In this document: piece after piece, positions 1 through 64,000 of the stretch | How positions within the stretch are numbered: position 1 is the first letter of the stretch | How the letters are laid out: each line of letters starts with the position of its first letter | Assembly: GCA_026874595.1 (NCBI GenBank) | Contig: CM049319.1 | Location: forward strand, 2,694,601 to 2,758,600 | Origin: Sipunculus nudus | Lineage: Eukaryota > Annelida > Sipuncula > Golfingiida > Sipunculidae | DNA: 64,000 nt | Reading direction: 5' to 3' | Notes under the pieces: generated by a model | What the model was told of the DNA's origin: nothing | Seen by the model: only the letters and a program-made list of their open reading frames with translations | Databases searched by the model: none | Made by a program: the position numbers and the translations under genes

Positions 1-600
1 GTTTTTTTGCCTAAAAACTAAATATAAAATGAACATTAGTCTCACATCTTTGGATGCATATCTTCTTACAATTTAAAGGAATTATATAACTGTAATTAAG
101 TTAGCATCTCATTGTATTAAAATTTATTTTTTTATGACTCAAAGGATAACAAAACGATATTAATATATATCACTTTTATTACTCACCAACAAACCAAACG
201 ACTTAAAGCCACACAATAAAAATAAATATAATTTTGCTGTATTAATTTTCATAAGTAAACTTTGTTATTATTTAAGGTGATTCTACCGGTATTATAACTA
301 GCAAGTTTATTCGTTCATTTCAATGATTCATTAAAGTTAGCAATACGATCGATATAAAATAATGATATAGATATTTTTTCTCAAAGGCCGGAAAAAGGCA
401 AAAAAATAATTATAATAAAAAGCAATAATTATTAAATAGAACAAACCATGCAGTCCCAGCACGAGCACCCTGGCCGGCTCTCCTGTCGAAAAACTTTCCA
501 AAGCTCGAGCAATTTTAGCGAGAAAAAGACCCATGTCTGGCTGACAATTATGTCGGCGAACTGGTAACTCCAATATACAGTTGCGTTATTTGGTTAAGAA
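1..600. other. AT-rich intergenic DNA, no gene seen
   Basis: No reading frame here has a recognisable domain or codon bias. A more GC-rich island at about 460-560 is the only compositional change and has no supporting splice or start context. Nothing else can be assigned. Confidence 0.6.
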
Positions 601-2046
601 TTAAGGCGGTTTCACACCGGATGCGTACGAACGAATTTTACGTCCGAACAAAAATTTGCTGTACGAACGAAAAAATAAAACACTTTATTTTATGTTGGTG
701 CATACACACCTAATCCGAACGATGCTATCCGAACGAAAAATATAGAACATGTTCTATTTTTTGTCGTTCGCATCGGACAAGGATGGCTTCTTTTCACCTT
801 CAACACAAAAGAGCAGGAATATTTTTAACCAGACTGGTTCATTTGTACGTTACCTCTTTGATATATATGTAATACTGTACAACATAGAAGTGTTGTTTCC
901 TTGTCAACTAATTAAATTATGTAATAAAAATATAAAAACAGGTATAATTTTTATTTCAATCAAATTTATTTGATTTAAACAGATATTTATAACTTTTTTT
1001 TAGCTCCAAGGTTTTTCCATTTAAACCGGAAATTTTTTATATAATCTGTAAATTTCCGGGGGGGGGGGGTTATATTTTTATCAAAAGGGATTTCAATTGC
1101 CGCTATGCCTCTTATTTTAATTTACAATCGGGGACAAAACAGACTTTTAAACCAGGCTAAGATGTAATTTTTCAGGGTAAATTCTAATTCTTAATATATT
1201 ATTTGCAATATATTAAAGTTATTCTCCGAATAGGGAGGGGGGTGGAGGGATGATTACACTGATCATCCCCCCTAGCCCCCCCCCCCCCCCCATATTGACG
1301 CCCCTGAATATAAGTCAGCTGAGTAAGCGATATGAACACAAATTAGCGACATTATCCAGGACAAGCTGTTCATTACCAATAACAATTACGCGATAAATAT
1401 AGAAAAAAAAATCATTGAAAAATAACTTTTTTCATTTTTGTTTTGTATTATTATCATATTATAATTTTTAGTTCAACGTTTTGCATTTAAACAGAAGTTT
1501 CATAGCTGTGCGCATACTGTTCAAAATCATATTGGCAGAATTGATAATGAAATATAAATCAAACTTAACTAGTGATTCAAACTTTAATTTAACTTGAAAT
1601 GCAGCAGTTACAGTGCCGTTCTCTTGAAACAAGAGGTTGCGCAATTATTTTTAAAATCATGTTGAAATGGGAATTTTGGTCGAGTGAGTGGTAAATATTA
1701 TTTTCAATTATACAGTCAGTACACTCAGAGATAAAAAACTTTTTTATTAATAATTATTAATGAAAGATTAAGGGGAAAATCAATTTACACGTTCAGAAAT
1801 ATTCGACATTTTTGTATAGGTCTATATATATGGCCAAAAGCGCATATTTTTAGTGCATCCGATATCTTGCTCATATATCTGTCCATTACGAATTTCGGAC
1901 ACGAAAATTCCTAGGTCGCAAACCAAAAATATCGTTCGGATTTGGTGTGAATGAAATTTCGGATGCGACAGGATTTTAGTCGGAACGACAGGAATATTCG
2001 TTCGTGCCATATTCGTTCGGACGCATCCGGTGTGAATCCGCCTTAA
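601..2046. mobile_element. non-autonomous DNA transposon with TTAA ends
   Basis: The two ends are inverted copies. The left end reads TTAAGGCGGTTTCACACCGG. The right end is its reverse complement with one change, followed by further matching CGTTCG/CGAACG-rich subterminal sequence of about 50-100 bp on each side. The palindromic TTAA at both edges fits a TTAA target-site duplication as in piggyBac or Kolobok; a TTA/TAA duplication (Harbinger) is an alternative reading. Length is about 1.45 kb. No transposase frame is visible, so it is likely a MITE or internally deleted copy. A G-run at ~1059 and a C-run at ~1278 lie inside. Confidence 0.7.
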
Positions 2047-3185
2047 GTTTCTTCCTTTTCACCAATATATATCTTCTTGTCAATTGTTTATAATATTATT
2101 TGGTTCTACAGGAAAAACACGTTCAGCTGCTGAGGCATATGAAGGTGAACTAATGGAGTGTTGGGCTAGCCGGGTATTTATAAACATTTAGTGTGGGGGC
2201 ATATGTCACCGAGTAATTTTTCCCTGTAAAAAGTGGACACCCTACATTTTTGTGATCCTAAGACCTTAAACTTTACAAAAAAATATGGTGCCAATTTTTC
2301 TATAGTGGTTTTGTCATTTTTTCAGGTCAAATTTGATTTTAGAGCAAAAATTGGGGACCATTATATATAAATAATTCATACAGAGAGATATTTAGCAACA
2401 AAACACCTCAAAATGGTTAGTAAGATACATTACATCACAATAACTTAGACTAGACACTCAAATACTGCGTTAAGACGTTTATTACAATATTGGAGAGCAC
2501 CCGTAGAGCGCAAACCTCCGCCAACACATGGATCCGCATCAAGATCCATCAGACTAATCATGAAAATTAATCAGCTGTTGTTTGTCCACCAGTATATTGT
2601 TCTACTAAATTTCATTGATGAATTCATTAAAAAAATCATATAGAGACAAAAAGGTACCTTGGGTAGTTTGTGCAATGTACATGTGGCGGACCACTTGCTG
2701 ATTTCAGGCAACCAGTATCGTATACAGTTTGGCTCCACTTTCCTTGGTTTTAACCAGTGACTAAATATTTGCTTCATTTATACATAACATATGAAAATGG
2801 CCCTGTTATTCTTCCATTTGATATGATTTTGTTATTGCGTCATTCTGTTGTTCGATTATTACATCACCAACATCACTATCCGCTCGCTGATAGTGAAGGT
2901 ATAGAAACCCGTCTCTTATGGTTAGTTCATCCAAAGTATATTTAAAGATTCCTAAAGAATTCTAGGGAGTATTTTTATGTTTTGGTCATAATCCAAAAAA
3001 ATAATTTGTAAAATTTTAAGGCGGCTGACTAAATTTTTTTACATATTTTGTGAAGAATCAACAACAGAAAAAGGACAACTTTGACTGGATTTAGTGCCAG
3101 ATCCTCACTAACCAAACCCAAAGTTTTAGGAAATTCTATCTAGTCCAACATTCACAGTGAAATGGAATACATATTAAGAAGCAAA

Positions 3186-3187
<2 letters not shown>
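2047..3187. other. intergenic DNA, no gene seen
   Basis: Frames of 60-70 codons exist on both strands but show no domain, coding-like composition or splice context. A short stretch near 2490-2570 with GGATCC-centred dyads could be an old SINE fragment. This is not supported further. Confidence 0.5.

Positions 3188-3231
<44 letters not shown>
3188..3231. repeat. (AAT)n microsatellite
   Basis: An uninterrupted run of about 14 TAA/AAT triplets, read directly from the sequence. Confidence 0.95.
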
Positions 3232-3233
<2 letters not shown>

Positions 3234-3237
3234 TTGA

Positions 3238-3502
3238 TCATATAACCTCAGCTCTGTGCGGGCAATAGTAGCGACAGCTTGTCACCCCAAACGTCGATTT
3301 TAGATGAACTGGAGACGATGGAATGACAGTACAAGCTATTGGGTTCGCATCAATTCTAGTATGTGCAGATGTGCACGCCATTTCTGACACCACTTTTTCA
3401 TTTTCATCTACTTCTCGAACTGCCATTTTCCTGAGTTAAGACAAAAAGTAACGTTATTCTGTTGGGGAAAATAATAATTATTACATCCACGGTTTACTTA
3501 CG
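3238..3502 (-). CDS. candidate short minus-strand exon, unrecognised
   Basis: A 62-codon frame starts at 3426 (minus strand) with MAVREVDENEKVV and ends at 3238. Its composition (acidic start, Ser/Thr/Pro middle, clustered Cys/His near the end) looks more coding-like than its surroundings. Upstream on the same strand there is a textbook donor-like GTAAGTAA at 3501 and an acceptor-like pyrimidine tract with AG at 3459. The intron they would define is only 43 bp, which is unusually short for an animal. A GT inside the frame near 3290 could instead be a donor that makes this a first coding exon. No family is recognised. It could be chance. Confidence 0.25.
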
Positions 3503-3597
3503 TGTATTCGTGCAGCAGTTTTTAATACCGAGGCTGGTTTTACTCGAAAAACTCGTCTCCACGTCTGTCAGCGGGAGAATCATAACTTCCGGTAGGG

Positions 3598-3868
3598 GAT
3601 TTCCAAACGGCTATGTGTAAAACTCGGAAGTCCGAAGTCGGAAGCAAGGATTTTTTTTAAATAAAGCAATGTTCGAAGCATAATTAAAATGTTACTACAT
3701 CAATAGAAAGTACCATTTCATTTTTATTGATAGAATAAGATCTTTTCTATCATTATGTAAAAATCAAAGTTATCCATCCGAAGTTATAGACTATTTCTTG
3801 CTCGGTAATGCCCGGTTACGGTCCAAATAACATGTGTAAAACTCGGAAGCCAGTAATCCCTAATGCAC
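3598..3868 (+). repeat. ~270-bp inverted repeat, left copy
   Basis: This segment matches the reverse complement of about 7000-7275. Shared landmarks in the same order are TGTGTAAAACTCGGAAG at the start, GATAGAATAAGATCTTT in the middle, TTATCCAT, and a second TGTGTAAAACTCGGAAG at 3833. The short sequence at both ends is in the same orientation, so the unit has short direct terminal repeats. Several CGGAAG/CTTCCG motifs (ETS-like) are present. It could be a long terminal inverted repeat of a ~3.7-kb element, two insertions of one short element, or a duplicated promoter. Confidence 0.6.
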
Positions 3869-4360
3869 TGGTCATCATGTCGTCAGCAAACGTGTCAAGC
3901 ATTTTCAGTTTCTTCAATATCACATATTTTTCATAAACTCAGTTTGTTTTGTAACATTAATTATGCTGTTTTTTATAATATATTATATTGATATTTTATT
4001 TCATTTTGTAAAACAAGATTATATAATTACTCATCAATATTTTCGCTGTTACCGTTTTTTTTGTTTGTGGAAACATGAAAAAAAATAAAGATTTGATAAT
4101 ATTTTAAAAATTACCCTGATAATATCATAGAGACTTAAACAGATAATTAGACAGAACCACAAAACGTCCAGTAAATGTTTTAACGAGGGTGTTTCGAACA
4201 AAACATTTTATTTATCATGTATCAATTGAAAAACCTTTTCCTCTTCCATTGACCAAAAAATTTAATCATGATTATGAATCCCTTAAACTCTTATCTATTA
4301 TGTAATACTCTTTATACCAAATTATATTTTACATTTCATGGTCAGGTTGCACACTTTCAT

Positions 4361-4422
<62 letters not shown>

Positions 4423-4424
4423 GA

Positions 4425-4485
<61 letters not shown>
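4361..4485. repeat. (TA)n microsatellite
   Basis: About 125 bp of alternating TA with a few TG interruptions. The Ile/Tyr frames running through it are artefacts of the repeat. Confidence 0.97.
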
Positions 4486-4488
<3 letters not shown>

Positions 4489-6779
4489 CACATTGCAATT
4501 TGATATTTTCCCCTATATGTTCCTGCTGTAAATGGAACCTGTTTCAATTCATGTTTTGAAATTTTGCCAAAATAGCATAATATACATGATGCTTTACAAA
4601 AATTTGTTTGTTACTGATTTCATCAGACGTATCCTGCAAAATTAAAAATATACACAAACATTAACAATACCTTGACAGAAAAAAATACACAATACATGTG
4701 TAAAAAGATATGATCCCGATTGTAACATTTTACAATCATATAAAAAACAATAGTTTCTGTTTTTGCAGAACGATTCAATATATATTCGATATTTTTTATG
4801 CAGTTAGGTACAATATTCATCAAATTAATGTTCTGAAAATTTGCAAAACCACAGGACACAAACATTTATACTTTATATATATATATATATATAACTAAAA
4901 AATCAATAAAACATCAAACAAAACATTTTGCATAGCCAAAAAAAGTTCAGTAAATGTTTAAAAATAAATTGTTACAGAGCAAATGTTAAAGATATAATAA
5001 ATTCTGTTTAATTATAGAACCTGATACAAGCAACAGTTAAGTCCGGAGAGAAGGAGGTCCGAAAGCGCACGGTACTTCTGTATCGAGAATTCCAATTATA
5101 GTCCGGTTAATTTTGTTTCTGAGCATAAAAATATAAGAATCAAATAAAAATAGTGAGTATACACGGAATATTCAGATGCATATATTTTTATATAAAGATA
5201 AAAAATTACTATACAGCAAAAGTAGAATGGGAATATTTAATATTTTTAATTGAAATATTTATCTTAGCGGTAAATATCTTACTTGATTTATCAATCCGGT
5301 TTGGTTCCATTATTGCATGGTGTCATCATTTTTATGTGGAATTTCAAGGAATGAATCATAAAGATGAGCAACAGGTTCAATAAAAATGCCTATATCCCGT
5401 AGCATCTTTAAGACACCAGGTAACCTCTAGACAGTCTTTTACTTGAAGCCCCAGATGTCTTACGTGTCGATAAAGATTCTATATGGTTATTTATTAAAGA
5501 TTTTACATTCAAAATTGTAATTTCTTATCGAGATCCTTGTAATCTTATACAGTAATCCGAAGTTGAAGGGAGCGCATTCTGTTTACATGCCCTTATCATG
5601 CACATATTATAACGTATATGAGAGTGAAAACAGTTGCAAATATACTTTAAAATATTATTAAATATCCATTTATTTGAAGTTGAAATGTGATGTTGAAACA
5701 TCAGGAGTGAATTTTAATATGTAAATATCAAGATTGAAAAAGTTTGAAAGAAAGAGTTAAAACTTGAAAAAAGAATTGATTTTAGTTTAAAAAAAAAATG
5801 ATTTGCTTAAATATACAAATCGATAAGATTTTATAATCACACATGTATTAGTATGTTATATATTACCTGGACTGTTGTATCCCTTTTCTAAGATATATTT
5901 TAACTTTTTGTTCAAATATCGTAGAACTCTAACATATTGAAGGACATTTCGTTTTGTATATGATACATGTATATTTTTTCCAGCGATGACCTACTGGGAT
6001 ATATTGAATTTTCATATTTGTTCAACGTTTGAAAAATATATTACTGTTTTTATTTTGAATGACATCGTAATTTATAACTGTATTTTTTAATGCCGTATTA
6101 GGGTTTATTATACCATATTTATTATTCAGTGGTGCATCCATAGAGGGCGCAAGCATAACACCGAGGAATCCCCATTCCCCCCCCCCCCCCACCCCCCATC
6201 GCAGTACCGTGTGAGTCATACACGGTCTCCCCACAGAGCTAAGCTCGGGGTGGGATCGACCGTGAAAAATATCACGGCTCCTCGGCTGATACTCAGACTC
6301 GCGCACTGTGCTCTGCTGTCCGAGTCTGCATGTGCGCTCTCAGATCACAAAAGTCGGTAAAATGCAAAGATTGTCATAAGACTTTAACATATCAATTATT
6401 TTACAACGAGTACTACATTTAAATACTAGTAGTGACATTTTGCAAGTTATAAATGTATAGACGCGCATTTCATCATTGACATTAACATGTTACGAACTTT
6501 TGAATATTTGGACTTTCCAATTTATACCATAATGTTATAGAAATATAAATATTAAAGCCCAACAATCTGCAGTTTGAATACATTGTTCCAATACATGTAG
6601 GAGTATAGTTGCGGAACAGAAAATCTTCATAATCTTTCGTTTAAGGTGCCTCAAAATGTCCTCTTTACATTACATATTTTAAAAATTAACCCCTTCCCAT
6701 ACCATCCCCATGTTAATACAAATAATTTTCACAAAACATAGCCCTAGATAGGGTGAAATATATTACGTGAAAATACCAT

Positions 6780-6816
<37 letters not shown>

Positions 6817-6999
6817 TTTACAAATAAAAAATTAAAAACTTATAGTTTTCCGATTATGTATCATGTTTTGTGTTATTCACGCATTAAAAGCAGAATCATG
6901 CATAAGCTATTTTAATATATGCATGCAACTATAATTATAATGAAACTGCATTTGGGCTGTGGCTCTTAACTGACCACAAGTTAACCAGTGCGTCTCTGT
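4486..6999. other. AT-rich DNA between the inverted repeats, no gene seen
   Basis: No domain-bearing frame was found. A GC-richer patch at 6130-6340 with a C-run at ~6179 holds a 94-codon minus frame, but its Gly run simply reads the homopolymer. A short (TA)n lies at 6783-6811. Confidence 0.5.
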
Positions 7000-7275
7000 G
7001 ACTTCCGAGTTATACACATTGGATAACATCCCAGCACTTCTGACTGACTTCCGAGATTGCTTCCGAGCACAAAATCGTCCATAACGTTCAGATTAAAGAA
7101 TGGATAACTATTATTCTTCACAGAATGATAATAAAGATCTTATTCTATCGGTGGAAAAAACAAAACGGTATTGAAGCGTTTGCATTTTGTATATGCTTTT
7201 AACTGCATTATTTATAAAACGATTCCTTGGTTTCCGGCGTCCGGCTTCCGACTTCCAAGTTTACATATACGACCG
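7000..7275 (-). repeat. ~270-bp inverted repeat, right copy
   Basis: Reverse-complement relative of 3598-3868, diverged but collinear over its whole length. It ends on the right near 7275, next to a GC-richer patch with a donor-like GTAATAAA at about 7347. Confidence 0.6.
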
Positions 7276-8974
7276 CGCCATGACATCTTCACTTTTGAAT
7301 GAGAAGTACCGCTTTACGTGAATCGGTGCCACAGTGATGAAAGAAGGTAATAAATGTAATTATTTTTGTGTAACAACATTTTTTCTACGATGTTAAGCAC
7401 ATATAATACGACTTTATAAGCCTGTGATGCCAAATAATACCAGACAGGAAATATTTTGATCCGACCCTTAGAATGGGCGTTCTGTTGTGACTGCCATCAT
7501 GACTACAGGCCCTATCAGTTTATTTCAGAAGGCCTGAGTGTCATGTTGTCATGGCTAGGGCAATAGCATATCATTTGGGAGCAATTATACCTTCTGTTGA
7601 GTAGCTATTTTTATAAGTTATTTACAGACATTTATTTACAGACATTTACAGTAGAATGAGACATGTAAAGGACAGATAATCAACATTGAATGAAATGCAT
7701 GTTTTGCTGCAGAATTCATTAAGGAGAGTTTTTTGAAAAACAAAACAAAGGTACCTTAAAAATTTAGAATTTTAGAAAAGTCCTGTTGAAGGAAACTAAC
7801 TTGAAGTAAATATCAATTATAACAAAAAAGTGTCATCATTAGTCATAATGCTATCGAACGTGTTTACAGATTTTCTTCTATCCCCCCCCCCCCCCCATGG
7901 TCTATTTTTTTATCTATTTTGTTTGGTGGCCAATTTCTTTTATACATTTATGGGAATATGAAACCGAGGCATTCAGGTTATACCAGTACAATAACAAAAG
8001 CGGACAAATTTTAACAGAAACTATGGTAAAACCAATGGTAAAGTTTAAATATAACAATGGTAAAGTTAAATGCTGGTTATTATTGAATTCTTGCTTTTTC
8101 GTTATCCTTAAATGACTTGTGATGGCACAAGGGCTCCATAGGCTGTTCCATCCGTCGGAGCAAGATCACTGGTACAACATCAATTTTTTATGAAAATAGT
8201 TATCTGTAGACAATGAGTAGCACCCAGCTTGTACTATCTATATATAATGCGAACCATGAAATAAAGAATAAAGAAAAGTCTTTGCTTATATTTTATAAAA
8301 TCTGACTGGTTATGTCATTAAATGCAGGGTATGTCAGATGCAGCAGCGGAATGTACATCTTTGATCGGGGCACATGTATTTTTTTATCATTTTTATACCA
8401 AATAACTCCAGACAAAAACTAAAGCATTTTATACCTGCTTAACTAATGCTCGTTTTCCCTTAAATCGTGATCAAGAACAATTTTGTTTTATTGCACAAGC
8501 TAACAAAATGACATGTGCCTTAAACAATAAACAAATGTCTTGAATTTAATGAAAGGTTTTTGCATTTTTTTTATGTTATTGTAATTTTAATAAAGGCCAT
8601 AAAAACAATAAAAAAATGTTTGGGCTATAATATGGGGATCGGTATGGAGGATGTCAACATTAAGGTTGTTTTAACAGCACATAACAATTCCCTTTTAAGT
8701 ACATTAAACTTTTCTGAAACGGCACATGTTCAAGTAATTTTCAAGGAACTAAGTCTCAAAGAATCTGAGCTTAGATCGTGTTTCTTACTGCTGGTCCAAC
8801 TTACTGCTTAATGATCTCAGCTAAATAATAAATTGTTAAAAAGGAGAAATAATAAAATCATCATTCGTATGTTCATTTGGCAAATGTTAAAATTAAATAT
8901 TAAAACGTGTCTTGTAAAACAATATTTTATTTAAATGATTTTGCAAGAAAACACAATTGTGTATGAATGCATCA
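7276..8974. other. AT-rich DNA, no convincing gene
   Basis: A C-run sits at 7882-7895. The frames at 7897-8115 and 8560-8811 carry no recognisable domain and have the composition of AT-rich noise. A possible non-coding first exon at ~7280-7346, ending AAG/GTAATA, cannot be supported further. Confidence 0.45.
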
Positions 8975-9117
<143 letters not shown>

Positions 9118-9290
9118 GAGTGTGTGTGTAATTATACAAATAGACGGATCAAATTTTGTCAGACATTTTTACTACTACGTAGTTTCGTGCAACGTGCTGC
9201 ACTCACCACTGTCTGAGTGATTATACAGCTCTGATGTCATACCATTGAGTACTCTAGCAGTTGCTTATTGCAGTAAACCATTATATTAAT

Positions 9291-9316
9291 TTATATATAT
9301 ATATATATATAATATA

Positions 9317-9369
<53 letters not shown>
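9291..9369. repeat. (TA)n microsatellite
   Basis: An almost pure TA tract, about 80 bp. Confidence 0.95.
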
Positions 9370-9370
<1 letters not shown>

Positions 9371-9409
9371 TAAGTATAATGATAAGTGGTATAGCCGTCT
9401 TAGTCTGGA

Positions 9410-9490
9410 AGTGTAGGTTTGGAGTAAGACTGACTTATATCAATAAACATGTTACTATCTAAAAGGCGTCAGTCTTACTCTCTCTACACT
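9410..9490. repeat. short inverted repeat (hairpin)
   Basis: AGTAAGACTGAC at 9423-9434 is matched by its exact reverse complement at 9468-9479. The match extends with mismatches to AGTGTAG/CTACACT, giving arms of about 23 bp around a 33-bp loop. It may be a very small foldback element next to the TA tract. Confidence 0.6.
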
Positions 9491-10623
9491 CACACACGTA
9501 TATATATGTGTTTGTGTGTGTGTCTGCCATTCATTTTTACCTCAATGTATAGGAAAATAAGTGTCCAAGAAACTACACGGTTGGGAGCTACCTTATCGGA
9601 TAGCTTAAATGAGAGATAGCTTAAACTAGAGATTACCATTGCTTTTAGAAAAAAAAATAACATTTATCCCCTGAAGAAAACTGTAAAGGTACATAAACAT
9701 TTACAACAGTATGTGAATTATCTCATGCCATTTGTTCATTAGTTTGGCAAAACCATCCCTGTACACGGAATGACAATTTCCAATTCACCTGTTTCATTCA
9801 TTGTTATGGTTCTGTGTGTGAGTAAACACAGTCCTGTGGGTACTGGGAAATCCCCGTTTATGTTTGTAGCGCCATCTGTCGGTTTCATTTTACATCACTT
9901 CTCTCTCAGGTCTGTGCATGTGGAGATGCCGGTGTATCTTCCTTACACACCAACATGGTATTTATCTACTACAGTACCGCTAATAGCCCTGATCGGGGTA
10001 AGCCCCATGTTGCTATTTTTAGATCTTTCCTATGCGCATGGGTGTGTTGGCTGGGGGCAAGTAGGACATACTCAAGCAGCACCTCAGAGAGCACTGCCCT
10101 CTCACATCAGTCTGTGAGGACCGCTGCAACAAACACACACACACGCTCCTCGTCCAGGAAAACACAGACTAGTTTGATTGTCTTAATGTATTACATGGTA
10201 GATTCTATCATTTCGAAACGTGCATAGATATACAGATATAACATAGACATACGGATATATTTTACACAGCAGACTAAATGTGACTCGGGCATGAACTCAA
10301 GACTGAATGAAATACTTGCAAATCTTCAGAATCTTCGTTTTAGTATATACTACAATACATTAGATATATATAACATCAGTAAAAGTAAAATCATGTGACA
10401 AACTGTCTCATCATTTTCTTATGATATCTCATGTGAAACTGGAGATGTGATCTTTTTAAGTGTTATGAACATTCAGTATATTGTTGATATATCATCATAT
10501 ATATTTGAAGAGTCACTGTCAGTGTTCAACTGATGTATTGTTAATATATCATATATTTCAATAATATTTTCTTCTTATATAATATAAATCAATTATATAC
10601 CATGACTTCTGTTTAATTTACAT

Positions 10624-10669
<46 letters not shown>

Positions 10670-11371
10670 ATTAGTTTATTATTATTTCAGTATATTTATA
10701 CAGGGTAACTTGTTCAGAAGTTATTCTGTTTTTCCACTAGGCCCTGTAAAAGTATACATATAAAATACATTTACATTAAAATATATAAGATCATGTACAC
10801 AAATCTATACACATTAAATCTGACAAACTTATGATGATAATAAAATCATGCATATTATGAACAAATAAAATTATAGCTAAAACACATCACATTCACTGTG
10901 AATCTCATGTTAATGAAGGAACAGGTGTTTTTAAGTTATTTGCAAGTAATTAGGTTATTATAAACCATGAAAAGATCAAAGATAAAATCTAAAATCCTAT
11001 ATAGAGTATAAAATTAAGAGCTTAAAAAGAAGGATTTGGCGCTATGCTTAAAAGTGGCTGAGGAGTTTACAAATCTTATCTCATATATGGTAATATTCTA
11101 CAACAACAGACCAGCATAAATAGAACTTGATCTATAATATTTTGTTCTCGGCTTAGGAAGGGCAATTAAATTATTAGTTGCAGATCAAGTTGAGTAATCA
11201 TGAGTTTTTGACAAATGACATTGATCCTCGCTTACCTGTAAGCCATGTTTGATGCAATAATTTATGCATAAGAAGGGCTGTAAAGTATTTATATCGTTTT
11301 GATACAGACATCCAGTTCAATTTATGTATTAATGTTGCACTTCGAACATTGAAATTACATATATATATATA
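9491..11371. other. intergenic DNA, no gene recognised
   Basis: Two overlapping frames at 9770-10227 lie in a more balanced-composition stretch, but neither shows a family signature. A (TA)n tract lies at 10626-10666. Otherwise AT-rich and featureless. Confidence 0.45.
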
Positions 11372-12297
11372 CAGTAGAACGCCTGTATTACGGTCACCAT
11401 CGGGACTGAATAAAAGTGCCCTTAATACAGGAGTGGCTGTTATACAGGACACCAGGAAAGGGGAGTTAAAATGTAACACAAAACCAAATTAAAATCTTTA
11501 TTACAATCAATAAAATAAACGTATACACAGAGTATTAGTATATTTACTGTTATCAATAAAAAAAAATAAAATATTTACAATCACGTCAACCCTATTTATA
11601 ACATTTACCAACCATATATAAAAATACAGTGTTTTTTATTAAATAACAGATTGTATATCCATAATATTTGTTCAATTTTAATGTTTATTTTGCATTCATA
11701 ATTATTCAAGTATGAGTTGATTGTGCGATGTTTGCCGCACTGGTTTTGTTTGATGTACGTGTTCACAAGGACATTAAAGAAAGTTTAAAGATCCACAGTT
11801 TGCCTAACGTTTTTCTGTGGACATAATCATCTGGACCCGCTGGTTGTCATTCGTTAATTAAATGGCAGACATCCATGATTAAGATCCGGCTCGCACGACT
11901 GATTCCCAAACATACACGCAGGTGGGAACTTCCTATTGTGCATACTAATGGGGCTGAGTGGGGTAGTACGACGCTGGCTACGTGTCAAACAACTCATTTA
12001 CGGTAGAGTGGCTCTCATTAACAGACAGGAATATGTGAGAGCGGACACTTGTTAATTATATTATGGTCAGAAGTGGACGCTCGATTTGTTGAACCCATGT
12101 CACGGAGTCACTGCCCCTGACCGTAATTGAGGCGTTTCCCGGCCTGCGGGACCGAGAAACCTGGCCGTAATACGGAATAGAGGAGTGACCATAGAGGAGT
12201 GATAATGATATATAACGGTCGAAATTGGGGACCGGAAAATCTTACCGTTATAGACGTATTGACCGTTATTGAGGCGTGGCCGTTAGCAGGCGTTCTA

Positions 12298-12300
<3 letters not shown>
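11372..12300. mobile_element. pogo/Tigger-like non-autonomous DNA transposon
   Basis: The ends are inverted: CAGTAGAACGCCTG at 11372 and CAGGCGTTCTACTG ending at 12300. Both are directly flanked by TA, the target site used by Tc1/mariner and pogo elements. The CAGTAGAAC terminus resembles pogo/Tigger ends. Subterminal sequence on both sides is rich in GGTC/GACC, TTACGG and ATACGG motifs. At 929 bp with no intact transposase frame it is probably a MITE. It has landed inside a TA microsatellite, so TA runs lie on both sides. Confidence 0.75.
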
Positions 12301-12333
<33 letters not shown>

Positions 12334-12821
12334 CACATGTATCTACAATATGGAACATCAGATGTTTACCATAAATCACCACACATGATTTTATGACAAT
12401 CTGGTTAAACAAAGTATATAAAAATATTTGAGCTGAAGCTCTCTGCAAGTTTTTCAAGGTTTTCTTTTCATTCAACATTCTCCATCAATAGATATGATGA
12501 TTTAAATTCCTGGCTCCCTGCAGCTATGCAGCTGATGCATCTGCACAATATGTGTAAGATAAATAGATTGGATCACCTCAATAAAATTAATCATGCCCAA
12601 AATTACCCCATGTTATAATTACCTTGACAAAACAAACTAATAAAAAATGTTAAGGTCATATTATTTATGTGCATTAATCTACAGTTTTGGTTATAACTAT
12701 ATATAAGACATTATAACATACTCACTTTATTAAATGTCCAGTTAATAACTCTGAATAACTGATTTAATCTTTAAACAGGGTCAGAAAGGTTAAATACTAA
12801 ACCCTCAATACCCTACAGTCA

Positions 12822-13112
12822 TCAGTGACAGTCGTGACTTAAGTTGGGTCTTAATTGCATGTAAACAAGTGTCTGCGTCTTTTTAGTGACCAGCAACCCT
12901 CTACATTCCAGCCATCTCTTTAGTTGACATACGGAATGTTGACTGATGTAAGCATGGAAAATTAACCTTGTATCCGGAAAATCATTTTCAGTCAGCTTTA
13001 TGTTATAAAACCCCCAAGATCTTTTCATGACTAACGTACTCTTATTAACACCATGCACAGTAGGACAGCGTGTGTTTGTCCTACTCGGCTTTGTATGTGT
13101 ACTACGTAGCAC
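12822..13112 (-). CDS. candidate exon or pseudogene with SAP-like segment
   Basis: A 96-codon minus frame. Its C-terminal third contains SVCQLKRWLECRGLLVTKK, which resembles the SAP-type helix-turn-helix (LKxWLxxRGLxxxGKK) found at the N-terminus of YqaJ-type or transposon-associated proteins common in marine invertebrates. A second methionine at about residue 30 (MKRSWGFYNIKL) is a plausible real start. The canonical Gly after VT is missing, and the frame stops soon after the motif, so this is either a short first exon or a decayed copy. The family call is inference from the pattern only. Confidence 0.3.
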   Translation of the reverse strand: MLRSTHTKPSRTNTRCPTVHGVNKSTLVMKRSWGFYNIKLTENDFPDTRLIFHAYISQHSVCQLKRWLECRGLLVTKKTQTLVYMQLRPNLSHDCH

Positions 13113-13383
13113 ACAACGCAGATAGTGATGACGCGTGACCGATCAGCGCTATTGTCTGTTGGCTTAATTTACTGACCATTCACTTCTATTCGGATTATCT
13201 TTGCTTTTGATGCATTTATGTCTCGTTTCTTTTCAATGAAGGTCAAGCAAGGATGCAATGAAATATACGCATCCACAGAGGTTTGTTTGTTGGTATATGT
13301 TATATCTGCCTTCCTTAGTGACTAGAATGTATAGGAAAAAACGTATATGACAAAGTTCTAATTTCTGATAATGGTAAGCTGTA

Positions 13384-13385
<2 letters not shown>

Positions 13386-13460
<75 letters not shown>
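13386..13460. repeat. (TA)n microsatellite
   Basis: About 75 bp of pure TA. Confidence 0.97.
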
Positions 13461-13463
<3 letters not shown>

Positions 13464-13626
13464 GTTCTGAAAAAGAAAGATCTTCAATAGGCCACCCCGA
13501 AATATACCAGGGCACAATTAGACGATGAAACGTGGCATATATATTGTGAGTCTATTACAGATAAACACGTATAACGTAGTTGTTTTTTTGTCTCATATAT
13601 TCTGTACTTGAGAAGGTGACAGAGAA

Positions 13627-13650
13627 CCCCCCCCCCCCCCCCCCCCCCCC
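13627..13650. repeat. poly-C tract
   Basis: A run of 24 C residues, the longest of about ten C/G homopolymers in the window. Confidence 0.97.
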
Positions 13651-13828
13651 ATCTCCCAGACTCACTAAGGCGCCATCTGACGATTGAAAGTGACAATATA
13701 GTATGAACCTGTGATTGATAATCCTGTATTACAGTTTTTCCTATTTATTTAGTCTGCACGTCAGAGGATTGAACTGGTCTTCTACATCTGTGTAACAGGG
13801 GCGGGTATGATTGGGTCGGCGGAGGCAC

Positions 13829-13892
13829 GTCACGTGACAGAAAGTTTCAACAGGAGATCGTGCATTATTGGACAAGAAGAACCGAATTAAGG
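13829..13892 (+). promoter_or_regulatory. E-box palindrome with possible first exon
   Basis: GTCACGTGAC, a perfect 10-bp palindrome with the CACGTG E-box core, lies at 13829-13838 in a local GC-rich patch. About 55 bp downstream is AAG followed by GTAGGAC, a good 5' splice-site match (after 13892). Together they suggest a promoter and non-coding first exon whose intron now contains the retrotransposon complex. No partner coding exon was found. Confidence 0.25.
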
Positions 13893-14105
13893 TAGGACTA
13901 ATTGAATGATATTCTCTATTTTAGTGTGCACTAGGTGAACATTCTATTCCAGGATAAACCCAAAATAGCTTGAAATTATATTCTAGAATGTTAAAACAGA
14001 GAAGCCAATGCATATCACCTGACATCTGAAAAACTTGCTCGTCCTTTTGATAAAAGAATTGGACATTTTTATCACAAAATATCGTAAAAAGAATACATAA
14101 CTTTA

Positions 14106-14433
14106 TGACCTTTACTATGTAGAAAGAGGAGAGACTTTATTTTGATGCCACCTTGATTAATACAGGACTTCAGTTTTGTGTGTGCCCGAACTATGTGTTG
14201 AAGATGGACCTCAGTTTCTCATATACCGGATTCAGTTAAGTATTTCGTTGCAGTTCGTTATTTAGAGACTCAGTTTTTCTTCAGAGACTTTGTTATAAAT
14301 TGCGTTATGTGTTGACTATCATATTATTTGTGTATGAATGTAAATATTGTAATATATTAATATAGCACTGTTTTTGCACCCATATTTTGGTTACGTATTA
14401 ATTTGAAGGTAACGTGTCAGAGCATATGTGTTA
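14106..14433 (+). mobile_element. element B: 5' LTR fragment (Gmr1-like)
   Basis: This 328-bp segment is a direct repeat of 28734-29060 with only scattered substitutions. The 28-kb copy is the 3' part of a longer LTR-like segment that begins after a purine tract at 28371, so this 5' copy lacks the first ~360 bp, including the TATA-like box. It stops where element A's LTR begins (14437). No flanking target duplication could be identified. Confidence 0.65.
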
Positions 14434-14436
14434 TAA

Positions 14437-14578
14437 ACTAACATAGGCCGGACTTGGCAACACACAAGCGGGTCGTTGACGACCCGAGCATTTGGCCTTG
14501 TGTTAATACAACCCCTTATTTAAGCAACCAGTTCTGGCGGTCTTGTCCTGGCGATGCAAGAAACAAATACCCTATACA
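14437..14578 (-). mobile_element. element A: truncated 3' LTR
   Basis: Read on the minus strand this begins TGTATAGGGTATTTG, immediately after a G-rich polypurine tract (14579-14603). It matches the first ~140 bp of the LTR copies that start at 24256. It includes the hairpin CGGGTCGT-tg-ACGACCCG at ~14470-14487. The remaining ~1.35 kb of the LTR is missing and B-element LTR sequence follows. Confidence 0.7.
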
Positions 14579-14603
14579 CTCCTCCCCCCCCCCCCCCCCC
14601 CCC
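14579..14603 (-). promoter_or_regulatory. polypurine tract of element A
   Basis: On the minus strand a run of about 19 G followed by AGGAG directly precedes the TGT that starts the 3' LTR. This is the expected position of the plus-strand primer in an LTR retrotransposon. The G-run may have expanded after insertion. Confidence 0.6.
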
Positions 14604-14802
14604 GGTTTCTGATTGGCGTCCCGCCAGTTTTAATGTATCAGACATTATGTAAAGAAAACTTAAGTGATTTATACAACGATATTTATGATGGTATGCCTGA
14701 ATATCACGATGGTTTTGACCAACATAGTATATAATTCTATGGAAGCTTATTTTAGTAAGTTTTACGAATTGAGGACTGACCATTCATTTGTTGGACTTTG
14801 TA

Positions 14803-15470
14803 TTACCTATTCTTAAATTCTACAATGTAATCACCCGAACGTAATTTCGCGGGTAATTGCCGTTGTCGCCTCGGACGGGCCAAAGGTGCATTATTTACAG
14901 GTGGTGCAGATTGATTTAAGCCGAGATCAGAAACATTTAAAGTGGACATCGGTTCATTGGTTTCCTCATCCGATATAACCGGATCCAGTGGAATAACTGG
15001 AACGTTCTGGTCGGATGATGTTTGGGAATGAACAGAGATATTTTCTAATATATTAATGGGAATTCCAGGGAATTCCTCTTCATCGGGGCTCAGTGGTATT
15101 GGTACCATATTATCATCTAATATCTCCCCATCGGGAGATAGACATTCTTGGATGTCAGGTAGTACATTATCACCTAATATATCGTCTGGAGATAGACACT
15201 CTTGAACTTTATCAACTGGTGGTACATTATTCGTTTGCGAAGCAAGTTGAGATGTAACCTGCTGAGGAACATCAGAATTCCTTTGATTATGCTGGTTTCT
15301 GTCAGAAACTCTAATAACAAGCGGTGTTGGTCATCAAATGAGTCGTCCGTCACGTCACTTTCGGAGGAGTCACTGGTATCAAAGGCAGATGTTACACGTT
15401 TCCTCGTACTGGGCGAGGGAGGAGATGTGAAAGGAAGATAGTCTACAGGTAAGAGTAAATTGCGGTGCAC
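14803..15470 (-). pseudogene. element A: C-terminal end of pol (integrase tail)
   Basis: Two minus frames, 15470-15174 and 15108-14803, are separated by a break and continue the integrase polyprotein. The tail is acidic and Pro/Ser-rich, and ends in a basic stretch with RPRRQRQLPAKLRSGDYI. Closing motifs of this kind are common at the end of animal Ty3/gypsy pol polyproteins. The last stop is at 14803, about 200 bp before the polypurine tract. Frame breaks make it non-functional. Confidence 0.6.
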
Positions 15471-15499
15471 AGTTCTACGGAGAAACTACACATACGGGA

Positions 15500-16408
15500 A
15501 TCCCTGCTTTGGGTTGTTCCTTCACCACATACACTTCTTTACCCCATTTATCTGCCAGTTTATTTCGACCAATGAGACCAAGATTACGGACGAGCACTTA
15601 ATCGTCCACGGCTAAAACAGTTCCGCGACAATGGCGATCATAGAGTTTCTTGTGACGTTGTTTGTTTGTTTCTGAAGCTCTTTGAGCTGTGTCATATGCA
15701 AATTTTAACTCTTTTTGGAGATCTGCAACATTACGTTTTATACGTCTTCCCTTGAGTTTGATTATCAACTCCAAGGATCAAATCGACTAAGAGTCTGGGG
15801 TGTTGCCCAAACATCAAGAAAAAAGGTGAGTACCCTGTGGCCTCGTTCCTTGTGCAATTGTACGCATGTGCAATTGTACGCATGAGTTAATGGACCTACA
15901 TATGATTTCCAATCTTTCTTTGGTTCGGATGCAAGGGTTCCCAACATGTTTAACAAGGTTCTGTTAAACCGTTCAACAGGGTTTCCTTGAGGATGGTACG
16001 GCGTTGTGTGGCTTTTCTTAATCCCTGCAAGTTGGCATAATTCTTTTATTACAGCAGATTCAACTGGCGACCTTGATCGCTATGGATTTGTAAGGGGAAG
16101 CCATAATGATTAATGAACGTGTCAAATAGAATCTTGGCGGTTGGTTTGGTTTTGGTAGTGTTACATGGGACGGCTTGAGCATATCGGATGTAATGGTCTG
16201 TCATCACCAAGATATTTTCTATGCCCCCTTTAGAAGGCTCTAAACTTAAAAAGTCTATGCATAGCAGTCCCATAGGCTCGGACGATGTCATACTTACTAA
16301 GGAGGCTACTACAGGCTGAGCTTTCCGCCTGACACATCGGGGACAGGTCTTTATATATGACTGTATATCACGAGTCATAGTGGGCCAAAAGAATCTGTCC
16401 TGTGCCAG
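15500..16408 (-). pseudogene. element A: integrase core
   Basis: Frames at 16378-16049 and 15956-15765 hold the integrase. YIKTCPRCVRRKA is the CxxC half of the zinc-binding HHCC module. LCIDFL carries the first catalytic Asp, and HSDQG the second Asp of the DDE triad. The following part (TxAYNCT, later FFLDVW) corresponds to the end of the core, but the region of the catalytic Glu lies in a stretch broken by frame changes. Integrase follows RNase H, the normal Ty3/gypsy order. It inserts the cDNA in the nucleus in active relatives; here it is broken. Confidence 0.75.
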
Positions 16409-17080
16409 CTAGAAACTGCGATTGCGTCCTAGGTGGCCTACTTTATCATGTATTCCTGACATCGCGACTGGTCTGAGTTTAGAGGGTATTACAAGTTGAA
16501 GTTGTTCTTCACCTTTGAAAACCCGCTTACCGTAGAGAATTTTATTCTTCAGAACCAGAGCTTTTAATTTCCTGTACACCAGGAGCTGATCAGCAGTCAA
16601 GTTCTCCCGACGGAGTTCAACATCGTCTCGGAGATTGAGAATGAATGGTTTAAGGACTGGATAATTGAACTGTTCAGCTTCTATGTCATATTTATGTGTA
16701 AACAGTGGAGTGTGGTTTAAAACCATTATCACAGAGGAATAAGGATGCTGACCCAAACTTGGCAAAATGTCAGGGGCAACCATACCTACTTCGCATATAG
16801 CTTTAACTACATCGTTTGTAAGGTTCTGTTCGTCGCGTTCTTGATCTTGTAATACACGGGGCATCCTCGATAATGCATCGGCGTCAATGTTATGTTTTCC
16901 TAAACGGTATTGGATATTGAAATCATAGTTAGCTAATTCTGCTATCCAGCGCTGACCAGTAGCATCTAGTCGGGCGCTGGACAGAATGTATGTTAGGGGA
17001 TTATTATCTGTGAAAACTGTAAATTTTGAAACGTAGAGGTTTTCTTTAAATTTATCTGTTACACACCATTTTAAGGCCAA
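16409..17080 (-). pseudogene. element A: RNase H C-terminal half and integrase zinc N-terminus
   Basis: A 223-codon minus frame. FTVFTDNNPLTYIL and the DADALSRMP ending are RNase H landmarks, the latter carrying the conserved last Asp region. About 150 residues later HDKVGHLGRNRSF is the His pair of the integrase HHCC finger. A stop at 17081-17083 separates it from the first RNase H part, and another stop cuts it in the zinc finger. In active relatives the enzyme degrades the RNA strand of the RNA-DNA hybrid in the virus-like particle. Confidence 0.8.
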
Positions 17081-17086
17081 GAATTC

Positions 17087-17992
17087 TTATTTGTGAGTGG
17101 GATACCGGCTTTCTGCGGGATTCAGACTACGACTAGCAAAGGCAATAGGCCTCTTTTGACCGTCTCGTTCTTGATATAGGATACCTGCTATGCTATCAAA
17201 ACTAGCATCTGTATGAACTATGAATGGTTTTGAAAATTCAGCAAAAGCAAATACCTGACTGAAACAAAGTAGTTGAATCAGTTGGTTAAACGCTTGTTGG
17301 TGTTGTTCTTTCCACTCAAATGATTCTTTCTTTACCGAGATAACTTTTCGTTTGTTTGGTTTCTTTTCAGGATCTTTTAGAAGATTGTGCATGGGCCGAG
17401 CTATTCTGGCAAAATCAGGGACAAATTGGCGATAAAAGCCGGCGAAGCCCACAAATCTACGGACATCTCGTATACAAGTTGGGGTTGGCCATTGCCGTAG
17501 AGCTTCAATCTTTTCGGGATCGGTGGCTACGCCCTTTTTTGACACTATATGACCTAGATACTTTATGTTATCTTGAAGAAAACAGCACTTAGTAGGTTTT
17601 AACTTTAAACCGGCGTTGGCAAGGCGTTTGAAAACAGAATCAAGTCTTTCAAGGTGTTCTGGAAAGGTCTTTAAGAATACTATGACATCATCTGGAAAGA
17701 GTAGACATTCTTTAAGATGCAAGTCGCCCATGATCTTTTGCATTAAGCGTTGGAACGTGGCTGGGGCATTTACTAAACCGAATGGCATGGTTTCCCATTC
17801 GTAAAAGCCTGAAGGGCCAATAGTAAAAGCCGTTTTATGTTTATCCTGATCGGCCACTTCCACCTGCTAATACCCAGATTTTAAATCAAGTGAAGTAAAG
17901 TACATGGCACCAATTAAAGAATCAAGGGTGTCATCAATTCTAGGGAGAGCATGTGCATCTCTGATGGTCCTACTGTTAAGAGTTCTGTAATC
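17087..17992 (-). pseudogene. element A: reverse transcriptase and start of RNase H
   Basis: Frame 17863-17087 (258 codons) holds MPFGLVNAPATFQ, the active-site motif FPDDVIVF (the usual Y-x-D-D with Phe and Pro in the first two places), YLGHIVS, and the connection FAGFYRQF. The RNase H start FIVHTDAS follows. The preceding part up to 17992 contains the LRFCVDYR and SLDLKSGY motifs but has a TAG where SGYWQ normally has Trp. Frameshift and stop together show decay. The clade within Ty3/gypsy could not be decided from motifs alone. Confidence 0.85.
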
Positions 17993-19209
17993 TACACAGA
18001 ATCTAAGTGAACCGTCACCCTTACGAATTTAGACGACAGGCGATGAAAATGAAGACTTGCTTTGATGACTTTTGCATCCAACATATCCCGTAAATGCTCT
18101 TTCACCTCTTGATAGAGTTGAGGTGGTTTCCGGCGATACCGTTCCCGAAAAAGTTCTGAATTGGTTAAAACGATATTATGCCTTACGATGTCAGTTCGTC
18201 CTATATCGGTGTCATTTTTGGAGAAGACGTGTTTCCACTTCTCTAATAGTTGGTGTAATTGTTTAGTTTCTGATTCGGTTAAGTTTTGTCCAACTCTAAC
18301 CAAATTAAGTATGGAATCTGTCTGGCTAGGTGGCAGTGTTGTGATTGGTGCTACCATGGAGGCTTCCTGTAAACTGCATAGTACAGATTTATTAGGAATA
18401 CACACCACATGACCATACAAGTTTTGTATTGTTACTGGGATACGATATTTAGTACCTCTGGAAAAATAAACCTCATGTAGTGATGAATGTAATACTAATC
18501 CAGCAGGCAATGAGTGCAACATATTAGGGTCTGTTACAACCAGATTTTTTCCTTGAGTAGACGCTCTACACATCCCATTGACCGTGACTGTACTGTGCGG
18601 CGGAACATTAATTGATTTGGTTGAATAAATACAATTTATGTTACCAAAGGCTTTCTTTTCCTTGGTATGGAGACACTGGAAAGCGATTTTCCATGGTGTA
18701 GAAATGTATTTTTTCTGTATGAAGTTAGTTCCGACCTGATGTTGTAGAGTCTGTCTGCATGAATTTAGAACGTTTGTGCCAAATAAAAAGGGAACTTCAT
18801 GGTTAAACTGAGTGTCTTTCATGACAAGTACCGGGACAGAAAATATTTGGTCAGGTAAAATTTCAGAATATATGAGGTCGACTGGTACAATGCCAATATA
18901 TTCGACTTGTTCTTCTGAAACTTGACGTAAATCAATCAGTTGTTCTACAGTAGTTAAACCATCTAATGAGAAATATTCTTTGAAAAACCATTCTGCAAAG
19001 GTACACACTTGTGATCCAGTATCAAGTAAGGCTTTACAAGGCACTTTATCAGCAATTAAGTGTACAATGTTTGTATTGCCTACAACTGGTACCGAAACAG
19101 GTGTTGTTGGTATGGGGTTAGAATATGAACCTGTGTTCTCCCCCGCACGAACACAGGGTGCTTTTAGTTTTTTAGCAAATTGCCATATTTGTCTCTCTTT
19201 GCATGACAT
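17992..19209 (-). pseudogene. element A: aspartic protease and RT N-terminus
   Basis: A 405-codon minus frame. KALLDTGSQVC at residues ~59-69 is the catalytic DTG motif of a retropepsin. FLFGTNVL at about residue 160 corresponds to the later hydrophobic-Gly motif. After a long linker, RHNIVLTNSELFRERYRR and YQEVKEHLRDMLDAKVI are the usual lead-in to the RT fingers. The frame is then lost by a shift near 18030. The protease would process the gag-pol polyprotein. Confidence 0.85.
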
Positions 19210-19720
19210 GTATCGATTTTATGGTTTGACCTCTTACAGCGTGTACAGTATACCGGATCTGTGTGATCTGTAACCGGAGAGGCGTTTGTTTGTGTCACAT
19301 TTGATTTGACCGGACGAGAAGCCCGTGTTTGTGTAGAAGAATGGGACTGTTCAATTTTGGATAGCCTTGTATCGAGAGCATCAAATCTCTTTACAAGTTT
19401 CCCAAAATGGGACGCTCTGTTTGTTCGGACTCACCGTATAGCTGCATCGATGATGCTACCCCTTTTTGTGGTTTCTGCATCTGCAATTCTAACGTACGGC
19501 AAGCTGCAAACAGCTCGTCAAAATCCTCATCAAAATCATAGCGATGCCTAGTGCCCGCTTGGATTTCTTTTGAATACAGACCATTCAAAAATTTAGACCT
19601 TAATTGTTGGTTATATTCTAACCTGGACATGGGTTGTTTCTTGTTAATATGATCACATGTTCATGTGTGGCATCAACTGGGACACCTTGAACATAGACAT
19701 CACACGCAATATCTGCCATT
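19204..19720 (-). pseudogene. element A: gag C-terminus with zinc knuckle
   Basis: Frame 19630-19391 has the helical, Glu/Arg-rich look of a capsid C-terminus (YNQQLRSKFLNGLY, LFAACRTLELQMQ). After a frame change, the region down to 19204 encodes a CCHC knuckle of the form C-T-R-C-x4-H-x4-C that binds RNA in gag proteins. It runs directly into the protease frame. The N-terminal gag is degraded and could not be traced reliably. Confidence 0.7.
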
Positions 19721-19854
19721 GTTGAGGCAAGATTGATGTCAAAACATATCTTATTCTTATGCTATATTGCTAGTTAATGCTTACGTTAGTATTGTCAAGT
19801 ATCTATGTCTAGTCCGTCTTACTAAAACCAGAAATGATCTGAGCGCAAGACAAT
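19721..19854 (-). other. element A: leader between 5' LTR and gag
   Basis: Short non-coding stretch expected to hold the primer-binding site. No convincing tRNA 3'-end complement beginning TGG could be identified directly next to the LTR end, so the primer is unknown. Confidence 0.4.
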
Positions 19855-21287
19855 GCAAAGTAATAACAACAAGGCAATGCAAAAGACTAATGAAAGGAAA
19901 ATATTAAAAGCCCGCAAACCCCACTGGATGCATAAAATTTCAAAGTAATACAAAATATCAATTTCCCTTTTAAAAACATAAGCTATACCCTATACATGCT
20001 GTTTTCACCCTGTTCATGCACAAAGTGCAATGTGACATGTATCACAGTTACACAGGGGAATATTACAAAGTTACAAAAAGCAATACATTACATGTACAAG
20101 AACAAGCACTTCAATGTGATGCAAGCAAATTTCATAGCGCATGCGCAAAGTTCATGCATAATAGTTCATATCAAATGCAGGAATAAGTTCATAAAGACCT
20201 AGGTCTATAGCGGGGAATAAATGTAAACAAAAGTGATACCTGTCGGAAGTGTCATGACGCGAGTGCCACCTGTCGACAATATCCGGCAAAGATGCGACGT
20301 CACGATCCTGTTGAATTGAGTGAGTGCTCCTATGGCGGCTTAAAAGAGTCTCTCGTAACTGTGCGCACCAAAATCACAAAACTCACTTTATTCGACGCAA
20401 GTCCAAGTCACTGATTTGAACTTAAACACACACACACCGCTGTGTTGAAACAAAAATCCATGCAGCGGAGTTAATCCATGCTATGGCCAACGAACCATGC
20501 AAATCATGCACGAAGCAAAAGGACGTGTCCATTCACTGGAGCTCCAAAGAAACGTGAAAAGACAGCGGTAGCGTAGCTGCTTGTGGAGGTACCCTCAACT
20601 TCACGGAATAAGTATACTTGGATAAACCAAGTATACCGAAAACTCTAGGCCGTTTGGAGACGGTAGATGGCACGAGCCAAGCTCTGCTACCATTTGTAAC
20701 GGTCCAGCCCCGATGCGGAGCGCAGACCGATGTTGTGGTATTTCATCGCGACCCTCCGAACCTCCCAGAAACGAACCAAGGACAAGTGGCGATACATCGT
20801 TTAATGACCCTGATGAAAAAAAAGATCATTGTGATGTGGAACGAGTGGTGTCGACAAAGTCCTATGGCAGAATCCATATATTACATATTACATATATTAC
20901 ATATAAGCGATACTGATTTTAAACACATAAAAACAGCTTAAACCTTAAAACTTCCAATGATGGCATTATGTACTATACTTTACAAAACACTAAAATATGA
21001 CTGCGAGTTGGAAAAGGAAATAAATGACTGATATTATTGACAAGGCAACTCTAAGAAGCTAAGGGAATGAAATAATTTCTCACCTGATGAAAAAAAGATC
21101 TATGTGAAGTGACACGAGTGGTGTCGACAAAGTCCTATGGCAGAGTGAGGGCTGAACGGACTTCGGGTCCGGGGTTTCCGCCACTCTGCACACTGTCAGG
21201 TGTTAGTTTGTTAATAAAGCTTATTTACATAACATAGGCCGGACTTGGCAACACACAAGCGGGTCGTTGACGACCCGAGTATTTTGG
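19855..21287 (-). mobile_element. element A: 5' LTR, start truncated
   Basis: This segment is almost identical to 22739-24170. Because element A lies on the minus strand, this is its 5' LTR. It lacks the first ~85 bp of the LTR (TGTAACGGG...), where B-element sequence is joined instead. On the minus strand it carries AATAAAGTGAG (~20390-20380), a candidate polyadenylation signal. A plus frame beginning MDKPSIPK (20618) lies inside both LTR copies but has no domain. Confidence 0.75.
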
Positions 21288-22738
21288 TAGAATCGCCCGC
21301 ATATATTGCATGTGGCCCAAGTGGCACACCTAGTCCAAAGGACTCAACTACAAATGTAGTACAGGGTAAACAGACCCTGAATAGAAATCTCGGTACGACT
21401 TTACAATCAGTACCTACCGGTCAGGGCTCGGCCCCGAGTGTAGAAATGAGTAAAGAAGTAATAGTTATACAACCAAATAGCCCTATATTGCCTATTATAG
21501 GTTTAGATATACATAATAGGATTCATTTTACAAATATATTTCCTCTGGAGTACAAATTAAATACCGCTAGTAGCATGTTGTTGATATCCAAATCCAGACG
21601 GGCAGCCATGATTTATTTTAAACAGATAATTACGGTATGGTAAACAATCTCCGTTCAGACTACCGTAAAGTATACCGGTCTGACCATGGGGGGGGTTTGG
21701 GGGGTCTCCCCCCACATTAAAAGCAGTTAATAATGTTTCTTTTTTGTTGTAGGAAATCTAAGGGGGGTATGGGGGGTTTCCCCCATCTTTTAAGTAGTTA
21801 ATAATATTTCTCAATAAATATTTTCATGATATTTACAACCATCGTTAGGTGGCGCTATTTATTACTCCACACCCAGATTTAAAAGCCCTCTTTTTCCTGT
21901 GACCTTCACATTGTCTTGCATGGTGTAATGGCATTAGTGTTCGAGTACTGAGCCGTGCTGCACAGGATATATTCCAGCGAGGACCAACTTCTGCTCTTTC
22001 ATGTGATATTCATGATTTATAATGTATACATGTACATACACATTTCTGAATAATAATAAAATGTCTTTCATCAACAGATAATGCCGCGGTAGGAAATAGA
22101 AGAGAAGACAATAGTGGTAGCAATATTTTATTCAGCTGTCCCAAATGTAGGTACTGATTGTAAATTCGCTCCGAAATCTCCAATGGAGTACAAACGGCGT
22201 AAAATCGCCTGATCAAAATGGGCAGGAACAGTTAAAGAAGGATAGGAGTGTAAAGAATGTAGAAGTTAGCATGAAAACTGATGCAAAAGAAATACAAAAA
22301 AAAGATCCTGATATTGCCTCCCTTAGAGAAAATGCATTGACTTAAGAGGAAGCAGATAAAGTTCCTACTTGTTTCCCCTTATAGAATGATGTACTCGTTA
22401 GAAAATATAGACCTCCCTCCATACCAGCGGACGAAACGTGGAAAACTCTTTATCAAACTGTAATTCCCCCCCCCCCCCCCGAGTATCGCTCAGAAATCTT
22501 TAAACTTGCGCATGATCATCCTATGGCAGGACACTTGGGTGTCAGGAAAAACAAACACAAAATTCTCCAACACTTCTATTGGCCAAAGTTAAAACGAGAC
22601 GTGGCGAAATACTGTCAAACTTGTCATGTGTGTCAAATGATTGGAAAACCAACCCACCAAATTAGTCCTGCGCCATACTCGCCCATACCAGCAACACATG
22701 ATGCGTTTGAATCAATAATACTTGACTGTGTAGGACCG
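21288..22738 (+). pseudogene. element B: second fragment (protease-integrase linker to integrase core)
   Basis: Outside the 783-bp insertion at 21391-22173, this matches 25331-25982 almost base for base. It holds the linker after the protease, then the integrase zinc finger with MAGHLGVRK (here the second zinc His is intact) and YCQTCHVC, and stops inside the core after ILDCVGP, the first catalytic Asp. There the next copy of the A LTR begins. A C-run at 22468 has 14 C where the other copy has six, shifting the frame. Confidence 0.8.
21391..22173. mobile_element. 783-bp MITE with 6-bp target duplication
   Basis: Ends are inverted: CGGTACGACTTTACAATCAG at 21391, and the reverse complement of CGGAGCGAATTTACAATCAG at the other end, with ~27 bp of TIR. 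AAATCT flanks both sides. The sister copy of element B has a single AAATCT at 25427-25432 with no insertion, so insertion site and duplication are proven within the window. No transposase frame is visible. Inside, two ~50-bp G/C-rich repeats (21687 and 21758) are tandem copies. A 6-bp duplication fits only a few superfamilies (some hAT lineages, Dada); the assignment is open. Confidence 0.85.
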
Positions 22739-24256
22739 CAAAGTAATAACAACAAGGCAATGCAAAAGACTAATGAAAGGAAAATATTACAAGTCCGCAA
22801 ACCCCACTGGATGCATAAAATTTCAAAGTAATACAAAATCTCAATCTCCCTTTTAAAAACATAAGCTATACCCTATACATGCTGTTTTCACCCTGTTCAT
22901 GCACAAAGTGCAATGTGACATGTATCACAGTTACACAGGGGAATATTACAAAGTTACAAAAAGCAATACATTACATGTACAAGAACAAGCACTTCAATGT
23001 GATGCAAGCAAATTTCATAGCGCATGCGCAAAGTTCATGCATAATAGTTCATATCAAATGCAGGAATAAGTTCATAAAGACCTAGGTCTATAGCGGGGAA
23101 TAAATGTAAACAAAAGTGATACCTGTCGGAAGTGTCATGACGCGAGTGCCACCTGTCGACAATATCCGGCAAAGATGCGACGTCACGATCCTGTTGAATT
23201 GAGTGAGTGCTCCTATGGCGGCTTAAAAGAGTCTCTCGTAACTGTGCGCACCAAAATCACAAAACTCACTTTATTCGACGCAAGTCCAAGTCATTGATTT
23301 GAACTTAAACACACACACACCGCTGTGTTGAAGCAAAAATCCATGCAGCGGAGTTAATCCATGCTATGGCCAACGAACCATGCAAATCATGCACGAAGCA
23401 AAAGGACGTGTCCATTCACTGGAGCTCCAAAGAAACGTGAAAAGACAGCGATAGCGTAGCTGCTTGTGGAGGTACCCTCAACTTCACGGAATAAGTATAC
23501 TTGGATAAACCAAGTATACCGAAAACTCTAGGCCGTTTGGAGACGGTAGATGGCGCGAACCAAGCTCTGCTACCATTTGTAACGGTCCAGCCCCGGTGCG
23601 GAGCGCAGACCGATGTTGTGGTATTTCATCGCGACCCTCCGAACCTCCCAGAAACGAACCAAGGACAAGTGGCGATACATCGTTTAATGACCCTGGTGAA
23701 AAAAAAATATCATTGTGATGTGGAACGAGTGGTGTCGACAAAGTCCTATGGCAGAATCCATATATTACATATTACATATATAATATATAAGCGATACTGA
23801 TTTAAAACACATAAAAACAGCTTAAACCTTAAAACTTCCAATGAAGGCATTATGTACTATACTTTACAAAACACTAAAATATGACTTTGCGAGTTAGAAA
23901 AGGAAATAAATGACTGATATTATTAACAAGGCAACTCTAAGAAGCTAAGGGAATGAAATCATTTCTCAACTGAAGATAAAAAGATCAATGTGAAGTGACA
24001 CGAGTGGTGTCGACAAAGTCCTATGGCAGAGTGAGGGCTGAACGGACTTCGGGTCCGGGGTTTCCGCCACTCTGCACACTGTCAGGTGTTAGTTTGTTAA
24101 TAAAGCTTATTTACATAACATAGGCCGGACTTGGCAACACACAAGCGGGTCGTAGACGACATGAGCATTTTGGCCTTGTGTTGATACAACCCCTTATTTT
24201 AGCAACCAGGTCTGGCGGTCTTGTCCTGGCGATGCAAGAAACAAATACCCGTTACA
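22739..24256 (-). mobile_element. element A: second, full-length LTR copy
   Basis: On the minus strand it starts TGTAACGGGTATTTG at 24256, a typical LTR start, and ends near 22739 at the same base as the LTR of 19855. Length is about 1.52 kb. The left neighbour is B integrase and the right neighbour is B gag. These are not adjacent in element B, so it is not a simple solo LTR in one B copy. Recombination between A LTRs or a local duplication is needed. Only a couple of dozen differences from the other LTR are apparent by eye. Confidence 0.75.
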
Positions 24257-24732
24257 TGAATATGCTAGAGACAAAGAATGTGCATTTAATAGATGGTGTC
24301 AGTCTATGAAAATAGGTCAGGATTTTGAAAAACTCAAAACAACTAATTTTAATAGAAGAGTTCAAAAACATATCCGTAGTGACATTAAAATATTTTTGGA
24401 TGAACGTAATGAATTTGCCTTGACGCACCGCCCCAGTTATACCAGTCACAGGAGAAGGTATGATGAGAAGAGAGAGGGTAGTAATTAAAAGTCCAAAACT
24501 TGGTCGGAGAAAGGGTAGTCCCTACTATTGGGGTCACTCTGGATCAGGTAAACCATGGTCCGATAATGGTAAACCCCAGTATAAAAGTCAATCTGACTCT
24601 CCTGCTCCCAATAAAGAAGGACAACCTAGGACTGGACCCCAATATTGTACATTCTGTGAGTTCAAGGGGCATACAGAATCTGAGTGTTATAAAAAAGGTA
24701 AGGTCAAAGTAAACCTAAACCTAATGCATTAG
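24257..24732 (+). pseudogene. element B: gag C-terminus with zinc knuckle
   Basis: A frame from 24258 shows a capsid-end-like helical segment (RWCQSMKIGQDFEKL, RRVQKHIRSDIKIFLDERNE) to a stop at 24486. An overlapping frame from 24460 to 24732 continues with a basic Gly/Ser/Pro-rich stretch and YCTFCEFKGHTESECYKKGK, a perfect C-x2-C-x4-H-x4-C knuckle. The shift between frames may be decay. The N-terminal gag and any leader are missing, because A-LTR sequence borders it at 24256. Confidence 0.75.
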
Positions 24733-25330
24733 CTGTTACGCATAGCATGAAACCGGTAACAGTGCCCAGTAATCTAGAGACTAAAGGTGTAACACAAAGC
24801 CCTGTCCACGAAAGCTTTCAGCCCTTTGTGTTAGATGGCTTTGTTCAGTTAGAAGGTAACCATGCAAGAAAGGCCCGTGTTAAAATCTTAAGGGATCGGG
24901 GCAACACAAAGCCTCGTTTTGAGATCTGTTCTTCCCTTCTCTAAAGAGAGTTACACGGGGTGTTCAGTTCAAGTCCATGCAGGGCGTTAATTCGGAATGT
25001 TTAGAATTTCCATTACACAGAGTGAAACTAGAATCTGATTTAGTCTCTGAATTTGTAACTGTAGGTGTTTGTTCAAAGTTGCCAGTAGAGGGCGTTTTGC
25101 TCCTCCTAGGCAAGGATTTAGCTGGTGACAGAGTGAAAATTTATCCCAGAATGACAAAATTGCCGAGCACTGATAGGGACACAGACCTGCTCCAGCTGTG
25201 TAGTGACTCGAGCGATGAGTAAAAAGGCAAGTCTGAAACCAGAGAGTTCTTTACTTGACCTCTCGCAAACCTTCATGGCGCATTCAAATGATGACGTCAG
25301 TGGCTTAAAGCCCGATACGCGAGTAAATGT
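24733..25330 (+). pseudogene. element B: aspartic protease
   Basis: Frames at 24747-24944 and 24977-25222, separated by stops and a shift, form a retropepsin. The catalytic motif reads DRG instead of DTG/DSG (near 24898). VEGVLLLLGKDLAG near 25090 matches the later conserved LLGxDL motif. The Thr/Ser to Arg change alone would inactivate it. It lies between gag and integrase, the first pol domain. Confidence 0.7.
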
Positions 25331-26830
25331 AGAATCGCCCGCATATATTGCATGTGGCCCAAGTGGCACACCTAGTCCAAAGGACTCAACTACAAATGTA
25401 GTACAGGGTAAACAGACCCTGAATAGAAATCTCCAATGGAGTACAAACGGCGTAAAATCGCCTGATCAAAATGGGCAGGAACAGTTAAAGAAGGATAGGA
25501 GTGTAAAGAATGTAGAAGTTAGCATGAAAACTGATGCAAAAGAAATGCAAAAGAAAGATCCTGATATTGCCTCCCTTAGAGAAAATGCATTGACTTAAGA
25601 GGAAGCAGATAAAGTTCCTACTTGTTTCACCTTATAGAATGATGTACTAGTTAGAAAATATAGACTTCCCTCCATACCAGCGGACGAAACGTGGAAAACT
25701 CTTTATCAAACTGTAATTCCCCCCGAGTATCGCTCAGAAATCTTTAAACTTGCGCATGATCATCCTATGGCAGGACGCTTGGGTGTCAGGAAAACCAAAC
25801 ACAAAATTCTCCAACACTTCTATTGGCCCAAGTTAAAACGAGACGTGGCGAAATACTGTCAAACTTGTCATGTGTGTCAAATAATTGGAAAACCAACCCA
25901 CCAAATTAGTCCTGCGCCATACTCGCCCATACCAGCAACACATGATGCGTTTGAATCAATAATACTTGACTGTGTAGGACCGCTAAGAAAAACTAAACAT
26001 GGCAATGAATATATTCTAATAATCATGTGTACTGCAACTAGATTTCCAGAAGCTTTTCCTCTTAGAACCATATCTGCAAAGAAAATTGTTGAAGCTCTGG
26101 TTAAATTTTTACTACTTTTGGCTTACAAAGAACATTACAAACGGACCAAGGTTCAAATTTCATGTCAAATATATTTGCCCAGGTTATGGCAGAGCTAGGC
26201 ATAAAACATTACAAATCCAGTGACATACCATCCTGAGAATCAAGGTGCTCTAGAGCGATTTCACCAAACTCTCAAAAACATGATTAGAGCTTATTGTCTT
26301 GACACTGGGAACCAGTGGGATGAGGGTTTACCCTTTTTGATATTTGCGGCCCGAGAAGCAGTGCAAGAAAGCTTAGGGTTTAGCCCTTTTGAATTAGTGT
26401 ATGGGCAATGTGTAAAAGGCCCCCTTGCGGGGTAGAGTAGTCAAAGTAGCTTGTTAAAATATGTTCAGGAATGAAAGGAGAAGTTAAGTGGGGCAACTGA
26501 AATCGCCCAAGAACATTTAACGAATGCCCAAAACAAAATTAAAGTATAGTATGACTACAAAAAGATAATTTAAACCTGGTGATAAAGTTCTGGTATTATT
26601 CCCAATTTCAGGACAACCCCTACATGCAAGCAAAATACTCTGGACCATACAAAGTTGTAGAGAAGAAATCAGATTTGAATTATATGATAGATACTCCTGA
26701 TCGTAGAAAGTCGCAACAACTTTGTCACATAAATATGTTGAAAGAATATCAGGACAGATCAGCGGAAAAATCTCAATCTATCCCCCCCCCCCAAACAAAT
26801 TTGGTACTCATTAAAGAAACTGAATAGAAT
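25331..26830 (+). pseudogene. element B: integrase, located upstream of RT
   Basis: The sequence shows, in order, a linker, an HHCC finger (AHDHPMAG, then GRLG where the sister copy has GHLG, then YCQTCHVC), ILDCVGP with catalytic Asp 1, QTDQG with Asp 2 (reached after a frameshift near 26110), and YHPENQGALERFHQ with the catalytic Glu. The C-terminal GPY-type module follows (YSGPYKVVEKK, 26630-26680). Stops and shifts occur at least at 25597, 26196 and 26434. The complete integrase precedes RT, the reverse of normal Ty3/gypsy order. Confidence 0.88.
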
Positions 26831-26845
26831 GCCGAGGATGTTCTA

Positions 26846-27640
26846 ATGAAGAAAACTGAACATCCTGTAAAACTGAACAACTCTGATATTTTAAACAATT
26901 TAGATCAGAAATTGTCACATTTGGATTTCGATCAGTTGTCAGAGTTGAAGGAAATCAGGTATATGATGGAGAATGATATTATTGAAAACAGCAGTAGTGC
27001 CTGGAGTTCCCCTTGTTGGTTGGTAAAGAAGCCTGATATGACTTACAGATTTTGTACAGATTACTGAAAGGTTAACAATGTAACAAGAACAGATACTTAC
27101 CCTTTGCCTAGGGTGGAAGATTGTATTGATAGGATTGGAACTGCTACGTATATTAGCAATTTAGATTTGCTCCAAGGTTATTGGCAGTTACCTCTTACCG
27201 AACGGGCTAAGCAAATATCTGCGTTTGTAACGCCAAACGGTTTGTTCCAGTACAAAGTTATGCCCTTCGGAATGAAAAAAATGCGCCAGCCTGCTTCATG
27301 AGACTTATGAATTGTGTATTATTATCTGGCTTATATAGCTGTACTTGCTATATTGATGATGTTGTTGTATACAATCACATATGGGAAGGTCATAAACAAA
27401 GTTTGGTAGAACTCTTTGAGAGACTGAAAAAAGCTGGATTGACGGTTAATCTTGCCAAGAGTGATTTTTTGTTGTGCAACTGTAACATATTTAGGGCATG
27501 AAGTAGGTCAAGGTTGTGTAAAACCAATTACCAGTAAAGTATCTGCTATTGTAGAATTTCCAGTTCCTACTAATCGTAAGGAACTAATGCGATTCTTAGG
27601 AATGACTAGCTATTACAGGAAATTTGTCAGAACTTTGTAG
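26846..27640 (+). pseudogene. element B: reverse transcriptase
   Basis: Pieces at 26846-27067, 27104-27301 and 27298-27640 in two frames. SPCWLVKKPD and RFCTDY (then a stop) are the fingers. SNLDLLQGYWQLPL and MPFGMK form the palm, and YIDDVVVY the catalytic Y-x-D-D. YLGHEVGQG and FLGMTSYYRKF are the connection. The motifs are of Ty3/gypsy type, not copia type, even though integrase lies upstream. It is broken by at least two shifts and two stops. Confidence 0.88.
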
Positions 27641-28119
27641 AAGTTGTAAATCCGTCAACGGATCTGTTGAAAAAGAACATAGAATTCCATTAGAATAAAA
27701 ACCGTCAAAATGCTTTTGAAAGAGTCAAAGCTATATTTCAAAGTGCACCTGTGTTACAGTCTCCCAAATTTTGATAAACCGTTTTCTCTCATGACGGACG
27801 CCAGTAATTGCGGTGTAGGCGCTGTGCTCATTAAAGACTTTAACATAAGTCATCCGGTTTGCTGCTATTCAAAGAAATTTTTACCTCATCAAAAGAATTA
27901 TTCTACTATTGAAAAAGACTTGAAGTATATTTGGGTTCTACGCCTTATGATATAACTGTCTATACAGATCATAATCCAATAACATTTCTTCATAAGATGA
28001 AGAATAATAACCAGAGATTAATGGGATGGAGTCTAGCCCTGTCAGAGTTTAACCTAGTTATCAAACACATCAAGGGCTCCGATAACATAATCGCTGATAC
28101 GTTATCGAGACGTCATTAA
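27641..28119 (+). pseudogene. element B: RNase H, last pol domain
   Basis: FSLMTDASNCGVGAVL carries the first catalytic Asp. KNYSTIEKDL is the Glu helix, VYTDHNPITFL the third region, and GSDNIIADTLSRRH the final Asp region, directly followed by the stop at 28117-28119. No integrase follows; only ~250 bp separate the stop from the purine tract and LTR. This confirms that RNase H ends pol in this element. Confidence 0.88.
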
Positions 28120-28370
28120 TTCTGATGATTGACTCTTGTTATAGCATCGGATATGTTCTGTCCTTTTGAAGAGCTGTATTACATATATTACATGTATTAA
28201 AATATTGATGATTATTATTGTATAAGAAATATTGAATGATACTATTTGTGATAATGATAATTAATAGTCTATAAGATGTCAACTTTAAGATGTCATATTA
28301 CTCATATACTCGTCATACATGATACAGTACTAATGCTTTGCTCTCTTTACCTGTCTTTAAGGGTTGGGGG
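28120..28370 (+). other. element B: 3' untranslated stretch with polypurine tract
   Basis: A non-coding AT-rich stretch after pol. It ends in AAGGGTTGGGGG (28359-28370), a good candidate polypurine tract, immediately before TGTTGCTG. Confidence 0.5.
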
Positions 28371-29060
28371 TGTTGCTGTGGACTCACCCGGACATCATAA
28401 GATGACGCTACGAAGTGATGTAACCGCCCCCCCCCCCCCCCCCCCCGTTTCCATGTTTATGGATCCATCCCGCCATCAGTGACTACTGACGCGCTTTGAG
28501 AAGCATAAACACTATTCTGGGACCATTCAGTGCTGGTTTTGCAGAACTAACGGCGCTATCGTTTCTCTCAAGCGAAACCACAAACTTCTGTGGTTTCAAC
28601 CTATTGTTGGAAGCCTATAAAACGAACTCGCCTACAGCACGAGGCGGGACTATCGATTTTGCTACGCCACGTTAATGTTTTCCCCGGGGACCGTGACGTT
28701 GGGCTCTTGGTCCCCAAGCCCACGGGATGCCATGAACTTTACTATGTAGGAAGAGGAGAGACTTTATTTTGATGCCACCTTGATTAATACAGGACTTCAG
28801 TTTTGTGTGTGCCCGAACTATGTGTTGAAGATGAACCTCAGTTTCTCATATACCGGATTCAGTTAAGTATTTCGTTGCAGTTTGTTATTTAGAGACTCAG
28901 TTTTTCTTCAGAGACTTTGTTATAAATTGCGTTATGTGTCGACTATCATATTATTTGTGTACGAATGTAAATATTGTAATATATTAATATAGCACTGTTT
29001 TTGCACCCATATTTTGGTTACGTATTCATTTGAAGGTAACGTGTCTGAGCATATGTGTTA
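28371..29060 (+). mobile_element. element B: 3' LTR
   Basis: It starts TGTTGCTG right after the purine tract and runs to the point where similarity to the 5' copy ends (29060). CCTATAAAACG at ~28615 is a TATA-like box in a GC-richer promoter-like patch. A C-run lies at 28428-28446. The last 327 bp repeat 14106-14433. The exact 3' end and target duplication are uncertain, because the outer flank and the inner flank of the 5' copy differ. Confidence 0.7.
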
Positions 29061-29104
29061 CGGTTCAGCCTGAGTAGTTTATTTGGTGTGAAAATGGACC
29101 GTAA

Positions 29105-29177
29105 CAATATATATATTTATATATATATGTATATATATATATGTATATATATATGTATATATATACATATATATATA
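29105..29177. repeat. (TA)n microsatellite
   Basis: TA tract with TG and TT interruptions. Confidence 0.95.
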
Positions 29178-30440
29178 GGAGGTAGAGTTACCCTCCGTTG
29201 TAAAGTGCTCTATGGCCTACAGACTAGGCTAGAGCGGTATAACTCTAAACTCTTCAGTGTTGTTTTTCTTCAGAGTTATATACAATTATGATTACTATGA
29301 AGGTGAAGGCTGTTCGTGTGTTGGCGTGACCAAGAGAACCTGCGGGCCCTGGGTGCGTAATCGTCTTCATTGATGGGTCATACAAACGAGAAACCCCCAA
29401 AAGGCGCACTCGTTTGTGAGTGAAATCGGGCACGGCCTTATCATTATCGTTGCAGAGCGCTCACCCTGGGTGGTAGCCGACCGTGATCAATACTTCATGT
29501 CGGATTAAAATTCTATATTTTACCTTAGTGTAAAAAAATGGCACAATATAAGTTTAATACTGTGATAGAACATTATATATTACATTCTCTATAAATCTCA
29601 CGACCTGTCAATACGCAATCTTAAAGACTAATACAGGATTAATAACTTTATGAATTTATAATGTATTCCCATAGCATACATTTTCACAATTAAATTTTTA
29701 ATCACCATATCTTGAGCATCTGCAGAAACCAATCCGGTTTCGGACTACGTGATAGGGCAGCATCACACGCTTCCTCTTATTTTATATCCTGGCATCAATC
29801 ATTCCCGGAGACGACTGCTTCTGCCTGCAGGCCCTGGGTGCCCCTGTCCCAATGCACTTGTATGTAATAAACTGTTTATAGGTTAATTAGCGAGAATACA
29901 ATATTTCGACCAGACGACCCTACATTGACATGGTCACTCAGAGGATGAGGGTCGCTGTTGGCGTCTGGCGATCGAGATGCTGGTGTGTTGGAAGATAATA
30001 GATCGAGTTCTTTCCAGGAACATTTAGAATTCAAAGCAGAATCCAAACTTTGAGGATACAGTGTATGCCTGATTGGTATTATGATTCTCTAAAAAAATAG
30101 GCGAACTATACTTGGTTGTTTTATAAAAAAAACCTGTACTGTTATGCAGTACTACGGTGAAGGAGATAAAACTGTAATTTCCAAGTATCAATGATTTTTC
30201 TATATATCGAAAGGGGATATCAGAATCACTATAAATCTGTGACTGAATCCTTTTAATCATCAAATAAAGGTCGCGGTACTGTCAATGGATAGTTTTGAAT
30301 TTAACTGTGAGGGTTTTACTAAAAGTGAAATCAACAAAGGTGAAATTCATTTTTATCACCGTGAGTCTTTATAAATATAATCAATAGATTCTATGATAAA
30401 AAAAATAGTCTACAAAAAGGATACGAAAAATGACGATTAT
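29178..30440. other. intergenic DNA, no gene seen
   Basis: The phrase GGCCCTGGGTGC occurs twice (29347 and 29830) in otherwise dissimilar surroundings, perhaps old repeat fragments. No coding signal is seen. Confidence 0.45.
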
Positions 30441-30640
30441 CAGGGGTGGATCCAGGATTTAGGGGAGTCCAATAAGGAGGACTAATGAAAACCCCCCCAA
30501 AAAATCACAAGATCCGGAAAAAAGGGGGGGGGGGGTCCAGGCCGCAAAATTTTGTTTGAAACCGTTAAACATGCTTGCAGTGGATGAACGGGGGGGGGGG
30601 AGCTGGACCCCCTGGACTCCTCCCCCTAGACCTGCTTCTG
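30441..30640. mobile_element. short hAT-like MITE
   Basis: The left end starts CAGGGGTGGATCCAGGATTT, a terminus familiar from hAT elements. The right end, read in reverse, starts CAGAAGCAGGTCTAGGGGG and shares the purine-rich AGGAGTCC part. ATTAT borders both ends, a possible 5-bp duplication (hAT usually makes 8 bp). The element is only 200 bp and contains two G-runs. Confidence 0.55.
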
Positions 30641-31194
30641 ATTATGTAACTTTACAACAAGCTACATCTTACATGTCCTGCTACCAATGGACATGCAGCT
30701 CACTTTACAGTTTACACCGGGTCCTTTCTATTACAATGTGTCCTACAAATTGTTATTGATAGTTTTTTTTAATGTAACCATATAAACCATATATTGCGAG
30801 GGTATACATCCCAACACTCATCTTAAACAACAATTTACGCCCTTGCTTACTTTGAAACATGTTTTATAAACTTTGCCTATTATGTGGTGCTATATGAAGC
30901 TGTGTAATTAACACAGTTAAATAACCAAATAGTCTATCGTGTATCAGATAAGGAGATGTATTCATGCAAGAAACTAACATTCTCTATAAAAAATGTATAA
31001 AAAGCCCTTGTCACAACTAGATGATAATTTTATTAAAGCCATTTCCAATATTTGTACAAATGATAATGGGAAATAATAAACATTATTATCATTATTCAAT
31101 TATACAAGATTGTGGTCGTTCAGGTAATTAATGCTTGGAATATGATTCTTCATAATAAATTACAATTATCAGACAATCTATCTATCTATCTAAC
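30641..31194. other. intergenic DNA, nothing recognised
   Basis: AT-rich sequence without a coding-like frame or repeat. Confidence 0.5.
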
Positions 31195-31299
<105 letters not shown>

Positions 31300-31532
31300 C
31301 ATTGTTCTATGGTATGACACCAGAGCCTTGTAGTTATATAAATATAGTGTAATCTAAATTTGTAGTTTCTGCAACCCTTTTATTGTAGTACGTTTCTGAT
31401 GAAAATGGGAAGTGTTTTTGTAAAATATTCAAGACGTATTGATTCCATGTTTAAAGTTTATTTTTTTCCTTGATACTGCGAAGTAGTAAAAAATGTCCGA
31501 CACAATTTGATTCCTCTATATCAATATATTAC

Positions 31533-31563
<31 letters not shown>

Positions 31564-31613
31564 CTTTGTGTTTGCTCAAGTTCTGTTAACATGTACTTCA
31601 GAACATTTGTCAT

Positions 31614-31619
31614 TTTATT
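31614..31619 (-). terminator. candidate poly(A) signal of the receptor gene
   Basis: AATAAA on the minus strand, about 245 bp past the receptor stop codon at 31863. Position and motif fit, but no transcript evidence is available. Confidence 0.35.
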
Positions 31620-31862
31620 TCAGGGATGTAATTACATGCACGTGAAATTTTCATGATGTTACACTAATATCTCATTGTCCCTAAAACAATAACAGTGCGG
31701 TTATACATTAATTTTGTATTTGTGCCTCACCCAGAAAGAGCGACCACAAAATATTTGTTTCTGGTTATAAATATAACATATATAAGACAGGTTCTGTTTT
31801 GTAACATCATTCAGTTTCATAATTGTAATCGTTCCTGTTGATGGCACACCCCTTAAGCTACG

Positions 31863-32768
31863 TTACACACCTGTCTGTGCAATCTGTACTCGTCTTGCCG
31901 GATCAGGACTTCCATTACTGGTCAGGTTATCTGATAAAAGTCCCCTGAAAAAGATCCTTCCAGCTGTCCTAACCGATGGCAAACACATAGTGCTCAGAGC
32001 TAAAAGAAATCCTTGGGCAGCAAACAGGAGAGAAAATATTCCAATAAACAACCAGTTTTTAGTAAAATGACCGAAAAACCACATGACCCACGTCAACCCC
32101 ATCACTACAAACAGGCGAATGAAGAGTAAGATTTCCTTTTTAATGTTATCAGATGCCAACATCGCCTGGTTTGACTTAGATTTAAACAAGAGAATAAGCG
32201 ATACTACAAAACATCCTATGTTTGTTAACGCAGAGATAGCAGCTGGTATGACAAAGAAAATGAAAAGTGGGTAAGTGTAACCCATCCAACAATCAGCTCT
32301 CCCATACCCAGGTCGGAAGTGACCAGCAACAGGTGCATGGTCTATAATCAGAGTGATAACAGTGCAGAGTGTCGGGATTCCCCAAGCGACCAACGAGCTT
32401 TTTATAAACCGTAGCCTGCTTCTTCCTACAAGACGAAGACGCCAAGTGGAATAAGACATTTTACAAATACTCACTGAGAGAACGGACATCCATGCAAATG
32501 TGGCCAGGTAGCTCCAATGTTTCCCAACACTGGCCACATAACATAAATTTTTGTGCTTAGAATACACCGGTGATAAAATCAGAATCATAACTGAAGTTTC
32601 CATGGCAACTGCTAAACTTGTGTGTATTTTGCCCATAGGTTGACGGAGCTGAGGTATACACAGAGGTGCAGCGATTCGCACAGCCAGGAATGTAAATGAA
32701 ATAAAGAGAGCGGTGATCCATATTAGATTTAAAATCTTTCTCACATGAGATAATTTTCCCCCTTGTTT
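31863..32768 (-). CDS. receptor gene, seven-transmembrane part (secretin/Methuselah type)
   Basis: From the TAA at 32769 the same reading frame stays open to 31863, about 301 codons. Seven hydrophobic helices are visible: TM1 IWITALFISFTFLAVRI, TM2 VAMETSVMILIL, TM3 in HWSYLATFAWMSVLSV after the conserved Cys, TM4 SLVAWGIPTLCTVITLII, TM5 YPLFIFFVIPAAISALTN, TM6 LFIRLFVVMGLTWVMWFFG and TM7 LFIGIFSLLFAAQGFLLAL. The GKHWSY...W stretch and the WGIP and GLTWVMW motifs are family-B (7tm_2) hallmarks. The second Cys of the loop disulfide is in ADCWMG. The C-tail is short (~35 residues). There is no ATG near its start, so it depends on the upstream ectodomain frame or on readthrough. Confidence 0.85.
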   Translation of the reverse strand, partial: KQGGKLSHVRKILNLIWITALFISFTFLAVRIAAPLCIPQLRQPMGKIHTSLAVAMETSVMILILSPVYSKHKNLCYVASVGKHWSYLATFAWMSVLSVSICKMSYSTWRLRLVGRSRLRFIKSSLVAWGIPTLCTVITLIIDHAPVAGHFRPGYGRADCWMGYTYPLFIFFVIPAAISALTNIGCFVVSLILLFKSKSNQAMLASDNIKKEILLFIRLFVVMGLTWVMWFFGHFTKNWLFIGIFSLLFAAQGFLLALSTMCLPSVRTAGRIFFRGLLSDNLTSNGSPDPARRVQIAQTGV

Positions 32769-34292
32769 TTAGATACTATCAATGCAGATCAGAAACGTGT
32801 TTCTGCGAGCTAAGATTACCTGTGATTCGTTAAAGGTTTGGTTGTAACTAACCAGTATAAAATCATGGCCTACCGCTTTTATTTCTGTACCTTTGTATTC
32901 GTACCATGAACAATTGGACTTTTGTAGAGCTTCATTCTTATAGCATTTCTTTCGATCAACTAATACTTCACAGATATTTGTTCTATCAAATACACGCCGG
33001 CAGCGAAGGTGACGCCACCTATATCCGTGTGAGCAAGTCGGTTCTGTCTTCCACTCATTATGATCAGCGTTAGGTCTTAGGGAAAAGAGGATCGGTATAC
33101 TCCATTCTATGTTAAAATGGTCGCTAGGGGAGGGAACTGGTAATCCACATTCGGTCTTGGAAAATATAGGGTATGCACAGAGCAGGCAGTATATGTTCTT
33201 AAAAATTTCTTGTTCATTGTGAAGGGTATTGTACCAAGAAGACAGACAAGCATTTCGTAAGTCTGGATAAGCACATTCCTCATATTGCTTCTCATTATAC
33301 GTATGGCAGGCTCTAACACTTGACTCTACCGGTGCTTTGACTAACAGCTGGCAATCAGGCTCCTTCATTTGCAAAATGTTGCTAATCAGTTCTCCCTTTG
33401 ACAAGTTTGCGAACTTGTGCTCGAAGAAATTTGCCTGGTGATCCTCTTCTGTTTGTTCATCAGTAACGTCCCAATCTTGAAATCGAGGTCGCTGGCAGTA
33501 AACCTCAAGTCTCCAGGATCGCATATTGCGTACGTGATTACACACCGCACAGTGAACATTAGAATAATGAAGTCCGGAGTTCAAATCAGTTACTGGTACA
33601 AACCCATAAGGAGAGACAGTGGACACGTTACAGGCAGAAGTCTTATTTGGACAGTCGGTGATTATTTTAACTTGTGAATCGAGAGAATCATGCAGATTAT
33701 TTCTTGGGAATCCAGGAACTGTACAGACTGATTCTGGAGTGTGCTGATTCTGTTCCCGCCATGCTGAAGCATGGTTGTACTCCTGGGGACACTGTTCCCG
33801 AAAATCCAGACAGCAGTCCTGGTAATACAAACATAACGTATCACAAGAACAGCTGTCCTCAAGCGACTCAGCCCTCTGACCACAACGGTTTCTACATTTT
33901 GCACAATCCGGTAGACGTAACTCCAATTCCTGACGGGTTGGTAAAGCACTGACCAGCCTAGAAGGAAAGAGTGAGTCATGATTTGCTGAAACACTTGTCA
34001 CGGTCGGAATTATCGTACTTACTGAATGATAGGTTTCCTTTAGCAGGGCGTCTCTTGTAAAAATTGGTCTTGTGTTATGCTTTTGATCGTGGTCTGTCGT
34101 CTGCGCATACTTCTTGATAGTTACAAACACTGGGTTATCGTCGGAACTCTTCGCGGACACAGTGCGCGAAACGACTCTACTAATAGGATGCTGTACTTCT
34201 ACTCTTTCAGAATGTCTCCCTGTCACTTCACCCGAAAATAAAGTTATCACAGGTATCACTAACAAGTGCATCATAGCTACAAAACACGTCAT
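32769..34292 (-). CDS. receptor gene, ectodomain with somatomedin-B module
   Basis: The best start is the ATG at 34292: it gives MTCFVAMMHLLVIPVITLF, a good signal peptide. The frame is open for 55 codons further upstream but that part lacks signal features. Residues ~130-168 form a somatomedin-B module with the spacing CxxxC...CxC DxxC...DCC...C and one extra Cys (PDCAKC). A Cys-rich domain of ~300 residues with NxS/T sites follows, ending in IKAVGHDFILVSYNQTF, as in Methuselah-like molluscan receptors. The frame ends with TAA at 32769, 10 codons before the 7TM region and in the same frame. Either the gene is inactivated by one nonsense change, or the stop is a sequencing error or read through, or a secreted ectodomain is made. 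Confidence 0.85.
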   Translation of the reverse strand: MTCFVAMMHLLVIPVITLFSGEVTGRHSERVEVQHPISRVVSRTVSAKSSDDNPVFVTIKKYAQTTDHDQKHNTRPIFTRDALLKETYHSVSTIIPTVTSVSANHDSLFPSRLVSALPTRQELELRLPDCAKCRNRCGQRAESLEDSCSCDTLCLYYQDCCLDFREQCPQEYNHASAWREQNQHTPESVCTVPGFPRNNLHDSLDSQVKIITDCPNKTSACNVSTVSPYGFVPVTDLNSGLHYSNVHCAVCNHVRNMRSWRLEVYCQRPRFQDWDVTDEQTEEDHQANFFEHKFANLSKGELISNILQMKEPDCQLLVKAPVESSVRACHTYNEKQYEECAYPDLRNACLSSWYNTLHNEQEIFKNIYCLLCAYPIFSKTECGLPVPSPSDHFNIEWSIPILFSLRPNADHNEWKTEPTCSHGYRWRHLRCRRVFDRTNICEVLVDRKKCYKNEALQKSNCSWYEYKGTEIKAVGHDFILVSYNQTFNESQVILARRNTFLICIDSI

Positions 34293-34457
34293 CGATAGCC
34301 TATTAAAAAGCGAGTTTCGCAAAACAAAGTGTACCTTTATTGAATCCGGCAGACACTGGCCATCAAAACATCTACTGCAGACATATATACTTGTGGGGCA
34401 AAAACTACTTGCAAATGATATGTGATTCATTGGTCCATCCCACACCACACAGTACAC

Positions 34458-36490
34458 CGGAAGTGCAAATTACCAGCTGTCTGCACCTCTTAATGTATTG
34501 CGCTTTCATTTTGTTTTGTTTTTCTCTGTACAGACTGTTTCCTGTCACCCAATCTCGTGACAAAAATCATTAAAGCCCTTGTCGGTATTTGGTTAGCTTT
34601 TATTTGTGCAGTCATTGGTTATGTTGAAATTGGTATCAGGCGGGTCCATCAGTGTAAACACCTTCGTATGACATTTGGCGATGCATTAAAGCCCGCCTAT
34701 TAATGATAACATTGACTTTTCTCGTATATTGCATCATAAATCACAAAGTTACACAGGAATAAAAAAAAAAAGAACGTAAATAATTTATAAAGGTCAAGCG
34801 GTACTAACTCATATTTTTTTCAACTCTCCTTGAAATTACAGCATTTTGAGTTTCTCATCAGTCTTTTAAAACAATGAGTCCAGTGACTACGACCTCTGAC
34901 TAGGTAACCTCAAAATATACACATTTTTCCATCTTTGTCAAATAGGCCATATAAAAAAGATGGAAGGTTTGGTATGACAAGTTTTATTTTTCAAATGTAT
35001 CCACAATCTTTTTTTAAGGAATGGGCCTTGTGACCTTCCCCTTTGACCTACAGACCCCGTATTTAAAAGAATCTCTACTTAAATGCTGGGTTAATAATGA
35101 TTCTAGTTTGAAGCCGATCTGTCCATCCAAACCAGAGTTATCATCCATAAACTAATTTTTTAATAGACTGACCCTGTGATGCCTAAAAATAAGGGAAAAA
35201 ATCACCAACAAACAATTTAAAGGACTGCGAACTTGATCTTTGATTTAATGGCCCCAAATCGATTGGGTTCTTACTTTAGCTGTGACCCACATATCAGTCA
35301 ATTATGAAATCAATATGTCAAACCAAAGTGGAGGTGGGGTTATCATCTGGAAAAAATGTAGTTAGACGGACGGACAGAGAGACGGACAGACGAACACACG
35401 GACGAACAGGGTGATTTCTATAGGGAACTCGCTTTTATCACTAAACACATCAGGTCTCAGGGCACGAGATGAAAGCACAGCTAAGAAACTGATATGACTG
35501 CTGTCTTTACAAAATTATAAATAAATACAGGTGAGGCCACCAGCTTTCGGAAACTAACAAAATTAGACATGGTCAATATTCAAGGTAAGATTCATGACAA
35601 TCCATTCATTACTTATCAACATACTGAAGGTTTTGTATCCAGTTTTTAATTATTCGGGGGAGGGGGGCTTCTTACAAGTCCTACAGCTCGGAGGATTTCC
35701 AAGATGATTTTTTATTAACCTCCGTTTTCAGCGGTTTATTATTTTCCCTTGCTTATGGACGGATGGACGGACGACGGGCAAAGCGCAAAACCAATAAGTT
35801 GACTTTCAGAAATGAATTTGACTAACGTGGTCCGTTTCAACCAACGACCATTGCTTTTGACAATACACTGGTATATTATTATAATCCTTTAAACACTAAA
35901 AACTCCTTTACCACAATAATAATCTATATACGGTAGGCTGCAAATATTGAGATATCTGCCTGAGGGTTCAGACGTCGCAAACAAACATCAATAAAAATAA
36001 TCTGACCTATAATTCATGTACTTCTACTTGTTTATCTTATGTGAATAAGATACTTACATCGTAACATTTATTTTAAAGTTGGGGTTATTAAATGGATTAA
36101 AGACGAAGCCTTGGATAACTTAATGTGGTCGGATAATGGTGCTCAGAGGGCCCCGCATTTCTGGTAGTGCTGGAAAAGTTACATATGAGTAAAAGTTTGG
36201 ATTACAGCTTGAAAATATGACAAACAGAAACAGGAATTTTATCAATATGCATAAGGGAACAAAATCCTGGTGGTTCACGTCATATTAAAGAAGATATGTC
36301 TGAAATCAGGATGACACATTTAGTTCATCATAAGCTCTGCACTATAGAATTTTGCAAACTGTTATTCATTCAACGCCTACATTCAATACGCAACGGTTAT
36401 CGCAGTCGTTCTATAAACCTCCTTCATGTATAGTCCCTGCTTTGCGTGGTATCTTATTGTGCATCCTCCAACTGCAAACTTTAAATCTAC
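34458..36490. other. intergenic DNA with GACGGACGG-rich repeat traces
   Basis: GACGGACGGACAG-type runs at ~35367-35408 and again at ~35757-35775 are typical ends of molluscan interspersed repeats. The surrounding text (GACCTTCCCCTTTGACC at ~35031, ATCTGTCCATCCAAA at ~35118) looks like a degraded member of such a family. No coding frame is supported. Confidence 0.4.
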
Positions 36491-36812
36491 TAAGCTGAAC
36501 GCCTTGTTTTAAACCTAAAGGTCTAAGTGTTTAAAAGCTAAATGCCAAGGCGTTCCAAAGCTGACCCCCGGGTATTAAGATACCGAACGTCTAGGTTTTG
36601 AAAGGAAAAAAGTCTAAGTATTTAAAAACAGAACATCCAAGTGTTTAGATGCAGAATGCCGCGGTGTTTAAAAGCCGCACGCCAAGTCGTTTAAAAGCTA
36701 AAGGTTGATGTGTTTAATAGTTGAACACCCAGGTATTAAATGCAAAGAACAAAAATATTTAAAGCTTGTGCCAAGGTATATTAAAAAGGCATAACATGTA
36801 GGTGTTTCAACT
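36491..36812. repeat. degenerate 23-bp minisatellite, about 14 units
   Basis: Aligning the text in steps of about 23 bp shows units near TGAACGCCAAGGTGTTTAAAAGC, each with several differences. Clear units include AGAACATCCAAGTGTTTAGATGC, AGAATGCCGCGGTGTTTAAAAGC, CGCACGCCAAGTCGTTTAAAAGC and TTGAACACCCAGGTATTAAATGC written in succession. High divergence means the array is old. Confidence 0.75.
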
Positions 36813-38004
36813 TCTGGCCTTTGAAATGTGAAGGGTAACGTTGTATTTTAAGATGTCGTGAGTAAAATGTTAATTATTTTAAGTTCAATTGATTGAGTGG
36901 TAGTTCGGCCGTCTGACCCTCTATTAATAAGGCTCAAATCGTGACCACAACTTAAAATCAAGCAAAGTACGCACAGGACTAAAAAGGTTGGTATCCCTGG
37001 TATTTTATTTTTCAGAATATATATAGTGCGGGCGGGTCGATTTCTTTTCCCTATTAACTATATATTAAAAATAGGGATAAATTTTATTATTTTTTAATGA
37101 CAGAACTGTCCGTAAATTAAATTGGTAAATTTCTACTGAACCTCAAAATGAGCATTTTGATACGGGGGTCAAAGAGTTTGCGTTGTGTCTGAGATGCCAA
37201 TTTTCTTTTTGGCTTATGAGAAAATTTAAGTGGAAAGTCGAAATAAGGTCACGGTAACCAATATTCACGGGGCAACAAGGGCAAAAACAAGATTTTTTAC
37301 AACTTGAAAAATAAGATTCTTCTCAGGATCCGATGATTTGCTCAGATATTTTGTGCTGTTCGAAAAATCTAAGTTATGTGCCTCAGCATTTTTCAATGAA
37401 ATATTTGAAGATCCTATGTGTATGCATAATGTGTTTGGTAAAGAAATATCACAAATATAATAGGTAATAATCACATGCAAAACAAACGATACGCTTCAAT
37501 GGGACAAAAGGTGTAAAAATTTACTGCAATTGCTTCCGGGGTTATTGAGATAATACGTGAAGGAATCCCGGGATGGCTGCTTCAAAGCGATACCTGACTA
37601 CTGATTGGTCGGTTATCATTCGGTAAATTCTCAAAAATTAATAATTTTTTTCAGTAAATACGCATAATGGTAAGACTTGTGTTTCAGATATACTGAAACA
37701 TCAGCGTACATCGTTAAATCTTCAGTAAAGCGTAACCACAGTCACGGCAATTAAGGAAATTGTTCATTAAATTGTTTTCTATAACAAAATCAAGTTGATA
37801 CCTAGCTGCTGCATTCTTGTGATGAGGAGGCTCCATCATATCAATCCAAACCTATTAAATAATTGAAAGTCAAATTCAGATTGAGGTTCTAAAATGGCTC
37901 TAAAAGCTTTAAAAAATGTATTATTAATTATACGGTACTCCTAACGGAACTCCAAATTATATTATTATTATAATACTGCTATAAAAAAGATTTCTCTTTT
38001 GTTA
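36813..38004. other. intergenic DNA, no gene seen
   Basis: A 71-codon minus frame at 37480-37265 has no domain. Nothing else stands out. Confidence 0.5.
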
Positions 38005-38950
38005 ATTACGGTAATACTGCACCGAAGACTGTCTTTTGAGACTATTTGCGGGAATACCGCTTCTGCTTCTTGGCGCCAGCTGTAGTGTTTATTACGGTAA
38101 TACTGCACCGAAGACTGTCTTTTGAGACTATTTGCGGAAATACCGCTTCTGCTTCTTGGCGCCAGCTGTAGTGTTTATTACGGTAATACTGCACCGAAGA
38201 CTGTCTTTTGAGACTATTTGCGGAAATACCGCTTCTGCTTCTTGGCGCCAGCTGTAGTGTTTATTACGGTAATACTGCACCGAAGACTGTCTTTTGAGAC
38301 TATTTGCGGGAATACCGCTTCTGCTTCTTGGCGCCAGCTGTAGTGTTTATTACGGTAATACTGCACCGAAGACTGTCTTTTGAGACTATTTGCGGGAATA
38401 CCGTTTCTGCTTCTTGGCGCCAGCTGTAGTGTTTATTACGGTAATACTGCACCGAAGACTGTCTTTTGAGACTATTTGCGGGAATACCGCTACTGCTTCT
38501 TGGCGCCGGCTGTAGTGTTTATTACGGTAATACTGCACCGAAGACTGTCTTTTGAGACTATTTGCAAGAATACCGCTTCTGCTTCTTGGCGCCAGCTGTA
38601 GTGTTTATTAAGGTAATACTGCACCGAAGACTGTCTTTTGAGACTATTTGCGGGAATACCGCTACTGCTTCTTGGCGCCAGCTGTAGTGTTTATTACGGT
38701 AATACTGCACCGAAGACTGTCTTTTGAGACTATTTACGGAAATACCGCTTCTGCTTCTTGGCGCCAGCTGTAGTGTTTATTACGGTAATACTGCACCGAA
38801 GACTGTCTTTTGAGACTATTTGCGGGAATACCGCTACTGCTTCTTGGCGCCAGCTGTAGTGTTTATTACGGTAATACTGCACCGAAGACTGTATTTTGAG
38901 ACTATTTGCGGGAATACCGCTTCTGCTTCTTGGCGCCAGCTGTAGTGTCT
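38005..38950. repeat. 86-bp tandem array, 11 units
   Basis: ATTACGGTAATACTGC recurs exactly every 86 bp from 38005 to 38865, and the array ends at 38950 (11 x 86 = 946 bp). Units differ by only a few substitutions (for example GGGAATACC/GGAAATACC and TTCTGC/TACTGC). Each carries the short palindromes AAGACTGTCTT and TTGGCGCCAG. There is no length variation and no unique spacer, so it is a young minisatellite/satellite block. Confidence 0.98.
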
Positions 38951-40287
38951 ATTACGCGATACACTACGATGAAAGAGAGAATAAATCGTGACGTGGTTAG
39001 TAATCTAACACTTCATGCAAAAAAAAAGGAAACTTTTCACCATCGAATTCGTTTCAATTTCATAAACTAGCTGAGAAGCAAACTCGGTATTAGTTTATAA
39101 AAAATACACAGAACATGCGTGTTATAAATTAATTCCCATTTCTTAGACCTTTGTAATTAATTAATTAATATTTTACATACAATATGATAAAATGTCTGAT
39201 TCAATGCGATCTGCAGAATGTTCTTCTAAAATAAAATATTATATTTCTCAAGTTTGACTTGAGTTATATTAAGTTATCAAGGTACTATAAAGTTCCTGTA
39301 AAAGTAGACAATGGAAAGTGGTGTCACCACTTAAAGCCACCGAATCTATATATGGAACATATTGAAATATATATATATTTCTCATACCATGAACAAATGC
39401 AAGGAATGAACATAACCCAATAAAATGTGCTCAGGTCGCTTTTTCTCTTTTGTTATATTTTACTTTATTATTTCTTATGAAATTCCTATTTAAAATATTA
39501 AAACCTCGAAACGATTTGGCTCTCGAGTCCTGTATCGATCGCTGTCACTCCAATGCGGAATATTGCTAATACCGAAACTGTGGTGTGTGAGAGCAGTAAT
39601 TGACTGCCTGCCTGAACAACTGCTAGCGTTCCACCTGACTAGCCCATTCACAAAGATGTTTGATCACTTTATTGCTGATCCCCATGATTATTATTATATT
39701 CATATGTATTATACTGTGTTTAAAATGTTATAAAAACATGAAAATACTTTAGATTTGCCCTATTCGGCACATTTCGCATTAGAACTTGATTCAGCTCGAA
39801 TCAAATGCTACGCAGTATAATTTTTAGGAAAGGTACACAGGTATTAAATATACACGGATGAACGTCCAATTTTGCAAGTTTCCTTGAGCGTGTCGTAAAC
39901 TGTAATATCGTATTCATACAATAATCATATTAATTTAATAAGTTCATAGCGTAAGCTATCATAGTGGGTATAGTCAATTTCGTCCATGCTAATGAGTGTC
40001 CGGCTGAATCACGCTTGCCTGCACAAACCGGCTTCCGGCTGCGCCAGCGAGTCGTTTTTCTCCTCAATCTACATGAGAAACTGCATTTGCGAAAACCCGG
40101 AACAGGCAATCTTTGCCGATATCAAATATACCTATAACTTGTCTATAATTTATATACCTCAATTTACCTACCAGTTAAAATAAACCGGAATCGCTTTATT
40201 TGAATTTATATAAAAACAATTCCTGCAGGCCAATAGGAATTACCACATATCCTCGTACCCTTATACACGAGCTAGACTTTAAAAGCT
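38951..40287. other. intergenic or upstream region, no gene seen
   Basis: AT-rich; TTATACACGAG and related AT motifs near 40261 could belong to the promoter of the gene that follows. Frame 39986-40183 has no domain. Confidence 0.45.
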
Positions 40288-40353
40288 AGTGTCGGCACTC
40301 AGAGGTCAAGCGAGTGGGAATGGTGTCAAGCAAACAGTATAACAGTGAAGACG
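40288..40353 (+). other. candidate first exon of the PPxY protein gene
   Basis: The stretch ends GAAGACG followed by GTGAGTAGG, a strong 5' splice site (exon end 40353). The left limit is a guess. An ATG at 40320 opens 11 codons that stay in frame across the junction to the exon at 41333. No cDNA support; linkage to the coding exon at 42355 is inferred from order and strand. Confidence 0.4.
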
Positions 40354-41103
40354 GTGAGTAGGCCCCGTCTGTACAGTGGTTCGATATCCCGTGGAGTGAG
40401 TGTTTTGATCCACTGTGTGTCTGTGTATACAGAGGCTTTTCTACAAATCGCTGTATAGTCCGGTATATGCATGGCATGTTCGGAGATTCTTACGGCGACT
40501 TTTTGAACTTTAACCTCATATGTCGTGTTTGAAGCTAAGAAAAAGTAATCTTGTCATCACTATAGGGTCCTATGGACCTGACAAACAGTGAAAGGAAGCA
40601 TGATTCCGCTGAAATTAAAACTGAACTTCAGGAATCTCCTTAACACATTTAACAAGGTTGGTGGTATGTAAACATGTATGTACCTTCCCAGTTTTCCGGT
40701 CAACTAACCAATCTGGCCTGAATAGCCAGTTGGTTCGGGTCTTAAAGCCCAACAGACTTTACTTTGCACCTATAAGAACTGCTTTCCTTTGTGTTTGCAT
40801 ATATTGGAACAATACAAAGATACATGTATGCCTAACTCTGGGCTTTGTTGCCCACGAGTCGCTAGTGGGTTTACCTTTTATTTTCTTGAAAAGAGAAGGG
40901 TGCTCTACAACAAACCATAATGTGTCTGACTGCGACTTGACCGTTATGATCTGTTATGTTTAAAATTCAAGTACGAGGAATGAAATAAAGAAACAGGTTG
41001 CGCGAACCAGTGTCCGACATTTACCAAAGGTCTGTATAGGATATGTAACCAAAACGCACTCCAGGACTCTATAACAATTCATGCCGTGGTGCCTATGCAG
41101 GGA

Positions 41104-41136
41104 CACACGCACACACAGACATACTGACACAAACGA

Positions 41137-41176
<40 letters not shown>
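41104..41176. repeat. (CA)n(TA)n(GT)n microsatellite
   Basis: CACACA, then ATATAT, then about 28 bp of GT, together self-complementary. Confidence 0.9.
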
Positions 41177-41332
41177 CTGCTCAGAGTATAAATAGTCATG
41201 TGCGGTCACATTTAGGTTACAGGATGAACATAAGGATATGTATTTCTTTTCTAGATTTCACATTATGAAACTGGAAAAGGTATTTAAGACCAGTCTTTTT
41301 TTTTTTGTTTTTTATTATTTCCGGAATCCCAG

Positions 41333-41400
41333 ATACGGCGTCCATCAGTGGCATACTGGGAGATACGAGTCAGATGAATGACCGCGATTACACGTAGAAG
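41333..41400 (+). other. candidate second exon (5' UTR or upstream ORF)
   Basis: Bounded by a long T-rich tract ending TCCCAG at 41332 and by AAG/GTAAAC at 41400, both good splice signals; 68 bp. Joined to the exon ending 40353 it continues a 32-codon frame that stops at TAG 41395, just before the donor. This looks like an upstream ORF. Inference only. Confidence 0.45.
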
Positions 41401-42017
41401 GTAAACTTGTTCTTTTTTCTTAGTATTTATATATGTTTCAAATTATATACAAAAAAAATTACCTGTTTATAATTGATTGAAAGTATAAATAAACACAACG
41501 GGTATTGCAAACACAGTATTCATATGACAGCGGACATGATGCACCATTCATTTTATTTCATTTTAAGTGTTTTATCTGTGTATGTACGTGCCTAAGGCAG
41601 GGCAGACGGACTTAATTATTACATGGGGAATGGTAATTGATATTATAAGAAGCTTTGTTCACACAGTTGTTCCTATTGCAAAAAGGGAATGGCTACGGAA
41701 CATTTAATTGTGATCACATATTTTGAAGCACAGCACTTACAACCAGTTTTCTTTGCACCTCGACATGTATTAAACAACTATCTAGCCGTCTAATGGTTAA
41801 CATATTATGGTTTGCATTATATCCCTAATTTGTTTCAGTAAATGATATATTAAACATGTGACATTTTCTTCAAAACGTCAATCTCGAGAAAGGTATACCG
41901 ACAGAGTACATGACTGAGCAGGTGCGCATCAGTCGAAATATATCTTTAATATTTCTAAGAAAAAATGACGAAGGACATGTGAAAACAAGGTACCACCAGA
42001 TTCAAGTTGGCACCGAA

Positions 42018-42340
42018 CGAAAATAAGTGATGCATATCGTTGAGTTTACAGATTTGAAAAAAAAGAAAATAAGTGATGCATATCGTTGAGTTTACAGATT
42101 TAAACAGAAAGAAAATAAGTGATGCATATCGTTGAGTTTACAGATTTGAACAAAAAGAAAATAAGTGATGCATATCGTTGAGTTTACAAATTTGAACAGA
42201 AAGAAAATAAGTGATGCATATCGTTGAGTTTACAAATTTGAACAGAAAGAAAATAAGTGATGCATATCGTTGAGTTTACAGATTTGAACAAAAAGAAAAT
42301 AAGTGATGCATATCGTTGAGTTTACAGATTTGAACAGAAG
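42018..42340. repeat. 46-bp minisatellite, seven units, abutting the coding exon
   Basis: AAATAAGTGATGCATATCG recurs at 42021, 42067, 42113, 42159, 42205, 42251 and 42297, exactly every 46 bp with 1-4 substitutions per unit. Every unit contains GAGTTTACAG and (mostly) TTTGAACAG/AAAAG, both possible 3' splice sites. The last unit ends about 15 bp before the ATG at 42355. Confidence 0.97.
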
Positions 42341-42354
42341 GTTATATAGGAACC

Positions 42355-43576
42355 ATGCCTTGTAAATGTGGGAGGTCCAGCGTCTTTCTCTGTGGAATGT
42401 GTGGCTTCTTTGGAGGATGGGCGTTGATGTGTGTGGGGCTACCTTTGTACCTCCTACAGACCAACATAGCCATGTATTACGCAGGCTTCACTGTCCTCAT
42501 TCTGGCCGGTGTCATTGGCGTCGGAGGATGCTGCACCTGCATGTGTGCTGGATGTGACTGCTGTGAACCTTGCAGGGAGAAAATCACGAGTCAATGTGAA
42601 TGGACAATCCGCGAGAACTGCTGCACGTGTTGTACTGACACTGGTGGACTTGCATTATCAGGATGGGACAACGCCAATGTACAATGTACTTGTTGTGAGT
42701 GTTGTATGCAAGAAGGGGAAACCCCTGGCAGCGCCTGGGACCATTCAGGATCACGCTGGCAGACCAACATAACGAGCAGGTATAGAGCTTTAAACCCATT
42801 TTAACCCTGACTATCCTTAAAATGTAATAAGCTTGATTAAAAGCAGAATATTACATTTTATTACCTCCGCCCCCGCGAATGGGAAACGAAAGTTAAAGTG
42901 ATAAGCAGAATTCGCACAAAACACGTCATAAAATAACATTGTATATTATATCATATATACCGCAAATGTCATAATTGATTTTTGTAGCACTAAATCATAA
43001 GAATACAACTCTGCTGTGTAGACGCCCGTTTAGTCCTGATCGAGGTGTCGGTTATATGCTGCAGAATATATCGAGTTTTACTTACAGCAGCCTCACGGTG
43101 ACAAAGCAGCTAGTGTTAAACCAAACAAATGAGCAGGTCTCGGTCAGAATTATACATCACTGATGAAGTAGAATAATTATATATTAATATATATGATTAT
43201 GATAAAAGGTCGGCCGTATTAGTGAAGTAGAGTGGACGGGCCTTAATAAGATATTTCTGTGGTTCCGACTTTTTCAACCACAGATGGTTGTTATGCCATC
43301 GTTATATGATGCACTTTAATTGTCTCTCGTTTATTCAAATTATATAAATTCGTTTATTTTATTTTTCTCTTGTACCCGACCAGCCAACCAGCTTCATCAT
43401 CAGGGAGTCGTCCACTGGAGTTAGTAGTCAACTTGCAGCTGTCAGATGGCGCTGTGAACGAAGGTTTCTCTGTTGGGGACCCACCATCTTACGAGGTAGT
43501 GATGCGTAAACCAGGAAAATATATACCCGGTGAAGACAAACCGCCATCTTACACAGATATCATATCAGGATTATGA
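42355..43576 (+). CDS. Cys-rich membrane protein with two PPxY motifs (two coding exons)
   Basis: Coding exons 42355-42779 and 43384-43576 are joined by an intron with GTATAG at 42780 and a T-rich tract plus CCGACCAG at 43383. The split codon AG|C keeps frame and gives 205 residues. Residues ~9-32 and ~38-62 are hydrophobic (FLCGMCGFFGGWALMCVGL; YYAGFTVLILAGVIGVGG). Then come about 20 cysteines in CC and CxxC pairs (CDCCEPC, NCCTCC, CTCCECC). The second exon encodes a Ser/Pro-rich tail with DPPSYEVV and KPPSYTDI, PPxY motifs that bind WW domains such as those of Nedd4-type ubiquitin ligases. The Cys clusters may be palmitoylated or bind metal. Family not recognised. Confidence 0.8.
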
Positions 43577-43730
43577 ACATGCTGCTCATCTTGTATTCTT
43601 GTTGTAATTCAACAGGGTGTTATTATCATGGCGTGTCCTTAAGTTAAAGAGGGGCATTAAAACATGTGGTCGTTAACGGATGCCTCACACTGTTATAAAA
43701 TCGACTGGGAACAAAAAAGATGATTCTTTT
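43577..43730 (+). other. 3' UTR of the PPxY gene
   Basis: Non-coding sequence directly after the stop at 43576. No canonical AATAAA was found before the tandem duplication at 43731, so the transcript end is unknown. Confidence 0.3.
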
Positions 43731-44259
43731 GTTTAGAATGATGAGGGCAAACGGCTGATTTGCATACGAGAAGATAACTGTATTGTGTTCTTAGGTATAT
43801 GTTCGAGCGATTTCTCTTGTCTTGATCGTAAGTAATTGCCAGGTTTGACAGACTTCCGGTGTGGCAGACCCGACCACACCGGCAGGTAATTCAACAAGAG
43901 GACTTACTGCGATTAATTAATTTCTGTACATTGAAACAAGACAATTAATTAATTTGCCGTCATTGTTAATCTCTTTGTTGTCTCTTCTTTATTTGTTTAG
44001 AATGATGAGGGCAAACGGCTGATTTGCATACGAGAAAATAACTGTATTGTGTTCTTAGGTATATGTTAGAGCGATTTCTCTTGTCTTGATCGTAAGTAAT
44101 CGTCAGGTTTGACAGACTTCCGGTGTGGCAGACCCGACCACACCGGCAGGTAATTCAACAAGAGGACTTACTGCGATTAATTAATTTCTGTACATTGAAA
44201 CAAGACAAATAATTAATTTGCCGTCTTTGTTAATCTCTTTGTTGTCTCTTCTTTATTTG
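43731..44259. repeat. 264-bp tandem duplication
   Basis: The segment starting GTTTAGAATGATGAGGGCAA at 43731 is repeated at 43995 with few changes, and both end TCTTCTTTATTTG. Each copy contains the hairpin CCGGTGTGG-N9-CCACACCGG with a perfect 9-bp stem, and two ATTAATTAATTT blocks. Confidence 0.97.
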
Positions 44260-46005
44260 CTCCAATTTATTCCACAATTTTGCCTGCGAGCCTTTCCCTG
44301 GTCGAATGACACAAGTTTCACCATTCTATGTAAACCTATATCAAAGGATCGATTAGGTGGCAGAGACTTAAAAAATCATGTTTGAAAACGTTTATTTGAG
44401 ATCAGAACCTGTATATACGTCTGAGCAGCTCTATACTGCATTTCTGAAAATTTATCTATTTCCACTCTAGCTTTTGTCATAAAATATTGTAAGTATAGCT
44501 TATTTGTCGTGTGATGCCAGAATAATGTTTCCACACAGTCTCCACAGCTAAACTGATTGTATTAAACGTACACCTGGATGATAAATGTTTATAAAACAGG
44601 ACCTTCTTTAAGGTCTGTGTATGTAAGCTTTCCCTGAACGTGTCATTGTGAAATACATGGAATACTAAACTGATACCTTATATTTATTGTCTGTTGTGAT
44701 TAACTCGGATATTCATACAGGTGGTGGTAAATGTATTTAAGAAATAAAAAATCAAATTAATTTTATTCAGATATGGTGTGATAATTCGCACTCCCAAACA
44801 CGACGGAATAAATCGTATTTACAGGAATTTAAATTGACCTCTGTGTCACACGTTAAACAAGCGCCCGAAGACTCAAAGCTCACCTGTGAACATACAGCAT
44901 AAATTCACAATTCAAGGGTTTTCAAGCTTTTCTAGGTGTTTCTTCTTTTATGTTTCTTTTATTTTTTATAATTGTCGCACGTGCGCGACCAAGATCTTTC
45001 CTCTGGTCAACGGGCCTTCTTATGTATACACTTAACAGACACTTATAGAGGTTCTGTAATACAGAGATGCCCATTAGGAGAGGTTCATGATTCATGTTTA
45101 ATTAAACGAAGTGCTTGATCCAATAAGTTGAACTTCATGAGGTTTACAAAAGGGCGAGTTACACGTACATGTACCACATACATGATCTTATACCAATCCG
45201 CAAATGAGACAAATCTGAGGTGTAGATTTTACCAACACTTCAGCCTGACATATGTGGTTAAGACTTATTTTTTAATTTCGTATTCTTCTGTCACAGATTA
45301 ATCGCACGCCCATGAGTGGTAGTTTTTAATATATTTTTTTTATAATTTAGTTCAAAATAAAAATTATACGTACACGATTAAAGGGATCGTTTTCTATTCA
45401 GCTACCCAACAATCATATCAATGGCTGTAAATACATTAAATAGTTTAAAAGGTCAACTTCACGATGTGTTATGTATAAATCTAGTTCTTTGAAAGGTCAG
45501 TTTAGAATATTAGAAACCTGCCGTACAAATAATCATTCTCAGTTACTTAAAATCAGGCTGTTTGGGAGCTGTACCTCTTGTCCGAACCCTTCTTTCTAAA
45601 AAAAGTAGTTTCAGTTTGGCAAAGGCAAGTTTTTCTTCTTATTAACATTATGACAGGCTCACTATTTTAACATCATATACTGCTAACATTATTTAATCAC
45701 CTGTCGTAAAATGAGTTCTTTATATGAATGTCAGACAACGATTTGATGTATATTTCGCTTGCTTGAAATATTACAGAAACCTGCACACACACAAAAATGT
45801 GAATCGAATAGCATTTAAATATATACTATAAATAAATAGATATATGTGATTGTGTGTGTTGTTTTCAATGGTGGTCCAGCTGTTTGCAAGGAGTTGGAGA
45901 TGTTGTATATATATAGATAATGTGAAAACATACATTATTTAACATATACATATTGCTTATACATATATCTATTGGCATGTTATCAAGTCTATGAATCAAT
46001 TCCGT
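44260..46005. other. intergenic DNA, nothing recognised
   Basis: AT-rich sequence without a coding-like frame on either strand. Confidence 0.5.
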
Positions 46006-46116
46006 GAGATAGTATGTCGTACGTAAGAGATAATATGTCGTACGTACGAGATAATATGTCGTACGTACGAGATAATATGTCGTACGTACGAGATAGTATG
46101 TCGTACGTACGAGATA
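46006..46116. repeat. 21-bp minisatellite, five units
   Basis: GAGATAATATGTCGTACGTAC recurs about every 21 bp five times; each unit holds the palindrome GTACGTAC. The frame repeating YDILSRT through it is an artefact. Similar CGTACGTACGAGATA runs are common in mollusc DNA. Confidence 0.95.
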
Positions 46117-46806
46117 AATAATTTATTTTTCTTTTACCAGGTGGCAGCAATACGCTTCCGTAGTTTTGCGACTTATTTCCACATTTCATTAAATTTTGAT
46201 CCTGAAAATATGAATCTGGGAACACGGACACTTTTATCATAGCAAATAAATATGTCCCCATGAAAGTTAAACACAAATTCTTCGGCTTACATCCAGAGTC
46301 GGTCCATCTTATCTCTCATTTTGTCCGCAGGTCTATCCAATAAGTTGAAGTGTAACTCGCCGTATTTTTGTTTACTCGCGTTATATCCAAGAAGCGATGT
46401 TCATGTGATAAGGAATGCCAATTCTCCATAGTTATGTGATATTTGAAAGGTAAAAGAGCTCTCAGCAACATTCTTGGTTCTTTCTAAATGGCCAGAAGCT
46501 TTATGAACTATTAAGCAGCAGGTCGATCGGAAGAATCCAATAGCACACAAATAGCGTTATTTTTACTGTTAATCTATTGGATGTCGCAGATTCAAGCCTA
46601 GTATGACACAGCACAACAAGCGTTTATCCCATAAGCATATTGTCTCTCTGCAACCAGGACAAAATGCAGCATATACCTCGTAATGCACACGTCAAATATT
46701 CGCCTCAGATCAATCTTGCCAGCATCTCCTCATGGTATTGACACTTTATGGCCTGACTGTAAATACACTAGGTGAATATAGCTATTTATCTATTTATCTA
46801 TCTATC

Positions 46807-46810
<4 letters not shown>

Positions 46811-46868
<58 letters not shown>
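46811..46868. repeat. (TA)n microsatellite
   Basis: Pure TA after a short TCTA/TCTG lead-in. Confidence 0.97.
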
Positions 46869-46871
<3 letters not shown>

Positions 46872-47709
46872 AACAAAGTGTGAACATTCAACAGCGTAGC
46901 ACCTGCCACCTTTGTAAATATTGAGAGCTTTGACATAATACTCATCCATGTGACAGAGAATTTAAGGCACCTCATAGGGGTCACTGGTGATCCTAGACGT
47001 CACGTTCATAGAAGAACAGGTGTCTAGAGCGGTCGAGCACACTCACGTCCTCAGCATTGTAACAGCATCAAATAAATAGCCTTTCAACACCAATACAAAT
47101 AAAATCAAATACCCTTAACACTTTATTTTTTATTAACTGATATTTGCCACCCTCATGTTCCCGGTCAGACGGGACCACTTTATATTTGTCCGCTGAATAT
47201 GTAAGTATAAATTGTAAAACGGTCGACTAAAATGTTAAATATAGCATTGATAGAACAGTTTCTTTTGCATCAACATATCTCATGTGTGGACAAAGTACAT
47301 CGTAGAAATTCAGGAACAACTCTTATTTTGTGCGATTAGATAAAACGCATAAATACTTATAGGCATACTTTATTCATTCAAGTAAATTTTTTGTTAAACC
47401 TTGAGCGACTATAGAAACCTGGGCATGCCAAATGTTATTGCGGCTGGCAACTTAAGCTATTGCTAAAGGCAAGTTATGTGATAAATCTGACGTATAAATA
47501 TCTTCTTGATGCATATATGACACAACTAAGATCGATAATAAGATTCTTAAACTATGGTGCACAAGTTTGATATCACAGTATGCGTAATAATAATAAAAAT
47601 AAATCTGTTATAGTAAGTGATCGTGTCGCCTGATCATTCTGAACAACAGACTAAGCATTAATACAGGTTTGCCTTTCTACACAAAAATTTGCGTTTCCAC
47701 CAAAAAAAA
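46869..47709. other. intergenic DNA, nothing recognised
   Basis: No supported frame, repeat or RNA gene seen. Confidence 0.5.
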
Positions 47710-48015
47710 ATGTTTCGTTTTTGTGTCATGTATGTGACTTTTTATAATCTACTAATTTTGGGAAACATATCAACCACCACAGCTAAAGTTATTGACGAGG
47801 CGAATTGCTGCAATATTATGTCAGTACCAAACTACCTACCTATCTCAGATATGTGTTTAAGTATATGTATCGTAAATATAACATCATATACAAATTGGTC
47901 ATCGTACATCACTTCCTATATATTATTCTTCCCCAACTATCAGGAAAATTGCAAGAATTTCATATTTATTTATGCAAATTATAGCCGGCTTTCAGATAAA
48001 ATTTCCTGTTTGTGA
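47710..48015 (+). CDS. candidate small secreted Cys-containing protein or first exon
   Basis: From the ATG at 47710 there are 101 residues. MFRFCVMYVTFYNLLILGNI is a plausible signal peptide. It is followed by EANCCNIMSVP...DMCLSICI and a second Cys cluster further on, with several NxS/T sites. The CC-x5-VP...C-x3-C pattern resembles the start of a DB-type module as in some invertebrate Ig/FN3 proteins, but the match is short and the family call is inference. TTTGTGAAAA at the stop could be a donor, so this may be a first exon. AT-rich codon use is a caution. Confidence 0.35.
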   Translation: MFRFCVMYVTFYNLLILGNISTTTAKVIDEANCCNIMSVPNYLPISDMCLSICIVNITSYTNWSSYITSYILFFPNYQENCKNFIFIYANYSRLSDKISCL

Positions 48016-48399
48016 AAAAAGTTATAGTGAATCCTTCTACAAACATTTCCCGATTAAAATGTAAATGAAAAAAAAATCATTTTCATCATATTCTGTGAGG
48101 CACAACTGATTATAATTATGATAGAATATAACTATTTGTAATTGTTTACTTCCAGCTAATTCGTGATATAGGGTAAAAATGTCATATATTACATTGAAAA
48201 TTGCATGGCCATGAAATAAGTCAACTGAATCAACAACTGAGGAAACAGGAACTGCACAATTTAAACTAATAAAATAATGCTTTTTTTTCGGTGAGTTTAA
48301 GGATGTAGTCGGATGGCACAGCCTATATATACAAAGGCGAGAAACTTTGGTTACCTCTTTGCTTTCGGGCTGCTTCATTCCTTTGTAGAATTATGTTAT

Positions 48400-48712
48400 T
48401 GTTGTCGGGTATAATGCTGTACGTCCAGGGGGCCTAAATGACGACCTCGGGCATCATCCTTGCCACAGGAGCTTTCTCTAATTTATTGTTTACCCATGCA
48501 AAGGGCTGCCAACCTTGCAGGAATAAGGTCTAATATTGCTTAGAAGAGTAAAGGGCAGGGAACTTCTGCCCATGTTGTTCTGGCGCTGGTGGAGCTGTAC
48601 CGGATGTTAATATGCACCGCATTATTGTTAGGTGGTGTTTTGAAGAATATGATGCCCACAATATTGCCTTCGACCATGCAGGATGACGCAACCTTTACTA
48701 CGACTACGTATA
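48400..48712 (+). pseudogene. decayed relative of the PPxY Cys-rich protein gene
   Basis: Nucleotide similarity to 42500-42775 is visible in order: AACCTTGCAGG (48509; compare 42568), then GAACTTCTGCCCATGTTGTTCTGGCGCTGGTGGA (compare the exon text at 42615-42650), then a TTGCCTTCGACCATGCAGGATGACGC-like end (compare 42733-42758). The frame is broken by stops and the Cys codons are partly lost. Same strand, ~6 kb downstream, so probably a tandem gene duplicate that died. Long identical runs are short, so confidence is moderate. Confidence 0.5.
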
Positions 48713-49596
48713 GATTAAAATTTCTTTATTAACACTTGTATGTATATATATATATATATATAATATTTAATGAAGGCTCTCGGTATATGAATTTTCACGT
48801 GTTTCACATATATTTATATATGCGTATGTTTGTTTGTGTGTTTATACACATATATACCAAAGATTTTATCCAGTTACGACATTCAAGGATTTATAATACT
48901 AAGATTTCGGGATTTAGTGGCATCCCCGTCATCATATTATATTGCTCTCTGATCCACCACACCAGTTTTTGATCAACTAGCCGATAGTTTTATTCACTAT
49001 CAATGAAGGGTTCTCGTGGTTAAATCCGTCAAACTGAAATATAAACTGGAATATAGTACCACCCGGTTTATACAAACCGCAAGAAATGTCTTGCACAGAA
49101 CCATGAATGTTGCTGAAATTGTTACTTTTCCACTACACTGTACTGGTACCATAATTCAATTCTGATTATATGTTGATCCTGAAGCTCTGTTGTTTATCGT
49201 AAGTTTTAAAGTTTTTTAACTTCGGTAGTACGTAATTTGTAAGTAAACAATTATTATTTTTGGGGGGGAGGGGGTGGCGATAAATATCTTGATGTAGACG
49301 CCGCCTACAAAGAATTTTAGAGGAGATAACAAGACCAGTTCAAAAACACATACCCTATGTTCTATACTAATATCTGCAATAGACGCTAAGGGGCGCTGTT
49401 CCATTAACACCACAACATATCATTATTTGCCATATCTGCAACAATATTAACCTCACCTACATAAACTTTAGCTTATTTTGTTCCTTTTAACCTCCTTACA
49501 CAAATTCTTATTTTCCACAAGAACACATGATGATTGTTTCTTAAACCATTTCATTTCAATATTCGGCCCTCCGGCAAGCGTTCAACCTCAGGTGGT

Positions 49597-49827
49597 CTAG
49601 TTTTTGTATTTCAACTGGTATAGGTGCTTTATAGCATTGACTATTCTTGTCAAGTCCGTGACGTTTAGACCATCGATATCTCCCCAACAGAAGGGATGAG
49701 AAATGACGGAATACGAATACGATTTGTGTCCTGCTGATGGTTGGACAAATGGTTGTAATATTTCATCCTCAAAACCACAATGCGTTAAAAAAGAACAATT
49801 ACAGTTGGGACTAGTCTCATGATACAT
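49597..49827 (-). CDS. weak coding candidate, unrecognised
   Basis: A 76-codon minus frame with balanced composition and Cys/Trp content (NCNCSFLTHCGFEDEI, HPFCWGDIDGLNVTDL) that is unlike the AT-rich noise around it. It may be a last exon. No domain is recognised and no strong acceptor lies upstream. Confidence 0.2.
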   Translation of the reverse strand: MYHETSPNCNCSFLTHCGFEDEILQPFVQPSAGHKSYSYSVISHPFCWGDIDGLNVTDLTRIVNAIKHLYQLKYKN

Positions 49828-50595
49828 AGATTATATTCCTAGATGGCGCTACCAGTCTCCTGCCACAGTTAAATGTTTTTTGTTTTTTTTTAGATTAGTA
49901 ATCGCATGACGATCCATCAGCTTTGTCCAAGAAATATAACCTTTCGTGTGTATTTCGTTGACTAGGGTCGCCTCTAAGATGCTAAATAGTATTTCGTCCA
50001 GTGAATAGGTCATAATTAACCTCCTCGTGAATTATCTTCCTTGGTCAGTTGAACGAAAGACAATAATGAAGTTACAACGTGTCTAGTACATATATATATA
50101 GACATTTATTATTTCTTCCACTGGTAACACAGATGTCAGTGGATAATGTTTGTTCAGAATATAGTGTTTAATATCAACATTGGCCTTGTATGGATAATTT
50201 TTAGACAATGGTAAGGCACAGGGGAAAAATATGTACTAGTGTTTATATTGTGCCATAAATATTGTATAGCGTGTATAAAGGTTTAGGCTTAAGGTGAAGC
50301 CTTCATTACATGAGACGTCTAGCTGGAGTATTAAAAAGAAGTATTAGTCTCAATGCGTCACCGATTGCTTTGGTTCGGAAAACTTCACTTTTGTGTTGAT
50401 TTTTCGTAAAATGAATTTAAAAAAAATCGTGATGCATACTTAACTTGGAATAAATGACATGTTGGATATTCCGGTCAGCGGCGAGTATTTTCCTCATTTA
50501 ATGTAAAGTCAAGCCACTAGCAAGTAGGAAAAGAAGAATAAGACAAATACAAAACAGCTTTCATAGAAGGACCCTAAGGTCTTTGCAAATAAGAA
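49828..50595. other. intergenic DNA, nothing recognised
   Basis: No supported feature. Confidence 0.5.
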
Positions 50596-50900
50596 ATATG
50601 CCAATCGGGCTGGCAAATGCCCCAGCAACCTTTCAGATTTGCAGCTCACACAAAGTTTACACGCTTAGATTACATAGTCGTTTCTATTGCTGCCATAAAG
50701 GAGCACAAACAGAGATTGATTCAATCTTTCGAAGACTTAAGAGTGCTGTTTAAAAATTAAATCAAACATAAAGGACAAGGAAATCGCCAGGACATATGGT
50801 GTCTTTGTAGGGTGTTCCTGCAAATTTCAAAAAGTTTATGCCAAGGCTTGTTTAGCGTTTCATATTACCCCTGCATCTGAAAACAATATTCTAAATCTAA
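50596..50900 (+). pseudogene. decayed Ty3/gypsy reverse-transcriptase fragment
   Basis: MPIGLANAPATFQ is encoded at 50598, the palm motif of gypsy-type RT. About 110 bp later, after a shift, comes IKEHKQRLIQSFEDLR, the usual stretch after the catalytic YxDD. The YxDD itself is eroded (a LDYIVV-like remnant). Stops interrupt both frames. No LTRs were seen around it. Confidence 0.7.
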
Positions 50901-51310
50901 TACGCGATGCAGGGAAATGTACAGAAAATCGATTTTAGATAACCCCTGGGTAATTTGAATTGATGTTATCCCCAACTTATGATACGAGTTTAAACAATCA
51001 AGTGTCTGTCGTTTCTCTGATACTTAATTAAGGCAGCTTTAATAATGTACCAATCAAAAATTAAATATCACCTTGTGACTATTAACCCCCAAACGGTGTT
51101 GAGGATATAATTTACACCTTCCCTTTTTAAGTTGTCTGTCAGCAACCATAAATAAAGCGTAAAGACGTGTTTCGAAAAGCATGAAGGAAGGATAACAAGC
51201 GCCACCCATTAAATGTTGGAAGGTCATCTACATCAAAATTTAATTACATTTAGCTCAAATGGTCATGAATTTCACTGTGGTGAATGGCCAATTCCTTTCA
51301 AAAGAGGCAC

Positions 51311-51783
51311 ATTAGCCCCATTCACATACGTTATTCAAGAGCGCTCTACATCGTTTGGCGCCAAGTCCCCAAAACGCGCCAGACTTGGGATTTTCAGTCT
51401 GGAGCGCTACATTTTGACCACCTGTTTGAGTCAGTCCTACATTCTAGAGCGCCAGACAGCGTCAAGCGTGGCCTTCATTTGTGTTTTGAACGTGTGGAAA
51501 CAGAAGTGGAGCGGGCTATACTGATAGATTTGGCTGTCATGTGACTGGGATTTCTCATGCCCTCAAGGGGGAATCCAATCTAGACCGTGTTTGATTGCAG
51601 TATTTATCTGCGTGTAAATGCAATGCAGATTCTAGGCCAGACCAAGTCCAATGCGGCCTAACTTGTCAGGGTTGCGTGCTCTACATGGTAACTTGGTCCA
51701 GCACAGGGTTAAAATGTAGCCCTCTCAATTTTTCTAGACCTGTCTAGCGTGCTCCACGTTTTTCTAGTGTAAATGGGGCTAAT
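51311..51783. mobile_element. MITE with ATTAGCCCCATT ends
   Basis: ATTAGCCCCATTCACA at 51311 is mirrored by TGTAAATGGGGCTAAT ending at 51783. TA (or TTA/TAA) at both edges may be the target duplication. The interior repeats GAGCGCTCTAC/GAGCGCTAC/GAGCGCC motifs and has no frame with a domain. Length 473 bp; superfamily not assignable. Confidence 0.65.
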
Positions 51784-53088
51784 GGCATTCATCAGTAAAA
51801 GGGGCTGCTTTATTCCAGGGTTACTGTGGGCCATCTGGGGCAAACGTGACACTGAACATCAGAAGACTGCTGGATTAGGGTTCTGGCACATCTATGTGGG
51901 CTGTGACTCCATAGGCTGCGACTACACTTCTTATTGTATTTATTTCTAATCTCTGCATATCTGATGTCAGTATACGTAATACCAAATAGATACATTTACA
52001 CGAACATTCAATCAAATTTATTTATTCCATTTTACACAAAGTACAAAGCATAAAATTAACAATGATGACAGCATGAGTATATCTGATGAATGTGGCACTA
52101 GTTTAATGACATGCGCATGTGCTGTAGACAAATATGAACAGGATGACATTTTATCAGAATATATGTAATGCTTCTAAACAAGCTTTGGATGAGTTAGTTG
52201 CTTGATGTGAGCAGACAGCAGGAGCTTCTCTATTTCATATTTACAGCCACTCAGACAAATATTGGCAATATCTAAATAAATCATTGCTAGTAAGACTCAC
52301 TCTTACAAAGCACTAATTAAGCATATCTCAGACTCTCATCAAATTCTGGAATATATGTGCCACATATCTACACTAAACACCTTCAAGATGATGATATAAA
52401 AATGTATTCTTTCCTGAAAAAAGTATCAGAAGTACTGAGTGGCAGTGCTGCATGATTTATGCTTTTACGGAGCTAATATAATATTTATGACCTTGTTTCT
52501 TTTTATTAAATGACATATTTATTAAAAATGTCAATCTCTAATTCCATTGTTTCTGTAATACTGAAAAACTGAAATGCTAATTTGTGTATGAATGAAATGA
52601 TCCAGCCCTGATAAAGTAAACACAATTACTATAAAATGTAAAAATATATGCAATGCCTTTGTTCCTTTTAAGATGTAAATGTACTGCAAAATAGCTTTTT
52701 GCTTTGGTGTTCATGTTGCCAACTTTGACAAAGGGTGGCATGAAGAGATAATTCTACCACTGACACCAGTTTAATTACATCATCCCAACACAAGATAATT
52801 AAAAAGTTCTTATATGAAACATCATTTTAGAAAGTCTTCTAAATTAACAAACCATTCAAAAATCAGTTGTATTTCATTATCTATAAGCATCTGTGCGCAT
52901 TTAATGAGCATAGGAAAAATATGAGCTATAAGTTTCCCTGGTGTAACATCATACAGATTCAAAAAGTAATGAAAAGGCACAAAACTAGAATATAAGCATC
53001 TGTTTTGCATCGTTATCTCAGTAGGATATGATATATAGCATGATCATGTATTTGCTTGGAATGTTAGCTCTTTAATTAGTGATATCTG

Positions 53089-53102
53089 GTCACCATAGCA
53101 AC
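53089..53102 (+). promoter_or_regulatory. X-box (RFX-type) motif 1
   Basis: GTCACCATAGCAAC fits the RFX X-box consensus GTNRCC-N2-RGYAAC at every position. It lies in the presumed 3' UTR of the minus-strand gene. Confidence 0.5.
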
Positions 53103-53176
53103 CTATCCTCTCCAAAGTTCAGCATCACTTGATGCCATGTACACTAAGGTGACACTACCAGGGTGATGAATACCTG

Positions 53177-53190
53177 GTCACCATAGCAAC
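53177..53190 (+). promoter_or_regulatory. X-box (RFX-type) motif 2
   Basis: An identical GTCACCATAGCAAC followed by the same CTATC, 88 bp after the first. A weaker ATCCATAGGAAAC follows at ~53267, and the intervening GATGAATA text recurs, so the motif sits in a diverged ~90-bp tandem repeat. Confidence 0.5.
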
Positions 53191-53294
53191 CTATCATTAA
53201 CAAAATGTATGCATCATTGAACTCCGCAAGCATCTCAGTGATGCTACCATGGAGATGAATATTAGATATCCATAGGAAACTATCATCCCTATGG

Positions 53295-54285
53295 TTACGC
53301 ATCACCTGACTCCCCAGTCTCTCCTGACTTTTGCTCAGCGGTTTCCGGTTTTCCTTCTTGACTCTGTTTCTCAGTCTGTGTTATCTTCATTCCCTGCAAG
53401 ACAGATAATAAAAAATAAAGAACAAGGCATCAAAATGTTTTTCATTTGTTTTTTTTTTCAAATATGGAAAGTAAAGGTATTATTCCAGTCCACTTTATCC
53501 AGTGAGATACATCATTTCAGTTGGTTTGTCAGTTTATAAGAGATGAATCTGATAAAGCTCTGTAATGTTATAATGGTGACATATTCACATAAACAGAAAC
53601 AAAGCCTTTGATACTGAAAAAAATTACATGTGATGCCACCAGCAAGTCCTTTTTTTTATTCATATTTATTTCATTTGCTCCTTGCCTAATATTCCACATT
53701 TATTTTTTAAATGGCCCTCCTGGTATGCTCATGGTGTCTACAGTTACTCCATGCTGAAAGCAGAAAATCCTGTATGCCTGGTCAAATGTTCATGTAGATC
53801 CAACTTGGGGAGTATTCCTTCAAGCAAATATCACTTTCAAATCACTACCTTCTTGCCTATACTTCAACCTAAGAAACTCCTACATTTCCGTTGAAGTCCT
53901 GCCAGTCATGCTCCTTTTTATCAACCAAACTCCATGATCTTTTCTTTGCACATTATTCTGTGAACTTTTGATAAATCCCAGACAGATCAATATGACAAAG
54001 GAACATGTGCCCATTCAATTAAAGAATCTGCTGGTGACAGACATGTTCTTTGGAAGGTTGACATGACAGACAGGTTGTTGGTAATCTCAGCTCTCCCCTC
54101 AGGCTCTGGGTGCTGTACATTCAGTCATCTTCTTTACCTTTGCTGTAGTCTTTCCGTTCTGGCATGGTTTCGCCAAATGCTTCAAGTTCTTGTTCAATAG
54201 TCATCATGCCTTCTGCCATCTTATTGTCCCAAACGCCGATCTCTGGCCCAGACCCACCGTGTCTGGCTCTGTAGTCTTTGTCATG
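53295..54285 (-). CDS. 3' end of a spliced gene (two exons), unrecognised
   Basis: Exon 54285-54138 follows TGCCTGTTTCAG and encodes HDKDYRARHGGSGPEIGVWD, then NKMAEGMMTIEQELEAFGE and PERKDYSK: charged and hydrophilic. AAAG/GTAAAG at 54138 is a good donor. The exon starting at 53393 follows TTATCTGTCTTGCAG. Spliced in phase 1 it adds GNEDNTD and stops at 53371. Unspliced, the frame ends KEDD at 54121. A third reading of the last exon is open to 53295 and encodes a Glu/Lys/Gln-rich tail (GMKITQTEKQSQEGK...), usable only if another exon joins in phase 0. Upstream exons must lie to the right, perhaps beyond the window. Family not recognised. Confidence 0.65.
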
Positions 54286-54902
54286 CTGAAACAGGCATGA
54301 CTGTTATCAACACAGGAACGATTTTATCACTATGAAATCAAAGTGATGGCACTTTTTATTGGGTGAAACAGTGAAAATGAAAACTTGTAAATGGTTCATG
54401 AAGTTTGTGGAACAGGAAATACGAGAACGATGCACCTTTCCACCAAGGTCATTACTACTCAAGACGAAACTTCACCTTTTAGGCAGTGTGGGACGCCCAG
54501 GAACACCTGTTTCAACCATCAAACTTTTTAAATCATTTTTTTACATTTCAAGGAACATTTTCAACAACATGCATATGCTTACAAAATATTACTTATTCCA
54601 TCAAGTCTTTACCTGAAAAACACCCATGTTTATGAAGTTTGCCTTGAAACAATTCTGGCAAAGCAAATAAATGGCAGAAATAAAAATGCCTTATTTTCTG
54701 TGATTTATTCTGTCTGAAAGATCTAAAACCATAACAAGGCCTACAGGCCTAATGCGAACCTGTGCAAAGTTTGGGAGTATGAATGGAGGTTTATTTTCAA
54801 ACTTTAATTTTGATTTAAGTCTTGCATATCTACCTTGGTCATTATGATTTAAGCAAAATTAACATTTCGGACCTGCAAGTTTCAGACTAGGACATTTTAA
54901 AA
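54286..54902. other. intron of the minus-strand gene
   Basis: No coding signal; the region is bounded on the right by the Helitron-like element. Confidence 0.4.
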
Positions 54903-57194
54903 CTAGAATATGGGTAGTCGACAAGCGACTATGTGTATCCACAGAAATCAGGAGTGGGAGAGTGAAGTGAGGCAAGGATTAAGTGGCAAGGGGAATAGAG
55001 TGAGGTGTGTTGCATATTTGCATGGATGTCTGCAGCGTAAACATGAATGTAGGTGGTGCCACCTGTCATAAAATCGAGAAAATTGTCCAGGATGTATAAA
55101 CCTGCAAAATTTCAGGTGGATAAGACAAACAACTGCTGAGATATGAGTGATTTTATCCCAAGGCAGATGAACAGATGGACGGTGTTCATAAGTGGTTGCA
55201 GGTGGCACTACCAGTTTTGCTTATGATGAAGAGCTATGTGAGATCTGTACACAAGCAAAATTTTGGCCCAATCAGTCAGACAGTTCCTGAGATACGAGCT
55301 TGGATGTCTGCAGAGTAAACGTGAATGTAGGTGGCGCCACCTGTCATAAAATCGTGAAAGCTGTCCAAGATGTATAAACCTGCAAAATTTCAGGTGGATA
55401 TGTCAAACAACTGCTGAGATATAAGTGATTTTACGCCAAGGCAGATGAACAGATGTATGCTGTGCATAAATTGTTGCAGGTGGCGCCACCAGTTTTGCCT
55501 ATTATGAAGAGCTAAGTGAGATCTATACTCATGCAAAATTTAGGCCCAATCGGTCAAACAGTTCCCGAGATTTGAGCTTGGAGGTCTGCAGAGTAAACGT
55601 GCATGAAGGTGGCGCCACCTGTCATAAATCGAGAAAGATGTCCAGTATGTATAAACCTGCAAAATTTCAGGTGGATAAGTCAAACCACTGCTGAGATATG
55701 AGTGATTTTATCCCAAGGCAGATGAGCAGATGGATGCTGTGCAAAAATGGTTTCAAGTGGCGCCACCAGTTTTGCCTATGATGAAGAGCTATGTGAGATC
55801 TGTACTCATGCAAAATTTTGGCCCAATCAGTCAAACGGTTCCCGATGTATGAGCTTGGATGTCTGGAGAGTAAACCTGAATGTAGGTGGCGCCTCCTGTC
55901 ATAAAATCTAGAAAGCTGTCCCGGATGTTTAAACCTGCAAAATTTCAGGTGGATAAGTCAAACCACTGCTGAGATATGAGTGATATTATCCCAAGGCAGA
56001 TGAACAGATGGACGCTGTGCAAAAATGGTTGTAGGTAGCGCCACCATTTTTAGTGTATGTTATAAAGCTATCAAAAGGCTACATTTGTGCACGATTTTTA
56101 GCCTGATTGGTCAAACGGTTCCCGAGATATGCGGGTTTATGTGTGGAAACAGACGCACAAATGGACGCTGAGCAGTGAGGAAAGGTCAGGGGTCAACCAA
56201 ATATGTGGGCGCAGCAGTTAACATGTGACCTGATGATAAACCCGATTCGCTCTAAATGCAAACCAAGTTTTTTCAAACAGTTGAAAAATTTAGTTCCAAA
56301 AATCTGGGAATTCTGCATCTAAACATTGTGTCTAGACGTCTAGAAGCTGTGTCTAGACGTCTAGACACATTGTCTAGACAACCCTCCCCCCCCCCAAGCC
56401 AGGTCAGTTGCCATGGTGATGTCTGGAACCCACCTGTTTGTACTGAGTGACCTATTGACTTGGCTGCTGAAACTCAGATTGTTGTCATATCTGTTTTCAA
56501 ATACAGAAAGCCTTTTTCAATTGGCTACAATGCTTTTTTAAAACTGTATTTACCCAACCTATTCTTATAAAACTGGCAGAACCCTACCATAGAATAATTC
56601 TTGTAAAGTTTAAACCAATCAGCTTAACAGTTTCATCATAAATCAGTGTATAAGCTAGAAGAGTTTAAAATTACATTTTCGCTTGAAAAAAACATATCAA
56701 TGTAGGTGGCGCCACCAATACCTCAAAATCAGATATGACATGTGACAAACATTGGTATAAAATTTGGTGATTATAGCTCTAGCCGTTTCTGAGATTTTAA
56801 TTCTACTTTGCTTTTTTGGACAGATGACTAAGTTTAACCTCCTGTAACTCGGCCAAAAATCTCCGAACTGGAACCATTCGAAAAAACTTGAGAGAGATTG
56901 TTCCAGGGATTATTTCTGTGAAATATTATACAATTTGGCTGGACAGTTTCAGTGAAGAAGATTTTTAAAGGTTTTTAAGCTTTCTCTCTAAAAAATCTAA
57001 ATTAATGCAGATACCCAATAATAAGCTCTAGGGCACCAAGTTTCACATGTGACTAATTCTTAAATGCAATTTGGAGCTGCTAGCTTCGACAGTTTCTGAC
57101 TTACAGCCATGGATGGCGGAAAGCCAGCCCTGGACAGCGGACAGCTGACGGCTGACGATGGACGGACGACCGTGCGCCATCGCATAAGCTCACA
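54903..57194 (-). mobile_element. Helitron-like element 1 with internal tandem units
   Basis: Read on the minus strand, the 3' end shows the hairpin TAGTCG-cttgt-CGACTA, 8 nt, then CTAG followed by T (54906-54902), the signature of a Helitron 3' end. The other end carries GTGAGCTTATGCGATGGCGC next to GTCCGTCC runs. Between them lie about four units of ~279 bp (55050-56040), then a unique part with TCTAGA palindromes and a C-run (56340-56396). No Rep/helicase frame is present, so it is non-autonomous. The layout is like bivalve non-autonomous Helitrons with central tandem repeats. Confidence 0.75.
55043..56055. repeat. ~279-bp tandem units with paired palindromes
   Basis: Each unit contains CTGTCATAAAATC, CAGGATGTATAAACCTGC, TTTCAGGTGGATAAGTCAAA, AGGCAGATGAACAGATG and CAATC(A/G)GTCAAACGGTTCC. 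The palindrome GGTGGCGCCACC occurs twice per unit: 55330, 55479 and 55609 give spacings of 149 and 130 bp. Units are moderately diverged. Further units lie at 57645-58272, 61244-62345 and 63600-64000. Confidence 0.9.
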
Positions 57195-57644
57195 GGTTTG
57201 CGAGAATTAGAAATTGAGAGCTAAAAATATAATTACTCATGCGGCAGCGGCACCTGACATCAGTTGAGCAGATTATTTCTAAGAGAATCTTGCAAAATTT
57301 GCAATTTTTACGCCATACCGCCCATATTTTGCAATGAACATCTTGTTAGAAAATTCTTCGCTAATTCTGCAGCTCCCTGCCAGTTCACAGAGGTTTAATA
57401 AGTCCTCTGTTCTCTCATCTACCGTGTCATACTCAGTTATATACGGAGGATATTTGGGAACACAGACTCATTATATGAAGGGCGGAATGTTGTAAAAAAT
57501 TGAAGAGGAATTTTTGCCTATAATTTAAAGACATTCTTGTAAAAGCAATCATGAGTATGATGTAATCCATAGTTGCCTTTTGTAATTGTGCGCTTGAAAG
57601 CTGCAGGAAACTGACTTTCGAAAAACCTCGATGATCGGCCCACC
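57195..57644. other. sequence between Helitron-like elements
   Basis: About 450 bp with no recognised repeat or domain. A minus-strand exon cannot be excluded but no strong splice pair was seen. Confidence 0.35.
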
Positions 57645-58272
57645 ACTAGGTGTGTTGCATATTAGCATGGATGTCTGCAGAGTAAACCTGAATGTAGGTT
57701 GTGCCACCTGTCATAAAATCGAGAAAGCTTTCCAGGATGTATTAACCTGCACAATTTCAGGTGGATAAGTCAGCCACTGCTGAGATTGAGTGATTTTATC
57801 CCAAGGCAGATGAACAGATGGACGCTGTGCATAAGGGGTTGCAGGTGGCACCACCAGTTTTGCCTATGATGAAGAGCTATGTGAGATCTATACACATGTA
57901 AAATTTTGGCCCAATCGGTCAAATGGTTCCCGAGATATTAGCTTGGATGTCTGCAGAGAAAACGTGAATGTAGGTGGCGCCACCTGTCATAAAATCTAGA
58001 AAGTTGTCCAGGATGTATAAACCTGCAAAATTTCAGGTGGATAAGTCAAACCACTGCTGAGATATGAGTGATTTTATCCCAAGGCAGATGAACAGATGAG
58101 TGCTGTGCATTAATGGTTGCAGGTGGCGCCACCAGTTTTGCCTATGGTGAAGAGCTATGTGAGATCTATACACATGCAAATTTTGGCCCAATCGGTCAAA
58201 CGGTTCCCGAGATATGAGCTTGGATGTCTGCAGAGTAAACCTGAATGTAGGTGCACCACCTGTCATAAAATC
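57645..58272 (-). mobile_element. Helitron-like element 2, left part (truncated)
   Basis: It enters the repeat at GTGTGTTGCATATTAGCATGG without the terminal hairpin and holds just over two tandem units. It is interrupted after CATAAAATC at 58272 and resumes at ~61244. Confidence 0.65.
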
Positions 58273-58515
58273 AAACAAGGGACCTATGGGTCACGACGCT
58301 CAGCTGTTATATATGATAAAAAATATTATTTAGAAATGAGGCACATGCTGGTTTTGTGTGGTAATAAATAAAAGCTGTATTATGAGTTGTTGTTGTTTAG
58401 CTTATGTATGATTTTGATAGTACCTTTGGAGACAGGGTAGAGGATTGATTTCATTTATTTTATTAACAAATGGAGTACTATTGTTGCACAGATTTTGACT
58501 TGCCCATATAACTTA

Positions 58516-58852
58516 GGCCAAAAAAAAATAAAGGTATGGTTCTCAGGCACCGCCCGCATCAATTTTAAACCCCCGCATCAAAAATTTTTATTTTGATTTT
58601 CAATAAAAACTTTCCAATTTTGAGCTGCTACCGCTCGGACATTTCTTTCAAGAAGATAAAACCATACAATTTCCTTTGTTTTGTAGTGCTTTTACTTATT
58701 TAACAAAATAAAACTGTTATTTTAATGCTTTTCCTTTATCATTTGACATTTCTATCGAAACATACCAAAAAATTTAAAATAAAAAAAGCGCCCGCCCGCA
58801 TTGATTCCCGAAAAAAAGTGCCTGAGAACCATACCTTTTTTTTATTTTGGCC
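58516..58852. mobile_element. MITE with TTA target duplication
   Basis: Terminal inverted repeats of ~33-36 bp: left GGCCAAAAAAAAATAAAGG then TATGGTTCTCAGGCAC, right the reverse complement. TTA flanks both sides (58513-58515, 58853-58855), the 3-bp duplication typical of PIF/Harbinger. The interior has GCCCGCATC/GCCCGCCCGCATT motifs and no coding frame. Length 337 bp. Confidence 0.85.
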
Positions 58853-59844
58853 TTATAAGCAGATTATATAATATAAGGGTTTAACAATTAATTAAAAAAA
58901 ATTACAAATATTGTCCCAAATATACTTTTTATTAAAAATAATAAGAGAATCATATGATTTTTTAAAATAAAATATAACTGAAATGATTATTAAAATAATA
59001 TTAAAGAATATATTCATGAATGCATTCATGAATACATTTTGAAAGTATTTGCACTGGTATTCATATACTTTCATTTTTACCGGAATTCCCATTTTTTATG
59101 CAAGAAATTTTATAATGGAGTACATAATCATATTCGTATTTAAATACAATTACAAAGTATTCACACCATGTCTGGTATTTATTCAGTTTTCACCAAACAA
59201 TGATGTTGAGAATCCAGAATATACAAAATTCAAACATTTAAATAATGATCATAAGTACCTGGTTTTATGGCTTTTATTTATATTAAAAAATAACTGTAAG
59301 AAAATTATTTTGGACTAATTTCACATCAATGTACACACTAGACACAGTAGGAATCTTGATTAATATTATCAACTGCATCTTTGTCTATCATTAATTTCCA
59401 TCATATGATCCATAATGATTAGTAATGAATGATATGATTTACTTCTTTATCATTAAAATTCAACTTAAATATACTAAAGGTGACTGCATGGTGTTATTTG
59501 GAATACGTGACATTCTATCCATCGATACAAGATATATCATCAGTAACTGCAGGTTAATTTCCTGTTATTATAAACTAACAAATTCCTTTTCTATTCTTCT
59601 TTAATTTTTTATTAAAAACCAATAAAAATTTATTAATTTATTGTTTATTGTTATGTAGTTGGTTAAAACTACTAGATGAGTTGGGTTGGACACCTGGATC
59701 AACTGTGGCTGGCCATAAGCTGCCTGGATTCCTGAGTATGCCTCGCCTCAAGCATGCATAATTTGCTGAAAGTTCAACAAGGTCAACATACAGGTGACTC
59801 AAGAGGGGCTGGAGAGAGCCAAAGTCTAACAGGGTCTCATAAAA

Positions 59845-61110
59845 ACATTAATAAAAGTTACAATTTTTGGCCAATTTCTTTCAGCTTTCTAAACTTAAAA
59901 GCTGAAATCCTTATGTGTGCATGATATGAAAATTATATCAACAGTGCTCACAGGAAACAAACGTGCCATGGTCAAAGTTGGGCAAAATTTAAGTTACTAA
60001 TTTTACATTTATACAAATAACTTATAAAATTTGAAAAATTCATAACAAATTTCGGGTATTCAATTGAATCTTGATTAAATAATGTTACATCCCTGACAAA
60101 AAATCTCTAGCTTCAGCAATCCCCTTGTTAAGGGAGTAAATATATTTCTTGATTTTTTACAAAGTGCATTATGTTTGGGCCCATAACTTAAAACAATTAC
60201 GCAATACTGACATCATTCTGGCATGTGCATAGAGAATGAGAAATATTTATATTATTGATGATTAAAGTCAGATCAGTGGTTTTGATATTAGGCAGTCTTG
60301 AAGTGAAACAATGGGTTTTTAATGGAAAAATGAAGTTTTTCATTAATATCTTGAAGGTATTAATTCCTAGTGACCAAATTCTTGGCATGGTAGGGGATTT
60401 TGGAGACATCTAGCTGTATGCCGAATTTAAGGAACTAAGAGCTGAAGCTGGGGAGCTGAGCTCTTGCAAACTGCATAACACTAGCTTGATGTAAACAATA
60501 TGTTACATGGTGTTTGAAAACTTGAATAAAATCTACAGTTTTTGATCAACTGGTTTCAAATTTTTTGTGTTAACAGTTTAAAAGGTAACAAAAACATGCT
60601 GTGAAAATTAAATCCACAGTACTTACAGGAAAAAAATGTGCCATGGTCAAAGTTGGGCAAAATTTAAGGTACCAATTTTTTATATTTATTAATATTTTAA
60701 AAAATTTAAAAGATTTTTATCTAATTTTGGGTATACAATTTAATTTTGATTAATTAAAGTTATATTACTGGAAAAAAGGTCCATAGCTTTAACATGTTTT
60801 GTGTTAAGGGATCAAATATCTTTCCTGATTTTTTACAAAATGCATTATGTTTGGGTCCATAACTTTTTTAAATTATATAATACAGACATAATTTCTTGAA
60901 TGTACATAGGAACTATATGGAGGAATATTTATGGTAAATATGAGGAAAAACAGATGAGTGGTTTTGATATTAGGCAGTCCTGAAGTGTGAAAATAGGTTT
61001 TTAATAAAAAATTGAGGTTTTTCCTTAATTTCTAAAAGGAATGAAGTCGAAAAGACCCAGTTTTTGGCTTGGTAGGAGATCTTGGGGACATCTAACATTA
61101 TGCCGAATTT
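59845..61110. repeat. diverged ~680-bp tandem pair
   Basis: 59845-60430 and 60530-61110 share many phrases in order: GTGCCATGGTCAAAGTTGGG, TTTTTTACAAAGTGCATTATG, GTGGTTTTGATATTAGGCAG, GGTAGGGGATTTTGGAGACATCTA. Identity is moderate, so the duplication is older than the flanking Helitron repeats. Confidence 0.85.
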
Positions 61111-61243
61111 TGGATTCCTCGATCTTATGGTTTCAAAACGTGCCACATCTACATACGGTCAAACGGATGGACGGACAGACGGACGGACGACGGAAAATGG
61201 ACCACGACTATAGCTCAGATGACTTATAGTCAGCTGAGCTAAA

Positions 61244-63403
61244 AAGCTGCCCAGGATGTATAAACCTGCAAAATTTCAGGTGGATAAGTCAAACCACTTC
61301 TGAGATATGAGTGATTTTATCCCAAGGCAGATGAACAGATGGGTGCTGTGCATTAATGGTTGCAGGTGGCGCCACCAGTTTTGCCTATGATGAAGAGCAA
61401 TGCGAGATCTATGCACATGCAAAATTTTGGCCCAATCAGTCAAACAGTTCTCGAGATGTGAGCTTTGATGTCTGCAGTGTAAACCTGAATGTAGGTGGCG
61501 CTTCCTGTCATAAATCGAGAAAGCTTTACAGGATGTATTAACCTGCTAAATTTCAGATGGATAAGTCAAACAACTGCAGAGATAAGAGTGATTTTATCCC
61601 AAGACAGATGAACAGATGGACGCTGTGCATAAGTGGTTGCAGATGGCGCCACCAGTTTTGCCCATGATGAAGAGCTATGTGAGATCTATTCACATGCAAA
61701 ATTTTGGCCCAATCGGTCAAACGGTTCCCGAGATATTAGCTTGGAGGTCTGCAGAGTAAACATGAATGTAGGTGGCGCCACCTGTCATCAAATCGAGAAA
61801 GCTTTCCAGGATGTATTTACCTGGAAAATTTCAGATGGATAAGTCAAACCACTGCTGAGATATGAGTGATTTTATCCCAAGGCAGATGAACAGATGAGTG
61901 CTGTGCATTAATGGTTGCAGGTGGCGCCACCAGTTTTGCCTATGGTGAAGAGCTATGTGAGATCTATACACATGCAAATTTTGGCCCAATCAGTCAAACG
62001 GTTCCCGAGATATGAGCTTGGATGTCTGCAGAGTAAACCTGAATGTAGGTGCACCACCTGTCATAAAATCAAACAAGGGACCTATGGGTCACGACGCTCA
62101 GCTGTTATATATGATAAAAAATATTATTTAGAAATGAGGCACATGCTGGTTTTGTGTGGTAATAAATAAAAGTCTCCACAGTAAACGTGAATGTAGGTGG
62201 CGCCACCTGTCATAAAATCAAGAAAGCTGTCCAGGATGTATAAACCTGCAAATTTCAGGTGGATAAGTCAAACCAATGCTGAGATATGAGTGATTTATCC
62301 CAAGGCAGATGAACAGATGGACTCTGTGCAAAAATGGTTGCAGGTGGCGCCACCATTTTTAGTGTATGTTATAAAGCTATCAAAGGGCTACATTTGTGCT
62401 AAATTTTTAGCCTGATCGGTCAAACGGTTCCCAAAATATGCGGGTTTATGTGTGGAAACAGACGCAAAAATGGACGCTCGGCAGGAGGAAAGGTCAAAGG
62501 TCAACCAAAAATGAGGGCACAGCAGTTCAAATGTGACCTGATGAAAAACCCAATTCACTTAAAATGCAAACCAAGTTTTTTCAAATAGTTGAAAGATATA
62601 GTTCCAATAATGTGGGAATTCTGCATCTAAACATTGTCTAGATGTCTAGACGCTGTGTCTAGATGTCTAGACACATTGTCTAGACAACCCCCCCCCCCAG
62701 CCAGGTCAGTTGCCATGGTGATGTCTGGAACCCACCTGTTTGTACTGAGTGACCTCTTGACTTGGTTGCTGAAACTCAGATTGTTTTCAAATACAGAAAG
62801 TCTTTTTCAATTGCTACAATGTTTTTTTAAAACTGTATTTACCCAATCTATTCTTATAAAACTGGCAGAACCCTACCATAGAATAATTCTTGTAAAGTTC
62901 AAACCAATCAGCTTAACAGTTTCATCATAAATCAGTGTATAAGCTAGAAGAGTTTAAAATTACATTTTTCGCTTGTAAAAAGCACATCAATGTAGGTGGC
63001 GCCACCAATACCTCAAAATCAGATATGACATATGTGACAAACATTAGTATAAAATTTGGTGATTATAGCTGTAGCCATTTCTGAGATTTTAATTTTAGTG
63101 TGCTTTTTTGGACAGATGACTAAGTTCAACCTCCTGTAACTCGGCCAAAAATCTCCGAACTGGAACCATTCGAACAAACTTGAGAGAGATGATAAAATGT
63201 AAATTAATGCAGATACCCAAAAATAAGCTCCAGGGCACCAAGTTTCACATGTGACTAATTCTTACATATAATTTGGAGCTGCTAGCTCCAACGGTTTCTG
63301 ACTTACAGCCATGGACGGCGGAAAGCCAGCCCTGGACTGCGGACGGCTGACGACAGACGGCTGACGATGGACGGACGACGCTGCGCCATCGCATAAGCTC
63401 ACA
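61244..63403 (-). mobile_element. Helitron-like element 2, right part
   Basis: Continues the 279-bp units (61244-62345), then the unique part matching 56050-57194 with a C-run (~62690) and the GGACGGACG / GCGCCATCGCATAAGCTCACA end at 63403. Units at ~61899-62171 are nearly identical to 58100-58373 including the AAACAAGGG insertion. Confidence 0.7.
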
Positions 63404-63506
63404 ATTTCGCTAAAAAATCTACATTATGACAGGAACTGTTGATTTAGATAAAATAGGATTCACCTGCAAAAGCAGACTTAGAGGACTACAACAGTACTTT
63501 GCAAAA

Positions 63507-64000
63507 CTAGAATACGGGTAGTCGACAAGCGACTAGGTGTATCCGCCTAAATCAGAGTGGAACGGGTGAAGTGAGGCATGGATTGAGTGGCAAGGGGAAA
63601 TAGAGTGAAGTGTTGCATATTAGCATGGATGTCTGCAGCCAAACTGTGTATGTAGGTTGCGCCACCTACCACAAAATCCAGAAAGCCGTCCAAGTTGTAT
63701 ACATATGCAAAATTTAAGGCAGACAAGTCAAACCACTACATGTATATGAGTGATTTTTGCCCTTGGCAGACAAACAGATGGACGCTATGCAAAAATGGTT
63801 GCAGGTGGCGCCACCAGTTTTGCCTATGATAAAGAGCTATGTGAGAACTATACACATGCAAAACTTTGGCCCAATCGGTCAAACGGTTCCCAAGATATGA
63901 GCTTGGATATCTGCTGCATACACTAGAGAGTAGGTGGCGCCACCTGTCATAAAATCAAGAGCTGTCATGGATGTATAAACCTGCAAAATTTTAGGCAGAT
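63507..64000 (-). mobile_element. Helitron-like element 3, 3' end (continues past the window)
   Basis: CTAG at 63507-63510 and the hairpin TAGTCG-acaag-CGACTA at 63519-63535 repeat the terminus of element 1. A diverged tandem unit with GGTGGCGCCACC follows. The element runs out of the window. Confidence 0.7.

Follow-up and report, generated by a model that had tools for sequence, protein, structure and literature searches.

Does the broken Ty3/gypsy-type retrotransposon in this 64,000-nucleotide stretch of Sipunculus nudus DNA (the window) carry integrase upstream of reverse transcriptase (RT) as a member of a lineage built that way, or by an accident of rearrangement? The first-pass annotation, made from the letters alone, took it for a Gmr1-like element in a probable mollusc. 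By blastn to L012, a copy sampled from the same genome, the element occupies 24257..29106 on the plus strand, with segments 24257-25196, 25191-26968 and 26947-28376 showing 87.5-92% identity. Family similarity begins exactly where the annotation had started the element, at 24257, but the annotated end at 29060 falls 46 bp short, because the 3' LTR runs to 29106. Relative to L012, the copy has neither a 5' LTR nor a primer site and also lacks about 870 bp following the LTR, and a blastn gap marks a deletion of about 145 bp near the start of RT. Damage is heavy throughout: in tblastn alignments to L012, the protease lies in pieces of three frames, and stops interrupt integrase, RT and RNase H. 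The window copy is a dead, frame-broken member of Ty3/gypsy that has lost its 5' end.

What survives reads, in order, gag remnant, protease, integrase with a GPY/F-type end, RT, RNase H, purine tract and 3' LTR, all on the plus strand. A SCAN-type capsid remnant of Gag (24258..24467) is recognized by tblastn, at 66% over 82 residues to the SCAN piece of L012, while Pfam finds no SCAN in the window Gag piece. The knuckle reported by the annotation is visible by eye as CCHC in the frame at 24424..24732, where Pfam offers only zf-C2H2_10 at 0.31. The reported protease (24795..25195) likewise stands by eye and by similarity, its pieces matching the L012 protease piece at 82-90% by tblastn; Pfam is blind to it both here and in the equivalent stretch of L012, where the motif ILRDTGA, found by eye, names the domain. 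The integrase (25638..26854), with stops and frame shifts, comprises an H2C2 zinc domain, a core and a GPY/F-type C-terminus, matched in separate pieces by Integrase_H2C2 (1.9e-20, 25638-26195), weakly by rve_3 (0.031, 26205-26435), and by Integrase_p58_C (1.1e-12, 26555-26824). The RT, with YIDDV and broken frames, follows at 26900..27654 (RVT_1, 4.1e-08 at 27068-27298 and 1.6e-09 at 27211-27501), and then RNase H at 27658..28116 (RT_RNaseH, 6.6e-13 at 27683-27955 and 6e-08 at 27913-28116). Pfam on these separate pieces and blastn and tblastn to L012 thus agree with the annotation that integrase precedes RT, and tblastn with integrase pieces finds no match after RNase H. RNase H stops, as described earlier, short of the purine tract (28359..28370, identified by eye, at an equal position and with nearly the same letters in sampled copies), which lies directly 5' of the 3' LTR (28371..29106, whose blastn alignment with the LTR of L012 shows 85% identity across 755 columns).

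Such an order could be imitated by a rearrangement at this site or by a pair of broken copies that overlap, and the window has some of the ingredients: the copy is truncated, tandem repeats lie upstream, and a second, internally deleted copy is present on the plus strand at 21308..22762, with fragments (21308-21391 and 22173-22762, by blastn to L012) 96-100% identical to main-copy positions 25329-26007. The annotation had argued against chance rearrangement and proposed a search of the same genome for less damaged copies. Such copies keep integrase before RT. An RT place lies no more than 8 kb from 132 of the 150 scored integrase places, and in 131 of these 132 it is downstream on the same strand; the sole exception, L026, pairs with the RT of a neighboring copy and has its own RT downstream. 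The order is also unbroken in all twenty sampled loci. Since dispersed copies that carry LTR pairs of their own and are flanked by target duplications share both the order and the spacing, the rearrangement explanation is already refuted and retains virtually no probability.

Full copies are about 6.7 kb long. Their primer site lies 3 bp past the 5' LTR, and a single open frame encodes Gag (SCAN, CCHC), protease, integrase (H2C2, D-D-35-E core, GPY/F-type end), RT and RNase H; the purine tract follows. LTR pairs are present at sixteen of the twenty sampled loci, each LTR measuring about 733 bp, and a 4-bp target duplication flanks fifteen of these sixteen. A single stop-free frame of 1606-1624 codons persists in 4/16 LTR-paired loci, and by hand count stop-free frames of at least 1600 codons surround 19 of the 150 integrase places. 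The two LTRs differ at no more than seven positions in 14 of the 16 pairs, which indicates that the family moved recently; judged by its sequences, it is a recently active, many-copy family.

Two known arrangements offer themselves for comparison. Ty1/copia elements also place integrase before RT, but the family differs from them in its RVT_1-type RT, its gypsy-type RNase H and an integrase with H2C2 and a p58_C/GPY-type end, a GPY-type module being absent from Ty1/copia integrases according to the part of PMC2774666 drawn on here. In L012, Pfam identifies RVT_1 (4.2e-35), RT_RNaseH (8.5e-35), Integrase_H2C2, rve and Integrase_p58_C, with no copia RT family, and membership in Ty1/copia was rejected. 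In other Ty3/gypsy elements, namely Ty3 and the RT-first loci L029 and L032-L035, RT, RNase H and integrase are homologous to those of the family, and the best solved relative is Ty3 for both RT (1.6e-56) and integrase (1.4e-39). Ty3 (7q5b) and the RT-first loci, however, run RT, RNase H, integrase, unlike the family. Conventional membership was rejected as well, integrase not following RNase H in the window copy or the sampled loci. The conventional order is detectable by our approach, as the same approach recovered the five RT-first loci.

The arrangement matches the Gmr1 clade of Ty3/gypsy, which the accounts drawn on here describe as integrase-first and as known from cod Gmr1, deuterostomes, crustaceans and an annelid. 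Like the family, members of that clade have RT, RNase H and integrase of the gypsy type, with integrase encoded ahead of RT, and reviews state a SCAN-related Gag for Gmr1-like elements; the likeness is to these descriptions, the Gmr1 sequence itself standing outside the comparison, and at that level no differences emerge. The excerpts of those reviews derive SCAN from the Gag of Gmr1-like elements, and we treat SCAN as a marker for such elements rather than a formal definition. Pfam detects SCAN in L012 Gag (1.6e-10) and also in L037 and L039, and similarity to the SCAN piece is present in 20 of 20 sampled family loci. Thirteen SCAN-H2C2 pairs occur within 6 kb; in twelve the integrase lies 1.6-1.7 kb downstream, and in the remaining pair the offset is -4.6 kb, a count given little weight as it draws on partial lists (73 of 150 SCAN places and 48 of 150 H2C2 places). 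RT-first loci differ from the family in having Retrotrans_gag or only a zinc knuckle, with no SCAN in the frames scanned. Within one genome, SCAN-type Gag and integrase-first order thus occur together.

The same picture would result if the order had arisen a second time, in a Ty3/gypsy lineage that puts integrase first but does not belong to the Gmr1 clade. Clade membership is judged here by order and Gag type, and a mollusc survey (PMC6238403), in the portion drawn on here, reports six known gypsy clades and mentions Gmr1 once, as a Background exception, not among the clades found; were the host a mollusc, as the annotation supposed, the family would extend that reported range. Furthermore, L037, a divergent integrase-first element, leaves the integrase-first group in the RT tree once Ty3 is added, a result seen twice, so that the order may not define one clade in RT; forcing the integrase-first elements together in RT is not rejected (AU p 0.438). 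Against a second origin, SCAN matches in all five integrase-first loci outside the family versus none seen in the five RT-first loci (7 of 11 frames scanned), the integrase trees keep all integrase-first elements together, and a relative with the same order was found in an unrelated record. We consider the second origin very improbable. Scans of viral_contigs gave no pattern match with integrase and 73 with the RT alignment, no relative among them. The annotation had named placement of RT and integrase in different lineages as grounds for abandoning its reading; both domains place the family with the same other integrase-first elements. Because the order is kept, RT and integrase place jointly and Gag is of the SCAN type, the Gmr1-like reading is well supported: the window copy is very probably a dead member of a Gmr1-like LTR retrotransposon family, as judged by order and Gag type against a described, not a sequenced, Gmr1.

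Copies of the family are frequent in a particular setting. An AT-repeat flank occurs in 7/16 sampled insertions on several contigs, compared with a background of 1.3% of window positions and 0.05% in ten control loci, and ATATATAT adjoins 66 of the 264 LTR ends without a primer site behind them, a count covering this register, the other being TATATATA. In the window, an AT repeat (29107..29178) lies right behind the LTR, its first eight bases being ATATATAT. Better survival or duplication at such repeats, rather than targeting, is a plausible though not the favored cause: five of the 66 flanked ends lie within 0.2 Mb on contig C12, so not all are independent, and the AT share was counted for one family in one register, but the spread over several contigs and the excess over both backgrounds speak for targeting. 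Beside the family stand a sister lineage (L031, L036, L038) and the divergent L037. We suggest, tentatively and with more doubt than conviction, a SCAN-capsid integrase-first group with three lineages in this genome, in which the integrase of the window family favors alternating AT repeats and L037, the most divergent lineage, may be a recombinant combining the group's Gag and integrase with RT from another gypsy lineage.

Integrase-first gene order was already known from the Gmr1 group; what is added is a recent family, present in many copies and built in this way, evidence from a single genome linking SCAN-type Gag to the order, a measurable AT-repeat insertion bias, not met in the accounts of the clade drawn on here, and a 4-bp target duplication. 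By general knowledge of the class, the LTR would drive transcription, the element's own protease would cut the polyprotein, tRNA-primed reverse transcription would proceed in particles, and the released integrase would carry out integration. With the domains cut apart, their order need not alter the chemistry.

Two 1.4-kb repeats in the window (19855-21287 and 22738-24173) were considered as the element's LTRs and rejected, as the family LTR matches only 14105-14433 and 28371-29106 there. The match at 14105..14433, on the plus strand, is a fragment covering LTR positions 360-692, 90% identical to the L012 LTR.

The first-pass annotation had placed integrase ahead of reverse transcriptase (RT) in the damaged gypsy-type element at 24257-29106 of the window, and this order proved to be real, both in genome-wide pairing and in sampled copies of the LTR retrotransposon family to which the element belongs. 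The integrase and RT pieces of the window copy served as queries against the genome (1.43 Gb, 153 contigs). Either search gave more than 5000 candidates at first look, of which the best 150 were scored, the counts being lower bounds. For 132 of the 150 scored integrase places (two in the window), a scored RT place lay no more than 8 kb away; RT was downstream on the same strand for 131 of the 132, at a distance of 1.3-1.7 kb in 126 of the 131. The one pair with RT upstream was found in locus L026, where a second copy adjoins the first and the RT that belongs to the sampled copy follows its integrase. The other 18 integrase places had no RT partner among the best 150 RT matches. Seen from the RT side, integrase was upstream in 130 of the best 150, downstream in 2, and absent among the best 150 integrase places in 18. 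For a sample of twenty loci, every eighth place in the ranked integrase list was taken, together with the final one. Eleven pieces of the window copy were matched to these loci, and in no locus did a domain fall outside the order zinc knuckle, protease, integrase, RT, RNase H. For one of these, L025, the sampled copy gave no RT match, and a neighbouring second copy runs past the end of the stretch.

Pfam matches to separate pieces of the window copy run from an integrase zinc domain (piece 25638-26195) through a GPY/F-type integrase end (26555-26824) and RT (27068-27501) to RNase H (27683-28116), followed by a purine tract (28359-28370) adjoining the 3' LTR (28371-29106). Its integrase catalytic core gives a weak Pfam match only (rve_3, 0.031); a less damaged family copy has a clear core (rve, 1.3e-13), for which D-D-35-E was counted by eye on the alignment. 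Similarity to the family starts at 24257, about 870 bp inside the internal region, so that the copy lacks the 5' LTR, the primer site, and the start of Gag. Pieces of the protease are spread over three frames, the alignments of integrase, RT, and RNase H contain stops, and about 145 bp have been lost near the RT start.

Two repeats lie near the window copy. One of about 140 bp (94%) adjoins a truncated family piece both times: the unit at 14439-14579 is preceded by a cut family LTR ending at 14433, while the truncated element starts right behind the unit at 24116-24256, at 24257. A 1.4-kb direct repeat (98%), at 19855-21287 and 22738-24173, brackets fragments of a deleted second element copy, an arrangement that looks like a tandem duplication with a later deletion and the insertion of about 780 bp.

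LTR pairs of 720-775 bp, 5.2-5.3 kb apart, were found in 16 of the 20 sampled loci. Family LTRs start with TGTTG and end with GTAACA. Behind the 5' LTR comes the primer-type site TAATGGCGAC, and the 3' LTR has a purine tract upstream of it. Mismatches between the LTRs of a single copy range from 0 to 21 across the 16 pairs, with seven or fewer in 14 and zero in two, a low divergence that points to recent movement of the family. A single stop-free frame of 1606-1624 codons is present in four of the 16 LTR-paired copies, and stop-free frames of at least 1600 codons occur at 19 of the 150 scored integrase places by hand count; intact frames therefore exist in the family.

The Gag piece of a sampled family copy matches the Pfam SCAN model (1.6e-10), and similarity detects the SCAN region in all 20 sampled loci, split into two pieces in four. 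In the window copy, similarity search finds a SCAN remnant at 66% identity, for which there is no Pfam match. According to two reviews (PMC4592553, PMC3424704), vertebrate zinc-finger proteins carry a SCAN domain that is homologous to Gag of Gmr1-like gypsy elements or derives from it. In a genome search for SCAN, the best 150 of 2198 candidates were scored, and all 150 were above the Pfam cut-off. The reviews' statement on SCAN and Gmr1-like Gag goes back to Emerson and Thomas (2011).

As controls, ten loci outside the family (L029-L038) were chosen by hand among the matches to the integrase zinc domain, most of them because they ranked high or had long frames; five pieces of one family copy served as queries on them. 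Five (L029, L032-L035) are RT-first, four (L031, L036-L038) have integrase and then RT, and L030 has integrase followed by RNase H and gave no match to RT. SCAN was matched in all five of L030, L031, and L036-L038, in L037 also by Pfam (6.4e-11). Because Gag of the RT-first loci lay partly beyond the stretch, upstream stretches were added, giving 11 frames longer than 90 codons; in the seven of these that were scanned, SCAN appeared for none of the five RT-first loci. Retrotrans_gag was found in three of the five (two above cut-off, one below), and a zinc knuckle alone in the remaining two (one above, one below).

Trees were built from the best single match per locus for the family, integrase-first, and RT-first loci (16 rows for RT, 17 for integrase). 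In trees without Ty3, the integrase-first elements make up one side of a branch for both RT (96/92) and integrase (100/98). When yeast Ty3 is added, the family still groups with its sister lineage, which includes L031 (100/99 in RT, 100/100 in integrase). L037 then splits from the integrase-first elements in the RT tree, where an AU test does not reject a topology that unites them all (p 0.438), and remains with them in the integrase tree (90/98, with a long-branch warning). This divergent element (G000:C6:35499300-35505300) stands at 40% to the family in RT and 39% in integrase, and its Gag has SCAN and CCHC. A further element, L039, is contig NZ_JASJAV010000046.1 (6369 bases), filed in a bacterial MAG (Breoghania) and probably eukaryotic DNA contaminating that bin. 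On it, a single frame of 1586 codons reads through SCAN, protease, integrase, RT, and RNase H in that order; identity to the family is 55-58% in integrase, RT, and RNase H. In trees that include it, with three family rows omitted and Ty3 present in RT only, L039 groups with the family and its sister (100/99 in RT and integrase alike), and L037 is once more apart in RT. Coming from outside the window's genome, L039 supports the integrase-first group.

Integrase-first gypsy elements are assigned to the Gmr1 clade in PMC6238403, PMC8220671, PMC3587641, and PMC2774666. The proposal that the window copy is Gmr1-like appears correct as far as it is testable here, by domain order, SCAN-type Gag, and the RT and integrase trees, and the family is a well-supported addition to the integrase-first elements already described. 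Excerpts report the clade from cod, a tunicate, crustaceans, and the annelid Lamellibrachia (among PMC6238403, PMC8220671, and PMC3587641) and from frogs, with about 200 copies in Silurana (PMC4131045); it is said to occur in several phyla (PMC8556966). A literature search with Gmr1 and mollusc terms returned, among the matches listed, no title or abstract reporting Gmr1 elements in molluscs. PMC6238403 lists six known gypsy clades for molluscs, without Gmr1, and adds 16 new mollusc gypsy clades which, being defined by RT/RNase H, may conceal an integrase-first order. From general knowledge of the class, such elements would be transcribed, assembled into particles, and reverse transcribed from a tRNA primer, with integration by an integrase freed by the protease; because the domains are cut apart, polyprotein order can change without altering the chemistry.

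A 4-bp target duplication accompanies 15 of the 16 LTR-paired copies, a reading that relies on by-eye correction of where the LTR begins in four loci; in L020, the copy without one, the match begins a few bases inside the 5' LTR. The AT repeats ATATATAT or TATATATA directly adjoin seven of the 16 copies, and also the 3' side of the window copy. As background, such repeats were counted at 722 of 55168 positions (1.3%) when the window was taken without 20400-29200, and the ten control loci gave 28 of 59850 (0.05%). The genome has 412 exact copies of the 21-base LTR end. In 148 of them the primer-site start comes next; the other 264 stem from 3' LTRs, from solo LTRs, and from whatever 5' LTRs carry an altered primer site, and ATATATAT directly follows 66 of these 264, not all 66 being independent. 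The insertion bias to AT repeats is strong, if not fully controlled, may reflect either target choice or survival, and merits a proper test. Five AT-flanked family LTR ends lie on one strand of contig C12 at 70.92-71.12 Mb (within 0.2 Mb), about 40-75 kb apart, a cluster that suggests tandem segmental duplication.
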